Of a stretch of DNA of 58,828 nt, positions 1 to 58,828 are shown piece by piece; within the stretch, counting starts at the first letter, position 1; every line of letters starts with the position of its first letter. The position numbers and the translations under genes were made by a program. Origin of the DNA: an uncultured Erysipelotrichaceae bacterium (GTDB lineage: Bacteria; Bacillota_I; Bacilli_A; Erysipelotrichales; Erysipelotrichaceae); assembly GCA_944325255.1 (NCBI GenBank), contig CALUZH010000019.1, positions 1 through 58,828 of the forward strand, written 5' to 3'. Under the pieces are notes generated by a model that made no database searches, had not been told where the DNA came from, and saw nothing but the letters and a program-made list of their open reading frames with translations.

Positions 1-1
1 G

Positions 2-454
2 CCAATCTCAAGAAAAATCTATGTAAAAGAAAAATATTCTCTCGGATTGATTTTAGGGTGTTCGGCTTGGGCCTTTGCCACAATGCTTGGATTGATCACA
101 AAATGTTTTAAACCAGAATTTCCAATGCCTTTATCAGATCTATTCTTACTGGCGCTTGCGATTCTTCCGATGGTATTTATCATTTTATCGGTCATGCTGC
201 CATTTCATTTAAAGTATGGTAGTGAAAAAGGAAGACTTGCTTTGATTGGTGCTTTTGCCTTACTAGCCATTATTGGAGTGGGAATCAACGAAGGAATGAA
301 ATTACTTTTCAACTTCGATATTCTTGAGTGGCTCAATACGCTGCAATCATTAGAATTTGGTACAGTTGTTTTTATTGAATTTATCATTTCGTTGATCATT
401 TTAGTTATATCTTTAACTATTAGCCAGTCAATTATGCGAAAAAAAGAATTTTAA
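2..454 (+). CDS. ABC-2 type transporter permease, C-terminal part (cut by window edge)
   Basis: The reading frame is open from the first bases of the window, so this is the 3' part of a longer gene. The visible 150 residues hold three or four hydrophobic segments separated by short charged loops, and a sequence near the start (PISRKIYVKEKY) typical of the small ABC-2 permeases of the ABC2_membrane_5 type, where this basic stretch precedes a membrane helix. Such permeases (about 210 residues) pair with an ATPase encoded upstream, which would lie outside the window. The gene ends in a lysine-rich tail. Family assignment rests on pattern only; the substrate cannot be told. Confidence 0.6.
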   Translation, partial: PISRKIYVKEKYSLGLILGCSAWAFATMLGLITKCFKPEFPMPLSDLFLLALAILPMVFIILSVMLPFHLKYGSEKGRLALIGAFALLAIIGVGINEGMKLLFNFDILEWLNTLQSLEFGTVVFIEFIISLIILVISLTISQSIMRKKEF

Positions 455-583
455 GGGTTGAATATACGGATTTTACAATCTTAATAGTTATATTACTTTT
501 ATGCATTGGTATTCCATTAAGAAATAAAAGATACAAGTCGCATAAGAAAAAATAATAAGATTCATTATTAAGTAGGTGATTCT

Positions 584-661
584 ATGGAAAATATGTTATG
601 CGTCTTTGCGTTGATCGTATTTGCTTATTGGTATTTCATCAAACGCAACAGAAAAAATTAA
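584..661 (+). CDS. small single-pass membrane protein, 25 aa
   Basis: An ATG with a good ribosome binding site (AGGTGA about six bases upstream) opens a 25-codon frame. Residues 3-18 are strongly hydrophobic and are followed by a basic tail (KRNRKN), the layout of a one-helix membrane peptide with its C-terminus inside. It sits between the ABC permease gene and a terminator at 771-799 and may be co-transcribed with the permease. No family is recognised. Supported by its binding site, but so short that it needs independent evidence of translation. Confidence 0.45.
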   Translation: MENMLCVFALIVFAYWYFIKRNRKN

Positions 662-770
662 ATGATGAATTAAGCACGCTAGTAGCACGCAAAAATGGTT
701 GAATAGCCTTTATTTAAAGGACTATACAGTTAACAAAACGTTAATCAATTTTATCGTCAAGAGAAAATCA

Positions 771-799
771 AGATCGCTCATTATCGGGCGATCTTTTTC
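771..799 (+). terminator. intrinsic terminator
   Basis: The arms AGATCGC (771-777) and GCGATCT (788-794) pair around a ten-base loop and are followed by a run of T. It would end the plus-strand unit containing the ABC permease and the 25-residue peptide. Bases 662-770 between that peptide and the hairpin hold no gene I can support. Confidence 0.75.
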
Positions 800-812
800 T
801 TTTGCAAAATAA

Positions 813-832
813 AAGCATCGTATTAGATGCTT
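813..832 (-). terminator. intrinsic terminator of the DUF4143 ATPase gene
   Basis: The arms AAGCATC and GATGCTT pair around a six-base loop. On the minus strand the hairpin is followed by TTATTTT. It lies just downstream of the ATPase stop codon. Confidence 0.6.
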
Positions 833-850
833 GATATCGTTTCACAGTCA

Positions 851-2134
851 TTAATCTTTTAGGCTGCCTAAAGGGATTACAAATACGTCATCATCACGTC
901 TATAACCGTATTGAGTGCCAGTTATTACTAATTTTAAATCAGGTAAGCGCAATGGGATTTGTTTTTTTTCTTTATTGTATTTTTTGATTAATTTTTCAAT
1001 TTCGCATAAATGTTTAGCTCCTTCATCAACTTCACTTTGACCCAGCTTAATTTCTATGATTGCATATCTTCCATCATCTAAATGAAGGACTGCGTCTGCT
1101 TCCAAACCATATCTATCACGATAGTAAGAAACCGTTCCGTTGTTTGCAGAAGAATAAATTTTTAAATCTCTGATACACAATGATTCAAAAAGAAATCCAA
1201 GCGTTTTATAATCTTTAGCAAAATATTCAGGGGAAACCCCTAGTGCAGCGGCTGCAATAGATGGATCAATTACGTTTCTTTTTTTTGATGAACGTATTGC
1301 TGTTTTTGAGCGTATAGATGGGCACCAAGCGTCTATGTCTTCAATAATCATCAGTTTTTCAAGCCCTGATATATATTCATAATAAACAGGCTTAGACATT
1401 TCACAAGTTGAAACAACGTCTCCATAAATTGTTTTGGTCTCAGCTAATGTACAAAGATTTCTTGAATATGATTTTAGCAATGTTCTAGCCCATAAAGGGT
1501 TTCTTTTAATATTATCTATGTTAGAAATATCTACATTACAAGTTTGATTAAATAAATCTTTTGCAATTTCCAGTTTTGCTTTATCAGTCTTACCTTTTAA
1601 ACTCGCTGGCCATCCACCTCTACATATTGCAAATTTTATACCATCAATTGTTAAATCGGAATGACATCCAGAAAATGAATTAGGATCATCAAATAGTTTT
1701 TGAAGCGAAACTGCACCATTTGATTCTTTACTTTCATAAAGACTCATAGGATACATCTTCATTCTAGATATTCTAAGTGTTCCAGTATGAGGAGTATCAA
1801 TTCTTTCTGAACTTGATCCTGTTAATATATATTGGCCAACTTCTCCTGAATCATCGACATCTTTTCTAATTGCTCCCCATATTTTTGGAGCATCTTGCCA
1901 CTCATCGAATAATCGAGGTTTATCTCCTATCAACAAATCAGATGGATGCGTATTTGCGATTAGTAAATAGTTCTCTCTTTCGTCTTCATCTTGAAATTCT
2001 ATAAAACTTTTTGCTTGTTGCTTGGCTGTTGTTGTTTTTCCACAGCCTTTTGGACCTACAATCAACGTAGCACCAAATGCTTCTAACTTTAGTTTTAATT
2101 GTTCGTCTGCTATCCTTGGTTTGTATTCTTTCAT
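851..2134 (-). CDS. AAA ATPase with DUF4143 C-terminal domain, intact
   Basis: This 427-residue protein belongs to the common but poorly understood AAA_14/DUF4143 family. A Walker A motif (GPKGCGKT, residues 27-34) is followed by the family's FDEWQ Walker B-like segment. The C-terminal third has a nuclease-like pattern, with an acidic residue in the EADAV segment followed by the EIKLG strand, which resembles a PD-(D/E)XK core. The start ATG has AGAGGA seven bases upstream. The gene stands alone between its own terminator and a promoter region with three direct repeats (2170-2228). Two decayed relatives lie at 39141-39386 and 41017-42287. The family is often found in scattered, mobile-looking positions; its cellular role is unknown. 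Confidence 0.85.
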   Translation of the reverse strand: MKEYKPRIADEQLKLKLEAFGATLIVGPKGCGKTTTAKQQAKSFIEFQDEDERENYLLIANTHPSDLLIGDKPRLFDEWQDAPKIWGAIRKDVDDSGEVGQYILTGSSSERIDTPHTGTLRISRMKMYPMSLYESKESNGAVSLQKLFDDPNSFSGCHSDLTIDGIKFAICRGGWPASLKGKTDKAKLEIAKDLFNQTCNVDISNIDNIKRNPLWARTLLKSYSRNLCTLAETKTIYGDVVSTCEMSKPVYYEYISGLEKLMIIEDIDAWCPSIRSKTAIRSSKKRNVIDPSIAAAALGVSPEYFAKDYKTLGFLFESLCIRDLKIYSSANNGTVSYYRDRYGLEADAVLHLDDGRYAIIEIKLGQSEVDEGAKHLCEIEKLIKKYNKEKKQIPLRLPDLKLVITGTQYGYRRDDDVFVIPLGSLKD

Positions 2135-2169
2135 TAGTAAATCCTCTATCTAATAAAATGATAAATGAT

Positions 2170-2228
2170 AGTTAACATACTTGTCAATTTTTAGTTAACA
2201 TATTTGCTGAAAATTAGTTAACACATTT
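2170..2228. repeat. three direct repeats AGTTAACAYAYTTG upstream of the ATPase gene
   Basis: Copies begin at 2170, 2193 and 2215, so the spacing is 23 and 22 bases, close to two helical turns. They lie 36-94 bases upstream of the ATPase start codon. Each 14-base copy differs from the others at one or two positions. The phased arrangement suggests binding sites for a protein on one face of the DNA. Bases 2229-2488, between the repeats and the end of the next gene, hold nothing I recognise. Confidence 0.6.
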
Positions 2229-2488
2229 GTGGTAATACTTGTGAAAGATATTGATGAGAATTGATATGGATTATTCTAAGAAGTTTTGCCAATGCGACAA
2301 GTATGCAACAAAACACATTTAAGATCATTGTTTATCGTTGATTGGAGTTCTCAAAACGGGAACTACATCGTAATTTATCGCATAGTCACTAAAAAATTTT
2401 ACTAAGTTTCATAGGCAAACTAACACCATTTTTTATGTTAAATTCTAAAGTTATACTTAATATGAATTTGCAGCTTTTTTATTGCCTA

Positions 2489-3412
2489 TCAGTTTAAGTA
2501 AGTCTTCAAAGCTTCAAGTACAGCTTGGTGATATTCATCAAGCATTTCCTTATCATTCAATAAGGCATTACCGGAATTGGGTAATACAAAACACTTATGA
2601 GGAACCCTATAAGTTTCAAGCACTCCCAGCAAGACATCCTTTAATACCGGTGGCACCATCTTGTCTTTGGCTCCATAGGCTAAGATAGTCATTATACTGT
2701 CGGGACGGATATATGCTACCGGACTTACACTGTCAATTGCTTTTTGATATGAAGCATTGGAAATAACCTTGCCTTCAAACTTATGACCGGTAATATTGCT
2801 TACAAATTCTACCTTGCTTCCAACATCACTTGCCCCCCAAAAGTCAGGATTAAAACCGGAAGGAGCGCTTTCGGCAAATAATAGTTTAATTGGTAGCGGT
2901 GATGATTTATTAAAACGATATGCCAGAAGCATTGCTAAAGAGCCACCGGCCGCTTCCCCACATACCGCCATTGTTTTAAGACTATAGCCTTTTTCATTGA
3001 CAGTTTTTACTATTTCCCTTAGAGCCTTCGTAACTTCCTCATACATAGTATTGATATTGGAAGTATGTTCTCTATTCATTAAAGTATAATTTACCGATGC
3101 CGAAACATATCCAAGAGATGCAAAATATTTCATTAGCGGTGCCGCTTCTTTCTTATCACCGGCATTGAAACCCCCGCCATGGATATGCATAATCAGATTA
3201 TAGTGAAGTTTGCCCTTGCTTGGGAGATATAGATCATAAATATTGGCCGGCTTTGGACCATAGTGAAGATTTTTAAATATGGTAATAGGTACTTTTTTGT
3301 CATATCGGGCAAACATTCCCAGTCGACGCATATTAATTTGTCTTGATCCGCATTTTAGGCCAATCATTAAAAAGACAAAAAAGATAATAAGATATAAACA
3401 TAGCTCTAGCAT
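2489..3412 (-). CDS. membrane-anchored alpha/beta-hydrolase-fold protein lacking catalytic Ser and His
   Basis: An N-terminal hydrophobic helix (about residues 3-18) precedes an alpha/beta hydrolase domain of the esterase/lipase type related to BD-FAE. The oxyanion-hole motif HGGGF is at about residues 78-82. The nucleophile elbow reads GEAAGG where the family has GESAGG, so the serine is alanine (codon 2951-2953). The histidine in the usual SGH near the C-terminus is asparagine (SGN, codon 2567-2569). The acid residue in GAKDKMVP is kept. I place the start at 3412 because AGGAG is seven bases upstream; an ATG six bases earlier is too close to it. It follows a 31-residue membrane peptide gene by a few bases. 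It is likely a non-catalytic relative with a binding or scaffold role. Confidence 0.75.
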   Translation of the reverse strand: MLELCLYLIIFFVFLMIGLKCGSRQINMRRLGMFARYDKKVPITIFKNLHYGPKPANIYDLYLPSKGKLHYNLIMHIHGGGFNAGDKKEAAPLMKYFASLGYVSASVNYTLMNREHTSNINTMYEEVTKALREIVKTVNEKGYSLKTMAVCGEAAGGSLAMLLAYRFNKSSPLPIKLLFAESAPSGFNPDFWGASDVGSKVEFVSNITGHKFEGKVISNASYQKAIDSVSPVAYIRPDSIMTILAYGAKDKMVPPVLKDVLLGVLETYRVPHKCFVLPNSGNALLNDKEMLDEYHQAVLEALKTYLN

Positions 3413-3422
3413 TCCCATACTC

Positions 3423-3518
3423 CTAGCGTTTCAAACTACTGTGCCAAGACCAAAAATAACCGGCCAAGAAACCGCATATCGCCACAATAATACCTACAAT
3501 CAATATTTTTTCCATCAT
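3423..3518 (-). CDS. small single-pass membrane protein, 31 aa
   Basis: The frame begins with a double ATG behind a strong binding site (TAGGAGA) and encodes about eighteen hydrophobic residues with a WSW motif at the end of the helix and a basic tail (SSLKR). Its stop codon forms part of the ribosome binding site of the downstream hydrolase-fold gene, so the two are almost certainly translated in sequence. The pairing suggests the peptide works with that membrane-anchored protein. No family is recognised. Confidence 0.6.
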   Translation of the reverse strand: MMEKILIVGIIVAICGFLAGYFWSWHSSLKR

Positions 3519-3785
3519 CAAAATCTCCTACTTTTTGATTGTATCATAAACAAAAAAGCAAATTAGCCAAAATAGCGTCCTATGCCCTTTATTATGGTCA
3601 GACATAAATATGCTTAACTCATTTTCAAAAAGTATCGCTTTGAAGCAGCATCTTTTGTTTTGAAGAGATATATCATTTAAAGCCTTATAAATATGTTGCC
3701 CCATATCTTATTGTTGATTTACAGCGCTCAATATTTATATGGTGCTTGTAATGATGTGATTGTATACCTTTTAAACTAAACATAT

Positions 3786-4016
3786 AACAGTATTTATGAT
3801 AAATTTAGTATAAATTTAGTTTATTTTAATATTTCATCACTTGAAGAATATTGTCAAAAACCAAGGAGCCGCAAAGAAGTAGTTGAATATCTCGGTCTTA
3901 AAACTGAATATTATGCCATGAAAAATTATATTGAACCCTTAATTAAAAAAGACCGATTGGAAATGACAATGCCGGATAAGCCCAAAAGTAAGTTTCAACG
4001 CTATTATGCAAAATAA
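3786..4016 (+). pseudogene. C-terminal remnant of an AlbA_2/COG2865-type regulator
   Basis: The frame opens after a stop codon and has no start. From about 3828 it encodes a winged-helix tail with the pattern seen at the C-terminus of COG2865-type proteins (AlbA_2 plus ATPase-like domains): KPRSRKE, YLGLKTEYYA, a PLI segment, then MPDKPKSKFQRYY. The remaining 400 or so residues of such a protein are missing. Bases 3519-3785 upstream contain no gene I recognise and may hold unreadable remains of the same gene. Confidence 0.6.
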
Positions 4017-4017
4017 A

Positions 4018-4037
4018 GACCGCTTTATGAAGCGGTC
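4018..4037. terminator. hairpin terminator after nrdG
   Basis: GACCGCTT and AAGCGGTC pair around TATG, giving an eight-base perfect stem right at the nrdG stop codon. On the minus strand it is followed by TTTATTTT, so it fits as the nrdDG terminator. It could also stop transcripts from the plus strand. Confidence 0.75.
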
Positions 4038-4554
4038 AATTTTGATATAGGATAACTTTGCCTTCTTTTAAGGTTTTAGGCATATCAATGATTCGTTGAT
4101 TACTGCTGCCGCGAAAAGCTAAAGAGATGTTCTTTTTTTCCGGCATGAACGGTCCATCAATCAGGACATCAAGATAGGTCAATATTTCATCAGTAACTTC
4201 GCAATGACGATTGCCCCTTAAAATATTATTTTCGAAGATGTAGCCGCTGTATGACCAAATACTTTTATCGGGGCATTCGGCTTTTAGCTTTCGATATAAT
4301 TTGACAAGCTCTCTTTGATTTTCGATTTCAAAGGGTTCGCCACCCAAAACGGTTAAACCGGAAATATATTTTGGCTTTAAGGCTTCAATAATATAATTTA
4401 TGGTATCATCATTAAATTCTTGGCCATATTTAAAGTCCCAGGTTTCTTTTTGGAAACATTGCGGACAATTGACCCGGCATCCCGATACAAAAAGGGAAAC
4501 TCTTACCCCTTCGCCATTGGCGATATCATAAGTTTTAATATTTCCGTAATGCAT
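4036..4554 (-). CDS. nrdG: anaerobic ribonucleotide reductase activating protein
   Basis: This radical-SAM enzyme of 172 residues makes the glycyl radical on NrdD. The iron-sulfur cluster cysteines are at positions 26, 30 and 33 (motif CRVNCPQC), followed by the glycine-rich LGGEPF segment that binds S-adenosylmethionine. Length is normal for the family. Its ATG overlaps the nrdD stop codon by one base (TAATG), so the two proteins are translationally coupled. The pair gives deoxyribonucleotide synthesis without oxygen, in keeping with an anaerobe. Confidence 0.93.
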   Translation of the reverse strand: MHYGNIKTYDIANGEGVRVSLFVSGCRVNCPQCFQKETWDFKYGQEFNDDTINYIIEALKPKYISGLTVLGGEPFEIENQRELVKLYRKLKAECPDKSIWSYSGYIFENNILRGNRHCEVTDEILTYLDVLIDGPFMPEKKNISLAFRGSSNQRIIDMPKTLKEGKVILYQN

Positions 4555-6728
4555 TAAAGATGCAAGACCCTCTCTTTAATTTCTTGGGTTCGGCCTTGAT
4601 TCCAATATTGGGTACCAATATATCCGCAAGTCCGACGGGCAACATTCATCTTATCCTGGTCACGGTTGTGACAATTCGGGCACTCCCATACCAGTTTATG
4701 ATTTTCATCTTCCACAATTTGGATTTCACCATCATATCCACAGACCTGGCAATAGTCGCTCTTGGTATTGAGCTCGGCATACATGATATGGTCATAAATA
4801 TGTTCCATCAAAGCCAAGACAGCCGGAATATTATTTTGCATATTCGGCACTTCAACATAACTGATTGCTCCACCCGGAGACAGGCGTTGGAATTGAGCTT
4901 CAAACGTCAGTTTGTCAAAAGCATTGATATTTTCGGTAACATGAATGTGATAACTGTTGGTGATATAGTTTTTATCAGTTACATGTTCAATGACGCCAAA
5001 ACGCTCCTGCAGACACTTGGCAAACTTATAAGTTGTTGATTCAAGCGGGGTTCCATAAAGACTGAAGTCAATATGTTCCTTGGCCTTCCAGGCAGCGCAG
5101 GCATCATTTAAATATTGCATAACTTTTAAACCGAATTCTGTACCCTTAGGATCAGTATGAGATACACCCTTCATATAGTAGACGCATTCGCAAAGTCCGG
5201 CATAGCCCAAAGAAATGGTGGAATAACCGTTAAATAAAAGCTTATCGATAGTTTCACCTTTTTTAAGGCGGGCCAGGGCTCCGTTTTGCCATAAAATCGG
5301 TGCTACATCACTTGGCGTACCAAGCAAACGTTGATGACGGCACATCAAGGCCCGGTAACAAAGCTTTAATCTTTCATCCATGATCTTCCAAAAGGCTTCT
5401 TCATCGCCATTACTTGAACAGGCCACATCAACAAGATTGATGGTTACTACGCCCTGATTAAAGCGGCCATAGTATTTAGGTTTACCGGCATCATCGACAT
5501 ATGGCGTCAAGAAAGAACGGCAACCCATGCATGGGTAGCAATGACCTTCCCCGTTTTTATCAATCTTGAGCTGCAACATCATTTTTTCCGAAATATAATC
5601 CGGTACCAAACGCTTAGCCGTGCATTTAGCAGCTAATTCCGTCAAGTAATAGTAACGACTTCCGGCATGAACATTATCTTCCTGCAAAACATAAATTAGT
5701 TTTGGAAAGGCCGGGGTAATATAAACACCCTTTTCATTTTTAACACCCAAAATCCGTTGTTTAAGGGTTTCTTCGATGATCATAGCCAAATCATCACGCA
5801 ATCTTCCCTCCGGCACCTCATTAAGATACATAAAGACGGTTACAAATGGTGCCTGACCATTGGTTGTCATTAGGGTAATAACCTGATATTGAATGGTTTG
5901 CACGCCTTTTTCAATCTCTTTGCGAACACGCATTTCGGCGATATTGTTGATGGTTTCTTCATCCATCGTCATATTTTGCGAAGCAAATTCTTCTTTTACT
6001 TGGCGACGCAATTGCTTCCGGGATTCTTCTACAAAGGGTGCCAAATGGGAAAGAGTAATACTTTGTCCCCCATATTGGGAACTGGCAACCTGGGCAATGA
6101 TTTGCGTTGCCACATTGCAGGCTGTTGAGAAAGTATGCGGCCTTTCAATCATCGTTTCGGAAATGACCGTGCCGTTTTGCAACATATCTTCAAGATTTAC
6201 CAAGCAGCAATTATGCATATGCTGGGCATAATAGTCAGCATCATGGAAGTGGATGATGCCCTTTTCATGAGCTTCGACGATGTCTGGCGGCAAAAGAAAA
6301 CGTTTGGTGATATCCTTGGATACTTCCCCGGCCATATAATCTCTTTGCACTGAGTTAACCAAAGGATTTTTATTGGAGTTTTCCTGCTTAACCTCTTCGT
6401 TATTTCTTTCCAACAAGGAAAGAATCTGGCGGTCGGTAGAATTGCTTTTGCGAACCAATTCCCGCTTGTAGCGATAAGTAATATAGTTATGAGCAACGGC
6501 AAAATGACCTGAGCGCATTAGTTCAGTCTCGACAAGATCTTGAATCTCTTCGACCGAAAGGGAACGTTTTAAGGCGGCACATTCATCGCTTACCGTTTTG
6601 GTTATGGCATTGATTTCTTCTTCATTTAATGGATTTTGAGCCGTCGCTTTGCTGGCCTTGGCAACGGCATTGAATATTTTTTCAGCATCAAAAGTAACTT
6701 CTTCGCCACTTCTTTTAATTACATTCAT
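4554..6728 (-). CDS. nrdD: anaerobic ribonucleoside-triphosphate reductase, large subunit
   Basis: The 724-residue protein starts with an ATP-cone domain (about residues 1-95) that senses ATP/dATP, followed by the ten-stranded barrel reductase core. The C-terminal end carries a zinc site (CQVC and CPNC pairs) and the glycyl-radical loop TCGYIG with the radical glycine at about 702. It reduces ribonucleoside triphosphates in the absence of oxygen after activation by NrdG encoded next door. The start ATG has AGAGG upstream. The promoter carries a large palindrome (6764-6789) that does not resemble the usual NrdR box. Confidence 0.95.
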   Translation of the reverse strand: MNVIKRSGEEVTFDAEKIFNAVAKASKATAQNPLNEEEINAITKTVSDECAALKRSLSVEEIQDLVETELMRSGHFAVAHNYITYRYKRELVRKSNSTDRQILSLLERNNEEVKQENSNKNPLVNSVQRDYMAGEVSKDITKRFLLPPDIVEAHEKGIIHFHDADYYAQHMHNCCLVNLEDMLQNGTVISETMIERPHTFSTACNVATQIIAQVASSQYGGQSITLSHLAPFVEESRKQLRRQVKEEFASQNMTMDEETINNIAEMRVRKEIEKGVQTIQYQVITLMTTNGQAPFVTVFMYLNEVPEGRLRDDLAMIIEETLKQRILGVKNEKGVYITPAFPKLIYVLQEDNVHAGSRYYYLTELAAKCTAKRLVPDYISEKMMLQLKIDKNGEGHCYPCMGCRSFLTPYVDDAGKPKYYGRFNQGVVTINLVDVACSSNGDEEAFWKIMDERLKLCYRALMCRHQRLLGTPSDVAPILWQNGALARLKKGETIDKLLFNGYSTISLGYAGLCECVYYMKGVSHTDPKGTEFGLKVMQYLNDACAAWKAKEHIDFSLYGTPLESTTYKFAKCLQERFGVIEHVTDKNYITNSYHIHVTENINAFDKLTFEAQFQRLSPGGAISYVEVPNMQNNIPAVLALMEHIYDHIMYAELNTKSDYCQVCGYDGEIQIVEDENHKLVWECPNCHNRDQDKMNVARRTCGYIGTQYWNQGRTQEIKERVLHL

Positions 6729-6753
6729 CGTAAATACCTCTCATGTAGTCTTA

Positions 6754-6789
6754 TTTATATAATAAAATGGTTGAACTTTCAACCATTTT
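6754..6789 (-). promoter_or_regulatory. nrdD promoter overlapped by a 12-2-12 perfect palindrome
   Basis: On the minus strand TTGAAA (6777-6782) and TATAAA (6754-6759) are spaced by 17 bases, a good sigma-A-type promoter about 25 bases upstream of nrdD. The arms AAAATGGTTGAA (6764-6775) and TTCAACCATTTT (6778-6789) form a perfect inverted repeat that covers the -35 box and the upstream half of the spacer. It may be a repressor site. It could also serve as a weak terminator for the GNAT gene upstream, but its tail is not T-rich. Confidence 0.6.
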
Positions 6790-6825
6790 AACTAAGATAA
6801 AATATTTTTGTCTCAACTTTTAACA

Positions 6826-7356
6826 TTAATCCGGAAAGTTAATTTTTTCCATTAAGATAATACTATTGAACCTGCCATTATGATAGGCCGACAAATGCCA
6901 GGTACCACACTTGGAAAAACCGCAGCGCTCATAAAAAGCTATTGCTTCCTCATTAAAGGAATAAACCTCTAAGTGAACAGCCTTAACTCTTAAAGTATCA
7001 AAGGCATATTCCACCGCCAAATCCATGGCTTCCTTGCCATAGCCCCGACCTCGATACTCTTTGCCGATAAAGATTCCCAGAGTACAAAAACTATTTGCCG
7101 GACCGAAATTAAATAAGGAAACCTGTCCCATAAAGGCCTCATCTTCTTCTCGTATTATCGCCATGCATACCGATGAATCCCGCCACTTTTCAAGTTTTTC
7201 TTGCATCTTGGCTTCATCAATCATCTGGCCATAAAAGCCATTATTATAGGCGATGCTCTTATCGCTGTTGACCCACTCGGTCAAAATCGCTTTTTCTTCT
7301 TGGATATCAATGGGCGAAAGATAAATTTCGCCACCTTTAATTTTGGAATAATGCAT
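6826..7356 (-). CDS. GNAT family N-acetyltransferase (RimJ/RimL type)
   Basis: The 176-residue protein has the acetyl-CoA loop RGRGYG in the usual place (about residues 100-105), then the helix and the AIAFYERCGF motif that closes the GNAT fold. This branch acetylates protein N-termini, small amines or antibiotics; the substrate cannot be read from sequence. It has a good binding site (AAAGGAG) and starts 12 bases after the PTS EIIC gene, so both are likely in one operon. It is far from the glycan locus, so I do not assign it to amino-sugar acetylation. Confidence 0.85.
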   Translation of the reverse strand: MHYSKIKGGEIYLSPIDIQEEKAILTEWVNSDKSIAYNNGFYGQMIDEAKMQEKLEKWRDSSVCMAIIREEDEAFMGQVSLFNFGPANSFCTLGIFIGKEYRGRGYGKEAMDLAVEYAFDTLRVKAVHLEVYSFNEEAIAFYERCGFSKCGTWHLSAYHNGRFNSIILMEKINFPD

Positions 7357-7368
7357 ATATTTGCTCCT

Positions 7369-8898
7369 TTAAGTTCTTTGCAGTTTCGCTATTTCGCGGG
7401 TTATCGCCCGGGCAATGACAGTACTCGATGATCCGAAATCAATGATGACTCCGTCTTTGGTTTCGGTTATTCGGGAAGCTCCGCTTTGAGCCAGCTCTTT
7501 AAAAGATACGGCTTCCAAATCGTTTAAGACTAAGATTAAACGGAATAGACCGCTGCTGGCTTTTTGGATATTCTCTAAGCCGCCGACGGCATGGGCAAGC
7601 ATATCAACCGTTGCCTTGGTTTTGCCGGTACCTAAAAGATTATAAGCCATATAACGGAAATACAGACGCGACATCAAAAGGCAAACCGCAAAGACGACAA
7701 TGCCGATAATAAATAAGTAAGAAATAGTATCAAAAAGCAAGGGATTTCTTAATTGGATGATGTAGTCAGGAAAGGATCCCGGCATCGCCACCAAAGTTGA
7801 ACCCGTATAAGAAAAACCTAAAAATAAGCCCAAATAAGAAAGTAAACCGAATAAGATCATCACCACTAATAGATATAAGATTAAAAGTAAAGGCGAAGTA
7901 AATAATAATAGTAATTCCAAAGGCAAAGGATTGCCGAATAGAATCGAGAAAAGTATAGCAGTCGTCAAAAGAAACAGCATATGGCTTTTTTCATGCTTAT
8001 CGGTCATGCTTATAAACATACCGATATAAATAGCCGGTATGGCAAAGATATTAATGATGTAATAAGGGGTGATAAAACGTCCGCATCCCAAATATGAGGA
8101 ACCGGCTTCCTGAATGAAGTCCCAAATATTGACATCGCCGACAATCGTTTGTCCGGCAATCGTCAAATATGATCCGCCCTGGCTGCCAAACCAAAACGGC
8201 TCACGGATTAAATCGCCAAGTCCCAAAATTGACATAACCCGATCGGCTACCCCATACATGCCGATACGAAGCGGATCATTTAAGTCTCTGGCCACATAAT
8301 CGATGAATTCCTGGACCATGCCAAAGCATAAGGGATAGACCATAGCGCTTAAAATGCCAAGCAAAGCACAAAGCAGGATATTGTATAAGATGCCGACCGT
8401 GTCCTTATTCAAGAAACCGAAAAAAGAATAGGCGCTGCGATTGCGGGAGGCAATAAAGGTAAAACGCGTAGCAAATGCGACAATAAAGGCCCCGATTAAA
8501 CCGGTATGCAAAGGATAATGCGTAACCCCCGATGCCGTATAACTGATTCCCAAGGTGCTTTTATAGGCCATTGCCGGTAAATTCAAATTTGTCGAAAACA
8601 ACATTGTCACTACCGCATAAGTAATATAGCCAAGCAAAGCCATAATTAAAGGCGTACCACTGTTGGCTTTTTTAGCCACCAGATTAACAATAAAAACCAA
8701 CGGCAAATTCAAAATAACCGTTTGTCCGATCAATAATAAGAAGCGGGCAAAAGCCAAAGCCCAAGGATTAGTTATCGTATAGAAAATATTGACACTGTCA
8801 CTTAATACCAAAGAGCCCAGGGCAATAAAGATAAAGCCCAAAAAGCAGACACGAATCGGTAATTTACAGGTCTCGTATAAAACTGTCCATCTTTTCAT
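7369..8898 (-). CDS. PTS glucose-family EIIC permease with degenerate EIIB domain
   Basis: About the first 410 residues form a polytopic EIIC domain of the glucose/N-acetylglucosamine type, with about ten membrane helices and the central GDLIREPFWFG segment. The last 75 residues match an EIIB domain in order (AVGG.ENI, then a hydrophobic strand, then the DFGSSS turn), but the phosphorylated cysteine of the normal ACITRLR motif is a serine here (ASSGLFRL, codon 7555-7557) and the arginines around it are mostly lost. The EIIB part cannot take phosphate in the usual way. It may need EIIB from another system or act as a sensor or facilitator. Followed by the GNAT gene after 12 bases. Confidence 0.8.
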   Translation of the reverse strand: MKRWTVLYETCKLPIRVCFLGFIFIALGSLVLSDSVNIFYTITNPWALAFARFLLLIGQTVILNLPLVFIVNLVAKKANSGTPLIMALLGYITYAVVTMLFSTNLNLPAMAYKSTLGISYTASGVTHYPLHTGLIGAFIVAFATRFTFIASRNRSAYSFFGFLNKDTVGILYNILLCALLGILSAMVYPLCFGMVQEFIDYVARDLNDPLRIGMYGVADRVMSILGLGDLIREPFWFGSQGGSYLTIAGQTIVGDVNIWDFIQEAGSSYLGCGRFITPYYIINIFAIPAIYIGMFISMTDKHEKSHMLFLLTTAILFSILFGNPLPLELLLLFTSPLLLILYLLVVMILFGLLSYLGLFLGFSYTGSTLVAMPGSFPDYIIQLRNPLLFDTISYLFIIGIVVFAVCLLMSRLYFRYMAYNLLGTGKTKATVDMLAHAVGGLENIQKASSGLFRLILVLNDLEAVSFKELAQSGASRITETKDGVIIDFGSSSTVIARAITREIAKLQRT

Positions 8899-8916
8899 AT
8901 TTAAAAACCTATGTCT

Positions 8917-8954
8917 ATTTTAGCATTATCAATTTGGGAATACAAAGCTATAAT
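8917..8954. promoter_or_regulatory. overlapping divergent promoters (EIIC / CYTH-DJ-1)
   Basis: On the minus strand TTGTAT (8940-8945), 17 bases and TAAAAT (8917-8922) drive the EIIC gene with a short leader. On the plus strand TTATCA (8926-8931), 17 bases and TATAAT (8949-8954) lie only six bases before the ATG at 8961. The two promoters occupy the same DNA, so polymerase binding in one direction should hinder the other. Confidence 0.55.
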
Positions 8955-8960
8955 GGAAAC

Positions 8961-10022
8961 ATGAATACCAATATTGAAAAAGAATACGCTGTTTTATTGA
9001 CTAAAGAACAGTATGAAGAAATTGCTTCATCCCTTGATTTCAAGGAGAAAACGCAAATTAATTACTACTATGCCAGTCCATTTAAAAATATCGGCATCCG
9101 CATCCGTGAACTAAACAATGAAAAGATCTTTACTCTTAAAAAAGAAGAAGACGGTAATACTTATGAATATGAAGTCAGGATTGATGATATAAGTTTAGAT
9201 CATCCCGAAATTCAAGATATCTTGAAAAAACATCATATTCAAAATCCTTATCTTTTAGGAAAGCTGGAAACTAAACGCAAGATCCTTAACTTCCCCCAGG
9301 GAGAATTGGCCCTTGATGCCTCAACATATCTCGGCATTACCGACTATGAACTGGAATATGAGCTTTTTTCGCATGATCAAGGTGATAGCCAAGTACTTCA
9401 AGATCTCTTAAAGGCCCATGATATCCCTTATATTGAAAATGAAGTGACCAAGTATGCCCGCTTTATCAAACGGCGCCAAGAGCTTAAAGTTGCGATTATT
9501 TGTGCTCAGGGAAGCGAAGAATGCGAAGCCCTAATGGTCTATGATCTTTTAAAAAGAGCAGGCATCAAGGTAGAATTGGTTTCCATAGAAAAAAGCTTAA
9601 AACTTGCATCTTCGCACGGTTTGGCATATCATTGCGATGTGACAATTGAAGATATCGATCCCGAAAACTATTCCGCAATAGTTCTTCCGGGCGGCTTACC
9701 GGGTACCTACCGTCTTCAGGAACATCCGACGGTCAATGCCCTGATCGATACTTTCTTTAAAGATAAGAAGCTGCTTTGCGCTATTTGTGCTGCCCCGCAT
9801 ATCTTTATTGTCAAGGGCTTAGTAAAAGACGGAGAATTTATTGTTTTCCCCGGTTTTGAAAACGGTCATGTTCCAAGCGACGCTTATGTCGTACAAAAAG
9901 ATAACATCATCACAGCCAAATCACTTGGCTGGGTCATAGAATTTACCCGCTTAATCATCGCCAACCTCTACGATGAAGACACGGCCGCCAAAACCGTCGC
10001 CCAAATTATGCAGGAGAAGTAA
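8961..10022 (+). CDS. fusion of a CYTH-like domain and a DJ-1/PfpI domain
   Basis: Residues 1-170 resemble a CYTH (triphosphate tunnel) domain of the YjbK type: an EKEYAVLLTKEQY start, a GIRIREL strand and a FTLKKE strand, although the lysine of the ExExK signature is alanine. Residues 174-353 are a DJ-1/PfpI domain with the nucleophile elbow CAICAAP (Cys276), a VLPGG segment and a conserved early glutamate. I choose the ATG at 8961; an in-frame TTG at 8934 lies upstream of the -10 box and would not be in the transcript. The mRNA is probably leaderless. The gene overlaps the aminotransferase by one base. DJ-1 domains act in glyoxal or stress chemistry; what the CYTH part adds is unknown. Confidence 0.75.
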   Translation: MNTNIEKEYAVLLTKEQYEEIASSLDFKEKTQINYYYASPFKNIGIRIRELNNEKIFTLKKEEDGNTYEYEVRIDDISLDHPEIQDILKKHHIQNPYLLGKLETKRKILNFPQGELALDASTYLGITDYELEYELFSHDQGDSQVLQDLLKAHDIPYIENEVTKYARFIKRRQELKVAIICAQGSEECEALMVYDLLKRAGIKVELVSIEKSLKLASSHGLAYHCDVTIEDIDPENYSAIVLPGGLPGTYRLQEHPTVNALIDTFFKDKKLLCAICAAPHIFIVKGLVKDGEFIVFPGFENGHVPSDAYVVQKDNIITAKSLGWVIEFTRLIIANLYDEDTAAKTVAQIMQEK

Positions 10023-11200
10023 TGATCGAGAATTTTAGTAAACAATATCTCACTGATCGCCATAACAGCGATTCTGTCAAATGGGACTTAAGTTCCAAAA
10101 CTCTGCCATATGATGACTTATTACCGATGGGCATAGCCGATATGGATTTTCGCCTCAGCGATGAAGTTTTAAAACCGCTGAGAACCGAATTTACCAGCGG
10201 TGCCTACGGTTATCGTTATCTCAAGGAAGACTATTATGATGTCTTGATTGATTGGTATAAGCGTCATCGTGATGTCACCATCGAAAAAGAAGATGTCTTT
10301 TTTGCCGACGGAGCCATTCATGCCTTATATACACTTTTTTACAGTTACTTTAAGCCGGGAGCCAAAATCATTAGTTTTGAACCGGGCTATCCGCGCTTTA
10401 AGACCGCTGTGGAAAGCTGCGGTTTAGAGCTTATAAGTCATGATTTGCGCTTTCAAAATTATTATTTTTATATCGACTTTGATAAACTTGAAGAAGATTT
10501 GAGCACGCAAAACATCGAAGCCATCATCTTATGTTCGCCACACAACCCAACCGGCCGCATATGGCGTAAAGATGAATTAGCCCGCCTTTTAAAGTTATGC
10601 CAAATGTATCAAACCTATCTTATCTGTGATGAGGTTCATATGGATGTCATCATTGATGAAAATAAGGCAGTATCCGCTTTAAAAGTCGCCAAAGAATTAG
10701 ATCTTGAAGATATTGTAGTAACCATCCACTCCGTTGGTAAAACCTTCAACATATCCGGCATTAAACATGCCCATATAATTACTACCAACCCTAATATCAA
10801 AAAAGCGCTAAGTGAATATCAAGCTTCGCATTACTATACCATCAAAAGTTATGCTGCCTTACCGACTTATTATGTTTATAAATATGGCGATGAATGGCTA
10901 AAAGCTATGCGTCATGCCGTATCCCATAATTATCATGTTATCGATGCCGCATTAAGTGACCGCTTTGCCTATCCGCCTCTTGAAGCCACCTATCTGATGT
11001 TTTTTAACTTAAAAGACTATTGCGGTGACGAAGATGCCTACGAATATCTTTTAAGAACAGCACACATTCAAGGCAATCCGGGTATCAATTACGGACGACT
11101 TGGAAAATCTTGGGTCCGCCTTAATATTGCCACCGGTGAAGAAAATATCTATGACTTTATCTCACGCATGAAAAATCTATCTAAAATAGAAACTTTGTGA
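10022..11200 (+). CDS. MalY/PatB family PLP-dependent aminotransferase or C-S lyase
   Basis: The 392-residue protein is a fold-type I aminotransferase. It has the MalY/PatB hallmarks: an MGIADMDF motif near residue 40, an SPHNPTG segment near 175, a CDEVH motif near 203 and the PLP lysine at about 240 in SVGKTFN. Relatives cleave cystathionine or other cysteine-S conjugates, and some act as regulators. Its ATG overlaps the stop of the CYTH/DJ-1 gene (TAATG) and a binding site AGGAGA lies inside that gene's end, so the two are coupled. Confidence 0.88.
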   Translation: MIENFSKQYLTDRHNSDSVKWDLSSKTLPYDDLLPMGIADMDFRLSDEVLKPLRTEFTSGAYGYRYLKEDYYDVLIDWYKRHRDVTIEKEDVFFADGAIHALYTLFYSYFKPGAKIISFEPGYPRFKTAVESCGLELISHDLRFQNYYFYIDFDKLEEDLSTQNIEAIILCSPHNPTGRIWRKDELARLLKLCQMYQTYLICDEVHMDVIIDENKAVSALKVAKELDLEDIVVTIHSVGKTFNISGIKHAHIITTNPNIKKALSEYQASHYYTIKSYAALPTYYVYKYGDEWLKAMRHAVSHNYHVIDAALSDRFAYPPLEATYLMFFNLKDYCGDEDAYEYLLRTAHIQGNPGINYGRLGKSWVRLNIATGEENIYDFISRMKNLSKIETL

Positions 11201-11217
11201 TAAGATAAGTAAGTCAC

Positions 11218-11308
11218 GGAGACGTATCGAAGTGGTTATAACGAGAACGATTCGAAATCGTTTTGTCGTGAAAGCGGCACGTGGGTTCGAATCCCACCGT
11301 CTCCGCCA
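11218..11308 (+). tRNA. tRNA-Ser (anticodon CGA)
   Basis: The acceptor arms GGAGACG and CGTCTCC pair and the gene encodes the 3' CCA. The anticodon loop is TTCGAAA between arms AACGA and TCGTT, giving anticodon CGA. A long variable arm typical of serine tRNA and a standard T arm (GTGGGTTCGAATCCCAC) follow. It lies 17 bases after the aminotransferase gene. Confidence 0.95.
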
Positions 11309-11318
11309 TATGTCTATT

Positions 11319-11345
11319 AAGCCTTTGTTTAAGGGCTTTTATTTT
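11319..11345 (+). terminator. intrinsic terminator after tRNA-Ser
   Basis: An AAGCCTTT arm pairs with AAGGGCTT, with one G-T pair, and is followed by TTTATTTT. It would end the CYTH/DJ-1, aminotransferase and tRNA transcript. Confidence 0.65.
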
Positions 11346-11372
11346 GGATAATTATCTATATCTAAACTAATT

Positions 11373-11425
11373 AAAAAGCTGTAAGCCAGCTCAATTTATA
11401 TATCGCTTTGGCTTACAGCTTTTTT
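11373..11425. terminator. long-arm hairpin terminator of the DUF4282 gene
   Basis: A 16-base perfect inverted repeat, AAAAAGCTGTAAGCCA (11373-11388) against its complement (about 11409-11425), surrounds a 20-base loop. It has A and T runs at both outer ends, so it can act in both directions. It overlaps the stop codon of the minus-strand DUF4282 gene. Confidence 0.75.
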
Positions 11426-11981
11426 ATTCTCCCTGTTCTTCTTTATTTTCTTCGGCATCACTTGCTTCAGGTTTTTTATTTTCGGTCTTTTCTTTAATCT
11501 TTTCACCAATTACCGTAGCCTGCTTAGAAAGCTTATTGGCATATTTTTCGGTATCCGGTTCAACAAAGGTCGGCTTATCGCTATTGCCGCCGCCTAGTTT
11601 ATCATTAATTTCAATAACATTGGATACCCCGATAATCAAAAGCATCAAGAATTCAAACATAATACGAATCAATACTTCGGCAATAACCAAACCCAATAAG
11701 CCGGCTAAGAAACCACCAAAACCATTATTGAATGAGCCCAAGATGGTCGTAATAGCCGTACCCAAGGCCGCCACCAGATAAATGAATTTCATTACCGAGG
11801 CCAAAGTAAAGCTTCTAAAATTCAAGAAATCATATAAATGCCCCAAAAAACCTTGGTACTTGCCGCGATTTTGTTTACCTAAGAAGCAAATCATCAATAA
11901 GATGGCCGCAATGACGACAACAACCCAGATCCACAAATCCTTAAAAGGATCGTTATAAGTATAATAAAAATTGTAATGCAT
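11424..11981 (-). CDS. DUF4282 family membrane protein
   Basis: The 185-residue protein has one N-terminal helix (about 17-34), then a segment with two more helices (about 62-82 and 90-120). The FLNFRSFTLASVMKFIY stretch and the later EVLIRIMFEF stretch match the DUF4282 pattern. The last 50 residues are charged, rich in Lys and Glu, and probably lie in the cytoplasm. Function is unknown for the family. It has a perfect AAGGAGG site and follows the pduL-like gene by 14 bases, in the same operon. Confidence 0.7.
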   Translation of the reverse strand: MHYNFYYTYNDPFKDLWIWVVVVIAAILLMICFLGKQNRGKYQGFLGHLYDFLNFRSFTLASVMKFIYLVAALGTAITTILGSFNNGFGGFLAGLLGLVIAEVLIRIMFEFLMLLIIGVSNVIEINDKLGGGNSDKPTFVEPDTEKYANKLSKQATVIGEKIKEKTENKKPEASDAEENKEEQGE

Positions 11982-11995
11982 AATAGCTAACCTCC

Positions 11996-12565
11996 TTATT
12001 TAATAATCTCACCAAAGCCATGACCTTTTAAACCGCAGGCATTGCCTTCATCGGTATCAATATGCATAGCCAAGGCATAAGTATCCGATACCCGTACAAC
12101 CGTATCCATAAAAATGGTCGAACGCTCATCGCTTTCAACTTTCACGCTAACGATTTCACCATTTACCACACCATATTTTTCCGCATCTTCCGGTGTCATA
12201 TGGATGTGCCTTTTAGCAGCTATTAAACCTTGCTCAAGGAACACTTCACCAAAAGGTCCAACCAGTTTTATCCCGGTGGTTCCTTCAATATCACCTGATT
12301 CGCGAATTAAGGCATCAACGCCCAAAGCCCGGGCATCGGTTAAAGATACTTCAACTTGAGTGGCTTTTCTTGTCGGTCCCAGAATTGATGCTTTAAGCTC
12401 TCCTCTTGGCCCAACAATGGTAACTTTTTCTTCCGCTACATATTGTCCTGGTTGCGAAAGATCCTTTTTTGGTGTCAGTTTATGATCTTTGCCGTAAAGA
12501 ATCGCCAAATCTTCATCACTTACATGCACATGACGAGCTGATACTTCTACTAAGAACTTATCCAT
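11996..12565 (-). CDS. pduL: PduL-type phosphate acyltransferase
   Basis: This 189-residue protein carries two copies of the PduL beta-barrel motif, with the zinc-binding histidines in SARHVHVS near the start and AAKRHIHMT in the middle. PduL enzymes convert acyl-CoA and phosphate to acyl phosphate and CoA. Here, with no microcompartment genes around, it most likely serves as the phosphotransacetylase for acetyl phosphate formation. No N-terminal encapsulation peptide is apparent. A TATAAT box lies at 12590-12595 and AAGGAGGA is the binding site. Confidence 0.9.
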   Translation of the reverse strand: MDKFLVEVSARHVHVSDEDLAILYGKDHKLTPKKDLSQPGQYVAEEKVTIVGPRGELKASILGPTRKATQVEVSLTDARALGVDALIRESGDIEGTTGIKLVGPFGEVFLEQGLIAAKRHIHMTPEDAEKYGVVNGEIVSVKVESDERSTIFMDTVVRVSDTYALAMHIDTDEGNACGLKGHGFGEIIK

Positions 12566-12616
12566 TTTAAGTCCTCCTTTATTGCCTTAATTATACAATA
12601 ATGACTGCTCTAAAAG

Positions 12617-12643
12617 AAAGGTCTTGCCCAAGACAAGACCTTT
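12617..12643 (-). terminator. intrinsic terminator of the LCP gene
   Basis: AAAGGTCTTG and CAAGACCTTT form a ten-base perfect stem with a seven-base loop. On the minus strand the tail is CTTTT. It lies 24 bases after the LCP stop codon. Confidence 0.75.
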
Positions 12644-12666
12644 CGTACAGTTTAATAAATTTATTC

Positions 12667-15093
12667 TTACTCCGGAGTAATATCACCACCATCGGTTCCT
12701 GTTGATTCGCTCGGTTCCGGTGCAGGTGATTCGCTTGTATCAGGCGGAGTGGTTGGCGTTGGAGTAGGTGATGGCGATGTTGTTGTCGTCGGGGTTGGAG
12801 TCGGCGTCGGAGAAGGCTCAACTTTTACTGGTGTAGCCAAAATGAAGGTAAAGCTTGAGCCGGTAGTTACCGGGGTATTGACACTATAATCAATTAAAAC
12901 GCCCTCAGCATAATCATTAGTTTCATAATATGTATAATTTGGCGATGTACTAATGCCCATCTTGCTCATCCAAGCTTCAATTTCGGCTTTTGTCCATCTG
13001 CCGATACCGCCATCCAACTCACCAACGGAAATAGTCGGTATTTCATAATAAGTAATATCAATACTGTTATATTTCGACTTATCACTTCCGGCCGCAACAC
13101 TTTGACTGATAACCTGTCCGGCTTTAGACATATCACTATTGGCTTCAACTGTTTCATTAATGCTGTAACCATTGGCATTAGCCCAATCACGAGCTGCAGA
13201 AATACTGCCGCCGACAAAGTTAGGAACCTTATCTTCTTCACTGAGTGGTGATCCGATAACCGTAATTGAACCGGTTGGATAATCTGATACTAATTGACCA
13301 TAGGCCGGGAATTGGCTGACTACCGTACCGATAGCATTGGCATCGTAGCCCGGTTGTCCTTCTTCGATTACCGTTACTTCCAAGGTTACACCATTTGCTT
13401 CAGCCCAAGCCATTGCCTCATCATATGTTAAATCAGTTAAGTAAGGATAATAAGCCGGCATATCTTCCGGAATCATCGGTTCATCGTAATATTCATAATA
13501 TAATGGGCTACGGTTATAAGGATATTCAATGAAGAATTTGAAATAGCTGTCCTGATTAATTGAATCATATTCACCCAATGTCTCATCTAACAATTCGACA
13601 TTGTCTCTAATTGATCCTTCCCATAGGTAATAACTCCAAAGTGGCAAGCGCATTGAATAGCTGTAGAACCAACGGGTATAACCGGTAACTCTTGACATCT
13701 TAATATCAAGCATATTGAATTGCGGCATGCCGGTATAATTTGGAGCCGTCAAAAGATAATTAAAGATGCTTGTTAACTGGCTGATACTTAAATTGGTTGT
13801 GAAGTTCTCGCCAGCCGCATCCATAACTGCCAAAGCTTGATTAATATCCGTTAAATCCATAAATTTACGGACAATTTCACTAATAACTTCCTGTTGATGG
13901 ACTTGACGGTCAAAATCACCATTCGGCATGGCATGACGCTCTCTGGCAAAAGCCAAAGCCTGTTCACCATTGGCCAGAATTTCCCCGGCCGGAACCCATA
14001 CAGTCATTTCACCACGATTAGAAGATGGGCTTTGACCAACGAATTCAACCGGTGAATTAATATAAATACCACCCAAGGCATCAACAATATCAACTAAGCC
14101 CTGGAAATTAACTTCCATATAGAAGTCAATATCAAGTTCCAGTAAATTACCGACTGTATCCATCAAACATTGACGGCTGGCAGCACCGGCATCATTAATC
14201 TTGCTTTCGGCATTGTTGTAGCAGGAAATCGGCACATAGGAATCACGAGGAATGGAAACCATAGTTGCCGACATTGTTTGCGGATTTACGGAAGCGACAA
14301 TAATCGTATCGGTAAGACCGCCGCCTCCCGGTTCCGGTGCATAACCGATAAGCAAGATATTAAACGGTTCAACAGAAATATCAATACTGGAAGTCTCGGA
14401 ATTTCCGGTAGCTACTTCTTTTTCAAAGCTGTAGATATCCGTCGTATTGGCCAATAAATCCTCAAATCCGTCTTCGGAATTCAATTGCGAACGATAAGTA
14501 TTCGGGAAGATAGCGGCATCAATCTCACCATCAACCAAAGCTTCAAAAAGCTCACTGGTCATATTATAGGTTTTGAAGCTTGGCTCAATTCCCTGTTCTT
14601 CCAAATATTCACGTCCGACACTGGCAGCACTAACACCTGAAACACTCAAACTGCCAACCTTTTTGCCATCTAAATCAGCAACCTCGGTAATGCTGGAATT
14701 ATCATAAGTCGCATAGACAACTCTGATGGTTTCGTAGGTTTCCCCATCGCCGCTTTGGACTAAATTGCCGACAGCACGGTTAACCCGGGAAATATAATAA
14801 ATACCAATACTTCCGCCAATAAACAGAATTACTGTTAAAACGCAGGTAATAATTTTTAATATTTGATCGCGATGATTAAAACCGACAAAGAAAATAATAT
14901 CGGCAATAATCAAAACACATACTATCGCTCCAAAAACACTGAAAAATAATCCCGTATCTAAGCCTGAATATTGCATCGACATGAATATAAGTGCCGCAAC
15001 CGCAATATTGGCTAGTAAAGTTATAACCGCAGTAACAATCGAAAATATCTGTTTACTGCTCATTCCCTTTTTCATTTTCTTATTCTTGGTCAT
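12667..15093 (-). CDS. LytR-CpsA-Psr (LCP) family protein with solute-binding-like and PASTA-like domains
   Basis: The 808-residue protein has three N-terminal membrane helices (about 15-110). Next is an extracellular segment resembling a type 2 solute-binding domain (about 120-215, including DLDGKKVGSL and a GEIDAAIF segment), then the LCP catalytic domain (about 243-410) with SIPRDSYV and the ARERH...DFDRQ arginines that hold the polyprenyl pyrophosphate. After it come two PASTA-like repeats (about 570-720) and a Pro/Thr/Ser-rich tail. LCP proteins move glycan chains from the lipid carrier to peptidoglycan, so this is the candidate attachment enzyme for the nearby surface glycans. It follows the 15096-15770 gene by two bases. 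Confidence 0.85.
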   Translation of the reverse strand: MTKNKKMKKGMSSKQIFSIVTAVITLLANIAVAALIFMSMQYSGLDTGLFFSVFGAIVCVLIIADIIFFVGFNHRDQILKIITCVLTVILFIGGSIGIYYISRVNRAVGNLVQSGDGETYETIRVVYATYDNSSITEVADLDGKKVGSLSVSGVSAASVGREYLEEQGIEPSFKTYNMTSELFEALVDGEIDAAIFPNTYRSQLNSEDGFEDLLANTTDIYSFEKEVATGNSETSSIDISVEPFNILLIGYAPEPGGGGLTDTIIVASVNPQTMSATMVSIPRDSYVPISCYNNAESKINDAGAASRQCLMDTVGNLLELDIDFYMEVNFQGLVDIVDALGGIYINSPVEFVGQSPSSNRGEMTVWVPAGEILANGEQALAFARERHAMPNGDFDRQVHQQEVISEIVRKFMDLTDINQALAVMDAAGENFTTNLSISQLTSIFNYLLTAPNYTGMPQFNMLDIKMSRVTGYTRWFYSYSMRLPLWSYYLWEGSIRDNVELLDETLGEYDSINQDSYFKFFIEYPYNRSPLYYEYYDEPMIPEDMPAYYPYLTDLTYDEAMAWAEANGVTLEVTVIEEGQPGYDANAIGTVVSQFPAYGQLVSDYPTGSITVIGSPLSEEDKVPNFVGGSISAARDWANANGYSINETVEANSDMSKAGQVISQSVAAGSDKSKYNSIDITYYEIPTISVGELDGGIGRWTKAEIEAWMSKMGISTSPNYTYYETNDYAEGVLIDYSVNTPVTTGSSFTFILATPVKVEPSPTPTPTPTTTTSPSPTPTPTTPPDTSESPAPEPSESTGTDGGDITPE

Positions 15094-15095
15094 AG

Positions 15096-15770
15096 TTAGT
15101 CTCCATAAGCTTGGACAATCTCGAAACGTCCATCTTCATTTTCAATTACCAAAAAATTCTCCGAGGTTTCATAATCACTTTCATCAAAACCGTCATGATC
15201 TACATAAGACCAGGTGGCACTATAGTAGTATGCATCATATTCGTTTCCGTTGTAGCTGTATTTCTCATCTACTTTTGATCCTTTGATTTCAATAGAATCT
15301 TGGGCAACTTCCAGCAAGTTTTCAGCACCATAATCTTTTATATAATTTGTCAAATAATGATAAAAGGTATCACGAGCTTGGGTATAAATATTAGCCTTCG
15401 AAGGCGAATAAACATAATAAAGTCCGCCGACATCATAAGAACCGGCCTTATTTGTCCAAGTATAAAAATCGGCAATGAAATTTTCGACGACCGAAGCAGC
15501 AATTGCTTCCTTATCCTTATTTTCGGCATCGGTTAAACAAAGATCCGATAATTCCTGAAATAAGCTTCTTTGGTATTCGGTCGCATTAGCACGTAAATGG
15601 TAATCCATAGTATCAATAGAATTAGCCATGGATGTACTGCCGCCCAAAAGATTCCCGGCTGAACGCCAAGCCAAAAAACCAAACAGACAAAACAACAATA
15701 CAAACGGCAGAATTATCAAGCCAAGATTACGATATCTTGTTTTCGGATTTTTAAATAACTTTTTAAACAT
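15096..15770 (-). CDS. membrane-anchored extracellular protein, unknown function
   Basis: The 224-residue protein has a basic N-terminus and a single helix (about 15-36), then a mostly polar extracellular domain rich in Tyr and Asp. A C-terminal part (about 165-220) with alternating YYYSATWSYVD and FLVIENEDGRFEIV strands looks like a small beta domain similar in shape to SnoaL/NTF2-like or lumazine-binding-type stalk domains. I cannot name a family. It shares an operon with the LCP gene (two-base gap), so it may assist glycan attachment. AAGGA is the binding site. Confidence 0.6.
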   Translation of the reverse strand: MFKKLFKNPKTRYRNLGLIILPFVLLFCLFGFLAWRSAGNLLGGSTSMANSIDTMDYHLRANATEYQRSLFQELSDLCLTDAENKDKEAIAASVVENFIADFYTWTNKAGSYDVGGLYYVYSPSKANIYTQARDTFYHYLTNYIKDYGAENLLEVAQDSIEIKGSKVDEKYSYNGNEYDAYYYSATWSYVDHDGFDESDYETSENFLVIENEDGRFEIVQAYGD

Positions 15771-15862
15771 AGGTCATCCTTTCCATTTGTTCTCAATGAT
15801 TTTACCATTTCAATATTTGAATGTCTATTTTATCACTTAAATCTAACCTAAATCAAACCTTT

Positions 15863-15887
15863 AAAAAGAGATCCTCTAAAGAATCTC
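15863..15887 (-). terminator. intrinsic terminator overlapping the GT2 stop codon
   Basis: GAGATTCT and AGGATCTC (minus strand) pair around a short loop and are followed by TTTTT. The stop codon of the 15876-16799 gene lies inside the hairpin. It ends the LtaS-LtaS-GT2 operon. Confidence 0.65.
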
Positions 15888-16799
15888 CTTAACAATATAT
15901 ATCGGTCTTTTCTTACTTTCCATATAAGTTTTAGCCAAATATTCGCCAATGATGCCAAGAAACAAAAGCTGAATACCGCCAAGCAACGTTATAATAACAA
16001 TCAAACTTGGAAAACCGGCTACCGGATCGCCAAAGAATAGAGCTTTAACGACAATATATAGCATATAGATAAAGCCAAATGAAGAAACTAAGGCCCCGGC
16101 AATGGTCGCCAGTCGCAAAGGAACGGTCGTAAAACCGACAATACCGTCAATGGCATATTTGAACAATTTCCAAAATGACCACTTAGTCTCCCCAGCCACT
16201 CTTTCGACATTTTCATATTCCAAATACTTAGTCTTAAAGCCTACCCAGGCAAAAATACCCTTGGAAAAGCGATGATATTCACCAAGTTTTAAGACCGCAT
16301 CAACCATATTCCGGTTCATCAAACGATAGTCTCTGGCTCCGTCGACAATTTCCACATCTATCATCTTATTGATCAGCTTATAAAACATTCTGGCAAAGAA
16401 TGATCGGATAGGCGGTTCGCCCTTCCTTGATACACGATATGTGGCGACACTGTCATATCCCCCGTTTTCCACATAAGTCATCATTTCCGGCAATAAGGCT
16501 GGGGGGTCTTGCAAATCGGTGTCCATAATAACTACATAATCGCCCTTTGCTTCTCTCATGCCCGCAAGCATAGCTGCCTCTTTGCCGAAATTCCGGGAAA
16601 AATTAATAATTTTAATTTTATTGTCCAGCTTTTTAAGCTCTAAACATTTTTCTAAAGTTTTATCTTTAGAACCATCGTTGACAAAGATTATCTCATAGTC
16701 TGTATCCAGTTTTAAGATTGCCTTATGTACCTCATCATAGAAGTAGTCTACCGTCTCCTCTTCGTTGTAACAAGGCGTTATGATACTAAGTAATGCCAT
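15876..16799 (-). CDS. polyprenyl-phosphate glycosyltransferase (GtrB/CsbB-like GT2)
   Basis: The 307-residue protein has a GT-A domain with the metal-binding DTD in IMDTDLQDPP (about residue 96), then two C-terminal membrane helices (about 230-255 and 265-290), the layout of GtrB, CsbB and Dpm1. These enzymes put a sugar on undecaprenyl phosphate inside the cell, for use outside by a GT-C enzyme. It is the last gene of the operon with two LtaS-like genes (ATG directly after the upstream stop). In Bacillus, CsbB works with LTA glycosylation, so this one probably supplies sugar for teichoic-acid-like polymers, perhaps used by the GT-C protein at 20546-22270. Confidence 0.88.
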   Translation of the reverse strand: MALLSIITPCYNEEETVDYFYDEVHKAILKLDTDYEIIFVNDGSKDKTLEKCLELKKLDNKIKIINFSRNFGKEAAMLAGMREAKGDYVVIMDTDLQDPPALLPEMMTYVENGGYDSVATYRVSRKGEPPIRSFFARMFYKLINKMIDVEIVDGARDYRLMNRNMVDAVLKLGEYHRFSKGIFAWVGFKTKYLEYENVERVAGETKWSFWKLFKYAIDGIVGFTTVPLRLATIAGALVSSFGFIYMLYIVVKALFFGDPVAGFPSLIVIITLLGGIQLLFLGIIGEYLAKTYMESKKRPIYIVKEIL

Positions 16800-18647
16800 T
16801 TATTCGTCCTCCCGGAAATAATCTGATTGCAAAATCTTGCTGCAAATATCTTTAAGCTCATTGAAATAAGCTACATCATTCATCGCTTCTAATTCACTGT
16901 AAGCATTATTGGTGACTAATGTATCATCGATAATATTATAAGAAAAATTATCATTAGCTAAATTGCCGCTTTCGTCAAAGTAGAAACCTTCATATTCTGG
17001 ATCAAAAATATCATGGCCAAAGGCATATGTTAAATCCGTATCAAATCCCCACATATTAATTAAGGTTGGAAGTATGTCTAAGCTTGTTGAAACTTTATCG
17101 TATTCCCGATGTTCAATACCATTGGCCCATATAATTAAAGGCGTATAAGTAATCTCCGGGTTATCATCAGAATTTTGGTGGAATACTTCATCATAATTGC
17201 TGCCCTTAGAAAAATCTATTCCTTTACAAATATGGTCCCCATAGAATAATATGACCACATCATCAAGACGACCCGACCAGTCCATGACATTAATAAAGGT
17301 TGATACCGCCTTATCAACATCCATAGCCTTGGCAATATATGCGACATATTCTTCATCCAAATCAGGATAGGCTTCTTGAATTTTGGCTACATCTGCAGGA
17401 TCTACACCTACTTCACCAATACTATAAGGTTGATGGCCGCTATAAGTAACCCAATAAGCCATAAACTTCGGCCGTTCCGAAAGTATCCAACCGATGGCCT
17501 CAGCCAGCTTGGTGTCAGGCTCTAAATTTTCCAATCCCATTTTATAAGAATCAAAAAACTCATAGCCATATTTAGGAAAAACCGTATCACGATTATAATA
17601 CTCAGCATAATTGTTATGATAGGCCGTCGTTTGATAGCCGTTTTCTTTAAAAATATTGCCTAAAGTCAATGGATAAGTATTATTGATATATTCATAACAT
17701 ACCGGATAACCGCCACTCATCGGAATAAGCGATGTATTGGTCATAAACTCGGTATCACTGGTTGAACCTGTAAGCAACGGAGTATTAAAATTCTGCACAT
17801 GGATACCGCTTGTCATATAGTAATAAAGATTCGGGGTAAATTCTTCAGATATGGCAAGATTCATAAACGATTCGGCTTGAATAAGTAAAACACTTTTATC
17901 TTTAAAAATACCGGTCATTTCATTAGCTGCATGACTGTTGTCCTTGCCGGCGAAAAAAGCGTCAATCTCTTCTTGATAATTATTGATTTGACTGTCATGA
18001 CTTATGGTCATCACTCCGTCACGATAAAAAAGATTCAAAAGACCAAACTTATCAACGAATTGATTGGTATTAGGCAAAGTATCATAAACATAATAATCCG
18101 ATTTATAAATATCAAAATCAGTCCATCCTTCACGACTTTTTTGAATAAGGTAATTACTATATAGAAAAGATGAGGCTCCGACCAGCAGAAATGCAATTGA
18201 CAATAATCTTAATTTGCCCAAACGATATCCTTTTTGTAAGGTGAAATGCAAAATTACAAATACAATCGTAAACGCCGCTAAAACAATAAAAGGGATTATA
18301 TCGCTGAAATGAATAAGCTCGATTGCCGAATCTGTAACTCCGGCTACTTCCGACGCCAAACCTAAAGCGGTAGAAAAACGAAAGTATTGACCAAAACCAC
18401 GATAGTAAACCTGCTGAGCTACTAAGTAGAGGGTATATAAAAAAGCGAAGATAAAACCGAAATAACGATTAAACCGTGGGCCAATTAAAATCAAAATGCC
18501 GATTATCAAAGCACTTATGCAAATAAACATCAAAAAATCATAGCTCGAGGCAACCGAATAAACACTTTTTAAAACCAGCATATATAAAAACATGCCGGTC
18601 AAATAAATTGCCTCGACCAAATTGGCAACCATCCGCTTTTTATCCAT
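16800..18647 (-). CDS. LtaS family glycerol-phosphate transferase, copy 2
   Basis: About five N-terminal membrane helices (residues 10-165) precede an extracellular sulfatase-fold domain. The metal-binding glutamate is in IQAES (about 258) and the catalytic threonine in TGSTSDTEF (about 296); YHNNYAEYYNRD and the VTYSGHQPYS and FYGDH motifs complete the active site. LtaS enzymes polymerise glycerol phosphate from phosphatidylglycerol; related GacH-type enzymes add single glycerol phosphates to glycans. All catalytic positions are kept. It starts with TAATG overlap at the end of the first copy and is clearly a tandem duplicate of it. Confidence 0.88.
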   Translation of the reverse strand: MDKKRMVANLVEAIYLTGMFLYMLVLKSVYSVASSYDFLMFICISALIIGILILIGPRFNRYFGFIFAFLYTLYLVAQQVYYRGFGQYFRFSTALGLASEVAGVTDSAIELIHFSDIIPFIVLAAFTIVFVILHFTLQKGYRLGKLRLLSIAFLLVGASSFLYSNYLIQKSREGWTDFDIYKSDYYVYDTLPNTNQFVDKFGLLNLFYRDGVMTISHDSQINNYQEEIDAFFAGKDNSHAANEMTGIFKDKSVLLIQAESFMNLAISEEFTPNLYYYMTSGIHVQNFNTPLLTGSTSDTEFMTNTSLIPMSGGYPVCYEYINNTYPLTLGNIFKENGYQTTAYHNNYAEYYNRDTVFPKYGYEFFDSYKMGLENLEPDTKLAEAIGWILSERPKFMAYWVTYSGHQPYSIGEVGVDPADVAKIQEAYPDLDEEYVAYIAKAMDVDKAVSTFINVMDWSGRLDDVVILFYGDHICKGIDFSKGSNYDEVFHQNSDDNPEITYTPLIIWANGIEHREYDKVSTSLDILPTLINMWGFDTDLTYAFGHDIFDPEYEGFYFDESGNLANDNFSYNIIDDTLVTNNAYSELEAMNDVAYFNELKDICSKILQSDYFREDE

Positions 18648-20509
18648 TATTCGTCCTCCCCGAAATAATCAAGTTTCAATAATTTTTTGGCTATCTCTTT
18701 CATATTCAAATAGTAGTCAGCCATATCATTGGCTTCATTTTCATCAATATAGCTATTTAATGTCAAAGTATCATAAATATAATCATAGGTGAAATCATCG
18801 GTTTTGATGATACCCCAATCGCTGAAGTAGAAGCCATGATAATTTTCATCAAAAATATCGCTGCCCAATATCGTATGATAATCAACCTCAATGCCCCACA
18901 TATTAGCTAATGTCGGCAAGATATCAAGAGCCGTAGCGGTCTTATGATAAGTTAAAGCTTCAGTGGCACTGTTATAAATGATAAGATCGGTAGCCTTTTT
19001 TGCGGTATCGACGCCTTGATTTGTGCCATCATAAAAACTTGAGGCATCAAAATCCAAGCCCTTAACCATATGATCACCAAAAAAGACAAATACCGTATCA
19101 TCTAATTTTCCGGCCTTAGCGAGTTCATTCATAAAATTGCCAAGACTTTCATCTAAATCCATATTTTTAGCTAAATATGAAACATAGGCATCATCTAGAC
19201 TAGGATAAAGACTTTTTATTTCAGCTACATGTTCATCACTTACCCCAACTGAATCAAGACTATATGGCTGGTGACCACTATAAGTTACCCAATAGACCAT
19301 ATATGGATTATTAGTTTCCACATAGATCCATTTCAAGATATCTAAAACTGTCGAATCAGCTTGGCTGTCTTCAAGACCTAAACCGGTACAGTCAACAAAT
19401 GATTTGTAGCCCCAAGAGGGAAATACCACATCACGATTATAATATTCCCCGTAGTTATTATGATAAGCAACTGTGTTATAACCTATTTCATTAAATAGTT
19501 TCGGTAAAGTTGTTACATAATTATTAAACGGATACTTGTAACAAATGGCATAACCTTCACTGTTAGGGATGATCGAAGTATTAGCCATAAATTCCGTATC
19601 ACTGGTTGATCCCACCAGCATCGGGGTATCAAAGCCGTTAATATTAATACCTTCATTTTTTAATTTATATAAGGTTGGTGTCAATCTTTCGTCAATAGCG
19701 GCATCAATAAAAGATTCGGCTTGAATAATAAATAGATTCTTGCCGGCAAAAATGCCGGTCATATCATTTTCTTGATGCTCATAACGATTATTTAAAAAAA
19801 TCCTTACTTCTTCAAAATCTTCCTGACCCAAGATATCAGTTTCCATTAAAGAAATACCATCTCTTAAACCAAAGGGCAAAAGACCAAACTTTTCCACAAA
19901 TTGATTAGTGCTGGGAATTGTCTCATAAATATAATAGTCGGTCTTATTCATCTGGAAGACATCTTCCTGATGCAAGGCATCATCTAAGTAGCTGTTATAA
20001 CTTTGCCACTCTCCCATAATCGGAATAATTAAAAGTAAAACCGCCGCTTTATAAATTAAACGCCAGCGTAATTTAAAGGCATGTCTTTGTAATGTGAAAT
20101 ATAAAATAATAAAGATTATGGTAACAATTGTAAGATAAATCAGGGGCGCCAAATCATTTATCGTAATAAATTCCATAGCACTGTCTTTAGCTCCGGCGGC
20201 CTCTTCATAAAGGGATAATACCGTATTGAAACGATAATATTGGCCAAAGGCCCGATAGTAGATATTCTGGGATATCAGATAGATTCCATATAAAAAACTA
20301 TAGATATAAACAATATAGCGGTTAAGCATCGGCCCGATAAACCATATCAATATTAAAAGACCTAATAAAAGAATATAAAATAACGGCCAGGTATAGATGG
20401 TATCCATACCATAATTTTCCTGGACATAGAAAAAATAGCCCCCGATTAAAAGGGTATAAATAATTTCGATTAAAAAATAAATCAGTACTTTTACCGTATT
20501 TTTTTTCAT
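18647..20509 (-). CDS. LtaS family glycerol-phosphate transferase, copy 1
   Basis: The 620-residue protein has the same design as the next gene: five membrane helices, then the sulfatase-fold domain with IQAES, VGSTSDTEFMANTS (catalytic Thr), YHNNYGEYYNRD, VTYSGHQPYS and FFGDH. The N-terminal RYNRY/YYRAFGQYYRFNT region is also shared. It heads the operon. The -10 box TATAAT (20518-20523, preceded by TG) ends eight bases before the ATG and no binding site is seen, so the mRNA is probably leaderless. With two intact copies, one may build the chain and the other prime it or decorate a glycan, as in two-enzyme LTA systems. Confidence 0.88.
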   Translation of the reverse strand: MKKNTVKVLIYFLIEIIYTLLIGGYFFYVQENYGMDTIYTWPLFYILLLGLLILIWFIGPMLNRYIVYIYSFLYGIYLISQNIYYRAFGQYYRFNTVLSLYEEAAGAKDSAMEFITINDLAPLIYLTIVTIIFIILYFTLQRHAFKLRWRLIYKAAVLLLIIPIMGEWQSYNSYLDDALHQEDVFQMNKTDYYIYETIPSTNQFVEKFGLLPFGLRDGISLMETDILGQEDFEEVRIFLNNRYEHQENDMTGIFAGKNLFIIQAESFIDAAIDERLTPTLYKLKNEGININGFDTPMLVGSTSDTEFMANTSIIPNSEGYAICYKYPFNNYVTTLPKLFNEIGYNTVAYHNNYGEYYNRDVVFPSWGYKSFVDCTGLGLEDSQADSTVLDILKWIYVETNNPYMVYWVTYSGHQPYSLDSVGVSDEHVAEIKSLYPSLDDAYVSYLAKNMDLDESLGNFMNELAKAGKLDDTVFVFFGDHMVKGLDFDASSFYDGTNQGVDTAKKATDLIIYNSATEALTYHKTATALDILPTLANMWGIEVDYHTILGSDIFDENYHGFYFSDWGIIKTDDFTYDYIYDTLTLNSYIDENEANDMADYYLNMKEIAKKLLKLDYFGEDE

Positions 20510-20517
20510 CTTTTAAA

Positions 20518-20539
20518 ATTATAACACAGTCACTATAAT
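20518..20539. promoter_or_regulatory. divergent -10 boxes between the LtaS operon and the GT-C gene
   Basis: Only 36 bases separate the two divergent start codons. A minus-strand TATAAT (20518-20523, with TGn in front) lies eight bases before one start and a plus-strand TATAAT (20534-20539) lies six bases before the other. No Shine-Dalgarno sequence fits on either side and clear -35 boxes are not seen. Confidence 0.5.
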
Positions 20540-20545
20540 TAAATT

Positions 20546-22270
20546 ATGGACAATCTATTACGTAATGCCTTAAGAATGCTGGAAATCGGCATCTATCCTT
20601 TAATTTTATTAATCAGTTTTTTATATCTCTATCATAAGCCAAGATATAAAAAAATCATCAAGACTCATTGGAAGCATCTTTTGCTAAACACTATTGTCTT
20701 TGCCTTGATCGGGGCTATAGCGATAATTATCTTCTTCCGCTTAGAAGATACCATCTATGCCTATGATTATGCCGGGCACTGGCAAAGATCCTTAGAATTG
20801 CGCAAGCTCTTTTTTGAAGATCCATCGGCTATCTTTAATGTTGTCTATGAATCAATGAACTACCAGGATTATAGTTACTTGCCGGGACTTTTCGGCTTAG
20901 GCTTAACTATTTGGAATACCAGCTACGGTTATTTCTGCTTAACAATATTTAGCTATTTCATCATTCCTTCAATATTACTCTTACAAATAATATATTATAC
21001 CTTCACTGATAAATACCCTTATTTACCGCTTTTACTTTTTATAATTTTCTATCCGCTATATTTTACGGTCTTTTATGGCGAAGTAGACGGCATCGGCTTA
21101 TTTTTTATTTTAATGATTTATCTTTTAATGCTGCTTCCCCGATTTGAGGAAATCACTTGGAGCGATGCCATTATAACTAATCTTTATGCTTTCTGCGCCA
21201 TCTTTTTAAGACGCTGGTATCTTTATCCTTTAGTCTTTATATATCTTTGCATCTTTATCAAATATCTTATCTATTATCATTTCAAAGTCTTTATTAAAGG
21301 TCAATTTAAAGATTTCATTAAAATTATCTTATCCGGCTTAATTATGCTTTCCATAATCTTATTATTCTTCTTTCCGTTTTTTGAAAGAGTTCTTTTCAAT
21401 AATTATGCTGAAAGCTATGCCTACTATGACCGTCCGGGAAAAATATCGGCCTTCATTAATTTTTATTCTCCAATCTTATTGATTATTTCCTTATTCGGTA
21501 TTTATCATTTGATTAAGAATAAAAATTATGAACTTATTATGATATGTGCTATTCTTTTAGTTCTCCCGACTGTCCTTTTTTGGCAAACCCAATCTTTTGA
21601 ATATCATCACTACTATATTTCAACTATTCCGGTCTTTATCTTATTTATGATAGGTATGATGGAACTTTTCTCATACGGTATTAAAATTCTTACCTGGGGT
21701 TTTCCGATTATTTGTCTCATCCAGGCCATCGGCATATTTACCTTGCCGGATAATGCCATTCCGGTACTTACAAGTTTACGTAAAAAACCGGAAGTTCTTC
21801 CCTATAAAGCCGAAGTTAGCGAACTAGCTTATTTTCTGAGAAATTTGATGCCCGAAGATTGGCAATCAGCATATATTGCCTCCGGCAATTCTTCATTCAA
21901 TGATTCGATGATCCGTAATTCCGTTTTACCGGATCTTGATATGCCGCAAATCGACTTTGCCGTTCTTGACCTAAGAGACGGTTTCCCGAAGGACCTTGAA
22001 TATGTACAATATGTAATTACGATTGATCCAATTCTATATTCCGATAAAGACTACCAGCATATCTATGATGTTATATCAAATGCCATCTGGAATGAACCGC
22101 TTATATCTGAAGCTTATAAAGAAATATATAGCGTTGAAATCAACCAGTTAAATATTTGTGTATATGAAAGAATCGCCGACTATACACCGGCGATGAAAGA
22201 ATATTTCTATAAGCAAATGCTTTCCTATTATCCTGACCACCAAGACTTCTTTGCCTATATCTTAGATTAA
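20546..22270 (+). CDS. polytopic membrane protein, GT-C glycosyltransferase-like
   Basis: The 574-residue protein has about twelve hydrophobic helices and a first large extracellular loop holding acidic residues (DYAGHWQRS after helix 2), the place where GT-C enzymes keep a catalytic aspartate. The last 150 residues form a soluble extracellular domain. GT-C enzymes use lipid-phosphate sugars outside the membrane. It is divergent from the LtaS/GtrB-like operon, and I infer that it uses the lipid-linked sugar made by the 15876-16799 enzyme. It ends by overlapping the converging GT4 gene by nine bases. Family assignment is by layout only. Confidence 0.55.
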   Translation: MDNLLRNALRMLEIGIYPLILLISFLYLYHKPRYKKIIKTHWKHLLLNTIVFALIGAIAIIIFFRLEDTIYAYDYAGHWQRSLELRKLFFEDPSAIFNVVYESMNYQDYSYLPGLFGLGLTIWNTSYGYFCLTIFSYFIIPSILLLQIIYYTFTDKYPYLPLLLFIIFYPLYFTVFYGEVDGIGLFFILMIYLLMLLPRFEEITWSDAIITNLYAFCAIFLRRWYLYPLVFIYLCIFIKYLIYYHFKVFIKGQFKDFIKIILSGLIMLSIILLFFFPFFERVLFNNYAESYAYYDRPGKISAFINFYSPILLIISLFGIYHLIKNKNYELIMICAILLVLPTVLFWQTQSFEYHHYYISTIPVFILFMIGMMELFSYGIKILTWGFPIICLIQAIGIFTLPDNAIPVLTSLRKKPEVLPYKAEVSELAYFLRNLMPEDWQSAYIASGNSSFNDSMIRNSVLPDLDMPQIDFAVLDLRDGFPKDLEYVQYVITIDPILYSDKDYQHIYDVISNAIWNEPLISEAYKEIYSVEINQLNICVYERIADYTPAMKEYFYKQMLSYYPDHQDFFAYILD

Positions 22271-23419
22271 CTTAAGAATATTGGCCTTAATAAGCTCAAT
22301 ATCATTGCCAACCAAATTATGGCCCTCTTCTTTTAAAATCCGATAACTTGGACTGTTGCTTTCACAGATTCCAAGTATCGGTTTTTTTAATAAGAGATAT
22401 TCGGTTATTTTGGATGGAAGATATGGCTGAATGGGAGCTCCTTCCATAATGGTATCAAATAAAACCAAGATATCCGCCTTTTTCATAAGCTCAATACTTT
22501 GATCATATGTAACTTTAGGATGAATAATAAAAACATCTTCAAGATGATATGCTTTGATTTTCTTAATATCGCTTTCCTGGATCTCTGAATATTGATGAAA
22601 AACAATCTTTGAAGCTAAGTCCTTATCTTCAGCTTTTAATATCTTTAAGGCTTCTAAAAAATGATCTATTTTTCTAAGGCCATATAAGCGTCCCAGATGG
22701 ACGGCAATTTTCGGTTTATTGGAAACAGCAGGGGCATTTATTAATGTCTTATACATCTCCCATTCCGGAATATAAGTTAAAGGCTCTACAGTACTTTTTT
22801 TCAATAATTCCGCTTTATTTGAATATTGACCTACTGTAAAATCCCTTTGTTCCTCACAGATAAAAATCAATTCATCGGCATAATCAATAGCCGCTTTTTC
22901 ATAAATATCATTCATATAAACAAAAGAGCCGACATGAAAAGCGATACGATAAAAGATGCTGCGCTTTTTTAAATCCGGATCATCTTTATATGGCGAGCCC
23001 TTAATAGGATCGGAAAAAGAGGCAATCCATTTAATATGAGGATATCTTTTTTTAATATATTTCCCGCAAAGATGACTGATGCCCGGAACTGATGATGTAT
23101 ATATGGCATCATAATTACCCTCTTTAAATTTCTTATATGTCCATTTTATATAACGATACATATTGATAAGGCTTAAGGGCAAACGTAAAGGATGGGCAAT
23201 AGCTATGGCATTATCATAGTCACATAAGTATTCGACATGAAACTTATGATACTCTTCATCATTCAGTAATTCCTTCAATATGCCTCGATCTTCCTTCCCC
23301 TTAAAGGCCAGTACATCCATCAAATAATCCATCTTCCTTAAACGTTTATAAGCTAAAAGGGTAACGGTATCATTGTAGGGAACAAAGCCCCCTGGTATCA
23401 CCAACATCTTTTTAGTCAT
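22262..23419 (-). CDS. GT4-like glycosyltransferase
   Basis: The 385-residue protein has two Rossmann-type halves. The first holds SSVPGISHLCGKYIKK and an SFSDPIKGSPY segment, as in GT4 enzymes, and the second begins at the HLGRLYGLRKIDHFL strand-helix, with ADILVLFDT and a nearby PSKITEYLLLKKPI segment that places the conserved glutamate. It acts in the cytoplasm on a nucleotide sugar. It starts eight bases inside the DUF2304 gene and is the third gene of the 24450-22262 operon. Confidence 0.75.
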   Translation of the reverse strand: MTKKMLVIPGGFVPYNDTVTLLAYKRLRKMDYLMDVLAFKGKEDRGILKELLNDEEYHKFHVEYLCDYDNAIAIAHPLRLPLSLINMYRYIKWTYKKFKEGNYDAIYTSSVPGISHLCGKYIKKRYPHIKWIASFSDPIKGSPYKDDPDLKKRSIFYRIAFHVGSFVYMNDIYEKAAIDYADELIFICEEQRDFTVGQYSNKAELLKKSTVEPLTYIPEWEMYKTLINAPAVSNKPKIAVHLGRLYGLRKIDHFLEALKILKAEDKDLASKIVFHQYSEIQESDIKKIKAYHLEDVFIIHPKVTYDQSIELMKKADILVLFDTIMEGAPIQPYLPSKITEYLLLKKPILGICESNSPSYRILKEEGHNLVGNDIELIKANILKLI

Positions 23420-23795
23420 GATGATGTTTTAAATCCTCCAGTTGTTTCTTCAGGACAGCAATTTCATAATTTAAATTTATTATTTCTTCGTTATGCTTCG
23501 ACAACTTAATAAAGACATAAAATGACAGACAATATAACAAAAAGATCATTATCAAAAAGACGGTATTGACCGGCATTTCAATGCTCAACAAACGAGAAGC
23601 CATAAAAATAAGCTGCGGGAAAAGTGATATTGCCACCATTGCCATGCCCCAAATAATCCAGACCATGGCATAGTGAATATTCATTTTGTTTTTAACAACC
23701 GACCATAAAACAAAGGCCAGAGAAAGAACAGAAGCACCGATCAAACCTATCTGCAAAGAAAAAGGCATTATTAAATTCCTCCTACCATTGAACAA
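23412..23795 (-). CDS. DUF2304 membrane protein (GacJ-like partner of a GT2)
   Basis: Three hydrophobic helices (about 11-30, 40-62, 75-97) are followed by a C-terminal charged coiled-coil stretch. This is the DUF2304 layout. The start may be the ATG at residue 10 (MPFSLQIGL). In streptococci the DUF2304 protein GacJ binds the GT2 GacI and strengthens the synthesis of GlcNAc-phosphate-undecaprenol. Here the gene overlaps its neighbour GT2 gene (23782-24450), so the same partnership is likely. Confidence 0.8.
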   Translation of the reverse strand: MFNGRRNLIMPFSLQIGLIGASVLSLAFVLWSVVKNKMNIHYAMVWIIWGMAMVAISLFPQLIFMASRLLSIEMPVNTVFLIMIFLLYCLSFYVFIKLSKHNEEIINLNYEIAVLKKQLEDLKHHHD

Positions 23796-24450
23796 AGATT
23801 ATAGAAAGCAAGACGCCAAGCATAAATTTTATTGACTTAAAAGGATTGGCAAAATAACTTTCCCCGCCCTCTCGTTCTTTCATTTCTACCTGGACTTCTT
23901 TAACTTTATAGCCGTGGTGCAGCGTATAACATAGGGTATCAGGCTCAGCATAAAAATTCATATTTTGGGCAAAATCGGCAATAACTTTTTTGCCCAATGC
24001 CCGCATACCGCTTGTCGGATCGGTTACCTTAACTCCGGTTTTAAGTTTAATGAAAAAACAGATTATCCGACTGCCAATCATCCTTAGTGATGCCGGTTTA
24101 AGCCTATTTACAAATCTTGAACCGACCACATAATCATAACCGTTGCTTATCTCGTTAATTAAGGTATGAACATATTTTGGCTGGTGCTGGCCATCACCAT
24201 CAATACAAACGGCACAATCATAATTATGGTCATAGGCATACTTAAAACCGATTCGGGTTACCCCGGCAATGCCGACATTAATCGGCAAATCCAAAAAATG
24301 ATAGTTATTTTCCCGAATGATTTTTTCGGTATCATCGGTAGAACTATCATTGATAATCAAATAATCGTAACCGTATGAAGTGATATCTTCGATAAGACTT
24401 TTAATATTAGCCTGCTCATTATAGGCAGGGATGATTATGAGAGTTTTCAC
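23782..24450 (-). CDS. polyprenyl-phosphate glycosyltransferase (GacI-like GT2)
   Basis: The 222-residue GT2 enzyme has the metal site DGDGQHQP (about residue 85), a GSRFVNR segment and a C-terminal DPTSGMRAL motif typical of Dpm1/GacI-type enzymes. It has only one weak C-terminal membrane segment, which fits dependence on the DUF2304 protein next door. It starts with GTG. TATAAT (24457-24462, with TGn in front) lies six bases before that codon and no Shine-Dalgarno sequence is present. It should make a lipid-linked sugar for an outside transferase. Confidence 0.85.
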   Translation of the reverse strand: MKTLIIIPAYNEQANIKSLIEDITSYGYDYLIINDSSTDDTEKIIRENNYHFLDLPINVGIAGVTRIGFKYAYDHNYDCAVCIDGDGQHQPKYVHTLINEISNGYDYVVGSRFVNRLKPASLRMIGSRIICFFIKLKTGVKVTDPTSGMRALGKKVIADFAQNMNFYAEPDTLCYTLHHGYKVKEVQVEMKEREGGESYFANPFKSIKFMLGVLLSIIFVQW

Positions 24451-24482
24451 AAATTCATTATATCATTTGATACTTACAAAAT

Positions 24483-25682
24483 TTATCTACTTATTATTTT
24501 CTTTATACTAACTTTTAACTGAGTTAAAACTTTTCTATAGTAGGAAAAGTCTATTGTAAAACCAAAAAATACAAAAATACTGAAGATTGTAACTAATTGA
24601 AGTCGATATGTAAACCAACAATGAATCATTGAGTGGTTCGATAGTACAAAATACCAGACATAAGGATAAAATGCCACAAGTAAAAGTTTCAGATTGGCCT
24701 TAATATCATGATGTTTTATTATGAGCATTATCAATAAAACTGCAATTGCCAACATCCAAACTAGTCCTATTTTATTCCCCTGATTTAAAAACATAAGATT
24801 AAAGTTTGTTAAAATAGCTTCAAAACGATATGTTAAATCAGATCCAGTTCTAAACAAAACGGCTTCAAAGGCTTCTAAAAAAATATTTCTTTGTAAAACC
24901 AAACTTCCTATCGCCCATTTTGCAATCCAGGTAAATGCATAGCCAAGTATCCATGATAAAGAATAAAAAAAGATTTCTTTAAAAGTAAAATGCTCATCAG
25001 CGTTCGCCTTTAATCCCAAATATATTAATAGAGGTATCCCTAAAGTTATCATCGGAACAGTCAAGTAATCAACAAAATTGGTAATTGAACCAACAACAAA
25101 GAAAAATATATTTAAATCAAATTGCTTTGTAGTATTTCTTTTGTTGACTATAAGAATACCGGCGATTGTTGCAATATAAAATACCGAACTAAATTGTAAA
25201 GAAGCAGGAATAATTATGAAATAACATGCAGATAATCCTAAAAATAGCGGCAAAGCAATTTTTAGACCTGATACTTTATATAATTTGGCTATCAATAAAG
25301 ACATCAAACCTAATAATAAGAAAGAGTTGATATATCTAATCTGCTGGTAAGAAAATACGGTCATGAGGGGTCGCAACACAACCTGGTAACCATGCCAGTA
25401 TCTTGCATAATTTTCTGCATACATAGCGTCGTAAATAGGATTTGTGCTATCTTCAACATATGCTTTGTTTATCATGTAACTATCGGTGTAGTTATCAAGC
25501 ATTACAGCATTTGTGCCATATAAATAAGTGGGATATTCCCCTTCGCTTCTTAATGTTTCATTAGAAATTATGTTTTGTTTTTGTATCCAATCGTTAGGGA
25601 TTGAATAAACCAATATCATCGATACAACAAAAAAACTAATCAACAATAAATAGGTTTGGATATACTTTCTTACAGCTTGCAT
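24483..25682 (-). CDS. polytopic membrane protein of the glycan locus, probable GT-C type
   Basis: The 399-residue protein has a signal-anchor helix (about 10-30), a long extracellular loop (about 35-115) with Asp/Glu/Tyr-rich sequence ending in NYARYWHGYQVVLRP, and about nine further helices. Similar proteins with this YARYWHG motif occur in capsule loci, but I know no function. The loop position suits a GT-C-like enzyme. It is the last gene of the operon that begins at 35175, and its start lies inside the end of glf. Confidence 0.5.
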   Translation of the reverse strand: MQAVRKYIQTYLLLISFFVVSMILVYSIPNDWIQKQNIISNETLRSEGEYPTYLYGTNAVMLDNYTDSYMINKAYVEDSTNPIYDAMYAENYARYWHGYQVVLRPLMTVFSYQQIRYINSFLLLGLMSLLIAKLYKVSGLKIALPLFLGLSACYFIIIPASLQFSSVFYIATIAGILIVNKRNTTKQFDLNIFFFVVGSITNFVDYLTVPMITLGIPLLIYLGLKANADEHFTFKEIFFYSLSWILGYAFTWIAKWAIGSLVLQRNIFLEAFEAVLFRTGSDLTYRFEAILTNFNLMFLNQGNKIGLVWMLAIAVLLIMLIIKHHDIKANLKLLLVAFYPYVWYFVLSNHSMIHCWFTYRLQLVTIFSIFVFFGFTIDFSYYRKVLTQLKVSIKKIISR

Positions 25683-26830
25683 ACTAATCCCAAAGCCTTA
25701 GCGATAATGGCATCCATATTATAGTAGTGATATTCAGCCAAACGACCCAATAAATATAGATTATGGAAATTCTTCAATTCATTCACATAAGCTTTGTATT
25801 TCTTATCATTTTCATTTGTAAAAATCGGATAATAAGGAATATTACCTTTTTCACCGTCACGTTTATAAGCTAAAGGATATTCGGTATGGGTATATGTATA
25901 GTCTTGAGGATAAGTTTCTTTAAATAACTTATATTCGGTAATCCGGGTATAAGGATATGTTTCAATATTGCCCGGATAATTTTCGGTAGCGGCTTTTTGA
26001 AATGTTCCCTGATGTTTTTCCAAAACTAAATCCAAGGACCGATACGGAAGCTCTCCCAATTTATAATCCAAAAGCTCATCTAAGGCACCGGTATATACCA
26101 GCTTGCCTATAAATTCTTTTCCCCGGTAATAAATCTTTCCCTTATCTAAATCTAAATCAATATGATCCTTGGCATCGGTATTTAATAAGATATCGATATT
26201 ATCATCTTTAAGCATCTCTTCAAAAAGAGCTGTATAACCATTCAAGGGCATGTATTGATATTGATCATTAAAATAGCGGTCATCATAAGATACATTGACC
26301 GGTACCCTGGCAGTAACCGCCGGATCAATTTCTTCAGCTTTTAAACCCCATTGTTTCATGGTGTAGTATTTAAAAACATTTTCAAATATAAAATCAGCCA
26401 ACATATGGACTTGCGGATTGTTGTTTTTTCTTAATTCCATAATCGGCACTTTATTGCCCATGCCATATTCCTTAATCAAAACTTCTTTTAATTCATCGGC
26501 TATTTTTCCAGCAAAACAAAGCTCAATGGATTTTAAATTAAAAGGAATGGGTACAAGCTTGTCTTGAATATGGCCCAAGACCCGATGTTCATAAGGATAG
26601 AAGTCTCCAAATCTTTTAAGATATTCAAAAGCCTCTTTATTATTAGTATGAAAAATATGAGGTCCATAGGCATGAACATCGATACCATCCAGCATATAAT
26701 CATAGGCATTGCCCCCAATATGCTTTCTTTTTTCAATTATCAATACTTTTCGGCCTTTTTCGGCACATTGTTGAGCCACGGTAGCTCCGGCAAAACCGGC
26801 ACCGACAATAATTACATCATAATTACTCAT
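25670..26830 (-). CDS. glf: UDP-galactopyranose mutase
   Basis: The 386-residue flavoprotein starts with the FAD-binding GAGFAGATVAQQ motif, followed by EKRKHIGGNAYD. The middle part keeps HAYGPHIFHT and the substrate arginine/tyrosine segments, for example VNVSYDDRYF and YTGALDELLDY. It converts UDP-galactopyranose to UDP-galactofuranose, so the polymer probably contains Galf. It starts eight bases inside the GH43-like lipoprotein gene. Length is normal. Confidence 0.95.
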   Translation of the reverse strand: MSNYDVIIVGAGFAGATVAQQCAEKGRKVLIIEKRKHIGGNAYDYMLDGIDVHAYGPHIFHTNNKEAFEYLKRFGDFYPYEHRVLGHIQDKLVPIPFNLKSIELCFAGKIADELKEVLIKEYGMGNKVPIMELRKNNNPQVHMLADFIFENVFKYYTMKQWGLKAEEIDPAVTARVPVNVSYDDRYFNDQYQYMPLNGYTALFEEMLKDDNIDILLNTDAKDHIDLDLDKGKIYYRGKEFIGKLVYTGALDELLDYKLGELPYRSLDLVLEKHQGTFQKAATENYPGNIETYPYTRITEYKLFKETYPQDYTYTHTEYPLAYKRDGEKGNIPYYPIFTNENDKKYKAYVNELKNFHNLYLLGRLAEYHYYNMDAIIAKALGLVCKL

Positions 26831-28739
26831 AATAATCTAATATCCTCATTTTCTCCTTTTCGGTTATCTCTATAATACTAAAATGTCTCACTCCGCCGAT
26901 ATCGGTTATTCCTATATCCTTACTCAAATTGACATCTACCGAAGCGTCTTCACCAAAATCAGCTATAGATGAATAAATAGCTGAATTTCGATAAGCATCA
27001 ACATATAGATAATTCTCACCGGTAATCTCGCTTTTCAGCAAGAACGGGCCTTCACATATCACCGGATTAAGCTTTGTTGCATCATAAATATCCCATACCG
27101 GATTATTTAGTGTATCGCTTATAGCATAATAAATATCATCATTATCTTCATCTTTATAAAATAAATAATATTTTCCGTCAATTTCTGTGACATTGCCGTC
27201 AATCACATTATACCCCGCATCAAAATAAAGATAAGGCTGACTGAAATCTTCAAAGTCTTTAGTATCAACAGCAAATAAACCGACCGTTTCTTTTGAAGGC
27301 TCGGAATATATTATTGTATAGATATTCAGATTATGATTATAAACAATCTCCGGGGCATAGCTTTTAAGTCCGTTTAAACCGGTACTTCGGTCATTAACTG
27401 TAAAATCCAAATGTTTGACTTCAAAATCTATCATATCAGTACTTCTTACCAAGTATATACCCGGATTATCATAGCCTTCGGTAGCCGCAATAATAAAATT
27501 ACCGTTTTCATCCCGGCTAATATGCGGATCTCTAAAACGATTACTGCCGATGTCTGAATTAATTATCTTATCTTCATTCAATTTTATAAATGTTTTTAAG
27601 TCATCACTGTATGCCAAATAAATTGATTCTTCCCCGGTAATATGCTCAGGCCAGCCGTCATGTCCGTCAAAGCACACTAAAAGATAAGCGGCATATTCAT
27701 CCAACAAAACAAAATCTTTTCTAAAGATATTGCTTTCTTCGTCTTTAGTGATTGTTATTTCGGCACTGACCTTCGTCTTTTCTTCATCATCCTTTTTAAC
27801 AAAATGTCCATTTTCAAAAACAACATTTCCGCTTAATATCTTATAGTCTATGGCATAGCCCTTATATTCCACAGGAAAAGAAGTTGATTCCGAAACAACA
27901 TGGCCGATGCAGTTATTTATTATTTGGGTAGCTTCATCAAGTTTAGAATAGTTATTTGCAAATATAATCCTTTTGGTTGCGGTATGTCCATCGATTTCAA
28001 TTTTAGCTGTTAATTCAATTTCTTCATCATTTTTGATGAATTCAAAATATATATAACGATCATCAAGCATAATATTATCCGAATCGCTAGAATATTCGAT
28101 AGGCCATTTGCTTTTAGGAAGAGCGATCTTGCCATGCGGATTGTTTTTAAAAGATGATGGATAATCGATATTTGTAAGAAGATAGTCGAGATGACTCAAA
28201 AAATCATTATAAATCGTTTCTTCATTCAAGAATCCTTCACTGATTTCAAGTTTCTCAAAGGCGCCCTTAAAATTATCGCTGCCGAGTTTTATGACAATAT
28301 CATCTAAATTAAAAGGCTCGCCAAAAGCTTTGTCGCCGACTTTCTCACCATTTAAATAAAGAAAGAAAGTATTGTCATAATAATTAATAACGACATGATT
28401 AAAATTAGCGGTTTCCAAATATTTAGAGCCATCTTGGTATATGCTTCCATTTTCATGTACCAGAATAATGCCGGTATTTAAATAATTCGAATCCTCAGAA
28501 TTCGCTAATAACGATACTTCTTGATTGTTGTCTTCAATCGTTAAAATAACCGATCCGACCCTTTGTTTTTCGGGTTTTAACCAAAAGCTTAGAGAAAAAC
28601 TTTTTTCAAATGATTTTTCAATAGGATAAATATCATTGTCAACCGTAATCAACTCATAGCTTTCATTTTTAGAGCAGGCTGTCATTAGTAAAGATGCCCA
28701 TAACAAAAGAAGAATAAGTAGTTTATTCAAATATCGCAT
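26823..28739 (-). CDS. lipoprotein with LamG-like and GH43-like beta-propeller domains
   Basis: I choose the ATG at 28739, which has GGAGG six bases upstream; a frame extension upstream overlaps the previous gene. The N-terminus is a lipoprotein signal ending in LLMTACS. Next comes a LamG/concanavalin-like domain (about 20-180; FSLSFWLKPEK and FLYLNGEKVGD strands), then an Ig-like stretch. A five-bladed propeller of GH43 type (about 350-638) closes the protein, with RFRDPHI (catalytic base), YAPEIVY, VIDGNVTEIDGKYY and CEGPFLLK (catalytic acid) in the right order. GH43 enzymes act on arabinofuranose, xylose or galactofuranose. Next to glf, a surface galactofuranosidase that trims the cell's own glycan is a plausible role. 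Confidence 0.7.
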   Translation of the reverse strand: MRYLNKLLILLLLWASLLMTACSKNESYELITVDNDIYPIEKSFEKSFSLSFWLKPEKQRVGSVILTIEDNNQEVSLLANSEDSNYLNTGIILVHENGSIYQDGSKYLETANFNHVVINYYDNTFFLYLNGEKVGDKAFGEPFNLDDIVIKLGSDNFKGAFEKLEISEGFLNEETIYNDFLSHLDYLLTNIDYPSSFKNNPHGKIALPKSKWPIEYSSDSDNIMLDDRYIYFEFIKNDEEIELTAKIEIDGHTATKRIIFANNYSKLDEATQIINNCIGHVVSESTSFPVEYKGYAIDYKILSGNVVFENGHFVKKDDEEKTKVSAEITITKDEESNIFRKDFVLLDEYAAYLLVCFDGHDGWPEHITGEESIYLAYSDDLKTFIKLNEDKIINSDIGSNRFRDPHISRDENGNFIIAATEGYDNPGIYLVRSTDMIDFEVKHLDFTVNDRSTGLNGLKSYAPEIVYNHNLNIYTIIYSEPSKETVGLFAVDTKDFEDFSQPYLYFDAGYNVIDGNVTEIDGKYYLFYKDEDNDDIYYAISDTLNNPVWDIYDATKLNPVICEGPFLLKSEITGENYLYVDAYRNSAIYSSIADFGEDASVDVNLSKDIGITDIGGVRHFSIIEITEKEKMRILDYYE

Positions 28740-29859
28740 AATATGCCTCCAGTATCTTTTGATTATCATAATGATAATCTTTTAAGGCTTCCTTAGCTTT
28801 TAATAATACTTCTTTTTGATCTTTAAGCTCTTCAAGTTTAAATACCAAACGTTCTTCCTTATTGGCAATAATATAGCCCATATTGCGGTTAGTTATCTGT
28901 TCTTTAATACCGGCTACTTCAAGTGCTAAAACCGGTGTTCCGCATACTAATGATTCAATGGTAATTGTCGGATAACCTTCATAAACCGACGGCAAGACAA
29001 ATAAATCTGCAGCCTTAATTTCCGGATAAGGATTAGCTAAGATGCCGGTCCAGACAATATCATCAAAGACCCCTAAATCTTTAGCTAGGGTATATAAATC
29101 ATCCTTTAATTCACCATCCCCGACAATTGTGAGCTTATAATAATCTTTAACCTTGGCATAGGCTCTGATTAAACGGGCAAGACCCTTTTGCGGATGAAAA
29201 CGGGCAACAGTAATAAGATTAATCTTATTGCTCGGCTTTATAAATTGAACTTTCTGCTTAGACAAGGCTTTGATATATTTCTCATTTATTAAATTATGAA
29301 TAACTTTAATATCACCTACATTGAATAATTCAACATAACTGTCTTTTACCTTTTCAGAACAGGCGATATTCATATCAATCTTTTTAAGCATCTTCTTCAT
29401 TAAGGCCATATGGTTTCTGGAATAGTTGCATTCCTTATAATCAACCTGAACCCAATTGATTTTACGATCACTGTCGCCGGAAGCTACAAAAATAGTACAA
29501 AAGCCTTCCTTGGCACTGAATTCAATATCATAATGTTTCTTTAAAAATTGCTTGCGTTCTTTTTTTATCCTTTGTTCAATCAAACCGCTTTTCATATAAA
29601 AAAGTAAGCGTAATTTAGATAAAAGATTCTTACCTCGACATTGACTTAAGGGTATATCGACCGTATCAAAAAAAGATGAGCCTCCATATACGGACATTCC
29701 TTCAGGTACTTCTTTTAAAAGCTCGCCTCTTTTATGCAGTACCAAAAGATCGACATCATACTTTTCACGGTCAATCATACTCAATAAAGTGTTAAGGATT
29801 CTGGCAACCCCGCCCATGGTCATCTCATCGTTGACAAATAAAATCTTTTTCTTTTTCAT
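28723..29859 (-). CDS. GT4 family glycosyltransferase
   Basis: The protein shows the GT-B fold: an N-terminal TMGGVARIL helix, then the C-terminal half beginning at VARFHPQKGL, IVGDGEL, and the EX7E motif region VYEGYPTITIES that binds the sugar phosphate. It adds a sugar to the growing lipid-linked glycan in the cytoplasm, retaining anomeric configuration. The start is the ATG in an ATGA overlap with the upstream GT2 gene. It overlaps the lipoprotein gene by 17 bases. Confidence 0.9.
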   Translation of the reverse strand: MKKKKILFVNDEMTMGGVARILNTLLSMIDREKYDVDLLVLHKRGELLKEVPEGMSVYGGSSFFDTVDIPLSQCRGKNLLSKLRLLFYMKSGLIEQRIKKERKQFLKKHYDIEFSAKEGFCTIFVASGDSDRKINWVQVDYKECNYSRNHMALMKKMLKKIDMNIACSEKVKDSYVELFNVGDIKVIHNLINEKYIKALSKQKVQFIKPSNKINLITVARFHPQKGLARLIRAYAKVKDYYKLTIVGDGELKDDLYTLAKDLGVFDDIVWTGILANPYPEIKAADLFVLPSVYEGYPTITIESLVCGTPVLALEVAGIKEQITNRNMGYIIANKEERLVFKLEELKDQKEVLLKAKEALKDYHYDNQKILEAYYAIFE

Positions 29860-30794
29860 TTTTGATACAGGCAATCTAACAGACTTATCATTTTATATTT
29901 CAATAAGAAGAATACCAGACGTTTTTTTATCGGATATTCTCGTTCTTTAGTATATTCATACCATCTCGGGCATTCCTTATCAAGCGTTCTTACATTGCGC
30001 AAATAAAAGGCTTTACGCGTTTTGGCATCGCTGATATCCCGAATGCGTAAGGTAGTCATCTCTAAACAATTATCAAGATATAAATCTTTCATCATATCAT
30101 TGCTTAACTGCAAGTTGTTTTTGACATTGGCCAATGAATCATAGATGGCAAAAATCTTTTCATCCCCGCTATGCGATATCGATCCGCTTCTTTGGACATA
30201 ATAATATAAGACCTTATTTACATAAGATACATTATTAGCCTTAGCCAACCATATCGGGATAATAGCCAAATCCTCATACCACATGCCCTTAATAAATTCT
30301 TTATCAGTCATAAAACTGCGTCGGTATATCTTATTATTGGCACTGTTATTGATAAAAATTAATGCCGGATTTTCCTTATAGGAAGAAACTTCAAATTCCC
30401 CACCCTTGGATATGCTTACTCTTTCATCAGGCCAAATATATTCCATATCAAAACAAACAATATCGCTGTTATATTTCATGGCCATAGTATAGGTATCATT
30501 CAATAATGTCGGGGCAATATAATCATCACTGTCGGCAAAAAAGAGATACTCGCCGATAGCCTTTTTCATGCCGAAATTGCGGGCATCGGAAAGTCCACCG
30601 TTTTCTTTATGATAAATCTTAAATCTTTCATCATCACCGATTATTGTTTCGGCAATATCAATACTTTTATCTTTACTGCCGTCATCAATAATAAGACATT
30701 CAAAATCACCAAGAGTTTGGCATTTAATTGAATCAAGACACTTGGCAATATAATCTTCAACGTTATAAACGGGTACTATAATACTGAATTTCAT
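29856..30794 (-). CDS. GT2 family glycosyltransferase
   Basis: The GT-A domain starts with FSIIVPVYNVEDYI and has DDGSKD near residue 40 and the metal-binding ADSDDY near 90. NGGLSDARNFG lies between, as in WcaA/EpsJ-type enzymes of surface polysaccharide loci. About 312 residues from the ATG at 30794, which overlaps the previous stop codon (ATGA); the longer frame upstream is not needed. No membrane helices are seen. It resembles the two GT2 proteins at 30791 and 49115, suggesting that they arose by duplication. Confidence 0.9.
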   Translation of the reverse strand: MKFSIIVPVYNVEDYIAKCLDSIKCQTLGDFECLIIDDGSKDKSIDIAETIIGDDERFKIYHKENGGLSDARNFGMKKAIGEYLFFADSDDYIAPTLLNDTYTMAMKYNSDIVCFDMEYIWPDERVSISKGGEFEVSSYKENPALIFINNSANNKIYRRSFMTDKEFIKGMWYEDLAIIPIWLAKANNVSYVNKVLYYYVQRSGSISHSGDEKIFAIYDSLANVKNNLQLSNDMMKDLYLDNCLEMTTLRIRDISDAKTRKAFYLRNVRTLDKECPRWYEYTKEREYPIKKRLVFFLLKYKMISLLDCLYQK

Positions 30795-31753
30795 TTCGTT
30801 AAATACCAATGCCAAAAAGACATTGTCTCCTTGTTGTTTGAATATAAAAATAAGCGATTTTTTAAATTAAAGGTTTTGATATATTTGTTCTTGCGATATT
30901 GAGGAAATTCACTTTTTACGAATTCAAAGGCCTTAGGCATCAATTCTTTGTAATGATCGCTTCGTAAAAAGCGGAAAGCCCCATATACCAAAAAATGTTC
31001 GATATAAAGATATTCCAATTCATCCCGATATTTAAGAAACAAATTATGATCTTTGAAATATTTTAAAACTATCGAAAACACCGTAAATATATCGTACATC
31101 TTAGGCGAATAGCTGCTGCCTAAAATAGAAGTGTTGCGTTGTAGATAATGAATGCCGACGTGATTATAGTAGCCTATCTTTTCAGCGTTGGCAAAATATT
31201 TAAGGGTGACAGGGATATCTTCATACCAAATATCCGGCGGATATTTTAAATCAAGTTCCATGAAAAGCTTTCGCCGGTATAATTTATTCCAGGAAAAAAG
31301 CGGCGATAAGAATAATGCTTTGCTTATGTCTTTATTGGCGTCAACATTTAAGCCAGGCTTAAGCATCGGTGATTTTTCGCCATTTTCCCAAACATATTCA
31401 AGATCGGAAACAACCAAATCCAAGTCTTTTTCTTTAGCTAAATTATAGATATTTTGAAAATAATCGCATTCGGCATAATCATCGCTGTCAATAAAAGCCA
31501 AGTATTTGCCTGTGGCATATTTTAGGCCGAAATTACGGGCATCGGAAAGTCCGCCGTTTTCTTTAATATAAGCTTTGATTAAATCAGGATAAGCTTTTTT
31601 ATAACGATCGATAATAGCTTGGGAATTATCTTTGGTTCCATCATTGACAATGATGATTTCATAATCTTTCATTGTTTGCTTAACTAAAGAATTTAAACAC
31701 TTATCCAAATATTTTTCGACATTATATACCGGTACGATAATACTTAATTCCAT
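30791..31753 (-). CDS. GT2 family glycosyltransferase
   Basis: The 320-residue GT-A enzyme begins LSIIVPVYNVEKYL, with NDGTKDN near 40, NGGLSDARNFG near 75 and the IDSDDYAE metal motif near 92. The C-terminal half carries the WYEDIPV motif seen in many capsule GT2 proteins. The start lies two bases after the rfbB stop. It adds one sugar to the repeat unit; the donor cannot be told. Confidence 0.9.
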   Translation of the reverse strand: MELSIIVPVYNVEKYLDKCLNSLVKQTMKDYEIIIVNDGTKDNSQAIIDRYKKAYPDLIKAYIKENGGLSDARNFGLKYATGKYLAFIDSDDYAECDYFQNIYNLAKEKDLDLVVSDLEYVWENGEKSPMLKPGLNVDANKDISKALFLSPLFSWNKLYRRKLFMELDLKYPPDIWYEDIPVTLKYFANAEKIGYYNHVGIHYLQRNTSILGSSYSPKMYDIFTVFSIVLKYFKDHNLFLKYRDELEYLYIEHFLVYGAFRFLRSDHYKELMPKAFEFVKSEFPQYRKNKYIKTFNLKNRLFLYSNNKETMSFWHWYLTK

Positions 31754-31755
31754 AA

Positions 31756-32772
31756 TTAACGATTCCCGTACATCCTTTGATAATATTCCATATAAGCACC
31801 GCTGGTAATAGAATCAAGCCATTCTTGATGGTTAAGATACCAATCAACTGTTTCTTTGATGCCTTCCTCAAAATGATATTTTGGTTTCCATCCCAACTCC
31901 TTTTGAATCTTGGAAGGATCGATGGCATAGCGAAGATCATGACCTTTACGATCAGTTACATAAGTAATCAAGCTTTGAGGCTTGTCTAAAATCTTAAGGA
32001 TGGTTTTGACGACTTCGATATTGGCTTTTTCATTATGACCGCCGACATTATAAACTTCACCGTTTTGGCCATGGCGGATAATCAAATCAATAGCGCTGCA
32101 ATGATCATAGACATGGAGCCAATCACGAACATTCAAACCCTGGCCATAAACCGGCAAAGGAATGTTGTTTTGGGCATTATGGATCATTAAAGGAATAAGT
32201 TTTTCCGGAAATTGATACGGTCCATAATTATTGGAACAACGGGATATTGTCATATTCAGATTATATGTACGATGATAGGCCATAACCAGTAAATCGGCTG
32301 AAGCTTTAGATGCGCTGTAAGGGCTTGAAGTATGCAAAGGCGTGCTTTCGGTAAAGTATAGGTCTTTACGATCTAATGGTAAATCACCATATACCTCATC
32401 GGTTGAAACTTGATGATATCTTGAAACGCCATACTTAAGGCAGGCATCCATTAAAACCTGGGTACCTAAGATATTGGTTTTTAAAAAGATTCCCGGATTT
32501 TCAATTGAACGATCGACATGGGACTCGGCCGCAAAATTGACGACAATATCAAATCTTTCTTCCGCAAAAAGCTTATTAATATTTTCGCGATCGCAAATAT
32601 CCGCCTTTACAAAATGAAAGTGGGGATTGTCCTTACAACCATCCAAATTCTTTAAGTTGCCGGCATAGGTCAATAAGTCAAGAGCCCATACTTCATCTTC
32701 GTGTTTTTCCAATAAATAATATACAAAGTTACTACCGATAAAACCGGCAGCTCCGGTTACTAAAATTTTCAT
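31756..32772 (-). CDS. rfbB: dTDP-glucose 4,6-dehydratase
   Basis: The enzyme has the NAD-binding GAAGFIGSNF motif at the start, the DEVYGD segment with its catalytic Asp/Glu after the STDE turn, and the YSASKA motif. It removes water from dTDP-glucose to give dTDP-4-keto-6-deoxyglucose. I set the start at 32772 (MKILVTG) because a GGGGGGAAG site lies just upstream; a longer frame to 32808 overlaps rfbA. It works between RfbA and the WecE-type transaminase (36375-37514). Confidence 0.93.
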   Translation of the reverse strand: MKILVTGAAGFIGSNFVYYLLEKHEDEVWALDLLTYAGNLKNLDGCKDNPHFHFVKADICDRENINKLFAEERFDIVVNFAAESHVDRSIENPGIFLKTNILGTQVLMDACLKYGVSRYHQVSTDEVYGDLPLDRKDLYFTESTPLHTSSPYSASKASADLLVMAYHRTYNLNMTISRCSNNYGPYQFPEKLIPLMIHNAQNNIPLPVYGQGLNVRDWLHVYDHCSAIDLIIRHGQNGEVYNVGGHNEKANIEVVKTILKILDKPQSLITYVTDRKGHDLRYAIDPSKIQKELGWKPKYHFEEGIKETVDWYLNHQEWLDSITSGAYMEYYQRMYGNR

Positions 32773-32785
32773 CTTTTCTTCCCCC

Positions 32786-33673
32786 CTAAATCTTTGAGAA
32801 ATATTCACCCTGCGCTACTCTTAAAAGATGCTCGCCATAAGATGTCTTGGCATAGGCTTTGGCACTTTCCAAAAGTTTTTCTTTATCAATCCAGCCGTTT
32901 TTATAAGCTATTTCTTCCGGTATCGATATTTTAATGCCTAAGATATCTTCTACGGTTCTGACAAAATTAGAAGCATCATTTAAGGACTTGGTGGTACCGG
33001 TATCAAGCCAGGCAAAGCCCCGGCCGAACAGTTCGCATTCCAGTAAACCTTTTTCCAGATAACACTTGTTCAAATCGGTAATTTCATACTCTCCCCGCTT
33101 TGAAGGTTTTAAACTTTTGGCATATTTTATGACATCATTATCATAGAAATAAAGCCCGACGGCAGCATAATTGCTTTTGGGTTTTTCCGGTTTTTCTTCC
33201 AAGGACAAAACCTTGCCGTTTTCATCAAATTCAATTACCCCATATCTTTCGGGATCTCTTACAAATTGGCCGAATATCGTTGCCCCTTTTTCATTACTCT
33301 TGGCTTTTAAAAGTAAACGGGTAAAGCCGTTACCGTAGAAAATATTATCGCCCAATACCAGACAAACATTATCTTCACCGATAAAGTCTTCGCCGATCAC
33401 AAAGGCTTGAGCCAAACCGTTAGGTTTTTCCTGTACCTTATAGCTCAAGTTTAAGCCAAAGGCACTGCCGTCACCCAAAAGCTTTTGAAATTTAGGCGTA
33501 TCATCAGGCGTTGAAATAATCAAAATATCCCGGATTTTTGCCAACATTAAAGTCGATAAAGGATAGTAAATCATCGGCTTGTCATAAATCGGCAAAAGCT
33601 GTTTAGATATGGATTTGGTCATCGGATAAAGCCTTGTACCGCTTCCTCCGGCTAATATTATACCCTTAGTCAT
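32786..33673 (-). CDS. rfbA: glucose-1-phosphate thymidylyltransferase
   Basis: The 295-residue enzyme has the nucleotide-binding [11 protein letters not shown] motif at the N-terminus, [14 protein letters not shown], and [10 protein letters not shown] with its metal-binding aspartate. It makes dTDP-glucose from glucose-1-phosphate and dTTP. Its ATG overlaps the stop of the membrane protein gene upstream (TAATG). No rfbC or rfbD gene is present in the window, so dTDP-rhamnose is not implied. Confidence 0.94.
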
Positions 33674-35175
33674 TATTCTCCCTCCTCGTAATAGAAGATT
33701 ATTTTATCGGCAGCCTGGGGCAACTGATAATATTCCTTAAAGGTTTCAAAGTGATAGCTATCACCTGGCTCTATGTCCCCGCCATGAATAGTATAAACCG
33801 GAAAGCGCGGAATCCAGGCTTCTTCGACTTCCGGATGGTCCTTATAATATTCAATAATTTCCAAACGTTCCATCTGTTTAAGACCGACTAAACGATACTT
33901 GAAAATATATTCATTAAAACGATCAAAAATAACCAAGATACATATCAATAAGGCCATTATAGAAAGGGTCTTTGGAAGATTGATACTTTCAAGTATCAAA
34001 CCCATGACCACTATCATAAAGAATAGGGTGTAAATCGAGCTGCGTGAACCGAATATCGGCGAATACATCATCACCAGGTTGGCGCTCCCCCCTAACATAA
34101 AGAAAAATAAAACCTTATCTTTACGTCGATTATTTTCCATGCCAAAGATAATAAGCAATAATATATCAAGCGTATATATCGGCCAAAACAACATACTGAA
34201 TAAGGAATTAGGATCCAGCAGATAATTATAATCGGCCTTGATAAAGACAAAACTGAAAACGGTAATGATGGCCAAAAATTGAATAAAAAGCGAAATAAGT
34301 TTTAAAAAGAGCTTAATTTTCTTTTGCCCGCATAAACAAAGACAGATCATTATCAAGGAAAGAAATAAAATCAAATAATTATTATTGATGAAGGTAAATT
34401 CCAAGAAGGAAGGATAGCCATTAACTATTTTCTCAATAAAATTCATCTTCATCCAATCAGCACTGTCCCTGAGCATTCTTGCCGTACTGCCCGGTGAAAC
34501 CCGCATCAGGGCAAAAGCGGCAATACTGACAACCAAATTCATAATCAGATAAGGAAGAAGCTCCTTTTTATGAAAATAAGCATAGATTAATAATAAGATA
34601 ATCGCCAAAATCATTACCGCGGCAATATTTTCCATCGTCAAGCCGATATAAAATAATAAGAGATTATTTAAAGCGGCAATAAGCTTATATTTACCTTTAA
34701 TAGAAGTATCGCGAAACAGCAATTTTTCAATGGATATAAAATAGATAAAACTCAAGGCTAAGGGAATAGTATAAGTAGTACCCATAAGCCAGGTATAAGT
34801 TTCCATCCGTAAATTATCATCAACCGACAAGATCACGGCAATAATCAAAAGAGGAATCAATACATAATATTTGCGGACATGAATTTCATAATAAATTCCC
34901 AGGAAAATAATTACAAAAATCAAGGGGTTGACGATATTCCATATTATTTTATTCGGAGCAGCTATAAAACCCCACAATTCACTGAAAAAACGGCCTGACC
35001 AGCCATTATAAAAATTAACAGCCATCATAAACGGATTAGCGCTTGCTCCATTAAGGGCATAGCCCCAATCATCACCGGCTAAAGGGGTCTTATAAGTAAT
35101 ATAAAAAAATAGGCAGCCCACAAAAAGGGCGCCTAATATAAAGAAATATTTACGGTAGCCGAGCACTCTTTTCAC
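33673..35175 (-). CDS. polytopic membrane protein, DUF6056/GT-C-like
   Basis: The 500-residue protein has about eleven helices. After the first helix comes an extracellular loop with [10 protein letters not shown], which resembles the DD motif of the DUF6056-type membrane proteins found in surface glycan loci and of GT-C enzymes generally. It starts with GTG; TATAAT (35182-35187, with TGn before it) ends six bases upstream and no ribosome binding site is seen. It heads the operon 35175-24483, which carries rfbA, rfbB, three transferases, the GH43 lipoprotein and glf. The role as a lipid-sugar-dependent transferase is inference. Confidence 0.6.
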
Positions 35176-35211
35176 GCGCCCATTATACCATTATTAAGCT
35201 TAATGAAACAA

Positions 35212-36378
35212 CTAATCCCGATAGTAGAGATCCCGGGTATAAACCTTATCCAAGACATCTTCCAAATCCTTATTCATCCGGTTAGTAATAATGACATCAC
35301 TCATTTTTTTAAATTCCGCCAAGTCATTCACAACTGCCGATTTAAAGAATTCTTTCTCTTTCAATGTCGGTTCATAGACGATAACTTTAATACCCTTAGC
35401 CTTGATTCGCTTCATTACGCCCTGGATGGCCGAAGCCCGGAAATTATCACTGCCTGATTTCATGGTCAAACGATAAACACCGACGACATTAGGATTTTTG
35501 GCAATTATTTGATCGGCAATATAGTCTTTGCGGGTCCGGTTGGAATCAACGATGGCCCGAATTAAATTGTTCGGTACATTATCATAATTCGCCAATAATT
35601 GCTTAGTATCTTTCGGCAAACAATAACCGCCATAACCAAAAGACGGATTATTATAATGACTGCCGATACGCGGATCCAGACATACCCCTTCAATAATTTC
35701 TTTGGTGTTTAGACCCTTCATTTCGGCATAAGTATCCAATTCATTAAAATAGGATACTCTTAAGGCCAGATATGTATTGGAAAAAAGCTTAATCGCTTCA
35801 GCTTCCGTACTTTCCGTAAAAACTACCTTGGTATCCTCATCAAGCGAAGCTTCTTTCAAAAGCGAGGCAAAGTATTCACCTTCCTTGGAATGTGAGCCGA
35901 CCACAATCCTGGAAGGATGGAGATTGTCATATAAGGCCTTGCCTTCTCTTAAAAATTCCGGTGAAAAAAAGATTTTTTCGATGCCGTAACGTTCTTTTAT
36001 TTCCTTGGTATAACCGACAGGAATAGTTGACTTAATGACAATCGTCGCCTTTGGGGCATATTCCATGACTCTTTCAATAGCTTCTTCGACGCTGGAAGTA
36101 TCAAAGAAGTTTTTCTTTTCATCATAGTTGGTCGGTGTGGCGATGATGACATAATCAGCTCCCGTATAAGCTTCTTTCTTATCGATTGTAGCTACTAAAT
36201 TTAATTCTTTGGTCGCAAAAAATTCACTGATTTCCTTATCGACAATCGGTGAAATCCGCTTATTAATCTTTTCCACTTTTTCCGGAATAATATCTAAGGC
36301 CATAACTTCATGTCTTTGCGATAGTAAAACCGCCAAAGACAAGCCGACATATCCGGTACCGGCTACTGTAATTTTCAT
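35212..36378 (-). CDS. ugd: UDP-glucose/UDP-sugar 6-dehydrogenase
   Basis: The 388-residue enzyme has the NAD motif GTGYVG (residues 7-12), the STIPVGY and FSPEFLREG segments, and catalytic Cys253 in GGYCLPKD. It oxidises UDP-glucose to UDP-glucuronic acid in two steps, giving the polymer an acidic sugar or a precursor of one. It overlaps the transaminase gene by four bases (ATGA). The short length (388) is typical of the bacterial capsule type. Confidence 0.93.
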
Positions 36379-37514
36379 TCCTTCTCTCCTTGATAAAATG
36401 CTTCAATGGTTTTAACTACCATATCAATATCTTCTTTTTTTAACTGATAGTACATCGGAAGACGCAAGAGTCTTTCACTTTCTTTAGTAGTATTTAGATC
36501 TTCGCCGACAAATCTTCCATACTTAAGACCGGCCTGGCAGGAATGAAGCGGAATATAATGGAAGGCTGAACCAATCTCATGCTTTCTTAAGTAAACCTGC
36601 AAAGCTTCTCTTTCCTTAAGATCCTTACATTTAATATAAAACATATGGCCGTTATGGATACAATTATCCGGAATTGTCGGAAGATCGATATAGCCTTTAT
36701 CTTTTAGCGGCCATAACTTTTCATAATAATAATTAAAGGAATTGACCCGATCATTCCGCATCTTATCCATAATTAAAAGCTGCGGATAAAGATAGGCCGC
36801 CAGCATATCGCTTGGCAAATAAGAAGAGCCCTTATCAACCCAGGTATACTTATCAACCTGACCGTTGATGAACTGTGTACGGTTAGTACCTTTTTCTCGG
36901 ACAATAGCCGCTCTTTCAATTAATTCGGGATTATTGACGGATACGGCGCCGCCCTCACCCATGGAATAATTCTTTGTTTCATGAAAGGAGTAACATCCCA
37001 CATCACCAAAGGTTCCCAAATACTTGCCATGATATAAAGCATTTACTACCTGGGCAGCATCTTCAATTACTCTTAAATTATGTCTTTTGGCAATATCCAT
37101 TATCACTTCCATATTGCATCCGACCCCGGCATAATGAACGACCATGATCGCCTTCGTCTTAGGAGTAATAGCGGCTTCAATCTTGGTTTCATCAATATTC
37201 ATTGTATCCTTATGGATATCGACAAACACCGGAACCCCGCCAAATAAAACTACCGAGGTTGCCGTACTGGAGAAGGTAAATGAAGGCATGATTACCTCAT
37301 CGCCCTTTTGGATATCAATCAACATGCAGGCCATTTCCAAAGCCGTTGTACCGCTGGTGGTCAAATATACCTTAGGGGAATTAAATTTCTTTTCTAATAT
37401 TTTCTCGCATTCCAAAGTATATTTGCCGTCACCGCATATCTTTTCACTGGCAATCGCATCGGCAATATATTTAAGCTCATCACCGGTACGGGGCGGAATA
37501 TTAAACTTAATCAT
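36375..37514 (-). CDS. wecE: dTDP-4-amino-4,6-dideoxygalactose transaminase (WecE/RffA type)
   Basis: The protein is a DegT/DnrJ/EryC1 aminotransferase with the PLP lysine at about 181 in SFHETKNY, preceded by the EDAAQ motif. The HETKN form and the [13 protein letters not shown] segment are those of the WecE type, which puts an amino group on dTDP-4-keto-6-deoxyglucose to give dTDP-Fuc4N. I place the start at 37514 where AGGAAG is seven bases upstream; in-frame TTG and GTG codons upstream touch the -10 box. Together with RfbA and RfbB this makes a complete three-step route. No N-acetyltransferase for Fuc4N is near. Confidence 0.85.
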
Positions 37515-37537
37515 TAAAATACTTCCTTTCACGCTCA

Positions 37538-37579
37538 ATTATACACTTTATTGACAAAGCTTTTCAAAAACCATAGAAT
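37538..37579. promoter_or_regulatory. overlapping divergent promoters (wecE-ugd / 14-codon ORF)
   Basis: On the minus strand TTGAAA (37562-37567), 18 bases and TATAAT (37538-37543) serve wecE-ugd. On the plus strand TTGACA (37551-37556), 17 bases and TAGAAT (37574-37579) serve the small leader transcript. The -35 boxes lie inside each other's spacers. Confidence 0.65.
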
Positions 37580-37585
37580 GTACTC

Positions 37586-37630
37586 ATGAACGACGGTGAC
37601 AGTAGTCATAACGTAATTTTTAAAACTTAA
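37586..37630 (+). CDS. 14-codon leaderless ORF (possible leader peptide)
   Basis: ATG at 37586 opens MNDGDSSHNVIFKT and a TAA. The -10 box TAGAAT ends exactly six bases before this ATG, the same arrangement seen at several full-length genes here, so transcription would begin at the start codon. A strong intrinsic terminator follows after one base. The whole transcript is about 80 bases and lies upstream of the CNNM/HlyC-type gene. It may be an attenuator, a free small RNA or a peptide gene. Translation is unproven. Confidence 0.4.
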   Translation: MNDGDSSHNVIFKT

Positions 37631-37631
37631 G

Positions 37632-37666
37632 GCCAACTAAAAAGGATATTTTTTAGTTGGCTTTTT
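37632..37666 (+). terminator. intrinsic terminator between leader ORF and CNNM/HlyC gene
   Basis: GCCAACTAAAAA (37632-37643) pairs with TTTTTTAGTTGGC (37649-37661), followed by TTTTT. Transcripts from the TTGACA promoter must pass it to reach the gene starting at 37693. No second promoter is obvious between, so read-through control is possible. Confidence 0.75.
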
Positions 37667-37692
37667 ATTATCCAAGGGGGATTTATTTTTAT

Positions 37693-39018
37693 ATGGACAG
37701 TGTCGGTACTATCCTTTTAGTTCAAATTATCCTAATCGCACTTAATGCCGTTTTTGCCTGTGCGGAAATAGCGGTCATTTCAATACCTGAAAGTAAGCTC
37801 AAAAAAATGGCTAAAGACGGCAACAAGAAGGCCAAAAAGTTACTGAAGCTCACTTATGGGCCTTCACGCTTTTTAGCGACCATTCAGGTAGCCATCACCC
37901 TTTCCGGTTTCTTGGCCTCCGCCTTTGCTGCCGAAGGTTTTTCCGATCCGCTTGTTGAATTTTTAATAAGTAAGGGCACCAATGTCCCATATGCCGTTTT
38001 AGATACTTTGGCCGTTATCTTTATTACCCTTATTCTTTCCTACTTCACTTTGGTATTCGGCGAATTGGTGCCAAAGCGTTTAGCCATGCGTAAGGCTGAA
38101 GACTTAGCCCTATTTTTAGCGCCCTTATTAAGTTTTATTGCCACGATAACTTTTCCGATCGTCGCCCTATTAACCGCTTCAACCAATGCCATACTAAGAC
38201 TTTTAGGTATTGATCCTAAGCAAAGTGACGAAGATGTTTCCGAAGAATCGATTCGGCTAATGGTCGATACCGGCAGCGAAACCGGAGCCATTGATAAGGA
38301 AGAACAGGAATTTATCCAAAATGTTTTTGAATTCGATGATATTGAAGCCAGGGAAATTGCCACCCATCGTAAGGATATTGTCTATTTAAGATTAAAAGAT
38401 GATCTAACAAAATGGCAGGAAATAATTCATCAGCATCATTTTTCCGCCTATCCGGTATGTGAAAAGAATCTTGATAATGTCGTCGGCATCCTTTATAGCA
38501 GTGACTACTTCCATTTGGCCAATCATAATAATCTTGAAGCCATCAAATCCATTATCCATAAGCCATACTTTGTGCCGGAAACTGTTATGGCCGATGTCTT
38601 ATTTAAGGATATGCGCCAAAAACATTTCAGCTTTGCCGTCTTAATTGATGAATATAGCGGCGTAAGCGGTATTGTTACCCTCAATGACCTAATCGAACAA
38701 TTAATCGGCAATCTTGGCAATCACGGCCATAAGGAAGAGCCACAAATCAAAAGTATCGACGATAATACCTGGCTTATCTCCGGCAATGCCCCAATTGATG
38801 AAGTTGGTGCCGCCTTACATATTGATGTCAGTGATAAAGACTATGATACCTTCAGCGGTTTAGTATTTGAAGCTATGAAGACCATTCCCAAACAGGCAAC
38901 AAATATCAAAATTGAAACCGATGATCTTTTTATTGAAATAAATAATATCAAAAATCATCAACTGGAAAGTGCCCTTGTCAAAAGAAAAGAGCCGTTTATT
39001 CAAGATAAAGAAGAATAA
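37693..39018 (+). CDS. CNNM/HlyC/CorC family transporter-like protein
   Basis: The protein of 441 residues has a DUF21 membrane domain with four helices (about 1-180), a pair of CBS domains (about 195-320) and a C-terminal CorC_HlyC domain (about 340-430; DDNTWLISGNAPIDEVG). Such proteins take part in magnesium or cobalt efflux and metal homeostasis. Start: ATG at 37693; the AGGGGG stretch is about twelve bases upstream, somewhat far. A TTG at 37657 in the same frame lies inside the terminator tail and is unlikely. Possibly regulated by the leader element upstream. Confidence 0.87.
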   Translation: MDSVGTILLVQIILIALNAVFACAEIAVISIPESKLKKMAKDGNKKAKKLLKLTYGPSRFLATIQVAITLSGFLASAFAAEGFSDPLVEFLISKGTNVPYAVLDTLAVIFITLILSYFTLVFGELVPKRLAMRKAEDLALFLAPLLSFIATITFPIVALLTASTNAILRLLGIDPKQSDEDVSEESIRLMVDTGSETGAIDKEEQEFIQNVFEFDDIEAREIATHRKDIVYLRLKDDLTKWQEIIHQHHFSAYPVCEKNLDNVVGILYSSDYFHLANHNNLEAIKSIIHKPYFVPETVMADVLFKDMRQKHFSFAVLIDEYSGVSGIVTLNDLIEQLIGNLGNHGHKEEPQIKSIDDNTWLISGNAPIDEVGAALHIDVSDKDYDTFSGLVFEAMKTIPKQATNIKIETDDLFIEINNIKNHQLESALVKRKEPFIQDKEE

Positions 39019-39140
39019 AAACGATCCAACAACCGGCAAATCACATAAGCACATTTTTCATCTCTATGAATCTACGGTAACTAGTTATTTTAGGGAAAAA
39101 TGCTGAGCATTAGATTGCTAATATCTTAGCCAAAGAATGC

Positions 39141-39386
39141 CTATTCATACGAGTTCATCATAAGAAAGTCCATCAAATGAACTATCTGTACTCCATGAAC
39201 ATTCCCTGCATCCATCTCATCCATAGTTACTATATACTTAGGGAAGTTATCATTCAGTTTCAATGGATTGTCGACCTCTCGTTTTAAATCGCTTAGAAGC
39301 TTTCTACATACCTGGACATAGATCCTTTTATCTCGCTTTACACCGACAAAAGCGATCGCTTTTGCTTCGTTTTCCATAATAAACAT
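39141..39386 (-). pseudogene. C-terminal fragment of a DUF4143 ATPase
   Basis: The 81-residue frame matches only the last part of DUF4143-type ATPases: a KRDKRIYVQV strand (the IYIQV nuclease-like strand of the family), then PLKLNDNFPKYIVTMDE and HLMDFLM. No N-terminal part lies upstream (39387-39570). It is not a copy of the tail of either other DUF4143 gene in the window, as the wording differs. Confidence 0.7.
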
Positions 39387-39570
39387 AGCAAGACTAAAAT
39401 AAACTGGAAATAGCGGAAAGAGTAAAATAAACTTTCGTGGCCCTAAAGTGAAACCTAAATTTTCACTTCAGCTATAATTGTAAATTCTTTTGTGCTTATT
39501 GACCTGATAGCATTAAATAAGTATAATATGGTTAGAATATTACTACCGAATACAAACGGGAGGTGTAGCT

Positions 39571-39858
39571 ATGAATATTCGTCCGTCCGCAGCAATTCGC
39601 CAAAATTACAACGAGATTGCGGAAATGTGCAGAAAAACAGCCGAGCCAGTTTTCCTTACCAAAAACGGCGAGGGAGATTTGGTCGTTATGGATATTGAAA
39701 CCTTTAACCGCAGGGAAAAGATGCTGAAACTCCGTGAGGAACTGCTTGCGGCCCAGGAGGACAGGATACACGGGAGCAAAGGGTATTCTGTCGATGAAGT
39801 CGCAGCCATGATGCGCAGCGCAATCAAGGAGGCGGCGGGTCGTGGAAAATCAGATTAA
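39571..39858 (+). CDS. Phd/YefM family antitoxin
   Basis: The 95-residue protein starts with the Phd/YefM DNA-binding domain (SAAIRQNYNEIAE, then PVFLTKNGEGDLVVMDIETF) and ends in a charged helix that would wrap the toxin. It has a good site, GGGAGGT. Base composition is richer in G and C than the glycan locus around it and resembles genes carried by conjugative elements of Clostridia. It overlaps the toxin gene by 17 bases. Antitoxin and toxin together normally repress their own promoter. Confidence 0.9.
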   Translation: MNIRPSAAIRQNYNEIAEMCRKTAEPVFLTKNGEGDLVVMDIETFNRREKMLKLREELLAAQEDRIHGSKGYSVDEVAAMMRSAIKEAAGRGKSD

Positions 39859-40159
39859 ATACCGTGTCATCGTATCAGAACGGGCGACGCAGATGCTTGT
39901 TTCCCACGCCGCATTTTTAGCGCAGGTCAGTCCAGAAGCAGCGGAAAGACTTACCGCAGAATTTGAAAAGACGGCAAATTCGCTGGGAACAATGCCCCAG
40001 AGATGCCCGTGGCTCTCAGGGGAATATATCCCTAAAAACGCCTACCGATTTATCATGTTTGAAAAACGCTATATGATAATCTTTCAAATCGTAGATGATA
40101 CCGTCTATGCGGATTATGCGGTGGATTGCAGACAGGATTACGGCTGGTTCATTCGCTGA
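39842..40159 (+). CDS. RelE/ParE family toxin
   Basis: The 105-residue protein has the ParE/RelE layout: two early helices (RATQMLVSHAAFLAQVS...), then strands with NAYRFIMFEKRYMIIFQI and a final DYAVDCRQDYGW. It starts with GTG inside the antitoxin gene. ParE-type toxins poison gyrase and RelE types cut mRNA; the late arginine and tyrosine do not decide between them. Appears intact. Confidence 0.88.
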   Translation: MENQIKYRVIVSERATQMLVSHAAFLAQVSPEAAERLTAEFEKTANSLGTMPQRCPWLSGEYIPKNAYRFIMFEKRYMIIFQIVDDTVYADYAVDCRQDYGWFIR

Positions 40160-40179
40160 CAACAGAATATCAGGATGAA

Positions 40180-40212
40180 AATCGTCACTTGATTGCAAGT
40201 GGCGGTTTTTTT
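40180..40212 (+). terminator. intrinsic terminator of the toxin-antitoxin pair
   Basis: CGTCACTTG and CAAGTGGCG pair (one G-T) around ATTG and are followed by seven T. It lies about 25 bases after the toxin stop. Confidence 0.75.
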
Positions 40213-40236
40213 ATGCCTAAAAGGAGATGCATAAAA

Positions 40237-40623
40237 TTGGAAGTCAAGATAAATAAGGAAATCCGCAATTACACGGAGAGTATGTTTTTTGGACTGTCAC
40301 TGCGGTGGTTCGTTTTTTGCTTGCCTGCAGTGTAGCGATAGGGCTGTACTTTATTCTCCGTCCGTATTTCGGAATAGAAACACTTAGCTTGGTGTATATT
40401 CTCGGCGCTGCACCTTTTGCGGTAATGGGCTTTGTCAAGTACAACGCTACGACCGCAGAGCAGCTTGCATGGGCGTGGATTAATCGGAGCTTTTGATGCC
40501 GAAAAAGCTGATGTTTAACCCCAACAATCTCTAAAACACTGAAAAGTACAATCCAAAACCACAAAAAAAGCGTTTGCGCCGTGGCGAAAAAATCAAGAAA
40601 AACAAAACGCAGCAAGGAGTAAT
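40237..40623 (+). pseudogene. PrgI family protein of a conjugative element, frameshifted
   Basis: The sequence starts with a good site (AGGAG) and TTG, then EVKINKEIRNYTESMFFGLSLR in one frame. It continues after a shift as LACSVAIGLYFILRPYFG and AAPFAVMGFVKYN, then shifts again to LMPKKLMFNPNN, and after a stop to LKSTIQNHKK. This is the whole length of a PrgI protein, a membrane component of the conjugation machinery of Tn916-like and CTn-like elements, now broken by at least two shifts and a stop. The neighbouring toxin-antitoxin pair shares its composition and probably arrived with it. Bases 40624-41016 contain no gene I recognise. Confidence 0.75.
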
Positions 40624-41016
40624 ATAAAGCGACCGCCGAGTTGTCAAAGCGCGGATCAAGACGCATAATGCATTTTGAATAAACGCATATAGCCTTGCCA
40701 TAATGACAAAGGAGATCACATGAAAAGTACCAGGGAATCATGTGCGAAATTGCCAAACGGATTTTCGTAAATCATTAGGGAACGATCTTGTCCAAAGAAG
40801 AAATTGATCTGGGAGTTGATGGTTATCGGCTATCGATGAAGAAATAGATGTTGAATATCTTGGCGATTCGAAATCTCTAAGTCAGTATACCTACCAAAAA
40901 ATCAGAAACAATTTGGTGAGATGAAGGATTATGAATAGAAAAAAAGAAGGAAATAATTATAAGTATCTAAAAGTAAGAGCATAATTGCACCTACTTCTAG
41001 ATGAATGGTGTTTTGT

Positions 41017-42287
41017 ATGATCGAGCGTGATTTTATCTCAATCAAATCATTCAAAGTATGTGGGATGGGCAGATCAAAGTCATCACCGGACTTAGAAGAT
41101 GTGAGAAGTCGGCACTTTTATTTGAGCTTTTCAAAGATTATTTGTTAGGTCAGGATATAAATGAAGATCACATTCTTTCCATTTCTTTAGATCAAAGAAG
41201 GTACTATAAATATCGAAACCCTATAACACTGTGTGACTATGCTGAAGCTATTATCTCAAAGTCAGATCAGCGCTTTTGCCTATTCATTGATGAAGTGCAG
41301 TTATCTAATAAAGTTTTTGATAAAGAAAACGGAAATATTGAAGTCAATATCTATGACATGTTGAATGAGCTTAATGCTTATAAAAATCTCGATGTCTATA
41401 TGACCGGATCTAATTCCAAAATGCTTTCAAGCGATATCATGACCGAATTCAGAGGACGCTCCACCCAGATTCATGTCTATCCTTTATCCTTTAAAGAATA
41501 TTTTGAATATATGGGTGGTGATGTAAGAGCACGCTTAGAAGAATATCTTTTATATGGTGGTATGCCCCGTATTACTGCCTTTGATGATGACATTAAAAAG
41601 CAGCAGTATCTAAAATCGTTATATGATGAAGTATATCTTAAAGATATCGTTGAAAGAGACCGTATCAAAAAAGCTGATATCTTAGAACAGATCTTAGATT
41701 ACTTGTCATCACAGATCGGTTCCTTAACGAACCCTACCAATGTCGCGAATGTTTTAAGTGATACACGAAAGGAAAAGATTGACTCCAATTTGGTTTCATC
41801 TTATATTGATCTATCGATCGATGCCTTTTTGGTTTCCAAAGCGAAACGCTTTGACATAAAGGGAAAATCTTATTTAAAATACCCTAATAAATACTACTTT
41901 ACCGATCTTGGTCTAAGAAATGCCCGTTTAAACTTCAGGTAGTATGATCCGGGCCATTTAATGGAAAATGCAATCTATAACGATCTATTAAGACAGGGAT
42001 ATTTGGTCGATGTTGATGTCGTCAACGAACGGCGAAATGGTGTAAGCAAGGTAAAAGAAATCGACTTTGTAGTCAACGATGGCAACAAGAGATCGTATAT
42101 CCAGTCAGCACTAAGAATAGACGATGGAAGCAAAAGTGAAGCGGAATTAAACTCCTTGAAACTGACCAATGACTTTTTCAAAAAGATCGTTGTCCGTAAT
42201 GATATCAATCATGATTTCTATGATGATAATGGTTTCTATCACTGCAGTTTGACTGATTTCTTATTAGGGAAAATCGACTTATTCTAA
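41017..42287 (+). pseudogene. DUF4143 ATPase, decayed (frameshift, Walker A change, nonsense codon)
   Basis: The ATG at 41017 reads MIERDF, then a missing T near 41031-41034 shifts the frame. The rest continues from about 41045 as WDGQIKVITGLRRCEKSALL, where the Walker A glycine before the lysine is glutamate. The frame then runs with FIDEVQ (Walker B) and MTGSNSKML until a TAG at 41941-41943, where relatives have a glutamine (FRQYDPGHL). After it the C-terminal DUF4143 end continues to 42287. Three separate lesions mark it as dead. This is the GLRRCGKS subgroup, different from the intact gene at 851-2134. Confidence 0.85.
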
Positions 42288-42307
42288 TAGCAACACCATA
42301 AATAGCA

Positions 42308-42358
42308 TCTTCTAAACAATATGCAAAGAAAGCTCCTGATTTTCTTGTGTTTAGAAGA
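42308..42358. repeat. imperfect hairpin after the dead ATPase
   Basis: TCTTCTAAACA (42308-42318) pairs with TGTTTAGAAGA (42348-42358), and the inner part CAAAGAAA / TTTTCTTG can pair further. It may have been the terminator of the ATPase gene. Confidence 0.45.
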
Positions 42359-42446
42359 AAGGGAATTTGGAACGCATGCGTTCACATTTTAAGCAAACTA
42401 ATTCAATATTAAAAATGATAAGAGAATCAAGCAGTTAAGAATAAAG

Positions 42447-42490
42447 CCGCGACAATTCTTTAAAGTCAAAGATAATCGCGGAATTTTCTT
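42447..42490 (+). terminator. possible weak terminator
   Basis: CCGCGA (42447-42452) pairs with TCGCGG (42476-42481) around a 23-base loop, followed by AATTTTCTT. The long loop makes it uncertain. Confidence 0.3.
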
Positions 42491-42511
42491 ATTTATTATT
42501 CTTTTGTGGAG

Positions 42512-42573
42512 AATGTAACATAAACCGTGTAAGTTGATTGCGCACGGATCAGCTACACGGTTTATGTTACATT
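42512..42573. repeat. 62-bp palindrome with 20-bp perfect arms
   Basis: AATGTAACATAAACCGTGTA (42512-42531) is the exact complement of 42554-42573. The 22-base centre also pairs in part (AGTTGAT against ATCAGCT). There is no T tail, so it is not a normal terminator. It may be a small mobile inverted-repeat element or two insertion-sequence ends brought together. It lies in the 42288-42699 stretch, which contains no gene. Confidence 0.65.
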
Positions 42574-42576
42574 ATC

Positions 42577-42604
42577 GCTGTTATCATTCATATAAAAACA
42601 GCCG
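42577..42604. repeat. 28-bp copy of a segment inside the GT-C gene at 44354-44381
   Basis: Positions 42577-42604 and 44354-44381 match at 27 of 28 bases (GCTGTTATCATT...AAAAACAGCCG). The second copy lies in the coding sequence of the GT-C-like gene, within its first membrane helix. The first copy starts three bases after the 62-bp palindrome. A match of this length is not expected by chance. Confidence 0.6.
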
Positions 42605-42699
42605 CAAGCTGTTTCAACGCCAAGCTAAACTAAATCTTTTTTCCCAGTATTTATAACCTATATTCAGACCCTTTAATTAAATATGAGATGCGCCAGTAT

Positions 42700-44421
42700 T
42701 TAAAACCATTTCTTCCAATATTTTTTACCTTCAATGGCCACTAGGCCAAGCACTGAGACAAGACTCACGGCAAGGCTTATTTTTTGCACTGCTGTGCCTA
42801 CATAACGACTGGTATAAGTATGCAAACCTTCATCAACATAAAAAGCCACTTTTTTATAGGTTGGTTCATTTATTGTTTCAATCGGTATTTCTTTGCCGTC
42901 AACCACTTCATAAGCCTGATAGCCTTTGTAGTAAGTTTGCGGAAGCATTATTAATTTGCGACCGTCAGGGTTATCATAGGTAAAACTAATCTTAGTAAAT
43001 TGCCGGTCATAATCGTAGATAATATCTAAATAACCATCATCCGTGATTTCTTTAATAAATGTTGTCTCTTCCAAGTAATCAACTATTTCAGTTATTGGTA
43101 AATATTCACCGGCACTGATTTCTAAGCCATTATGATCGCGATGACTCTTTTCCAAGGAAAAATCATATAATTCTTCTCGGGTAATGTTGTCACTGATGAT
43201 AGTATCCTTTTCAGCATAAATCGAATAATCTAAAATAATTACGTTTGTGATTGAGTATATACAAATAACGAAAAAGATTGTTTTTACCAATGTTTTGTTG
43301 TTGGCCAGCAAGCAATCAACAACATAACCGCAAACAAGTGTAAGAAGCGGAATAATAATGATATATATTCTAATCAAAAATTGTATAAAGTTAAGTTGTG
43401 AAAGATAATATATTGGAATCACTCCGCATACACACATAATTCCTATAAAGGAAACACAAGCCAAAAACGAAATATATCTGTTCTTTGCCACAAAAAGATA
43501 TAATGCCAATGATATTAAAAGGGGAGAGCCGATATTTATTATCGTATATAAATTATCATCATCTAAGTTTATAAAAGAATTTAACAAATTGCATATATTG
43601 GAAACTCGCAATTTTAAATCATACATTTCACTCAAATAATTGATTTGAAATTTTTGATCGAGCATTTGTTCTAACATTGGGAATAGGTACCACGCAGTCA
43701 AAAGTAAAGCTACACCGACGCCTTTTGCAATAACAATGCTCAAGCGTTTTAGTTCATCTCTATCTTTAAAGTTAACGATAAAGAAATAGACTGTAAAGAT
43801 GCCAAACATAGCACAAGTCATAATAAATGTAATATTATGACTCATCAATACTAAAGAAAAGCTTATCCCCAGCATAACAAAGCTGTTCTCTTTTAAAATG
43901 AATATTTTATATACGGCATAGATGATAAACGGCATAAAACACATGGCCAAGATTTCGCCAAATGCCGCACGGGCAAAGACTGTATACAAACGATAATTGC
44001 AACAATAGTAAGCTATTGTGCAAAAATAAACCGTTATTCTGTTTTGCCTGAATATTTTGCCAAAAACTAAGAAAGCGATAATTGCTGTAAGTAAAGAATA
44101 AAAAACGATCATCACCTTATATGTGATAACTAAGGGCAAACCTAAATAATACAAAATGGCAAAAGGATACAAAAATAAATCACAATAAAATAGTGGCGAA
44201 GCATAACCATAGCCGTTATTCGTATAAGGATAGATTCGAGGAGGGAACTGGTGGTCCTGCAATGCTTCCACGATGCCGATAATTCTATTCATGTGAAAAC
44301 GGGCATCATGACCGTTATAAAATTGATTGCTGAAAAGGCAACTGCAAAAAATAGCTGTTATCATTAATATAAAAACAGCCGGTATAATAAATTTTTTGTA
44401 TTTCACTATTTTCGCAAACAT
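42700..44421 (-). CDS. GT-C-like membrane glycosyltransferase, paralog B
   Basis: About twelve membrane helices and a C-terminal extracellular domain (about 410-540). After the first helix the loop holds NGHDARFHMNRI and the IYPYTNNGYGYASPLFYCDLFLYPF stretch, shared with the paralog at 45344-47065 (first acidic residues in the right place for a GT-C catalytic base). The shared MLEQMLDQ segment and the LPQTYYKGYQAYEV segment confirm the relation. Start taken as the ATG at 44421, three bases past the previous stop. It is the last gene of the eight-gene operon and probably moves sugars from the carrier made by the GT2 between the two paralogs. Confidence 0.6.
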   Translation of the reverse strand: MFAKIVKYKKFIIPAVFILMITAIFCSCLFSNQFYNGHDARFHMNRIIGIVEALQDHQFPPRIYPYTNNGYGYASPLFYCDLFLYPFAILYYLGLPLVITYKVMIVFYSLLTAIIAFLVFGKIFRQNRITVYFCTIAYYCCNYRLYTVFARAAFGEILAMCFMPFIIYAVYKIFILKENSFVMLGISFSLVLMSHNITFIMTCAMFGIFTVYFFIVNFKDRDELKRLSIVIAKGVGVALLLTAWYLFPMLEQMLDQKFQINYLSEMYDLKLRVSNICNLLNSFINLDDDNLYTIINIGSPLLISLALYLFVAKNRYISFLACVSFIGIMCVCGVIPIYYLSQLNFIQFLIRIYIIIIPLLTLVCGYVVDCLLANNKTLVKTIFFVICIYSITNVIILDYSIYAEKDTIISDNITREELYDFSLEKSHRDHNGLEISAGEYLPITEIVDYLEETTFIKEITDDGYLDIIYDYDRQFTKISFTYDNPDGRKLIMLPQTYYKGYQAYEVVDGKEIPIETINEPTYKKVAFYVDEGLHTYTSRYVGTAVQKISLAVSLVSVLGLVAIEGKKYWKKWF

Positions 44422-44423
44422 TC

Positions 44424-45365
44424 TTATTGTTCTTCTTTTTTCTTTTCGTTGTAAATCCAATTATTGACCATAATTTCATGATTTCTTTTTTCTTCATTGG
44501 CACTATGGTCAAGAATTAGACCCAATACCACAAAAAGAATTGCGACAATCATCAAGGAACTGGCCAAAACGGCACTTGGGATTTTGCTGATAAAATGATA
44601 TAAGAAAAATTCATATAATACCGGGATACCGATTAATAGTCCAAAGATAAAGAAAATAAAAGATAAAATCGCAAAGAAGAATAAAGGACGATAATCTTTA
44701 AATAAATCAAATAAGGTTAATAGAACTTTAATGCCGTCTTCAAAAGTATTTAATTTTGATGATGATCCTTCAGGACGATCACGATAAGTTATCGGAATTT
44801 GTTCAATTTGATAGCGATAAACCAAACTGGTAATGGTTAATTCGGTCTCAATTTGAAAGCCCGGTGACATAATGGCGTTGGTTTTTACAAACTTCTTGGA
44901 AAAAGCCCGATACCCGGTCATGATGTCATTAATATCATTCTTAAAAATAAAGTTAATAAGCCATCTTACCAGATTGTTGCCTAAATTATGGAAACCTCTT
45001 TTATTTTCTTCAAAATAGGTGCCATTACTTAAACGGTCGCCGATAGCCATATCAGCTCCACCCTTTATCGCATCAATCAATTTATATGCCTCATCAGCCG
45101 GATAAGTGTCATCCCCATCCACCAATATATAAATATCGGCATCGACATCCCTGAACATCCTTCTTACCACATTGCCTTTGCCTTGATTTGTTTCTTTGCG
45201 GACAATAGCTCCGGCTTTTGTAGCCAGCTTATAAGTATTGTCTGTTGAATTATTATCATAGACATAAATGTCGGCAGCAGGCAAGGCCGCCTTAAAATCA
45301 TTGACCACCTTTTCGACAGTCAATTCTTCGTTATAACAAGGTATTAATACTGCAACTTTTTCCAT
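44424..45365 (-). CDS. polyprenyl-phosphate glycosyltransferase (Dpm1/GtrB-like GT2)
   Basis: The 313-residue protein has the GT-A domain with AVLIPCYNEELTV and the metal motif VDGDDTYP (about residue 88), the GDRLSNG and IMTGYRAF segments, and two C-terminal helices (about 225-250 and 265-290). This is the layout of enzymes that load a sugar on undecaprenyl phosphate. Its gene overlaps the upstream GT-C gene by 22 bases and is followed at once by a second GT-C gene, so one lipid donor may serve both. Confidence 0.88.
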   Translation of the reverse strand: MEKVAVLIPCYNEELTVEKVVNDFKAALPAADIYVYDNNSTDNTYKLATKAGAIVRKETNQGKGNVVRRMFRDVDADIYILVDGDDTYPADEAYKLIDAIKGGADMAIGDRLSNGTYFEENKRGFHNLGNNLVRWLINFIFKNDINDIMTGYRAFSKKFVKTNAIMSPGFQIETELTITSLVYRYQIEQIPITYRDRPEGSSSKLNTFEDGIKVLLTLFDLFKDYRPLFFFAILSFIFFIFGLLIGIPVLYEFFLYHFISKIPSAVLASSLMIVAILFVVLGLILDHSANEEKRNHEIMVNNWIYNEKKKEEQ

Positions 45366-47065
45366 TGTTTATGCCTTTCATAAATGATATAACCAAGTAA
45401 AATAATAACTGTTAAAGCCGATATAGACAAGCTCAGTTTTTGAATTAGGGTTCCTTCATAAGCAATCATATAAATATGCTTACCGACTTCGGCATTGATG
45501 CTTACAAGCTTATATAAATCATAATTATATATGGGGATATTAACTTTCTTACCTTCAATTAATTCATAGGCTTTATAACCCTTATAATAACTTAAAGGGA
45601 ATAAAAGTTCGCGTTTTTCATCATCTGCATATTGATAAATAATCGTAGTAAAACTTCTTTCATAGTCCCAATCAAAATCAACCTTATTGCCGTTATGATC
45701 AATGGTCTTAATACTGTTATTTTCTGTCTTATAGTTCATATTGACGGTATATGGAAGATATTCGGCCCCGCCAAGTTCATCCCTATCATAATCCAAACTG
45801 TCATCTTCGCTGGCTTCAATATTATTAATATCTTCTAAGACAGCATTGTTTAAAAGAAAATAATCACCGGTTTTTAATTCATTATTTAAATGAATGGTAT
45901 TAAAAATACTGAATCCTAAAAAGCATAAGCTAATAATAATCGCTAATTTATCCCTTCCCCATTCCTTAAAATTATAGGCAATAATAAAGGCTCCAAGCGG
46001 ATAAAGTAAAAGATAAAAGCGAAAGTTAAATTGGATGATTTCCAATAAAGGAATTGTCGGAATAATACCGATAATAAGAAGATAAATAATAAAGACAGTA
46101 ACAAGCAAGACATTTATATATTTATTCTTCTTCAAGAAGCTATAAGGCAAAATTAAAAGCAGGGTAAATATACCGATATTGGCATCTTTGACAATATCAA
46201 AGCTGCTTAAGCTCATAAGAGCCAAGGGTTTTAAGATATCTAAAGGGCTTTGCATAGTACTGGCTATATTATTGTAATTTTTATTGATGCTGAGCCAAAA
46301 AGTTTGATCAAGCATCTGTTCAAGCATCGGCAGTAAATACCACAAAGATAATAATGCCGCCAATAATGTTCCTTTTAATATGCTGATAAGCATCTTTTTA
46401 ATGATGGATAAGTCATGACGATTAAAGATTATAGCCATGATAATAAATAACGAAAATAAGATCCCCATTAGTAATGTGGATATCAAATGACTCATAATTA
46501 AAAAAGTAAATGATATCCCTAATAAGATAAAGGCATCTTCATGAAGGATCAAAAGCTTATAGAAGGCATAAAAAGCTAAGGGAATAAAAGTCATGGCCAA
46601 TACTTCTCCCAAGGCTGCCCGGACAAAGACGTTTTGTAAATGATAATTGGCAAATAGATATATCATTGTAGCCAAAAAGGAGGCCTTATGATTATTAAAA
46701 ATCTTTTGGCATATATAAAACATCAGCACTGTGCCGATTAGGGTATAAACAAATATCGCTATTTTAAAACATAATATTGCCGATAAACCAAAATGATATA
46801 AAACGGCAAAAGGATAAAGAAAGAAATCACAATAAAATAAGGGTGTCGCATAGCCAAAACCGAAATTGGCATAAGGATATATTTTAGGCAAAATCTGCCC
46901 TTCTTCAAAGGCATTGGCTAAGCCGGCAAGACGATTTAAATGAAAGGTCAGGTCCTGACTGGGTATTACGGCGATATCATTATTTAAATAAGGTATACAA
47001 AAAACAATAACCGTCAGTAATATCCATAAATAATAGATTTTGTCTCTCTTTAGTCTTTTTAACAT
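45344..47065 (-). CDS. GT-C-like membrane glycosyltransferase, paralog A
   Basis: Like paralog B at 42700-44421, this protein has about twelve helices and a C-terminal extracellular domain with a PLSYYKGYKAYEL segment. The first loop has SQDLTFHLNRLAG and NFGFGYATPLFYCDFFLYPF. Start taken as the ATG at 47065, since the upstream gene ends at 47068 and the frame upstream overlaps it. The two paralogs flank the lipid-sugar synthase at 44424-45365. Donor sugar unknown. Confidence 0.6.
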   Translation of the reverse strand: MLKRLKRDKIYYLWILLTVIVFCIPYLNNDIAVIPSQDLTFHLNRLAGLANAFEEGQILPKIYPYANFGFGYATPLFYCDFFLYPFAVLYHFGLSAILCFKIAIFVYTLIGTVLMFYICQKIFNNHKASFLATMIYLFANYHLQNVFVRAALGEVLAMTFIPLAFYAFYKLLILHEDAFILLGISFTFLIMSHLISTLLMGILFSLFIIMAIIFNRHDLSIIKKMLISILKGTLLAALLSLWYLLPMLEQMLDQTFWLSINKNYNNIASTMQSPLDILKPLALMSLSSFDIVKDANIGIFTLLLILPYSFLKKNKYINVLLVTVFIIYLLIIGIIPTIPLLEIIQFNFRFYLLLYPLGAFIIAYNFKEWGRDKLAIIISLCFLGFSIFNTIHLNNELKTGDYFLLNNAVLEDINNIEASEDDSLDYDRDELGGAEYLPYTVNMNYKTENNSIKTIDHNGNKVDFDWDYERSFTTIIYQYADDEKRELLFPLSYYKGYKAYELIEGKKVNIPIYNYDLYKLVSINAEVGKHIYMIAYEGTLIQKLSLSISALTVIILLGYIIYERHKQWKKLQY

Positions 47066-47067
47066 AA

Positions 47068-49110
47068 TCAATCAAAACGATATAAGTGGAAAGTAGCATT
47101 ACTGTAAAATAGCTCGCCGCACTTGGAAACTTCGATATCAAAGTCCCAATTTTGGAACCATTCCACAATGGCATAATCGACATCAAAACGTTCAATATAA
47201 GTGCAGGCACTGGAAAAGTCCGTTTCATAATAGGAATCCCAAGGATAGTGGTTGCGGGCCTGTTCATAAAATTCCATATTGATACGATCGCCGGCATAAT
47301 AATATTCCCGGGCCGTAAATATTTGATATACCTGCGGTTCAAAAATTCTTAAGCCTTCGGCATGCGATATTACTTTTAATTGATCTTCAACGTCAAGATT
47401 CGCTATTTCTCTTTGGAAGGCCTTGATGGCATCATAATTATCGAAACTCATCTTGTATTTCGGCATAACGCCGCGATTTAAATAAAAGCCATATTCACCC
47501 GAATAATTATTGACATGCGATATTCCATGACAATAGATAAGCATATATATCGTAAATACGGATAAGATGGCATAAGTAATTTTATGACTCCACTTATTTA
47601 AAATAAGATACATAAAATATAATTCCGTCAAAGGATTAAAAACAACATCAAAGGTACGATAGTATACATTGGAAGCAATAAGCTTAGATATCGCAATAAC
47701 ATTTAAAGGATTTAAGAAGACAACAAACATAATCAAAAATAAGGCCTTCAAGAATTTCGTTCCCGCATCTTTACTTTTATCGCTGAATAGTAAGATGACT
47801 CCCAACCAGCGCATAATATTAACTAAGTTTTGACTTTTGCCGGTATAGATAAAGAAATAATCCTTAATCATGTCATAATTTTGATGATTACCGAAATAAT
47901 GGGCATAATTATATTCATAACCTGGATTGATAAAGAAATAATATATTGCCCCGCCAATCGCCAGCAAGGCCGTCACGCCATAGACAAATATAGGATAGGA
48001 ATAACGATGCAAGAAAGCTTCTAATGCATCGGTGACCTTAAGCATAAAGCTTTTATTCCTTAATAAATAATATAGCGGTGCCAAGATAATACCGATGACA
48101 AATAGCGGGACATTATCTTTATAGAAACAAGCCAAGGCATAAATTAAAAGCGGCAAGACAAAATCAGCCATTTCCCTGATACTGTTGCGTCTTTTAGTCT
48201 TGAACATATAAACCATCAAGGCATACATAATCGCAAAAGAAATAAAGAGATATGATGAAGAAAAGGCAATGCCGGCAAAACTGATAATGATGCAAAGATA
48301 TTTAAAGTCATAGCGGCTTTCTTTAAAGTAGCGATAAAGATAAAACAGTAAGGCACAGGTATATATCGTTCTAAAGGTATTGCCATAATAGGCCAAAGCC
48401 ACCCGCCAATAAAAGAAATTAAGATATAAAAGGCCAAAAGCTAAAAGGATATACTTCATCCAATTATTCTTTTTAAAATAATCAACAAAGTTATATAGAA
48501 GCATCGAAGAAATAATCGAATATATTGAACCTAATCCCCAGGTTTGAATAGTGATATTTTCCACAAAAGAGCCGGCATTAAAAAGATAATGGTTAATATT
48601 GGTAAGCCAGCAAATAAAAGAGCCAAAATGATAATATCCTTGGAATAAATAGATGGTATCCCATTCTTCGCCGATTTTGCCGGTCCAAAGATTGAAGAGA
48701 TTTATATGATCTGTTTCGATATTTTGACTGATGTAGTTGAGATACATTTGCGAATCGCTAAAGGCGATATCGATATAACATTGATAAAAGACTACTAAAA
48801 ATACCCCAAAGGCCAGTAATATAATTAAGGTTTTTAAATGGCAATACTCATCGATTAATAAACGATAATTTTTAATGGCCAAGACAAGGCCGCCAATAAA
48901 AATAAGGATGCTGGTAACATGTTCATAAGCACTCGGCCAGTTAAACAACATGGCCGGATAATAGCTTAATTGCAGAAGCATCATTAAAAATGCGAAACCT
49001 AAAGGTGTCACAAAGTCCTTTAATTTAAAATGAATCTTGGAATTTAAGGCAATGCCGTAGCCGCTTGATACCACCAAGGTCAATAGAATAACTAACGCAA
49101 TCTTAATCAT
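47068..49110 (-). CDS. large polytopic membrane protein of the glycan operon
   Basis: The 680-residue protein has about fourteen helices and a C-terminal soluble part (about 575-680). A long first loop contains DIAFSDSQMYLNYISQ, an acidic motif where GT-C enzymes keep their catalytic residue. It resembles the uncharacterised membrane proteins seen in capsule and teichoic acid loci, but I cannot name its family. It lies between a GT2 gene (gap of four bases) and the GT-C paralog A. Confidence 0.5.
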   Translation of the reverse strand: MIKIALVILLTLVVSSGYGIALNSKIHFKLKDFVTPLGFAFLMMLLQLSYYPAMLFNWPSAYEHVTSILIFIGGLVLAIKNYRLLIDEYCHLKTLIILLAFGVFLVVFYQCYIDIAFSDSQMYLNYISQNIETDHINLFNLWTGKIGEEWDTIYLFQGYYHFGSFICWLTNINHYLFNAGSFVENITIQTWGLGSIYSIISSMLLYNFVDYFKKNNWMKYILLAFGLLYLNFFYWRVALAYYGNTFRTIYTCALLFYLYRYFKESRYDFKYLCIIISFAGIAFSSSYLFISFAIMYALMVYMFKTKRRNSIREMADFVLPLLIYALACFYKDNVPLFVIGIILAPLYYLLRNKSFMLKVTDALEAFLHRYSYPIFVYGVTALLAIGGAIYYFFINPGYEYNYAHYFGNHQNYDMIKDYFFIYTGKSQNLVNIMRWLGVILLFSDKSKDAGTKFLKALFLIMFVVFLNPLNVIAISKLIASNVYYRTFDVVFNPLTELYFMYLILNKWSHKITYAILSVFTIYMLIYCHGISHVNNYSGEYGFYLNRGVMPKYKMSFDNYDAIKAFQREIANLDVEDQLKVISHAEGLRIFEPQVYQIFTAREYYYAGDRINMEFYEQARNHYPWDSYYETDFSSACTYIERFDVDYAIVEWFQNWDFDIEVSKCGELFYSNATFHLYRFD

Positions 49111-49114
49111 AAAC

Positions 49115-50086
49115 TCACTTCATAATTTTTAAGGCATATAATATTTTAAACAAATAAACATTACGATAATAGCCTTTTTCATCAATCATTTTAAAATAAA
49201 GATTCTTAAGTCCGCCCTTTTGCAGATAGGCATTGTTTTTATATTGAGGGAAATTGCTGATAAGGCAGGTATATCCCTTATTTAAAACTTCTTTACGCAG
49301 CTTATGATCTTTGATACGGCAGGCTCTTAAATAAGAATTACCCAAGAAAAAACGAATGAAAAGATATTCTATTTCTTCTTTAAATTCTTCAAAGGCTCCC
49401 TTTTCTTCATAAAAATGTTTAATGCCTTCTAAAACTTCAATCATATCATTGATATAAACGGTAAAAGTATGAGTAATGGAACCGCGGTGTTGATAATAAT
49501 TGACAAAGGCCTCATCAACATATGCTACTCTATCCATATAATAAGCTAAACGGTAAAGTATGGAAGCATCTTCATAATGCAAACCGCTGGGAAAACTTAA
49601 GGCTGTTTCCTTAAACCAGGAAGTGCGATAGAGCTTATTCCATAGGGTGGCAAACATCTTCTCTAAGATTTCATGTTTATCCTGATAGCCGACATCTTTA
49701 GCTTCTTTTCGGCTCTTTGCATAAACCCAATAAAAATTGGACATAGCAATATCGGCATTTGCTTCTTTAATAGCCAACAACATCTTTTCATACATATCCT
49801 TGACTACCGTATCATCGCTGTCCAAAAAACCGAAGTATTCGGTATCGACCTTCGAAAGACCGAAATTGCGGGCATCGGCAATACCGCTATTTTCCTTATA
49901 ATAATAAAAGATACGTTCCGGCTGATTAGCGGCCATTCTTTTTACAATCGCCCCGGTTTGGTCATTTGAGCCATCATCAACGACAATTATCTTGACGGCA
50001 ATCGTTTGATTCAAAAGCGAAAAAAGACATTTTTCAATGTCTTTCTCCCCATTATATACCGGTACAATTACCGCAATATCATTCAT
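49115..50086 (-). CDS. GT2 family glycosyltransferase
   Basis: The 323-residue GT-A enzyme has AVIVPVYNGEKDI, VDDGSNDQTG, a GIADARNFG segment and the metal site LDSDDT (about residue 93), then HYEDASI, as in other capsule transferases of the locus. Its start lies eight bases inside the polymerase-like gene. It adds a sugar to the repeat in the cytoplasm. Confidence 0.9.
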   Translation of the reverse strand: MNDIAVIVPVYNGEKDIEKCLFSLLNQTIAVKIIVVDDGSNDQTGAIVKRMAANQPERIFYYYKENSGIADARNFGLSKVDTEYFGFLDSDDTVVKDMYEKMLLAIKEANADIAMSNFYWVYAKSRKEAKDVGYQDKHEILEKMFATLWNKLYRTSWFKETALSFPSGLHYEDASILYRLAYYMDRVAYVDEAFVNYYQHRGSITHTFTVYINDMIEVLEGIKHFYEEKGAFEEFKEEIEYLFIRFFLGNSYLRACRIKDHKLRKEVLNKGYTCLISNFPQYKNNAYLQKGGLKNLYFKMIDEKGYYRNVYLFKILYALKIMK

Positions 50087-51650
50087 CTTTTGCCACCTGC
50101 ATATTCCGGGAAAGCATCGCTAAAAATAAAGCTATAAGCATTGATGTCGTAAGTTCATCTAAGGTATGCCCGCTGGTATAGGCGCTCACAAAACCGACAC
50201 AGACCCCCATCATCAATAAGACATTCAAAAAATTCCAATAACCTTTCTTATATCCCATAATCAATTTTATGCCTAAATAAACCGTATAGATAAGCCACGG
50301 CAGCATCAATAGACCAAAACCGACATAACCGTAACTGAAATATTGTTGGGCAAAGTCTCTTTCCAAAAGAATAGAACCGCGCATAAAAGTGCCATAACCC
50401 ATACCCAGGGCCTTTTGATAAGGATTTAAAGGATCAAATTTATAATGGGTAAAGATCGTTTGAATCTGTCGGCCGTTGACTCTTTCTTCCAAAGGATAGT
50501 CAAACATGAGATCAACCCAGAATTCCGGATCATGGTGATAGTCATACCAATAGGTATAATAAACCGGTGGCGTAACCCCGATTAAATATGAATAGTCTTC
50601 AAACATATATACATAGAAATCACGCCATTCTTTGGAATATTTAATGAGGCCTTCACCATCCCGCAAAACAATTTCCTTGCCTTCGCTTATTTTGCCGTCA
50701 TCCTGTTTTAAAAAACCATAGTCGGTCGCATCAATAAGCTGGTTTTGATAAGCCGGACCAAAGGGTATGATAAAAGCACAAAAAGCCGTCATAATTAAGC
50801 ATATAAACATAAATGACCATCGCCAGCTTTCTTTCTTTAAAATAAGCAATACCACATAGGCGGCAAAGACCACAAGCGGCACCAGGGCTGATGCGTAGGT
50901 AGCAATCCTGGTGGATAAGATGATCATGGAAATGCTTTGAATAAAGATTAAAATAGCTAAAAAGGCTTTTTTAAATTTATTTTGGTTCTTATAAAAGAAA
51001 TAATAAAGTAAAGGCAAGATAATAAACATTAAAATGCCGATAGTATTTCCTTCTTCAAAGAAAAATTTGGTGGCATACATCCGCGGATGATGACTGGTCG
51101 CATTAAACGGCAAACTGAACCATGAGAAGATATTATCGATGGTATATCCTTGATATGTTGACTCACCAAAGACCAATAAGTTAGAAATAAGTATCGGTAA
51201 GGAAGTAGTAGCCGAAAGACAAACAACTACTTTCTCCAGAGCCTTTTCGCTTACTTGCAGACGATAAAAGACCCAAATATAAACAAGCTGCAGGAGTAAA
51301 GTAATCGTATAGATAGCTTCATCGCTCAATAAAAAGACAAAGTTATTCGGCAAGAATAAATTATATTGAAGATCATCGGCATTAATAATATGCAAAATAA
51401 AATATATGCTGAATACTAAGGCATAAATGCCAAAAAAGAAGGCCACTTTCTTTTTATTTTTTTCAAATAGCCAAAAAGTTAAAATAACAAGTAAGGGCAA
51501 GATAATATAATCAACAAGGGTTGTGATACGCGGCAAGCCAATGGCATCAAAGGCCTCGGCGGCCAAATAATCCAATTCAATCAAGGGATGTAAGGCAATT
51601 ATAACTAAAGTCAGGTAGTAGACTATTTTTTGTAATAAAGATTTTTCCAT
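50079..51650 (-). CDS. O-antigen polymerase/ligase-like membrane protein
   Basis: The 523-residue protein has about twelve helices and one large extracellular loop (about 320-430) with Tyr, Asp and Trp, the layout of Wzy-type polymerases and WaaL-type ligases. A GYGTFMRGSILLERDFAQQYFSYGYVGFGLL stretch, where helices resume after the loop, matches the conserved region of these families. It is the only candidate in the window for joining repeat units outside the membrane. A TATAAT overlapping the previous stop lies eight bases before the ATG, so an internal leaderless start is possible. Confidence 0.65.
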   Translation of the reverse strand: MEKSLLQKIVYYLTLVIIALHPLIELDYLAAEAFDAIGLPRITTLVDYIILPLLVILTFWLFEKNKKKVAFFFGIYALVFSIYFILHIINADDLQYNLFLPNNFVFLLSDEAIYTITLLLQLVYIWVFYRLQVSEKALEKVVVCLSATTSLPILISNLLVFGESTYQGYTIDNIFSWFSLPFNATSHHPRMYATKFFFEEGNTIGILMFIILPLLYYFFYKNQNKFKKAFLAILIFIQSISMIILSTRIATYASALVPLVVFAAYVVLLILKKESWRWSFMFICLIMTAFCAFIIPFGPAYQNQLIDATDYGFLKQDDGKISEGKEIVLRDGEGLIKYSKEWRDFYVYMFEDYSYLIGVTPPVYYTYWYDYHHDPEFWVDLMFDYPLEERVNGRQIQTIFTHYKFDPLNPYQKALGMGYGTFMRGSILLERDFAQQYFSYGYVGFGLLMLPWLIYTVYLGIKLIMGYKKGYWNFLNVLLMMGVCVGFVSAYTSGHTLDELTTSMLIALFLAMLSRNMQVAKDE

Positions 51651-51659
51651 ATGCCAATA

Positions 51660-53894
51660 TTATACCTTATCTTTTAAAAGCTTGTCTAAATCAAGATGAT
51701 ATACTTCTCTTTTGCCGCTGAAGACCGAATCAATCGTCAAACCCATGTTATTTAAATCACATCTTGGATGAAGATCATCGCGTCTTACCCCCCGATAGCG
51801 CATACCGCTATAAAAAGCTCCTAAGGTGCTGACACTCTTGTCTTGGCGGTCAATTAAATAAAGCTTACTTTTGCAGGTATAGTCGGGATAGGTATCGGTA
51901 ACAATAAAGCGTTCATTAATAATGGTTGGATGTCCGTCATCAATAAGCAAAGGATGTTCAAACATTTGCTTATGGCCGTTTAGATCAACATAAAAGTAGC
52001 CATCCTTGCCATTATCACCACGCAAATAACCGAATAAAAGCTCATTATTGACCCAAGCCATATGCGATACCATATCATTATCAGCCAAGACCGTCATCTT
52101 CTTCGTCGCGATTTCCACTAAGATCAATCGCGTATATTTAACCTTATTTAAAAACCAACGATGCAGAAATATCGCCTTGTCACTGTCGGGACTGATATCA
52201 ATATGATTTACCTTATGGACAGCTTTAATCATACTTTCTTTAGGCATAAAGGACTTTATGGTCTTTAAAGATAGATATAAATCAACTTGATCATTGGCCA
52301 AATCAAGATAATAAATTCCATCATTATCATCATCCGGCAAATTTTGATAAGGGAGATTGATATAACCATAATCCGGACGCAGCTTGGCAAGCCTTGAAAA
52401 ATTAAGGCTCAAAGCAAATCTTTTATCCTTGCTTAAAGAATAAATCGGAAAAGAATATATCTTGGTTTCCAATGTTTCAATATCGACAAGTTTACTGCGA
52501 TATTGTTCACCATCAAAAAAATTATGCATGATATGTCTTTCATCAAACCATGTGGCCATTGAACCCTGTTGGAAGTTCCAGGCGGTCGTTTTTGATACTT
52601 CTTTATCATCAACCATAATCTTGACTTCCTGATCCAGACTTAAAGAAGAGCTGTCTAAATGATGATAAAGAAAGTGGCCATAGGCATAGCATGGTTTATC
52701 ATAATAACCGAAAAAGTTTGTACCATTTTCATTGATACATTGCATTTGAACATCGTTATGTAAATCAATCTTTGATCTTCTTTGGGCATAGATATATTTG
52801 GCAAAATAATGATAAAAGTCATAAACCTTATGCAAATATTTATTTTCCATAATACTTTTTTTAATCCGCCCTTTTAAAGTCCCCTCAAGTTTGGCTTTAA
52901 CCATATAATCATAGGTTTTCTTACTTTTTTTAGGATTTAAAAGATTAAGCTTTTGTTCCTTGATTTTTGCATTGTCTTTTTCCAAATAAGGAATAAGCAA
53001 AGCTGCATAATTAAAAAAATACGGGATAAGTCCATATACCAAAGCATATTTCGCTTTTTTTATTTCTTTATCGCCTTTAATATCTTCAACTTTATAAAAA
53101 ATCGCATAGAAGCCTTCAAACATCCGATAATAAAATATCGCTTCACCGTTTTTTACTTGTTCAAGAATATTCTTAAAGACTTCTACCCAAGCATCAATGA
53201 CTGTCGGCTTTAAATCGGTACGGGTGTTGCCTTCACGATTGATTAAATAGTAGGAAAGAGCTTCACTACAATAAGTGACACTTTGAACTTTGGATAAGGT
53301 ATAAAAATATAAAAGATTATCGGTATATGCCACTTTATGCGGAAATTTTAAGTCCTTCAATAAATTTAAAGGATAAAGCTTGGCATGCGGTGATGGTTCC
53401 ATAAAATAAAGGGTTTCAAAATCTTTATCGCCTTTTAGATAAAGTTTCTTATCTTTTAAATAACCAAAGTCCTCATTAAATGACTTATCATATTTAACTT
53501 CTTCATTATCGCTGTAGACCAAATTCTTGGCACCGACCACCAGTTCAGCTCCGCTGTCTTTTTGATATTGGGCCAATGTCTTTAAGGCCTTTTTATCAAG
53601 ATAATCATCCGGATCACAAACCAACATATAATCACTTTGGCTTAAGGCAATACCCATCTCCAGAACACTGCCGTAACCGCCGTTTTCTTTGATATAGCTT
53701 TTGATAATTTGGGGATATTTTTTTTGATACTCATCAATGATGGCCTGCTCACCAAATGGCGAACCGTCATTGATAACCAAAACCTCATAATTATCATAAT
53801 CTTGTTCAACCAAGGAATCTAAGCATTTGCCGATATATTTTTCAACATTGTATGTCGGTACGATAACCGATATTCTGATATTTCTTTTTTCCAT
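51660..53894 (-). CDS. GT2 glycosyltransferase fused to a beta-propeller-like domain
   Basis: Residues 1-330 are a GT-A domain (ISVIVPTYNVEKYI, NDGSPFGE and the metal motif CDPDDYLD near 95). A helical bridge (about 330-375) leads to a C-terminal domain of about 370 residues that starts with NFFGYYDKPC and shows repeated strands with the propeller-like pattern (HIDISPDSDKAIFL, VSHMAWVNNELLFGYL). The normal GT2 length in this locus is about 320, so this protein is more than twice as long. Start taken at the ATG 53894 (MEKRNI); TACAAT (53902-53907) ends seven bases before it and TTGCCC lies 17 bases further. It heads the eight-gene operon. Confidence 0.75.
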   Translation of the reverse strand: MEKRNIRISVIVPTYNVEKYIGKCLDSLVEQDYDNYEVLVINDGSPFGEQAIIDEYQKKYPQIIKSYIKENGGYGSVLEMGIALSQSDYMLVCDPDDYLDKKALKTLAQYQKDSGAELVVGAKNLVYSDNEEVKYDKSFNEDFGYLKDKKLYLKGDKDFETLYFMEPSPHAKLYPLNLLKDLKFPHKVAYTDNLLYFYTLSKVQSVTYCSEALSYYLINREGNTRTDLKPTVIDAWVEVFKNILEQVKNGEAIFYYRMFEGFYAIFYKVEDIKGDKEIKKAKYALVYGLIPYFFNYAALLIPYLEKDNAKIKEQKLNLLNPKKSKKTYDYMVKAKLEGTLKGRIKKSIMENKYLHKVYDFYHYFAKYIYAQRRSKIDLHNDVQMQCINENGTNFFGYYDKPCYAYGHFLYHHLDSSSLSLDQEVKIMVDDKEVSKTTAWNFQQGSMATWFDERHIMHNFFDGEQYRSKLVDIETLETKIYSFPIYSLSKDKRFALSLNFSRLAKLRPDYGYINLPYQNLPDDDNDGIYYLDLANDQVDLYLSLKTIKSFMPKESMIKAVHKVNHIDISPDSDKAIFLHRWFLNKVKYTRLILVEIATKKMTVLADNDMVSHMAWVNNELLFGYLRGDNGKDGYFYVDLNGHKQMFEHPLLIDDGHPTIINERFIVTDTYPDYTCKSKLYLIDRQDKSVSTLGAFYSGMRYRGVRRDDLHPRCDLNNMGLTIDSVFSGKREVYHLDLDKLLKDKV

Positions 53895-53901
53895 ATTCAA
53901 C

Positions 53902-53930
53902 ATTGTACTTCAAGTAAGATTAGGGGGCAA
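53902..53930 (-). promoter_or_regulatory. promoter of the 53894-42700 operon
   Basis: TTGCCC (53925-53930), 17 bases and TACAAT (53902-53907). The start codon follows after seven bases. Confidence 0.5.
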
Positions 53931-54048
53931 TTTTAATTTATATACTGATTATAAAAATAGTCCCCTTTCGCTTTAATTAGGGACCTTTTATAATATTCTT
54001 TCAATCTTATTCCATTTGGTATATGATTGGCCTTGGAGGTAAATTATT

Positions 54049-54759
54049 ATGCTGGAAATAAAACACCTGACCAAGAAATTTGGTGATCATACCGCCGTCG
54101 ATGATTTAAGTTTAACTATCGAAGACGGTCAAATATATGCCTTTATCGGTCATAACGGGGCCGGTAAAACAACAACCCTTAAATCGGTAGCCGGTATCTT
54201 GCCCTTTGATGAAGGGGAAGTTATCATTAACGGTCATAATATTAAAAGTGCCGCTATGGAGGCCAAAAAAGATATGGCTTATATTCCCGATAACCCCGAT
54301 CTTTATGACTATTTAAAGGGTATTGATTATCTCAAGTTTATTGCCGATGTTTATGGTGTTGATAATGATGAACGTAAAGAAAAAATCGAAAAATACAGTA
54401 AACTCTTAGAAATTTATGATGATTTGGCCAGTCCCATCAATTCCTACTCACATGGTATGAAACAAAAGATTGCCTTAATATCAGCCTTTATCCATGACCC
54501 TAAGCTCATACTAATGGACGAACCTTTTGTCGGTCTTGACCCGAAAGCTTCCCATACCTTAAAGACTTTAATGCGGGAATTTTGTGATAAGGGCGGAGCT
54601 ATCTTTTTCTCTACCCATGTCTTGGAAGTAGCGCAAAAGTTATGTGACCAGGTCGCCATCATTAAACAAGGTAAGCTCTTAAAAGCCGGAACGATGGAAG
54701 ATATTACCGGCGACGCCTCTTTGGAAGAGGTCTTCTTGGAACTTGAAGGTGATAAGTAA
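54049..54759 (+). CDS. ABC transporter ATP-binding protein
   Basis: The 236-residue ATPase has Walker A GHNGAGKTTT (about 35-44), a Q-loop-region, the signature SHGMKQK and Walker B LILMDEPFVGLD, then the switch histidine in FSTHV. It belongs to the type that pairs with ABC-2 permeases (lipid, peptide or multidrug export). A GGAGGT site lies ahead of the ATG. The permease gene starts in its stop codon (TAATG). It is divergent from the glycan operon, and nothing in sequence links it to glycan export. Confidence 0.93.
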   Translation: MLEIKHLTKKFGDHTAVDDLSLTIEDGQIYAFIGHNGAGKTTTLKSVAGILPFDEGEVIINGHNIKSAAMEAKKDMAYIPDNPDLYDYLKGIDYLKFIADVYGVDNDERKEKIEKYSKLLEIYDDLASPINSYSHGMKQKIALISAFIHDPKLILMDEPFVGLDPKASHTLKTLMREFCDKGGAIFFSTHVLEVAQKLCDQVAIIKQGKLLKAGTMEDITGDASLEEVFLELEGDK

Positions 54760-56336
54760 TGCTTACGCAACTTATTAAAATTCGGCTTAAAGGACTTTTC
54801 GGTATAGGAAGAAAGAAAATTAAGACCTCTAAGCTTATTCTTTACGCCCTTTTGATACTTATTTGTTTGGGCTCATGCATGTTCTTATTCGGCTCTTACT
54901 TTTATTCCCTGGCTCCGCTTTTACATGGCGCGGGAATGGATTGGGGCTATTTTGCCCTGCTTTGTTTATCAAGCTTGGTCATCACTTTTGTCTTTGGTGT
55001 CTTTTTGGTATATCAAGAGCTATATCATGCCAAGGACAATGAACTTCTGATGGCTCTCCCTTTAAAACAAAGTACCATTCTCTTAAGCCGGATATCCTCA
55101 ATTTTGCTTATTTCCTACCTTTATGAATTAATTGTTTTTTTACCAGGTATCATCAGCTATCTGCTTTTTTATCCGCTAACGCTTTTAGGTATTTTCAATG
55201 CCTTAATAATCTTTTTGACCATGCCGCTTTTGGCCATCGCTATATCGGCGCTTATCGCTTATGTAGCGGCCAATGTCGTTACTTTTTTGGGACGCTTTAA
55301 AAATCTTGTCATTGTCATAGTCTTTACTTTGGCCTTTGGCGCATATTTATTTGTAGTAGCTCAACTGGAAAGTTTTATAACGGAATTTGTGAAAAACGGC
55401 GTCGGCATTGTCGAAGCCATTCAAAGAGCTTTCCCACCCCTTTATTACTTAGGTTTGGCCATAAGTGAAGGAAATATGCTTGGCTTATTGATAAGCCTTG
55501 CCATCTTTATTCTTCCTTTTATGCTCATGGTTTATATTTTATCGACCAATTTCATTAAACTTTGTACTTCCAAACCGAAAAATAAAAAGGCTATATATAA
55601 GGGCGGAGGCTTCAAGAGAAAATCAACTATGCAAGCCTTGATTGTTCGGGAACTAAGACATTATTTCAATAATGTCATGGTCATTTTAAACGGGGCCATG
55701 GGGCTTTTATTCGGTATCATCCTTTTAGTAGCCTTGGCCATTTATGCTCGAGACGTAGCTATTTTAACCGCCATACCGCCGCTTAGACCCTACTTTATGC
55801 CGGCCTGCGCCATCGTTGTCGTCTTTATTTCTTCGATGAATATCATGTCTTCGGCAATGATATCTTTGGAAGGCAAGACTCTTTATATCTTAAAGAGCTT
55901 GCCGCTTAGTCCTTTGACCATTCTTTATTCCAAATTCTGGACTCATTTTCTCTTATGTGTTCCTTTAGGCATCATTCTTTCTTTAGCCTTAGGTCTTATT
56001 TTTGCCCTGAGTCCTTTAGAACTACTGGCCTTAATCATCATTCCGATCATCTTTACTGTCTTTATAGACTTGTTGGGTCTTATTGCTAATCTTTGGAAAC
56101 CGAAATTTGATTGGGTCAATGAAACAACCTGCGTTAAACAATCCATTCCTTCGGTTATTACCGTCTTAGTTTCGATGATTATATCTTTCGGTATTGTCAT
56201 CATCTACTTCATGTTTTTTATCAATATCGACATCAATTTATTTACTGCCATTGTTTCGCTTATCTTCTTGATCCTTGATATCCTGCTTATTATTTTACTT
56301 AATAGCTGGGGACCAAAAAGATTTGCTGAACTCTAA
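54759..56336 (+). CDS. ABC transporter permease (ABC-2 related, 525 aa)
   Basis: About twelve helices in two halves, joined by a cytoplasmic stretch (about 268-295, KPKNKKAIYKGGGFKRKST). Long permeases of this sort, with an elbow helix and MQALIVRELRHYFNNV before the second half, pair with single ATPases such as the one encoded just upstream. Substrate unknown. Confidence 0.8.
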   Translation: MLTQLIKIRLKGLFGIGRKKIKTSKLILYALLILICLGSCMFLFGSYFYSLAPLLHGAGMDWGYFALLCLSSLVITFVFGVFLVYQELYHAKDNELLMALPLKQSTILLSRISSILLISYLYELIVFLPGIISYLLFYPLTLLGIFNALIIFLTMPLLAIAISALIAYVAANVVTFLGRFKNLVIVIVFTLAFGAYLFVVAQLESFITEFVKNGVGIVEAIQRAFPPLYYLGLAISEGNMLGLLISLAIFILPFMLMVYILSTNFIKLCTSKPKNKKAIYKGGGFKRKSTMQALIVRELRHYFNNVMVILNGAMGLLFGIILLVALAIYARDVAILTAIPPLRPYFMPACAIVVVFISSMNIMSSAMISLEGKTLYILKSLPLSPLTILYSKFWTHFLLCVPLGIILSLALGLIFALSPLELLALIIIPIIFTVFIDLLGLIANLWKPKFDWVNETTCVKQSIPSVITVLVSMIISFGIVIIYFMFFINIDINLFTAIVSLIFLILDILLIILLNSWGPKRFAEL

Positions 56337-56346
56337 ATAAAATTAT

Positions 56347-56373
56347 GCCGCGTGATTTCACGCGGCTTTTTTT
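56347..56373 (+). terminator. intrinsic terminator of the ABC transporter genes
   Basis: GCCGCGTGA and TCACGCGGC form a nine-base perfect stem with a two-base loop, followed by seven T. Confidence 0.85.
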
Positions 56374-56375
56374 AA

Positions 56376-56674
56376 TTATCCAAGATTTTTTAGTCCTTTA
56401 TAGAGCTCATCAAGTGATTTATGATCCTCTGTCCTTTTAAAGGAAAGCTCTTGATGATCGCCAAAAGCTAATAAAAAACATTTGGTCATCTTTTCAACCG
56501 TGATTTCAAGATTGGTATAAAAGTGATAATACATGGCATTTTTATCTTCCTTATCGATTTTAATATCGCCGGTCTTATTAAAACTTTCATCTTTTACCAG
56601 CTCAAGCTTAATATCCCAATTTTTTTCAATGCGTAATATCGCAGTCCATTTCGCAAATAATTTTTGAATTTCTT
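56376..56674 (-). pseudogene. C-terminal remnant of an unrecognised protein
   Basis: An open frame of about 98 codons ends in TAA at 56376 but opens directly after a stop with no start codon. It reads EIQKLFAKWTAILRIEKNWD... and ends in DELYKGLKNLG. Amino-acid use looks like a real protein (mixed charged, no bias of a shadow frame). The N-terminal part is missing, and the next gene on the other strand begins close by, so an insertion or deletion probably cut it. I do not recognise the family. Confidence 0.5.
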
Positions 56675-56769
56675 AACTTTATACCGTAAGAAGTTTAATG
56701 TTGTCAGATATTGACCTCTCTATTATAATAAGGGTGCTATCAACAAAATGTGTGTTGGAGGATAGAGAG

Positions 56770-57120
56770 ATGGCATCAGCTAAGAATAAGGTCATAGCAG
56801 GAGACTATGAAAACAAACAGGTTGCCTTATCTGGTGGCAAGGCTATCATCATGTTAGGTATGTTCAAGAACATCACACTCGACAAATCCACCGTAGAAGC
56901 CTATGAGGTAGTCGATGAGACTAGCCGTAAGAGTGCTTCTAGTGCAGTATGTCGTGCTGCTGTTGGTGGTCTTCTGCTCGGCCCTATTGGTCTGGCTGCT
57001 GGTTTGAGTGCTAAAAGCAAAGGAACTCATACCGTTGCTATCCAGTTCAAAGATGGCTGCAGAAGTCTTCTGGAAGTCGATGACAAGATTTATAAGGCTA
57101 TTGTGACTAAGGTATTTTGA
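56770..57120 (+). CDS. small conserved hypothetical protein with a glycine-rich hydrophobic hairpin
   Basis: Start chosen at 56770, where GGAGG lies eight bases upstream; the frame extends further but without a binding site. The 116-residue protein has a first beta-rich part (GDYENKQVALSGGKAIIM, KNITLDKSTVEAYEVV), a hydrophobic Gly/Ala stretch (VGGLLLGPIGLAAGLSAKSKG) and a final strand part (HTVAIQFKDGCRSLLEVDDK). I have seen this type in many gut Bacillota, often in mobile regions, without known function. Confidence 0.65.
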   Translation: MASAKNKVIAGDYENKQVALSGGKAIIMLGMFKNITLDKSTVEAYEVVDETSRKSASSAVCRAAVGGLLLGPIGLAAGLSAKSKGTHTVAIQFKDGCRSLLEVDDKIYKAIVTKVF

Positions 57121-57127
57121 TATTGAT

Positions 57128-57160
57128 AAAGGGGTCGCTATCACTAGCAGCCCCTTTTTT
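57128..57160 (+). terminator. intrinsic terminator
   Basis: GGGGTCGCTA and TAGCAGCCCC pair with a small inner mismatch and a four-base loop, followed by six T. It ends the 56770-57120 gene. Confidence 0.7.
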
Positions 57161-57240
57161 CATTGATTTTCGAGGTCAAGGTTTTGACCTTTTTTAGAGT
57201 GTTGATGCCATAAACCTTTTAATATCAATGGGTTCAAGCA

Positions 57241-57426
57241 TCAACTGATTATTGGATAATATAATTGGTAGAAAACAAAGGTTACTACCCAGGCTGTAAT
57301 AAGTTGGAAGGCTGAACAGAAAGCTGTCCATTTAAGACTTCCCGATTCTTTATAGATAGTTGCCAAAGTGGCAGCACAAGGAATATATAAAAGACAAAAC
57401 AGCATTTGTAAAGTTGCGTTATGCAC
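57241..57426 (-). pseudogene. duplicated feoB 3'-end fragment
   Basis: The 61-residue frame contains LFCLLYIPCAATLATIYK and TAWVVTFVFYQ, the last two membrane segments of the iron transporter FeoB. It matches the feoB end at 58514-58828 over about 140 bases (57266-57405 against 58536-58675) with about six differences. Upstream the match stops at the ATLQ/NAFC junction, so only the last 55 residues are present. It cannot make a transporter. Confidence 0.85.
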
Positions 57427-57490
57427 ATAGCTATAGACGATATCGAAAATGACTATTTTTCAAATGCTACAAGAGCCATAGATCAATATA

Positions 57491-57925
57491 TCATTGTGCG
57501 CGTGGCTCACCATATTCTCTTTTCATAGCCTCAACAGAAACAATCCACTGCTTACCAAATTTGCACACATCGATGTTGTTTTTTAGCTTTCCGTATGCGA
57601 TAGCTTTTCTAAGTGTGCTTTCATTCAGCCCCCAAAGTTCAGTCGCATCGCTTAAAGCCATAAGATTATCAAAAGGAGTTTTTATAACTTTGCCGTTTGC
57701 GTATAACTCGTCACACGATAGATCGAGATCATCGTTCCAGAAAATACCGTACCCACCTCTATCTACTTCAACACACGAAAAAAGGTGTTTGTTTTCGAGC
57801 TCTTTAAATCTTGGCCAATTATCAAACAGAGGTCTAACATCATATATCTTTGTCACGCCTTCCGCAAAAGTGACAATGAGCTTTAAATCGTCTAATGGAT
57901 GAACAGTCTTCACTTTATGAAACAT
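57491..57925 (-). CDS. DUF2442 protein with C-terminal helix-turn-helix
   Basis: From the ATG at 57925 (AAGGAGAAA upstream) the first 85 residues match the DUF2442 pattern: DDLKLIVTFAEGVTKIYDVRPL and DRGGYGIFWNDDLDLSCDELY. The last 60 residues look like a small DNA-binding domain (LMALSDATELWGLNESTLRKAIAYGKL, then a wing-like strand FGKQWIVSVEAM). The usual DUF2442 protein is about 80-100 residues, so the DNA-binding tail is an addition. Such pairs with DUF4160 are predicted toxin-antitoxin-like modules; this one would be the regulator. It follows the DUF4160 gene by 11 bases. Confidence 0.75.
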   Translation of the reverse strand: MFHKVKTVHPLDDLKLIVTFAEGVTKIYDVRPLFDNWPRFKELENKHLFSCVEVDRGGYGIFWNDDLDLSCDELYANGKVIKTPFDNLMALSDATELWGLNESTLRKAIAYGKLKNNIDVCKFGKQWIVSVEAMKREYGEPRAQ

Positions 57926-57936
57926 AGATTTTCTCC

Positions 57937-58191
57937 TTATTCTAGCGGTGGAAGTTTCTCGAATTCCTGGGTATCCCACATTTTTAGCAACGATCTTTCA
58001 TTTATCTTGATCCATTCTCTTACCATCGAAAGAGCTTTTGGTGGCAGGGATCCTTCCAAAATCTTGCCGTCTGTTATCGAGATAGCAGCAACGTCTTCGT
58101 TATATATCGCATGAATATGTGGTGGATTATGCTCTGCTTGTGCAAAATACATCCGAATGATAATCCCATAGAACCTAGCTATTACTGGCAT
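57937..58191 (-). CDS. DUF4160 protein
   Basis: The 84-residue protein has the DUF4160 hallmark PVIARFYGIIIRMY followed by EHNPPHIHAIY and a KALSMVREWIKINERSLLKMW helix. The HNPPHIH motif could bind metal. It is the first gene of a two-gene unit with the DUF2442-HTH gene and has AAGGAG ahead of its ATG. The family is predicted to be the effector half of toxin-antitoxin-like pairs; no activity is established to my knowledge. Confidence 0.82.
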   Translation of the reverse strand: MPVIARFYGIIIRMYFAQAEHNPPHIHAIYNEDVAAISITDGKILEGSLPPKALSMVREWIKINERSLLKMWDTQEFEKLPPLE

Positions 58192-58215
58192 TTATGATAC
58201 TCCTTTTTCGAAAAT

Positions 58216-58244
58216 ATAATATCACGATAACGTGATATTATCAA
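58216..58244 (-). promoter_or_regulatory. promoter with perfect palindrome (operator) of the DUF4160/DUF2442 unit
   Basis: On the minus strand TTGATA (58239-58244), 17 bases and TATTAT (58216-58221). ATAATATCACG and CGTGATATTAT form an 11-base perfect inverted repeat (58216-58241) that fills the space from -10 to -35. This is a classic site for a repressor that blocks polymerase; the DUF2442 protein with its DNA-binding tail is the natural candidate. Confidence 0.7.
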
Positions 58245-58513
58245 TAGTTGTTCTTGTTTCAGGCATAGTGCATAATTGCATTACAATAAAAATATGTATA
58301 TGAATGATTTGAAGATCAAAAAAATCCGAGGAAATACTGTTATTGGGGCAAGACAGTAAAAATATTAATTTATCCAGGTAAAAAAGCTACTGCAGGAAAA
58401 TATTCGCAATATGATGAGATCAATATGTTTTATGGAAGTGTCGGCTTCAGAGGACACGAGCTTGCCCTGGGTCTTTGGAATGTTTAATACCGTCATTCCT
58501 TCTAGCTCTTTTT
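58245..58513. other. stretch without a supported gene
   Basis: A short plus-strand frame ends at 58487 and could encode LIYPGKKATAGKYSQYDE...GLWNV, but it has no start codon or binding site, and I do not recognise it. It may be the end of another broken gene brought in with the DUF4160 unit. Confidence 0.3.
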
Positions 58514-58828
58514 TTAAACAATCAATAAGGCTGTCTGGTAGAAAACAAAGGTTACTACCCAGGCCGTAATAAGTTGGAAGGCTGTACAGAAAGCTGTCCA
58601 TTTAAGGCTTCCCGATTCTTTATAGATAGTTGCCAAAGTGGCAGCACAAGGAATATATAAAAGGCAAAATAACATTAAGCAGAAAGCATTGACTGAGGTG
58701 AAACCAATACCCGACAAAGCCTTAACAAAAGCATTCATGCCTTCAGGCGATGAGGCATTGACAATGCCGAATAAGACAGCTGAACTTGATACCACCACTT
58801 CTTTGGCGGAAATACCGGCAATAAGAGC
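58514..58828 (-). CDS. feoB: ferrous iron transport protein B, C-terminal part (cut by window edge)
   Basis: The frame is open to the window edge and begins AGISAKEVVVSSSAVLFG, which is the FeoB membrane-gate segment after the second gate motif. It then runs to LYIPCAATLATIYKES and ends with TAWVVTFVFYQ, as in other FeoB proteins. FeoB is a GTPase-coupled Fe(II) importer; the GTPase part would lie beyond the window. Its last 140 bases are copied at 57266-57405. Confidence 0.85.
   Translation of the reverse strand, partial: ALIAGISAKEVVVSSSAVLFGIVNASSPEGMNAFVKALSGIGFTSVNAFCLMLFCLLYIPCAATLATIYKESGSLKWTAFCTAFQLITAWVVTFVFYQTALLIV

Follow-up and report, generated by a model that had tools for sequence, protein, structure and literature searches.

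A short unit upstream of a CNNM-family membrane protein gene in an uncultured Erysipelotrichaceae bacterium is probably a leader-peptide transcription attenuator of that gene, which would use intrinsic ribosome destabilization (IRD) and respond to Mg2+. Since peptides of this type are found again ahead of related genes in many other bacteria, the unit probably lets the failure of ribosomes at low Mg2+ switch a probable exporter off. The window, i.e., the whole stretch of DNA analysed, comprises 58,828 nucleotides.

Direct reading bore out the layout that had been described from the letters alone: a promoter, six bases, an ATG opening the upstream open reading frame (uORF) MNDGDSSHNVIFKT, a stop, a terminator and the CNNM gene (Table 1). 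The terminator stem, originally given as 12 bp, measures 12-16 bp according to the treatment of its ends (16 pairs with the A-U and G-U ends, about 12 in the core). It had been placed within two bases of the stop codon and lies closer still, as the stop codon itself supplies the first two bases of the stem. The 115-nt leader folded with a z of -4.3, and none of 200 shuffles was equally stable. The peptide begins N-D-G-D-S-S after the initiator, contains D3 and D5 as its only acidic residues and has no proline. The uORF has no Shine-Dalgarno (SD) sequence, and is predicted to be leaderless because the promoter spacing puts the start site at or next to the ATG; the earlier description as leaderless thus agrees with the spacing and keeps the status of a prediction. 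Its promoter had also been called the strongest in the area, a rank that it shares, since two further promoters within 36-40 kb match at 11/12 positions. One of these is divergent, overlaps the uORF promoter and drives a DegT-type aminotransferase gene, and because of this overlap the two genes may interfere.

Table 1 Features of the candidate attenuator and of related loci
Feature	Position	Strand	Remarks
Sigma-70-type promoter TTGACA-N17-TAGAAT	37551..37579	+	-35 37551-37556, -10 37574-37579; 11/12 match
14-codon leader peptide ORF MNDGDSSHNVIFKT	37586..37630	+	ATG 37586, TAA 37628-37630; predicted leaderless
Intrinsic terminator	37629..37666	+	Stem 37629-37664, T-run 37662-37666; base overlaps uORF stop codon
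Shine-Dalgarno AAGGGGG of CNNM gene	37674..37680	+	Read directly
CNNM/CorC-family membrane protein gene, 441 aa	37693..39018	+	ATG 37693; domain matches
Divergent promoter TTGAAA-18-TATAAT of DegT-type aminotransferase gene	37567-37538	-	Promoter scan
MgtE uORF loci	L210 (G000:C12, ~21000-22400), L212, L216, L222, L224, L227-L234, L239, L240, L242		

A domain search of the downstream product found a CNNM transmembrane domain, a CBS domain and a CorC_HlyC domain, which is the make-up of MpfA and would suit the probable metal-homeostasis membrane protein of the original prediction. MpfA of S. aureus and B. subtilis and the CorC-domain proteins of Salmonella protect against excess Mg2+ (PMC6711546, PMC12815764, PMC12421838), and judging from this literature the window protein is a probable Mg2+ exporter. 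When 123 CNNM proteins were placed on a tree, the window gene grouped with clostridial genes in a clade with a support of 98.

The survey took in the upstream regions of 103 orthologue-like CNNM genes of the family and order and of 20 paralogues, together with those of 80 CNNM genes from named genomes, which are mostly metagenome-assembled. The uORF start codons were picked by SD match, and the filter accepted ORFs with an SD match of at least 5/6 and at least three D/E among residues 2-9. Such short ORFs with acidic starts preceded 44 of the 183 orthologues, compared with about 3 in shuffles, a comparison in which the kinship of the surveyed loci inflates the p values. The family and order set contributed 25/103 (1.36 in shuffled upstream regions, 0 on the reverse strand) and the named genomes 19/80 (1.43 and 1, respectively); the same strict filter passed 1/20 paralogous CNNM genes and 1/145 ordinary genes on the same contigs. 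Examples are MDEDSWQKCHNQYLN, M[NS]STEDP[GS]RSC.., MSDDCDSNCRI.., MENSDQDSCP.., MNDDPGDADR.., MEPDPDGSPV.. and MDDVPLPRC... When ten residue classes were passed through this filter, D/E stood out (44 versus 3.7 in shuffles); S/T reached 20 versus 10, C and P were enriched about two- to three-fold on small counts, and K/R, I/L/V, N/Q, aromatics, G/A and H stayed within about 2 standard deviations of the shuffles. Overall, D, P, E, S and C are over-represented in the leaders, whereas F, I, K, V, L and Y are under-represented. In 24 pairs of related uORFs, identity was 85% over residues 2-9 and only 35% over residues 10-20. By these identities and a synonymous recoding test described below, the conserved feature is the start of the peptide rather than an internal RNA hairpin.

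The window uORF itself, with two acidic residues and no SD, fails the automatic filter, which counts against the attenuator reading; it was admitted to the survey by position and motif. The SDs that precede the uORFs of many relatives indirectly favour translation of such uORFs in the cell. Its start, MNDGDSSHN, compares with MDNADSSDAD, MEAGDSCPD, MDEGDSESD, MDQADDSGAD, MDADDSDPS and MRDAGDCDP in its own clade. With a residue profile built without it, on the remaining leaders, the window peptide outscored all but 0.85% of random upstream ORFs. No homologue of the leader was found at the DNA level in 41 relatives, which also counts against an attenuator, and the exact peptide is a singleton so far; it is the peptide type that recurs. 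The conservation check suggested at the outset was therefore answered in two ways: the CNNM gene of the only same-genus genome lacks the uORF and belongs to a separate lineage in the tree, whereas most loci in the supported clade of the window gene have the same type of peptide together with a terminator.

The uORF stop stands in a close relation to the terminator. Terminators were seen in 33 leaders, the hits in L098 and L100 being weak (-7 kcal/mol), and in every one of these leaders the uORF ended inside the terminator, past it, or 0-10 nt upstream of the stem; among ordinary gene ends on the same contigs, 88/180 (49%) did so. A ribosome with a stop codon in its A site extends about 10 nt past the stop. 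In constrained folding of the window leader, the footprint of a ribosome at the stop codon abolished the predicted terminator hairpin; with the ribosome at Asp5 the terminator was intact, and with the ribosome three codons before the stop most of it remained. Pairing of the uORF start region with the terminator, as expected of an antiterminator, was not found in the CNNM leaders (mean z 0.16), so that masking of the terminator by the ribosome is the simplest model. Against an attenuator, terminators near stop codons are common in bacteria whose polymerase outruns the ribosomes (PMC7858274). Furthermore, the short life of a terminating ribosome makes it uncertain that translation of an ORF of only 14 codons would be coupled to transcription, and masking may require the polymerase to pause, as it does in vmlR (PMC9226507). 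As a separate observation, the terminators of the clostridial leaders share approximately RGGCATRGYCTG..CAGGCTRTGCCTTTTTGYG, which is more than termination needs (L146, L151, L152, L160, L168, L174, L177 and others).

Acidic residues early in the nascent chain destabilize ribosomes (IRD). In the mechanism that we propose, the polymerase would start at about 37586 and a ribosome would load on the uORF at once. The nascent M-N-D-G-D-S-S would be of the ribosome-destabilizing kind, more strongly so at low Mg2+. Early drop-off would allow the terminator stem to form, and transcription would halt before the exporter gene. With ample Mg2+, the ribosome would reach the stop codon in the base of the terminator and its footprint would cover the 5' arm; no hairpin would then form, the CNNM gene would be transcribed and Mg2+ would presumably be exported.

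Several known systems provide precedents for parts of this scheme. For mgtL, the leader of mgtA, it has been proposed that ribosomes dropping off when Mg2+ is low determine transcription (PMC11282234). The mgtL of E. coli and Salmonella, a short uORF whose start is of the acidic/proline type and which precedes the gene of a Mg2+ transporter, resembles the window unit, but it controls an importer, which is turned on by the abortion of translation through an RNA rearrangement and a Rho-dependent terminator; the window unit, from another phylum, has an intrinsic terminator, is predicted to be leaderless and precedes a putative exporter that abortion is predicted to turn off. In mgtQ, an 8-codon uORF, two acidic codons are required if a Mg2+ transporter is to be controlled through ribosome destabilization (PMC8092293). 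The mgtQ leader of the Salmonella mgtCBRU operon thus resembles the window unit in its two acidic codons and in the ribosome destabilization proposed here, but it frees a ribosome-binding site, acting on translation of an importer gene without terminator action. CorC has an IRD-prone start, and corC and mgpA are induced by high Mg2+ (PMC12421838). CorC (YbeX) and MgpA (YoaE) are likewise products of CorC-domain Mg2+-tolerance genes, with a destabilizing start (CorC) or an overlapping uORF (YoaL); unlike the window unit they have no terminator, and they parallel the own-N-terminus and coupled-uORF forms described below. From mgtL, mgtQ and CorC we infer that low Mg2+ should keep the window unit off and high Mg2+ should turn it on, which would suit an exporter. 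In the literature searched (preprints and most subscription journals lay outside its scope), leader peptides of CNNM genes and the regulation of CNNM/MpfA in Gram-positive bacteria are undescribed. The earlier statement that no element with such a layout has been described thus stands for the exact layout, although its parts have precedents in mgtL, mgtQ and the CorC N-terminus; the kind of control is known from mgtL and mgtQ, and this wiring and host range appear to be undescribed.

Of the three options originally proposed, the leader-peptide attenuator is strongly favoured, because acidic uORFs recur before CNNM orthologues and their stops overlap, pass or nearly touch the terminator. What the attenuator senses is less firmly set. 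Translation stress, ribosome-targeting antibiotics, the supply of aspartyl-tRNA or another metal could take the place of Mg2+, since the anatomy would serve any signal that alters completion of the uORF, and Gram-positive leaders combining an antibiotic-sensing uORF with a terminator are known. We consider such a signal unlikely, though the best placed of the alternatives. The enrichment of D, P, E and S fits IRD and not an antibiotic-arrest motif or a single-codon run, and the genes downstream are probable Mg2+ transporters of both directions. In vmlR-type leaders, a uORF likewise decides the fate of an intrinsic terminator in a Gram-positive host, but they sense antibiotic-stalled ribosomes via antiterminator structures (PMC9226507), of which the CNNM leaders yielded none.

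The transporters of the other direction are the Mg2+ importers MgtE. Acidic/proline uORFs preceded by an SD were found before 16/39 MgtE genes of the relatives and of the window's genome, with 1.1 expected from shuffles; they are of the type MDDxP/MDExP, and the uORF in the window's own genome reads MEIPDNLSTV... An Rfam scan of 12 of these loci found no M-box upstream of MgtE, and uORFs of this type without an M-box hint, independently of the CNNM genes, at Mg2+ as the signal. In two MgtE loci (L210 and L214), base pairing is possible between the uORF start region and the region of the hairpin downstream, and such pairing might invert the logic. Under a looser acidic/proline pattern, the paralogous CNNM clade also gave 6/20 versus 1.2.

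An improbable explanation is coincidence, in which what separates an upstream promoter from CNNM would be a short RNA or a terminator left over from lost DNA, the ORF would be due to chance, and CNNM would be expressed by leak-through or from an unseen promoter. The weakness of the window uORF when taken alone, the missing DNA homologue and a TATTAT immediately 5' of the CNNM SD would fit such an origin. The excess of acidic uORFs before CNNM genes over shuffles and ordinary genes, which includes the window's own clade with its terminators, argues against it, as does a promoter scan of the interval between the terminator and the CNNM gene, which returned no site and no convincing separate CNNM promoter. 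The recurrence of the position before CNNM and the failure to find a convincing second promoter likewise make the free small RNA of the original prediction less likely. A remnant of a lost upstream gene was considered and rejected, because acidic uORFs recur and a TAG at 37574-37576 shuts the upstream frame.

Least probable is a leader RNA that itself binds the metal and toggles the terminator, with the ORF incidental: the small hairpin in the uORF does resemble those of some relatives and the sequence shared by the clostridial terminators exceeds the need, but the uORF start does not pair with the terminator, the peptide start is the conserved part, and neither an Rfam family nor unusual hairpin stability was found. 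Specifically, the Rfam search gave no metal riboswitch in the window or in 16 related loci, the M-box model being unmatched, and folding of the window leader gave only the terminator and one small hairpin, TGAC-AGTA-GTCA at 37597-37608 within the uORF; the ligand-binding riboswitch, the third of the original options, is therefore unsupported. As a conserved RNA element this hairpin was rejected, since in 48 leaders the corresponding hairpins were no stabler than synonymous recodings (mean z 0.03). Similar hairpins, GGAC-AGTT-GTCC and GGAT-AGTT-ATCC, seem to covary in a few loci (L104, L106, L107, L050 and L149).

The CNNM genes surveyed fall into three architectures. In the first, that of the window and of many clostridial loci, the uORF overlaps or abuts an intrinsic terminator; in the second, the uORF stop overlaps or abuts the CNNM start and a terminator is absent; in the third, there is no acidic uORF and the CNNM protein itself has an acidic start (MDSDP, MDADP, METDP, MSDDP etc.). 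Among the 103 family and order loci, an acidic start of the protein itself was recorded in 49 and an acidic uORF in 30, a number that includes the window and four other loci added manually. No locus showed both. The remaining 24 showed neither at the thresholds used, and weaker uORFs occur in several of them. On the tree, the four architecture states change at least 38 times, partly because the labels rest on thresholds: L128 and L132, labelled as having none, carry acidic uORFs. A common logic is predicted for all three forms, in which ribosome abortion leaves little exporter. More broadly, and tentatively, ribosome stability on acidic nascent peptides could be a general gauge of Mg2+ in Bacillota and some Spirochaetota, wired differently to exporters (CNNM) and importers (MgtE), and in the exporters through three interchangeable forms. 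If so, nascent-peptide Mg2+ sensing, known from enterics, would reach many uncultured gut Bacillota, with the logic reversed to suit an exporter and with a simple mechanism, the masking of an intrinsic terminator by the ribosome. It would also suggest how Gram-positive CNNM/MpfA exporters are controlled, and provide a system in which to test whether transcription and translation are coupled in bacteria regarded as uncoupled. In the named set, one locus (L133) has both a uORF, MDDVPFLLL, and an acidic CNNM start of its own, MDEGDST. The motif MDEGDS thus opens the uORF in L130 but the CNNM protein in L133, which gives the appearance of a fusion of leader and gene.
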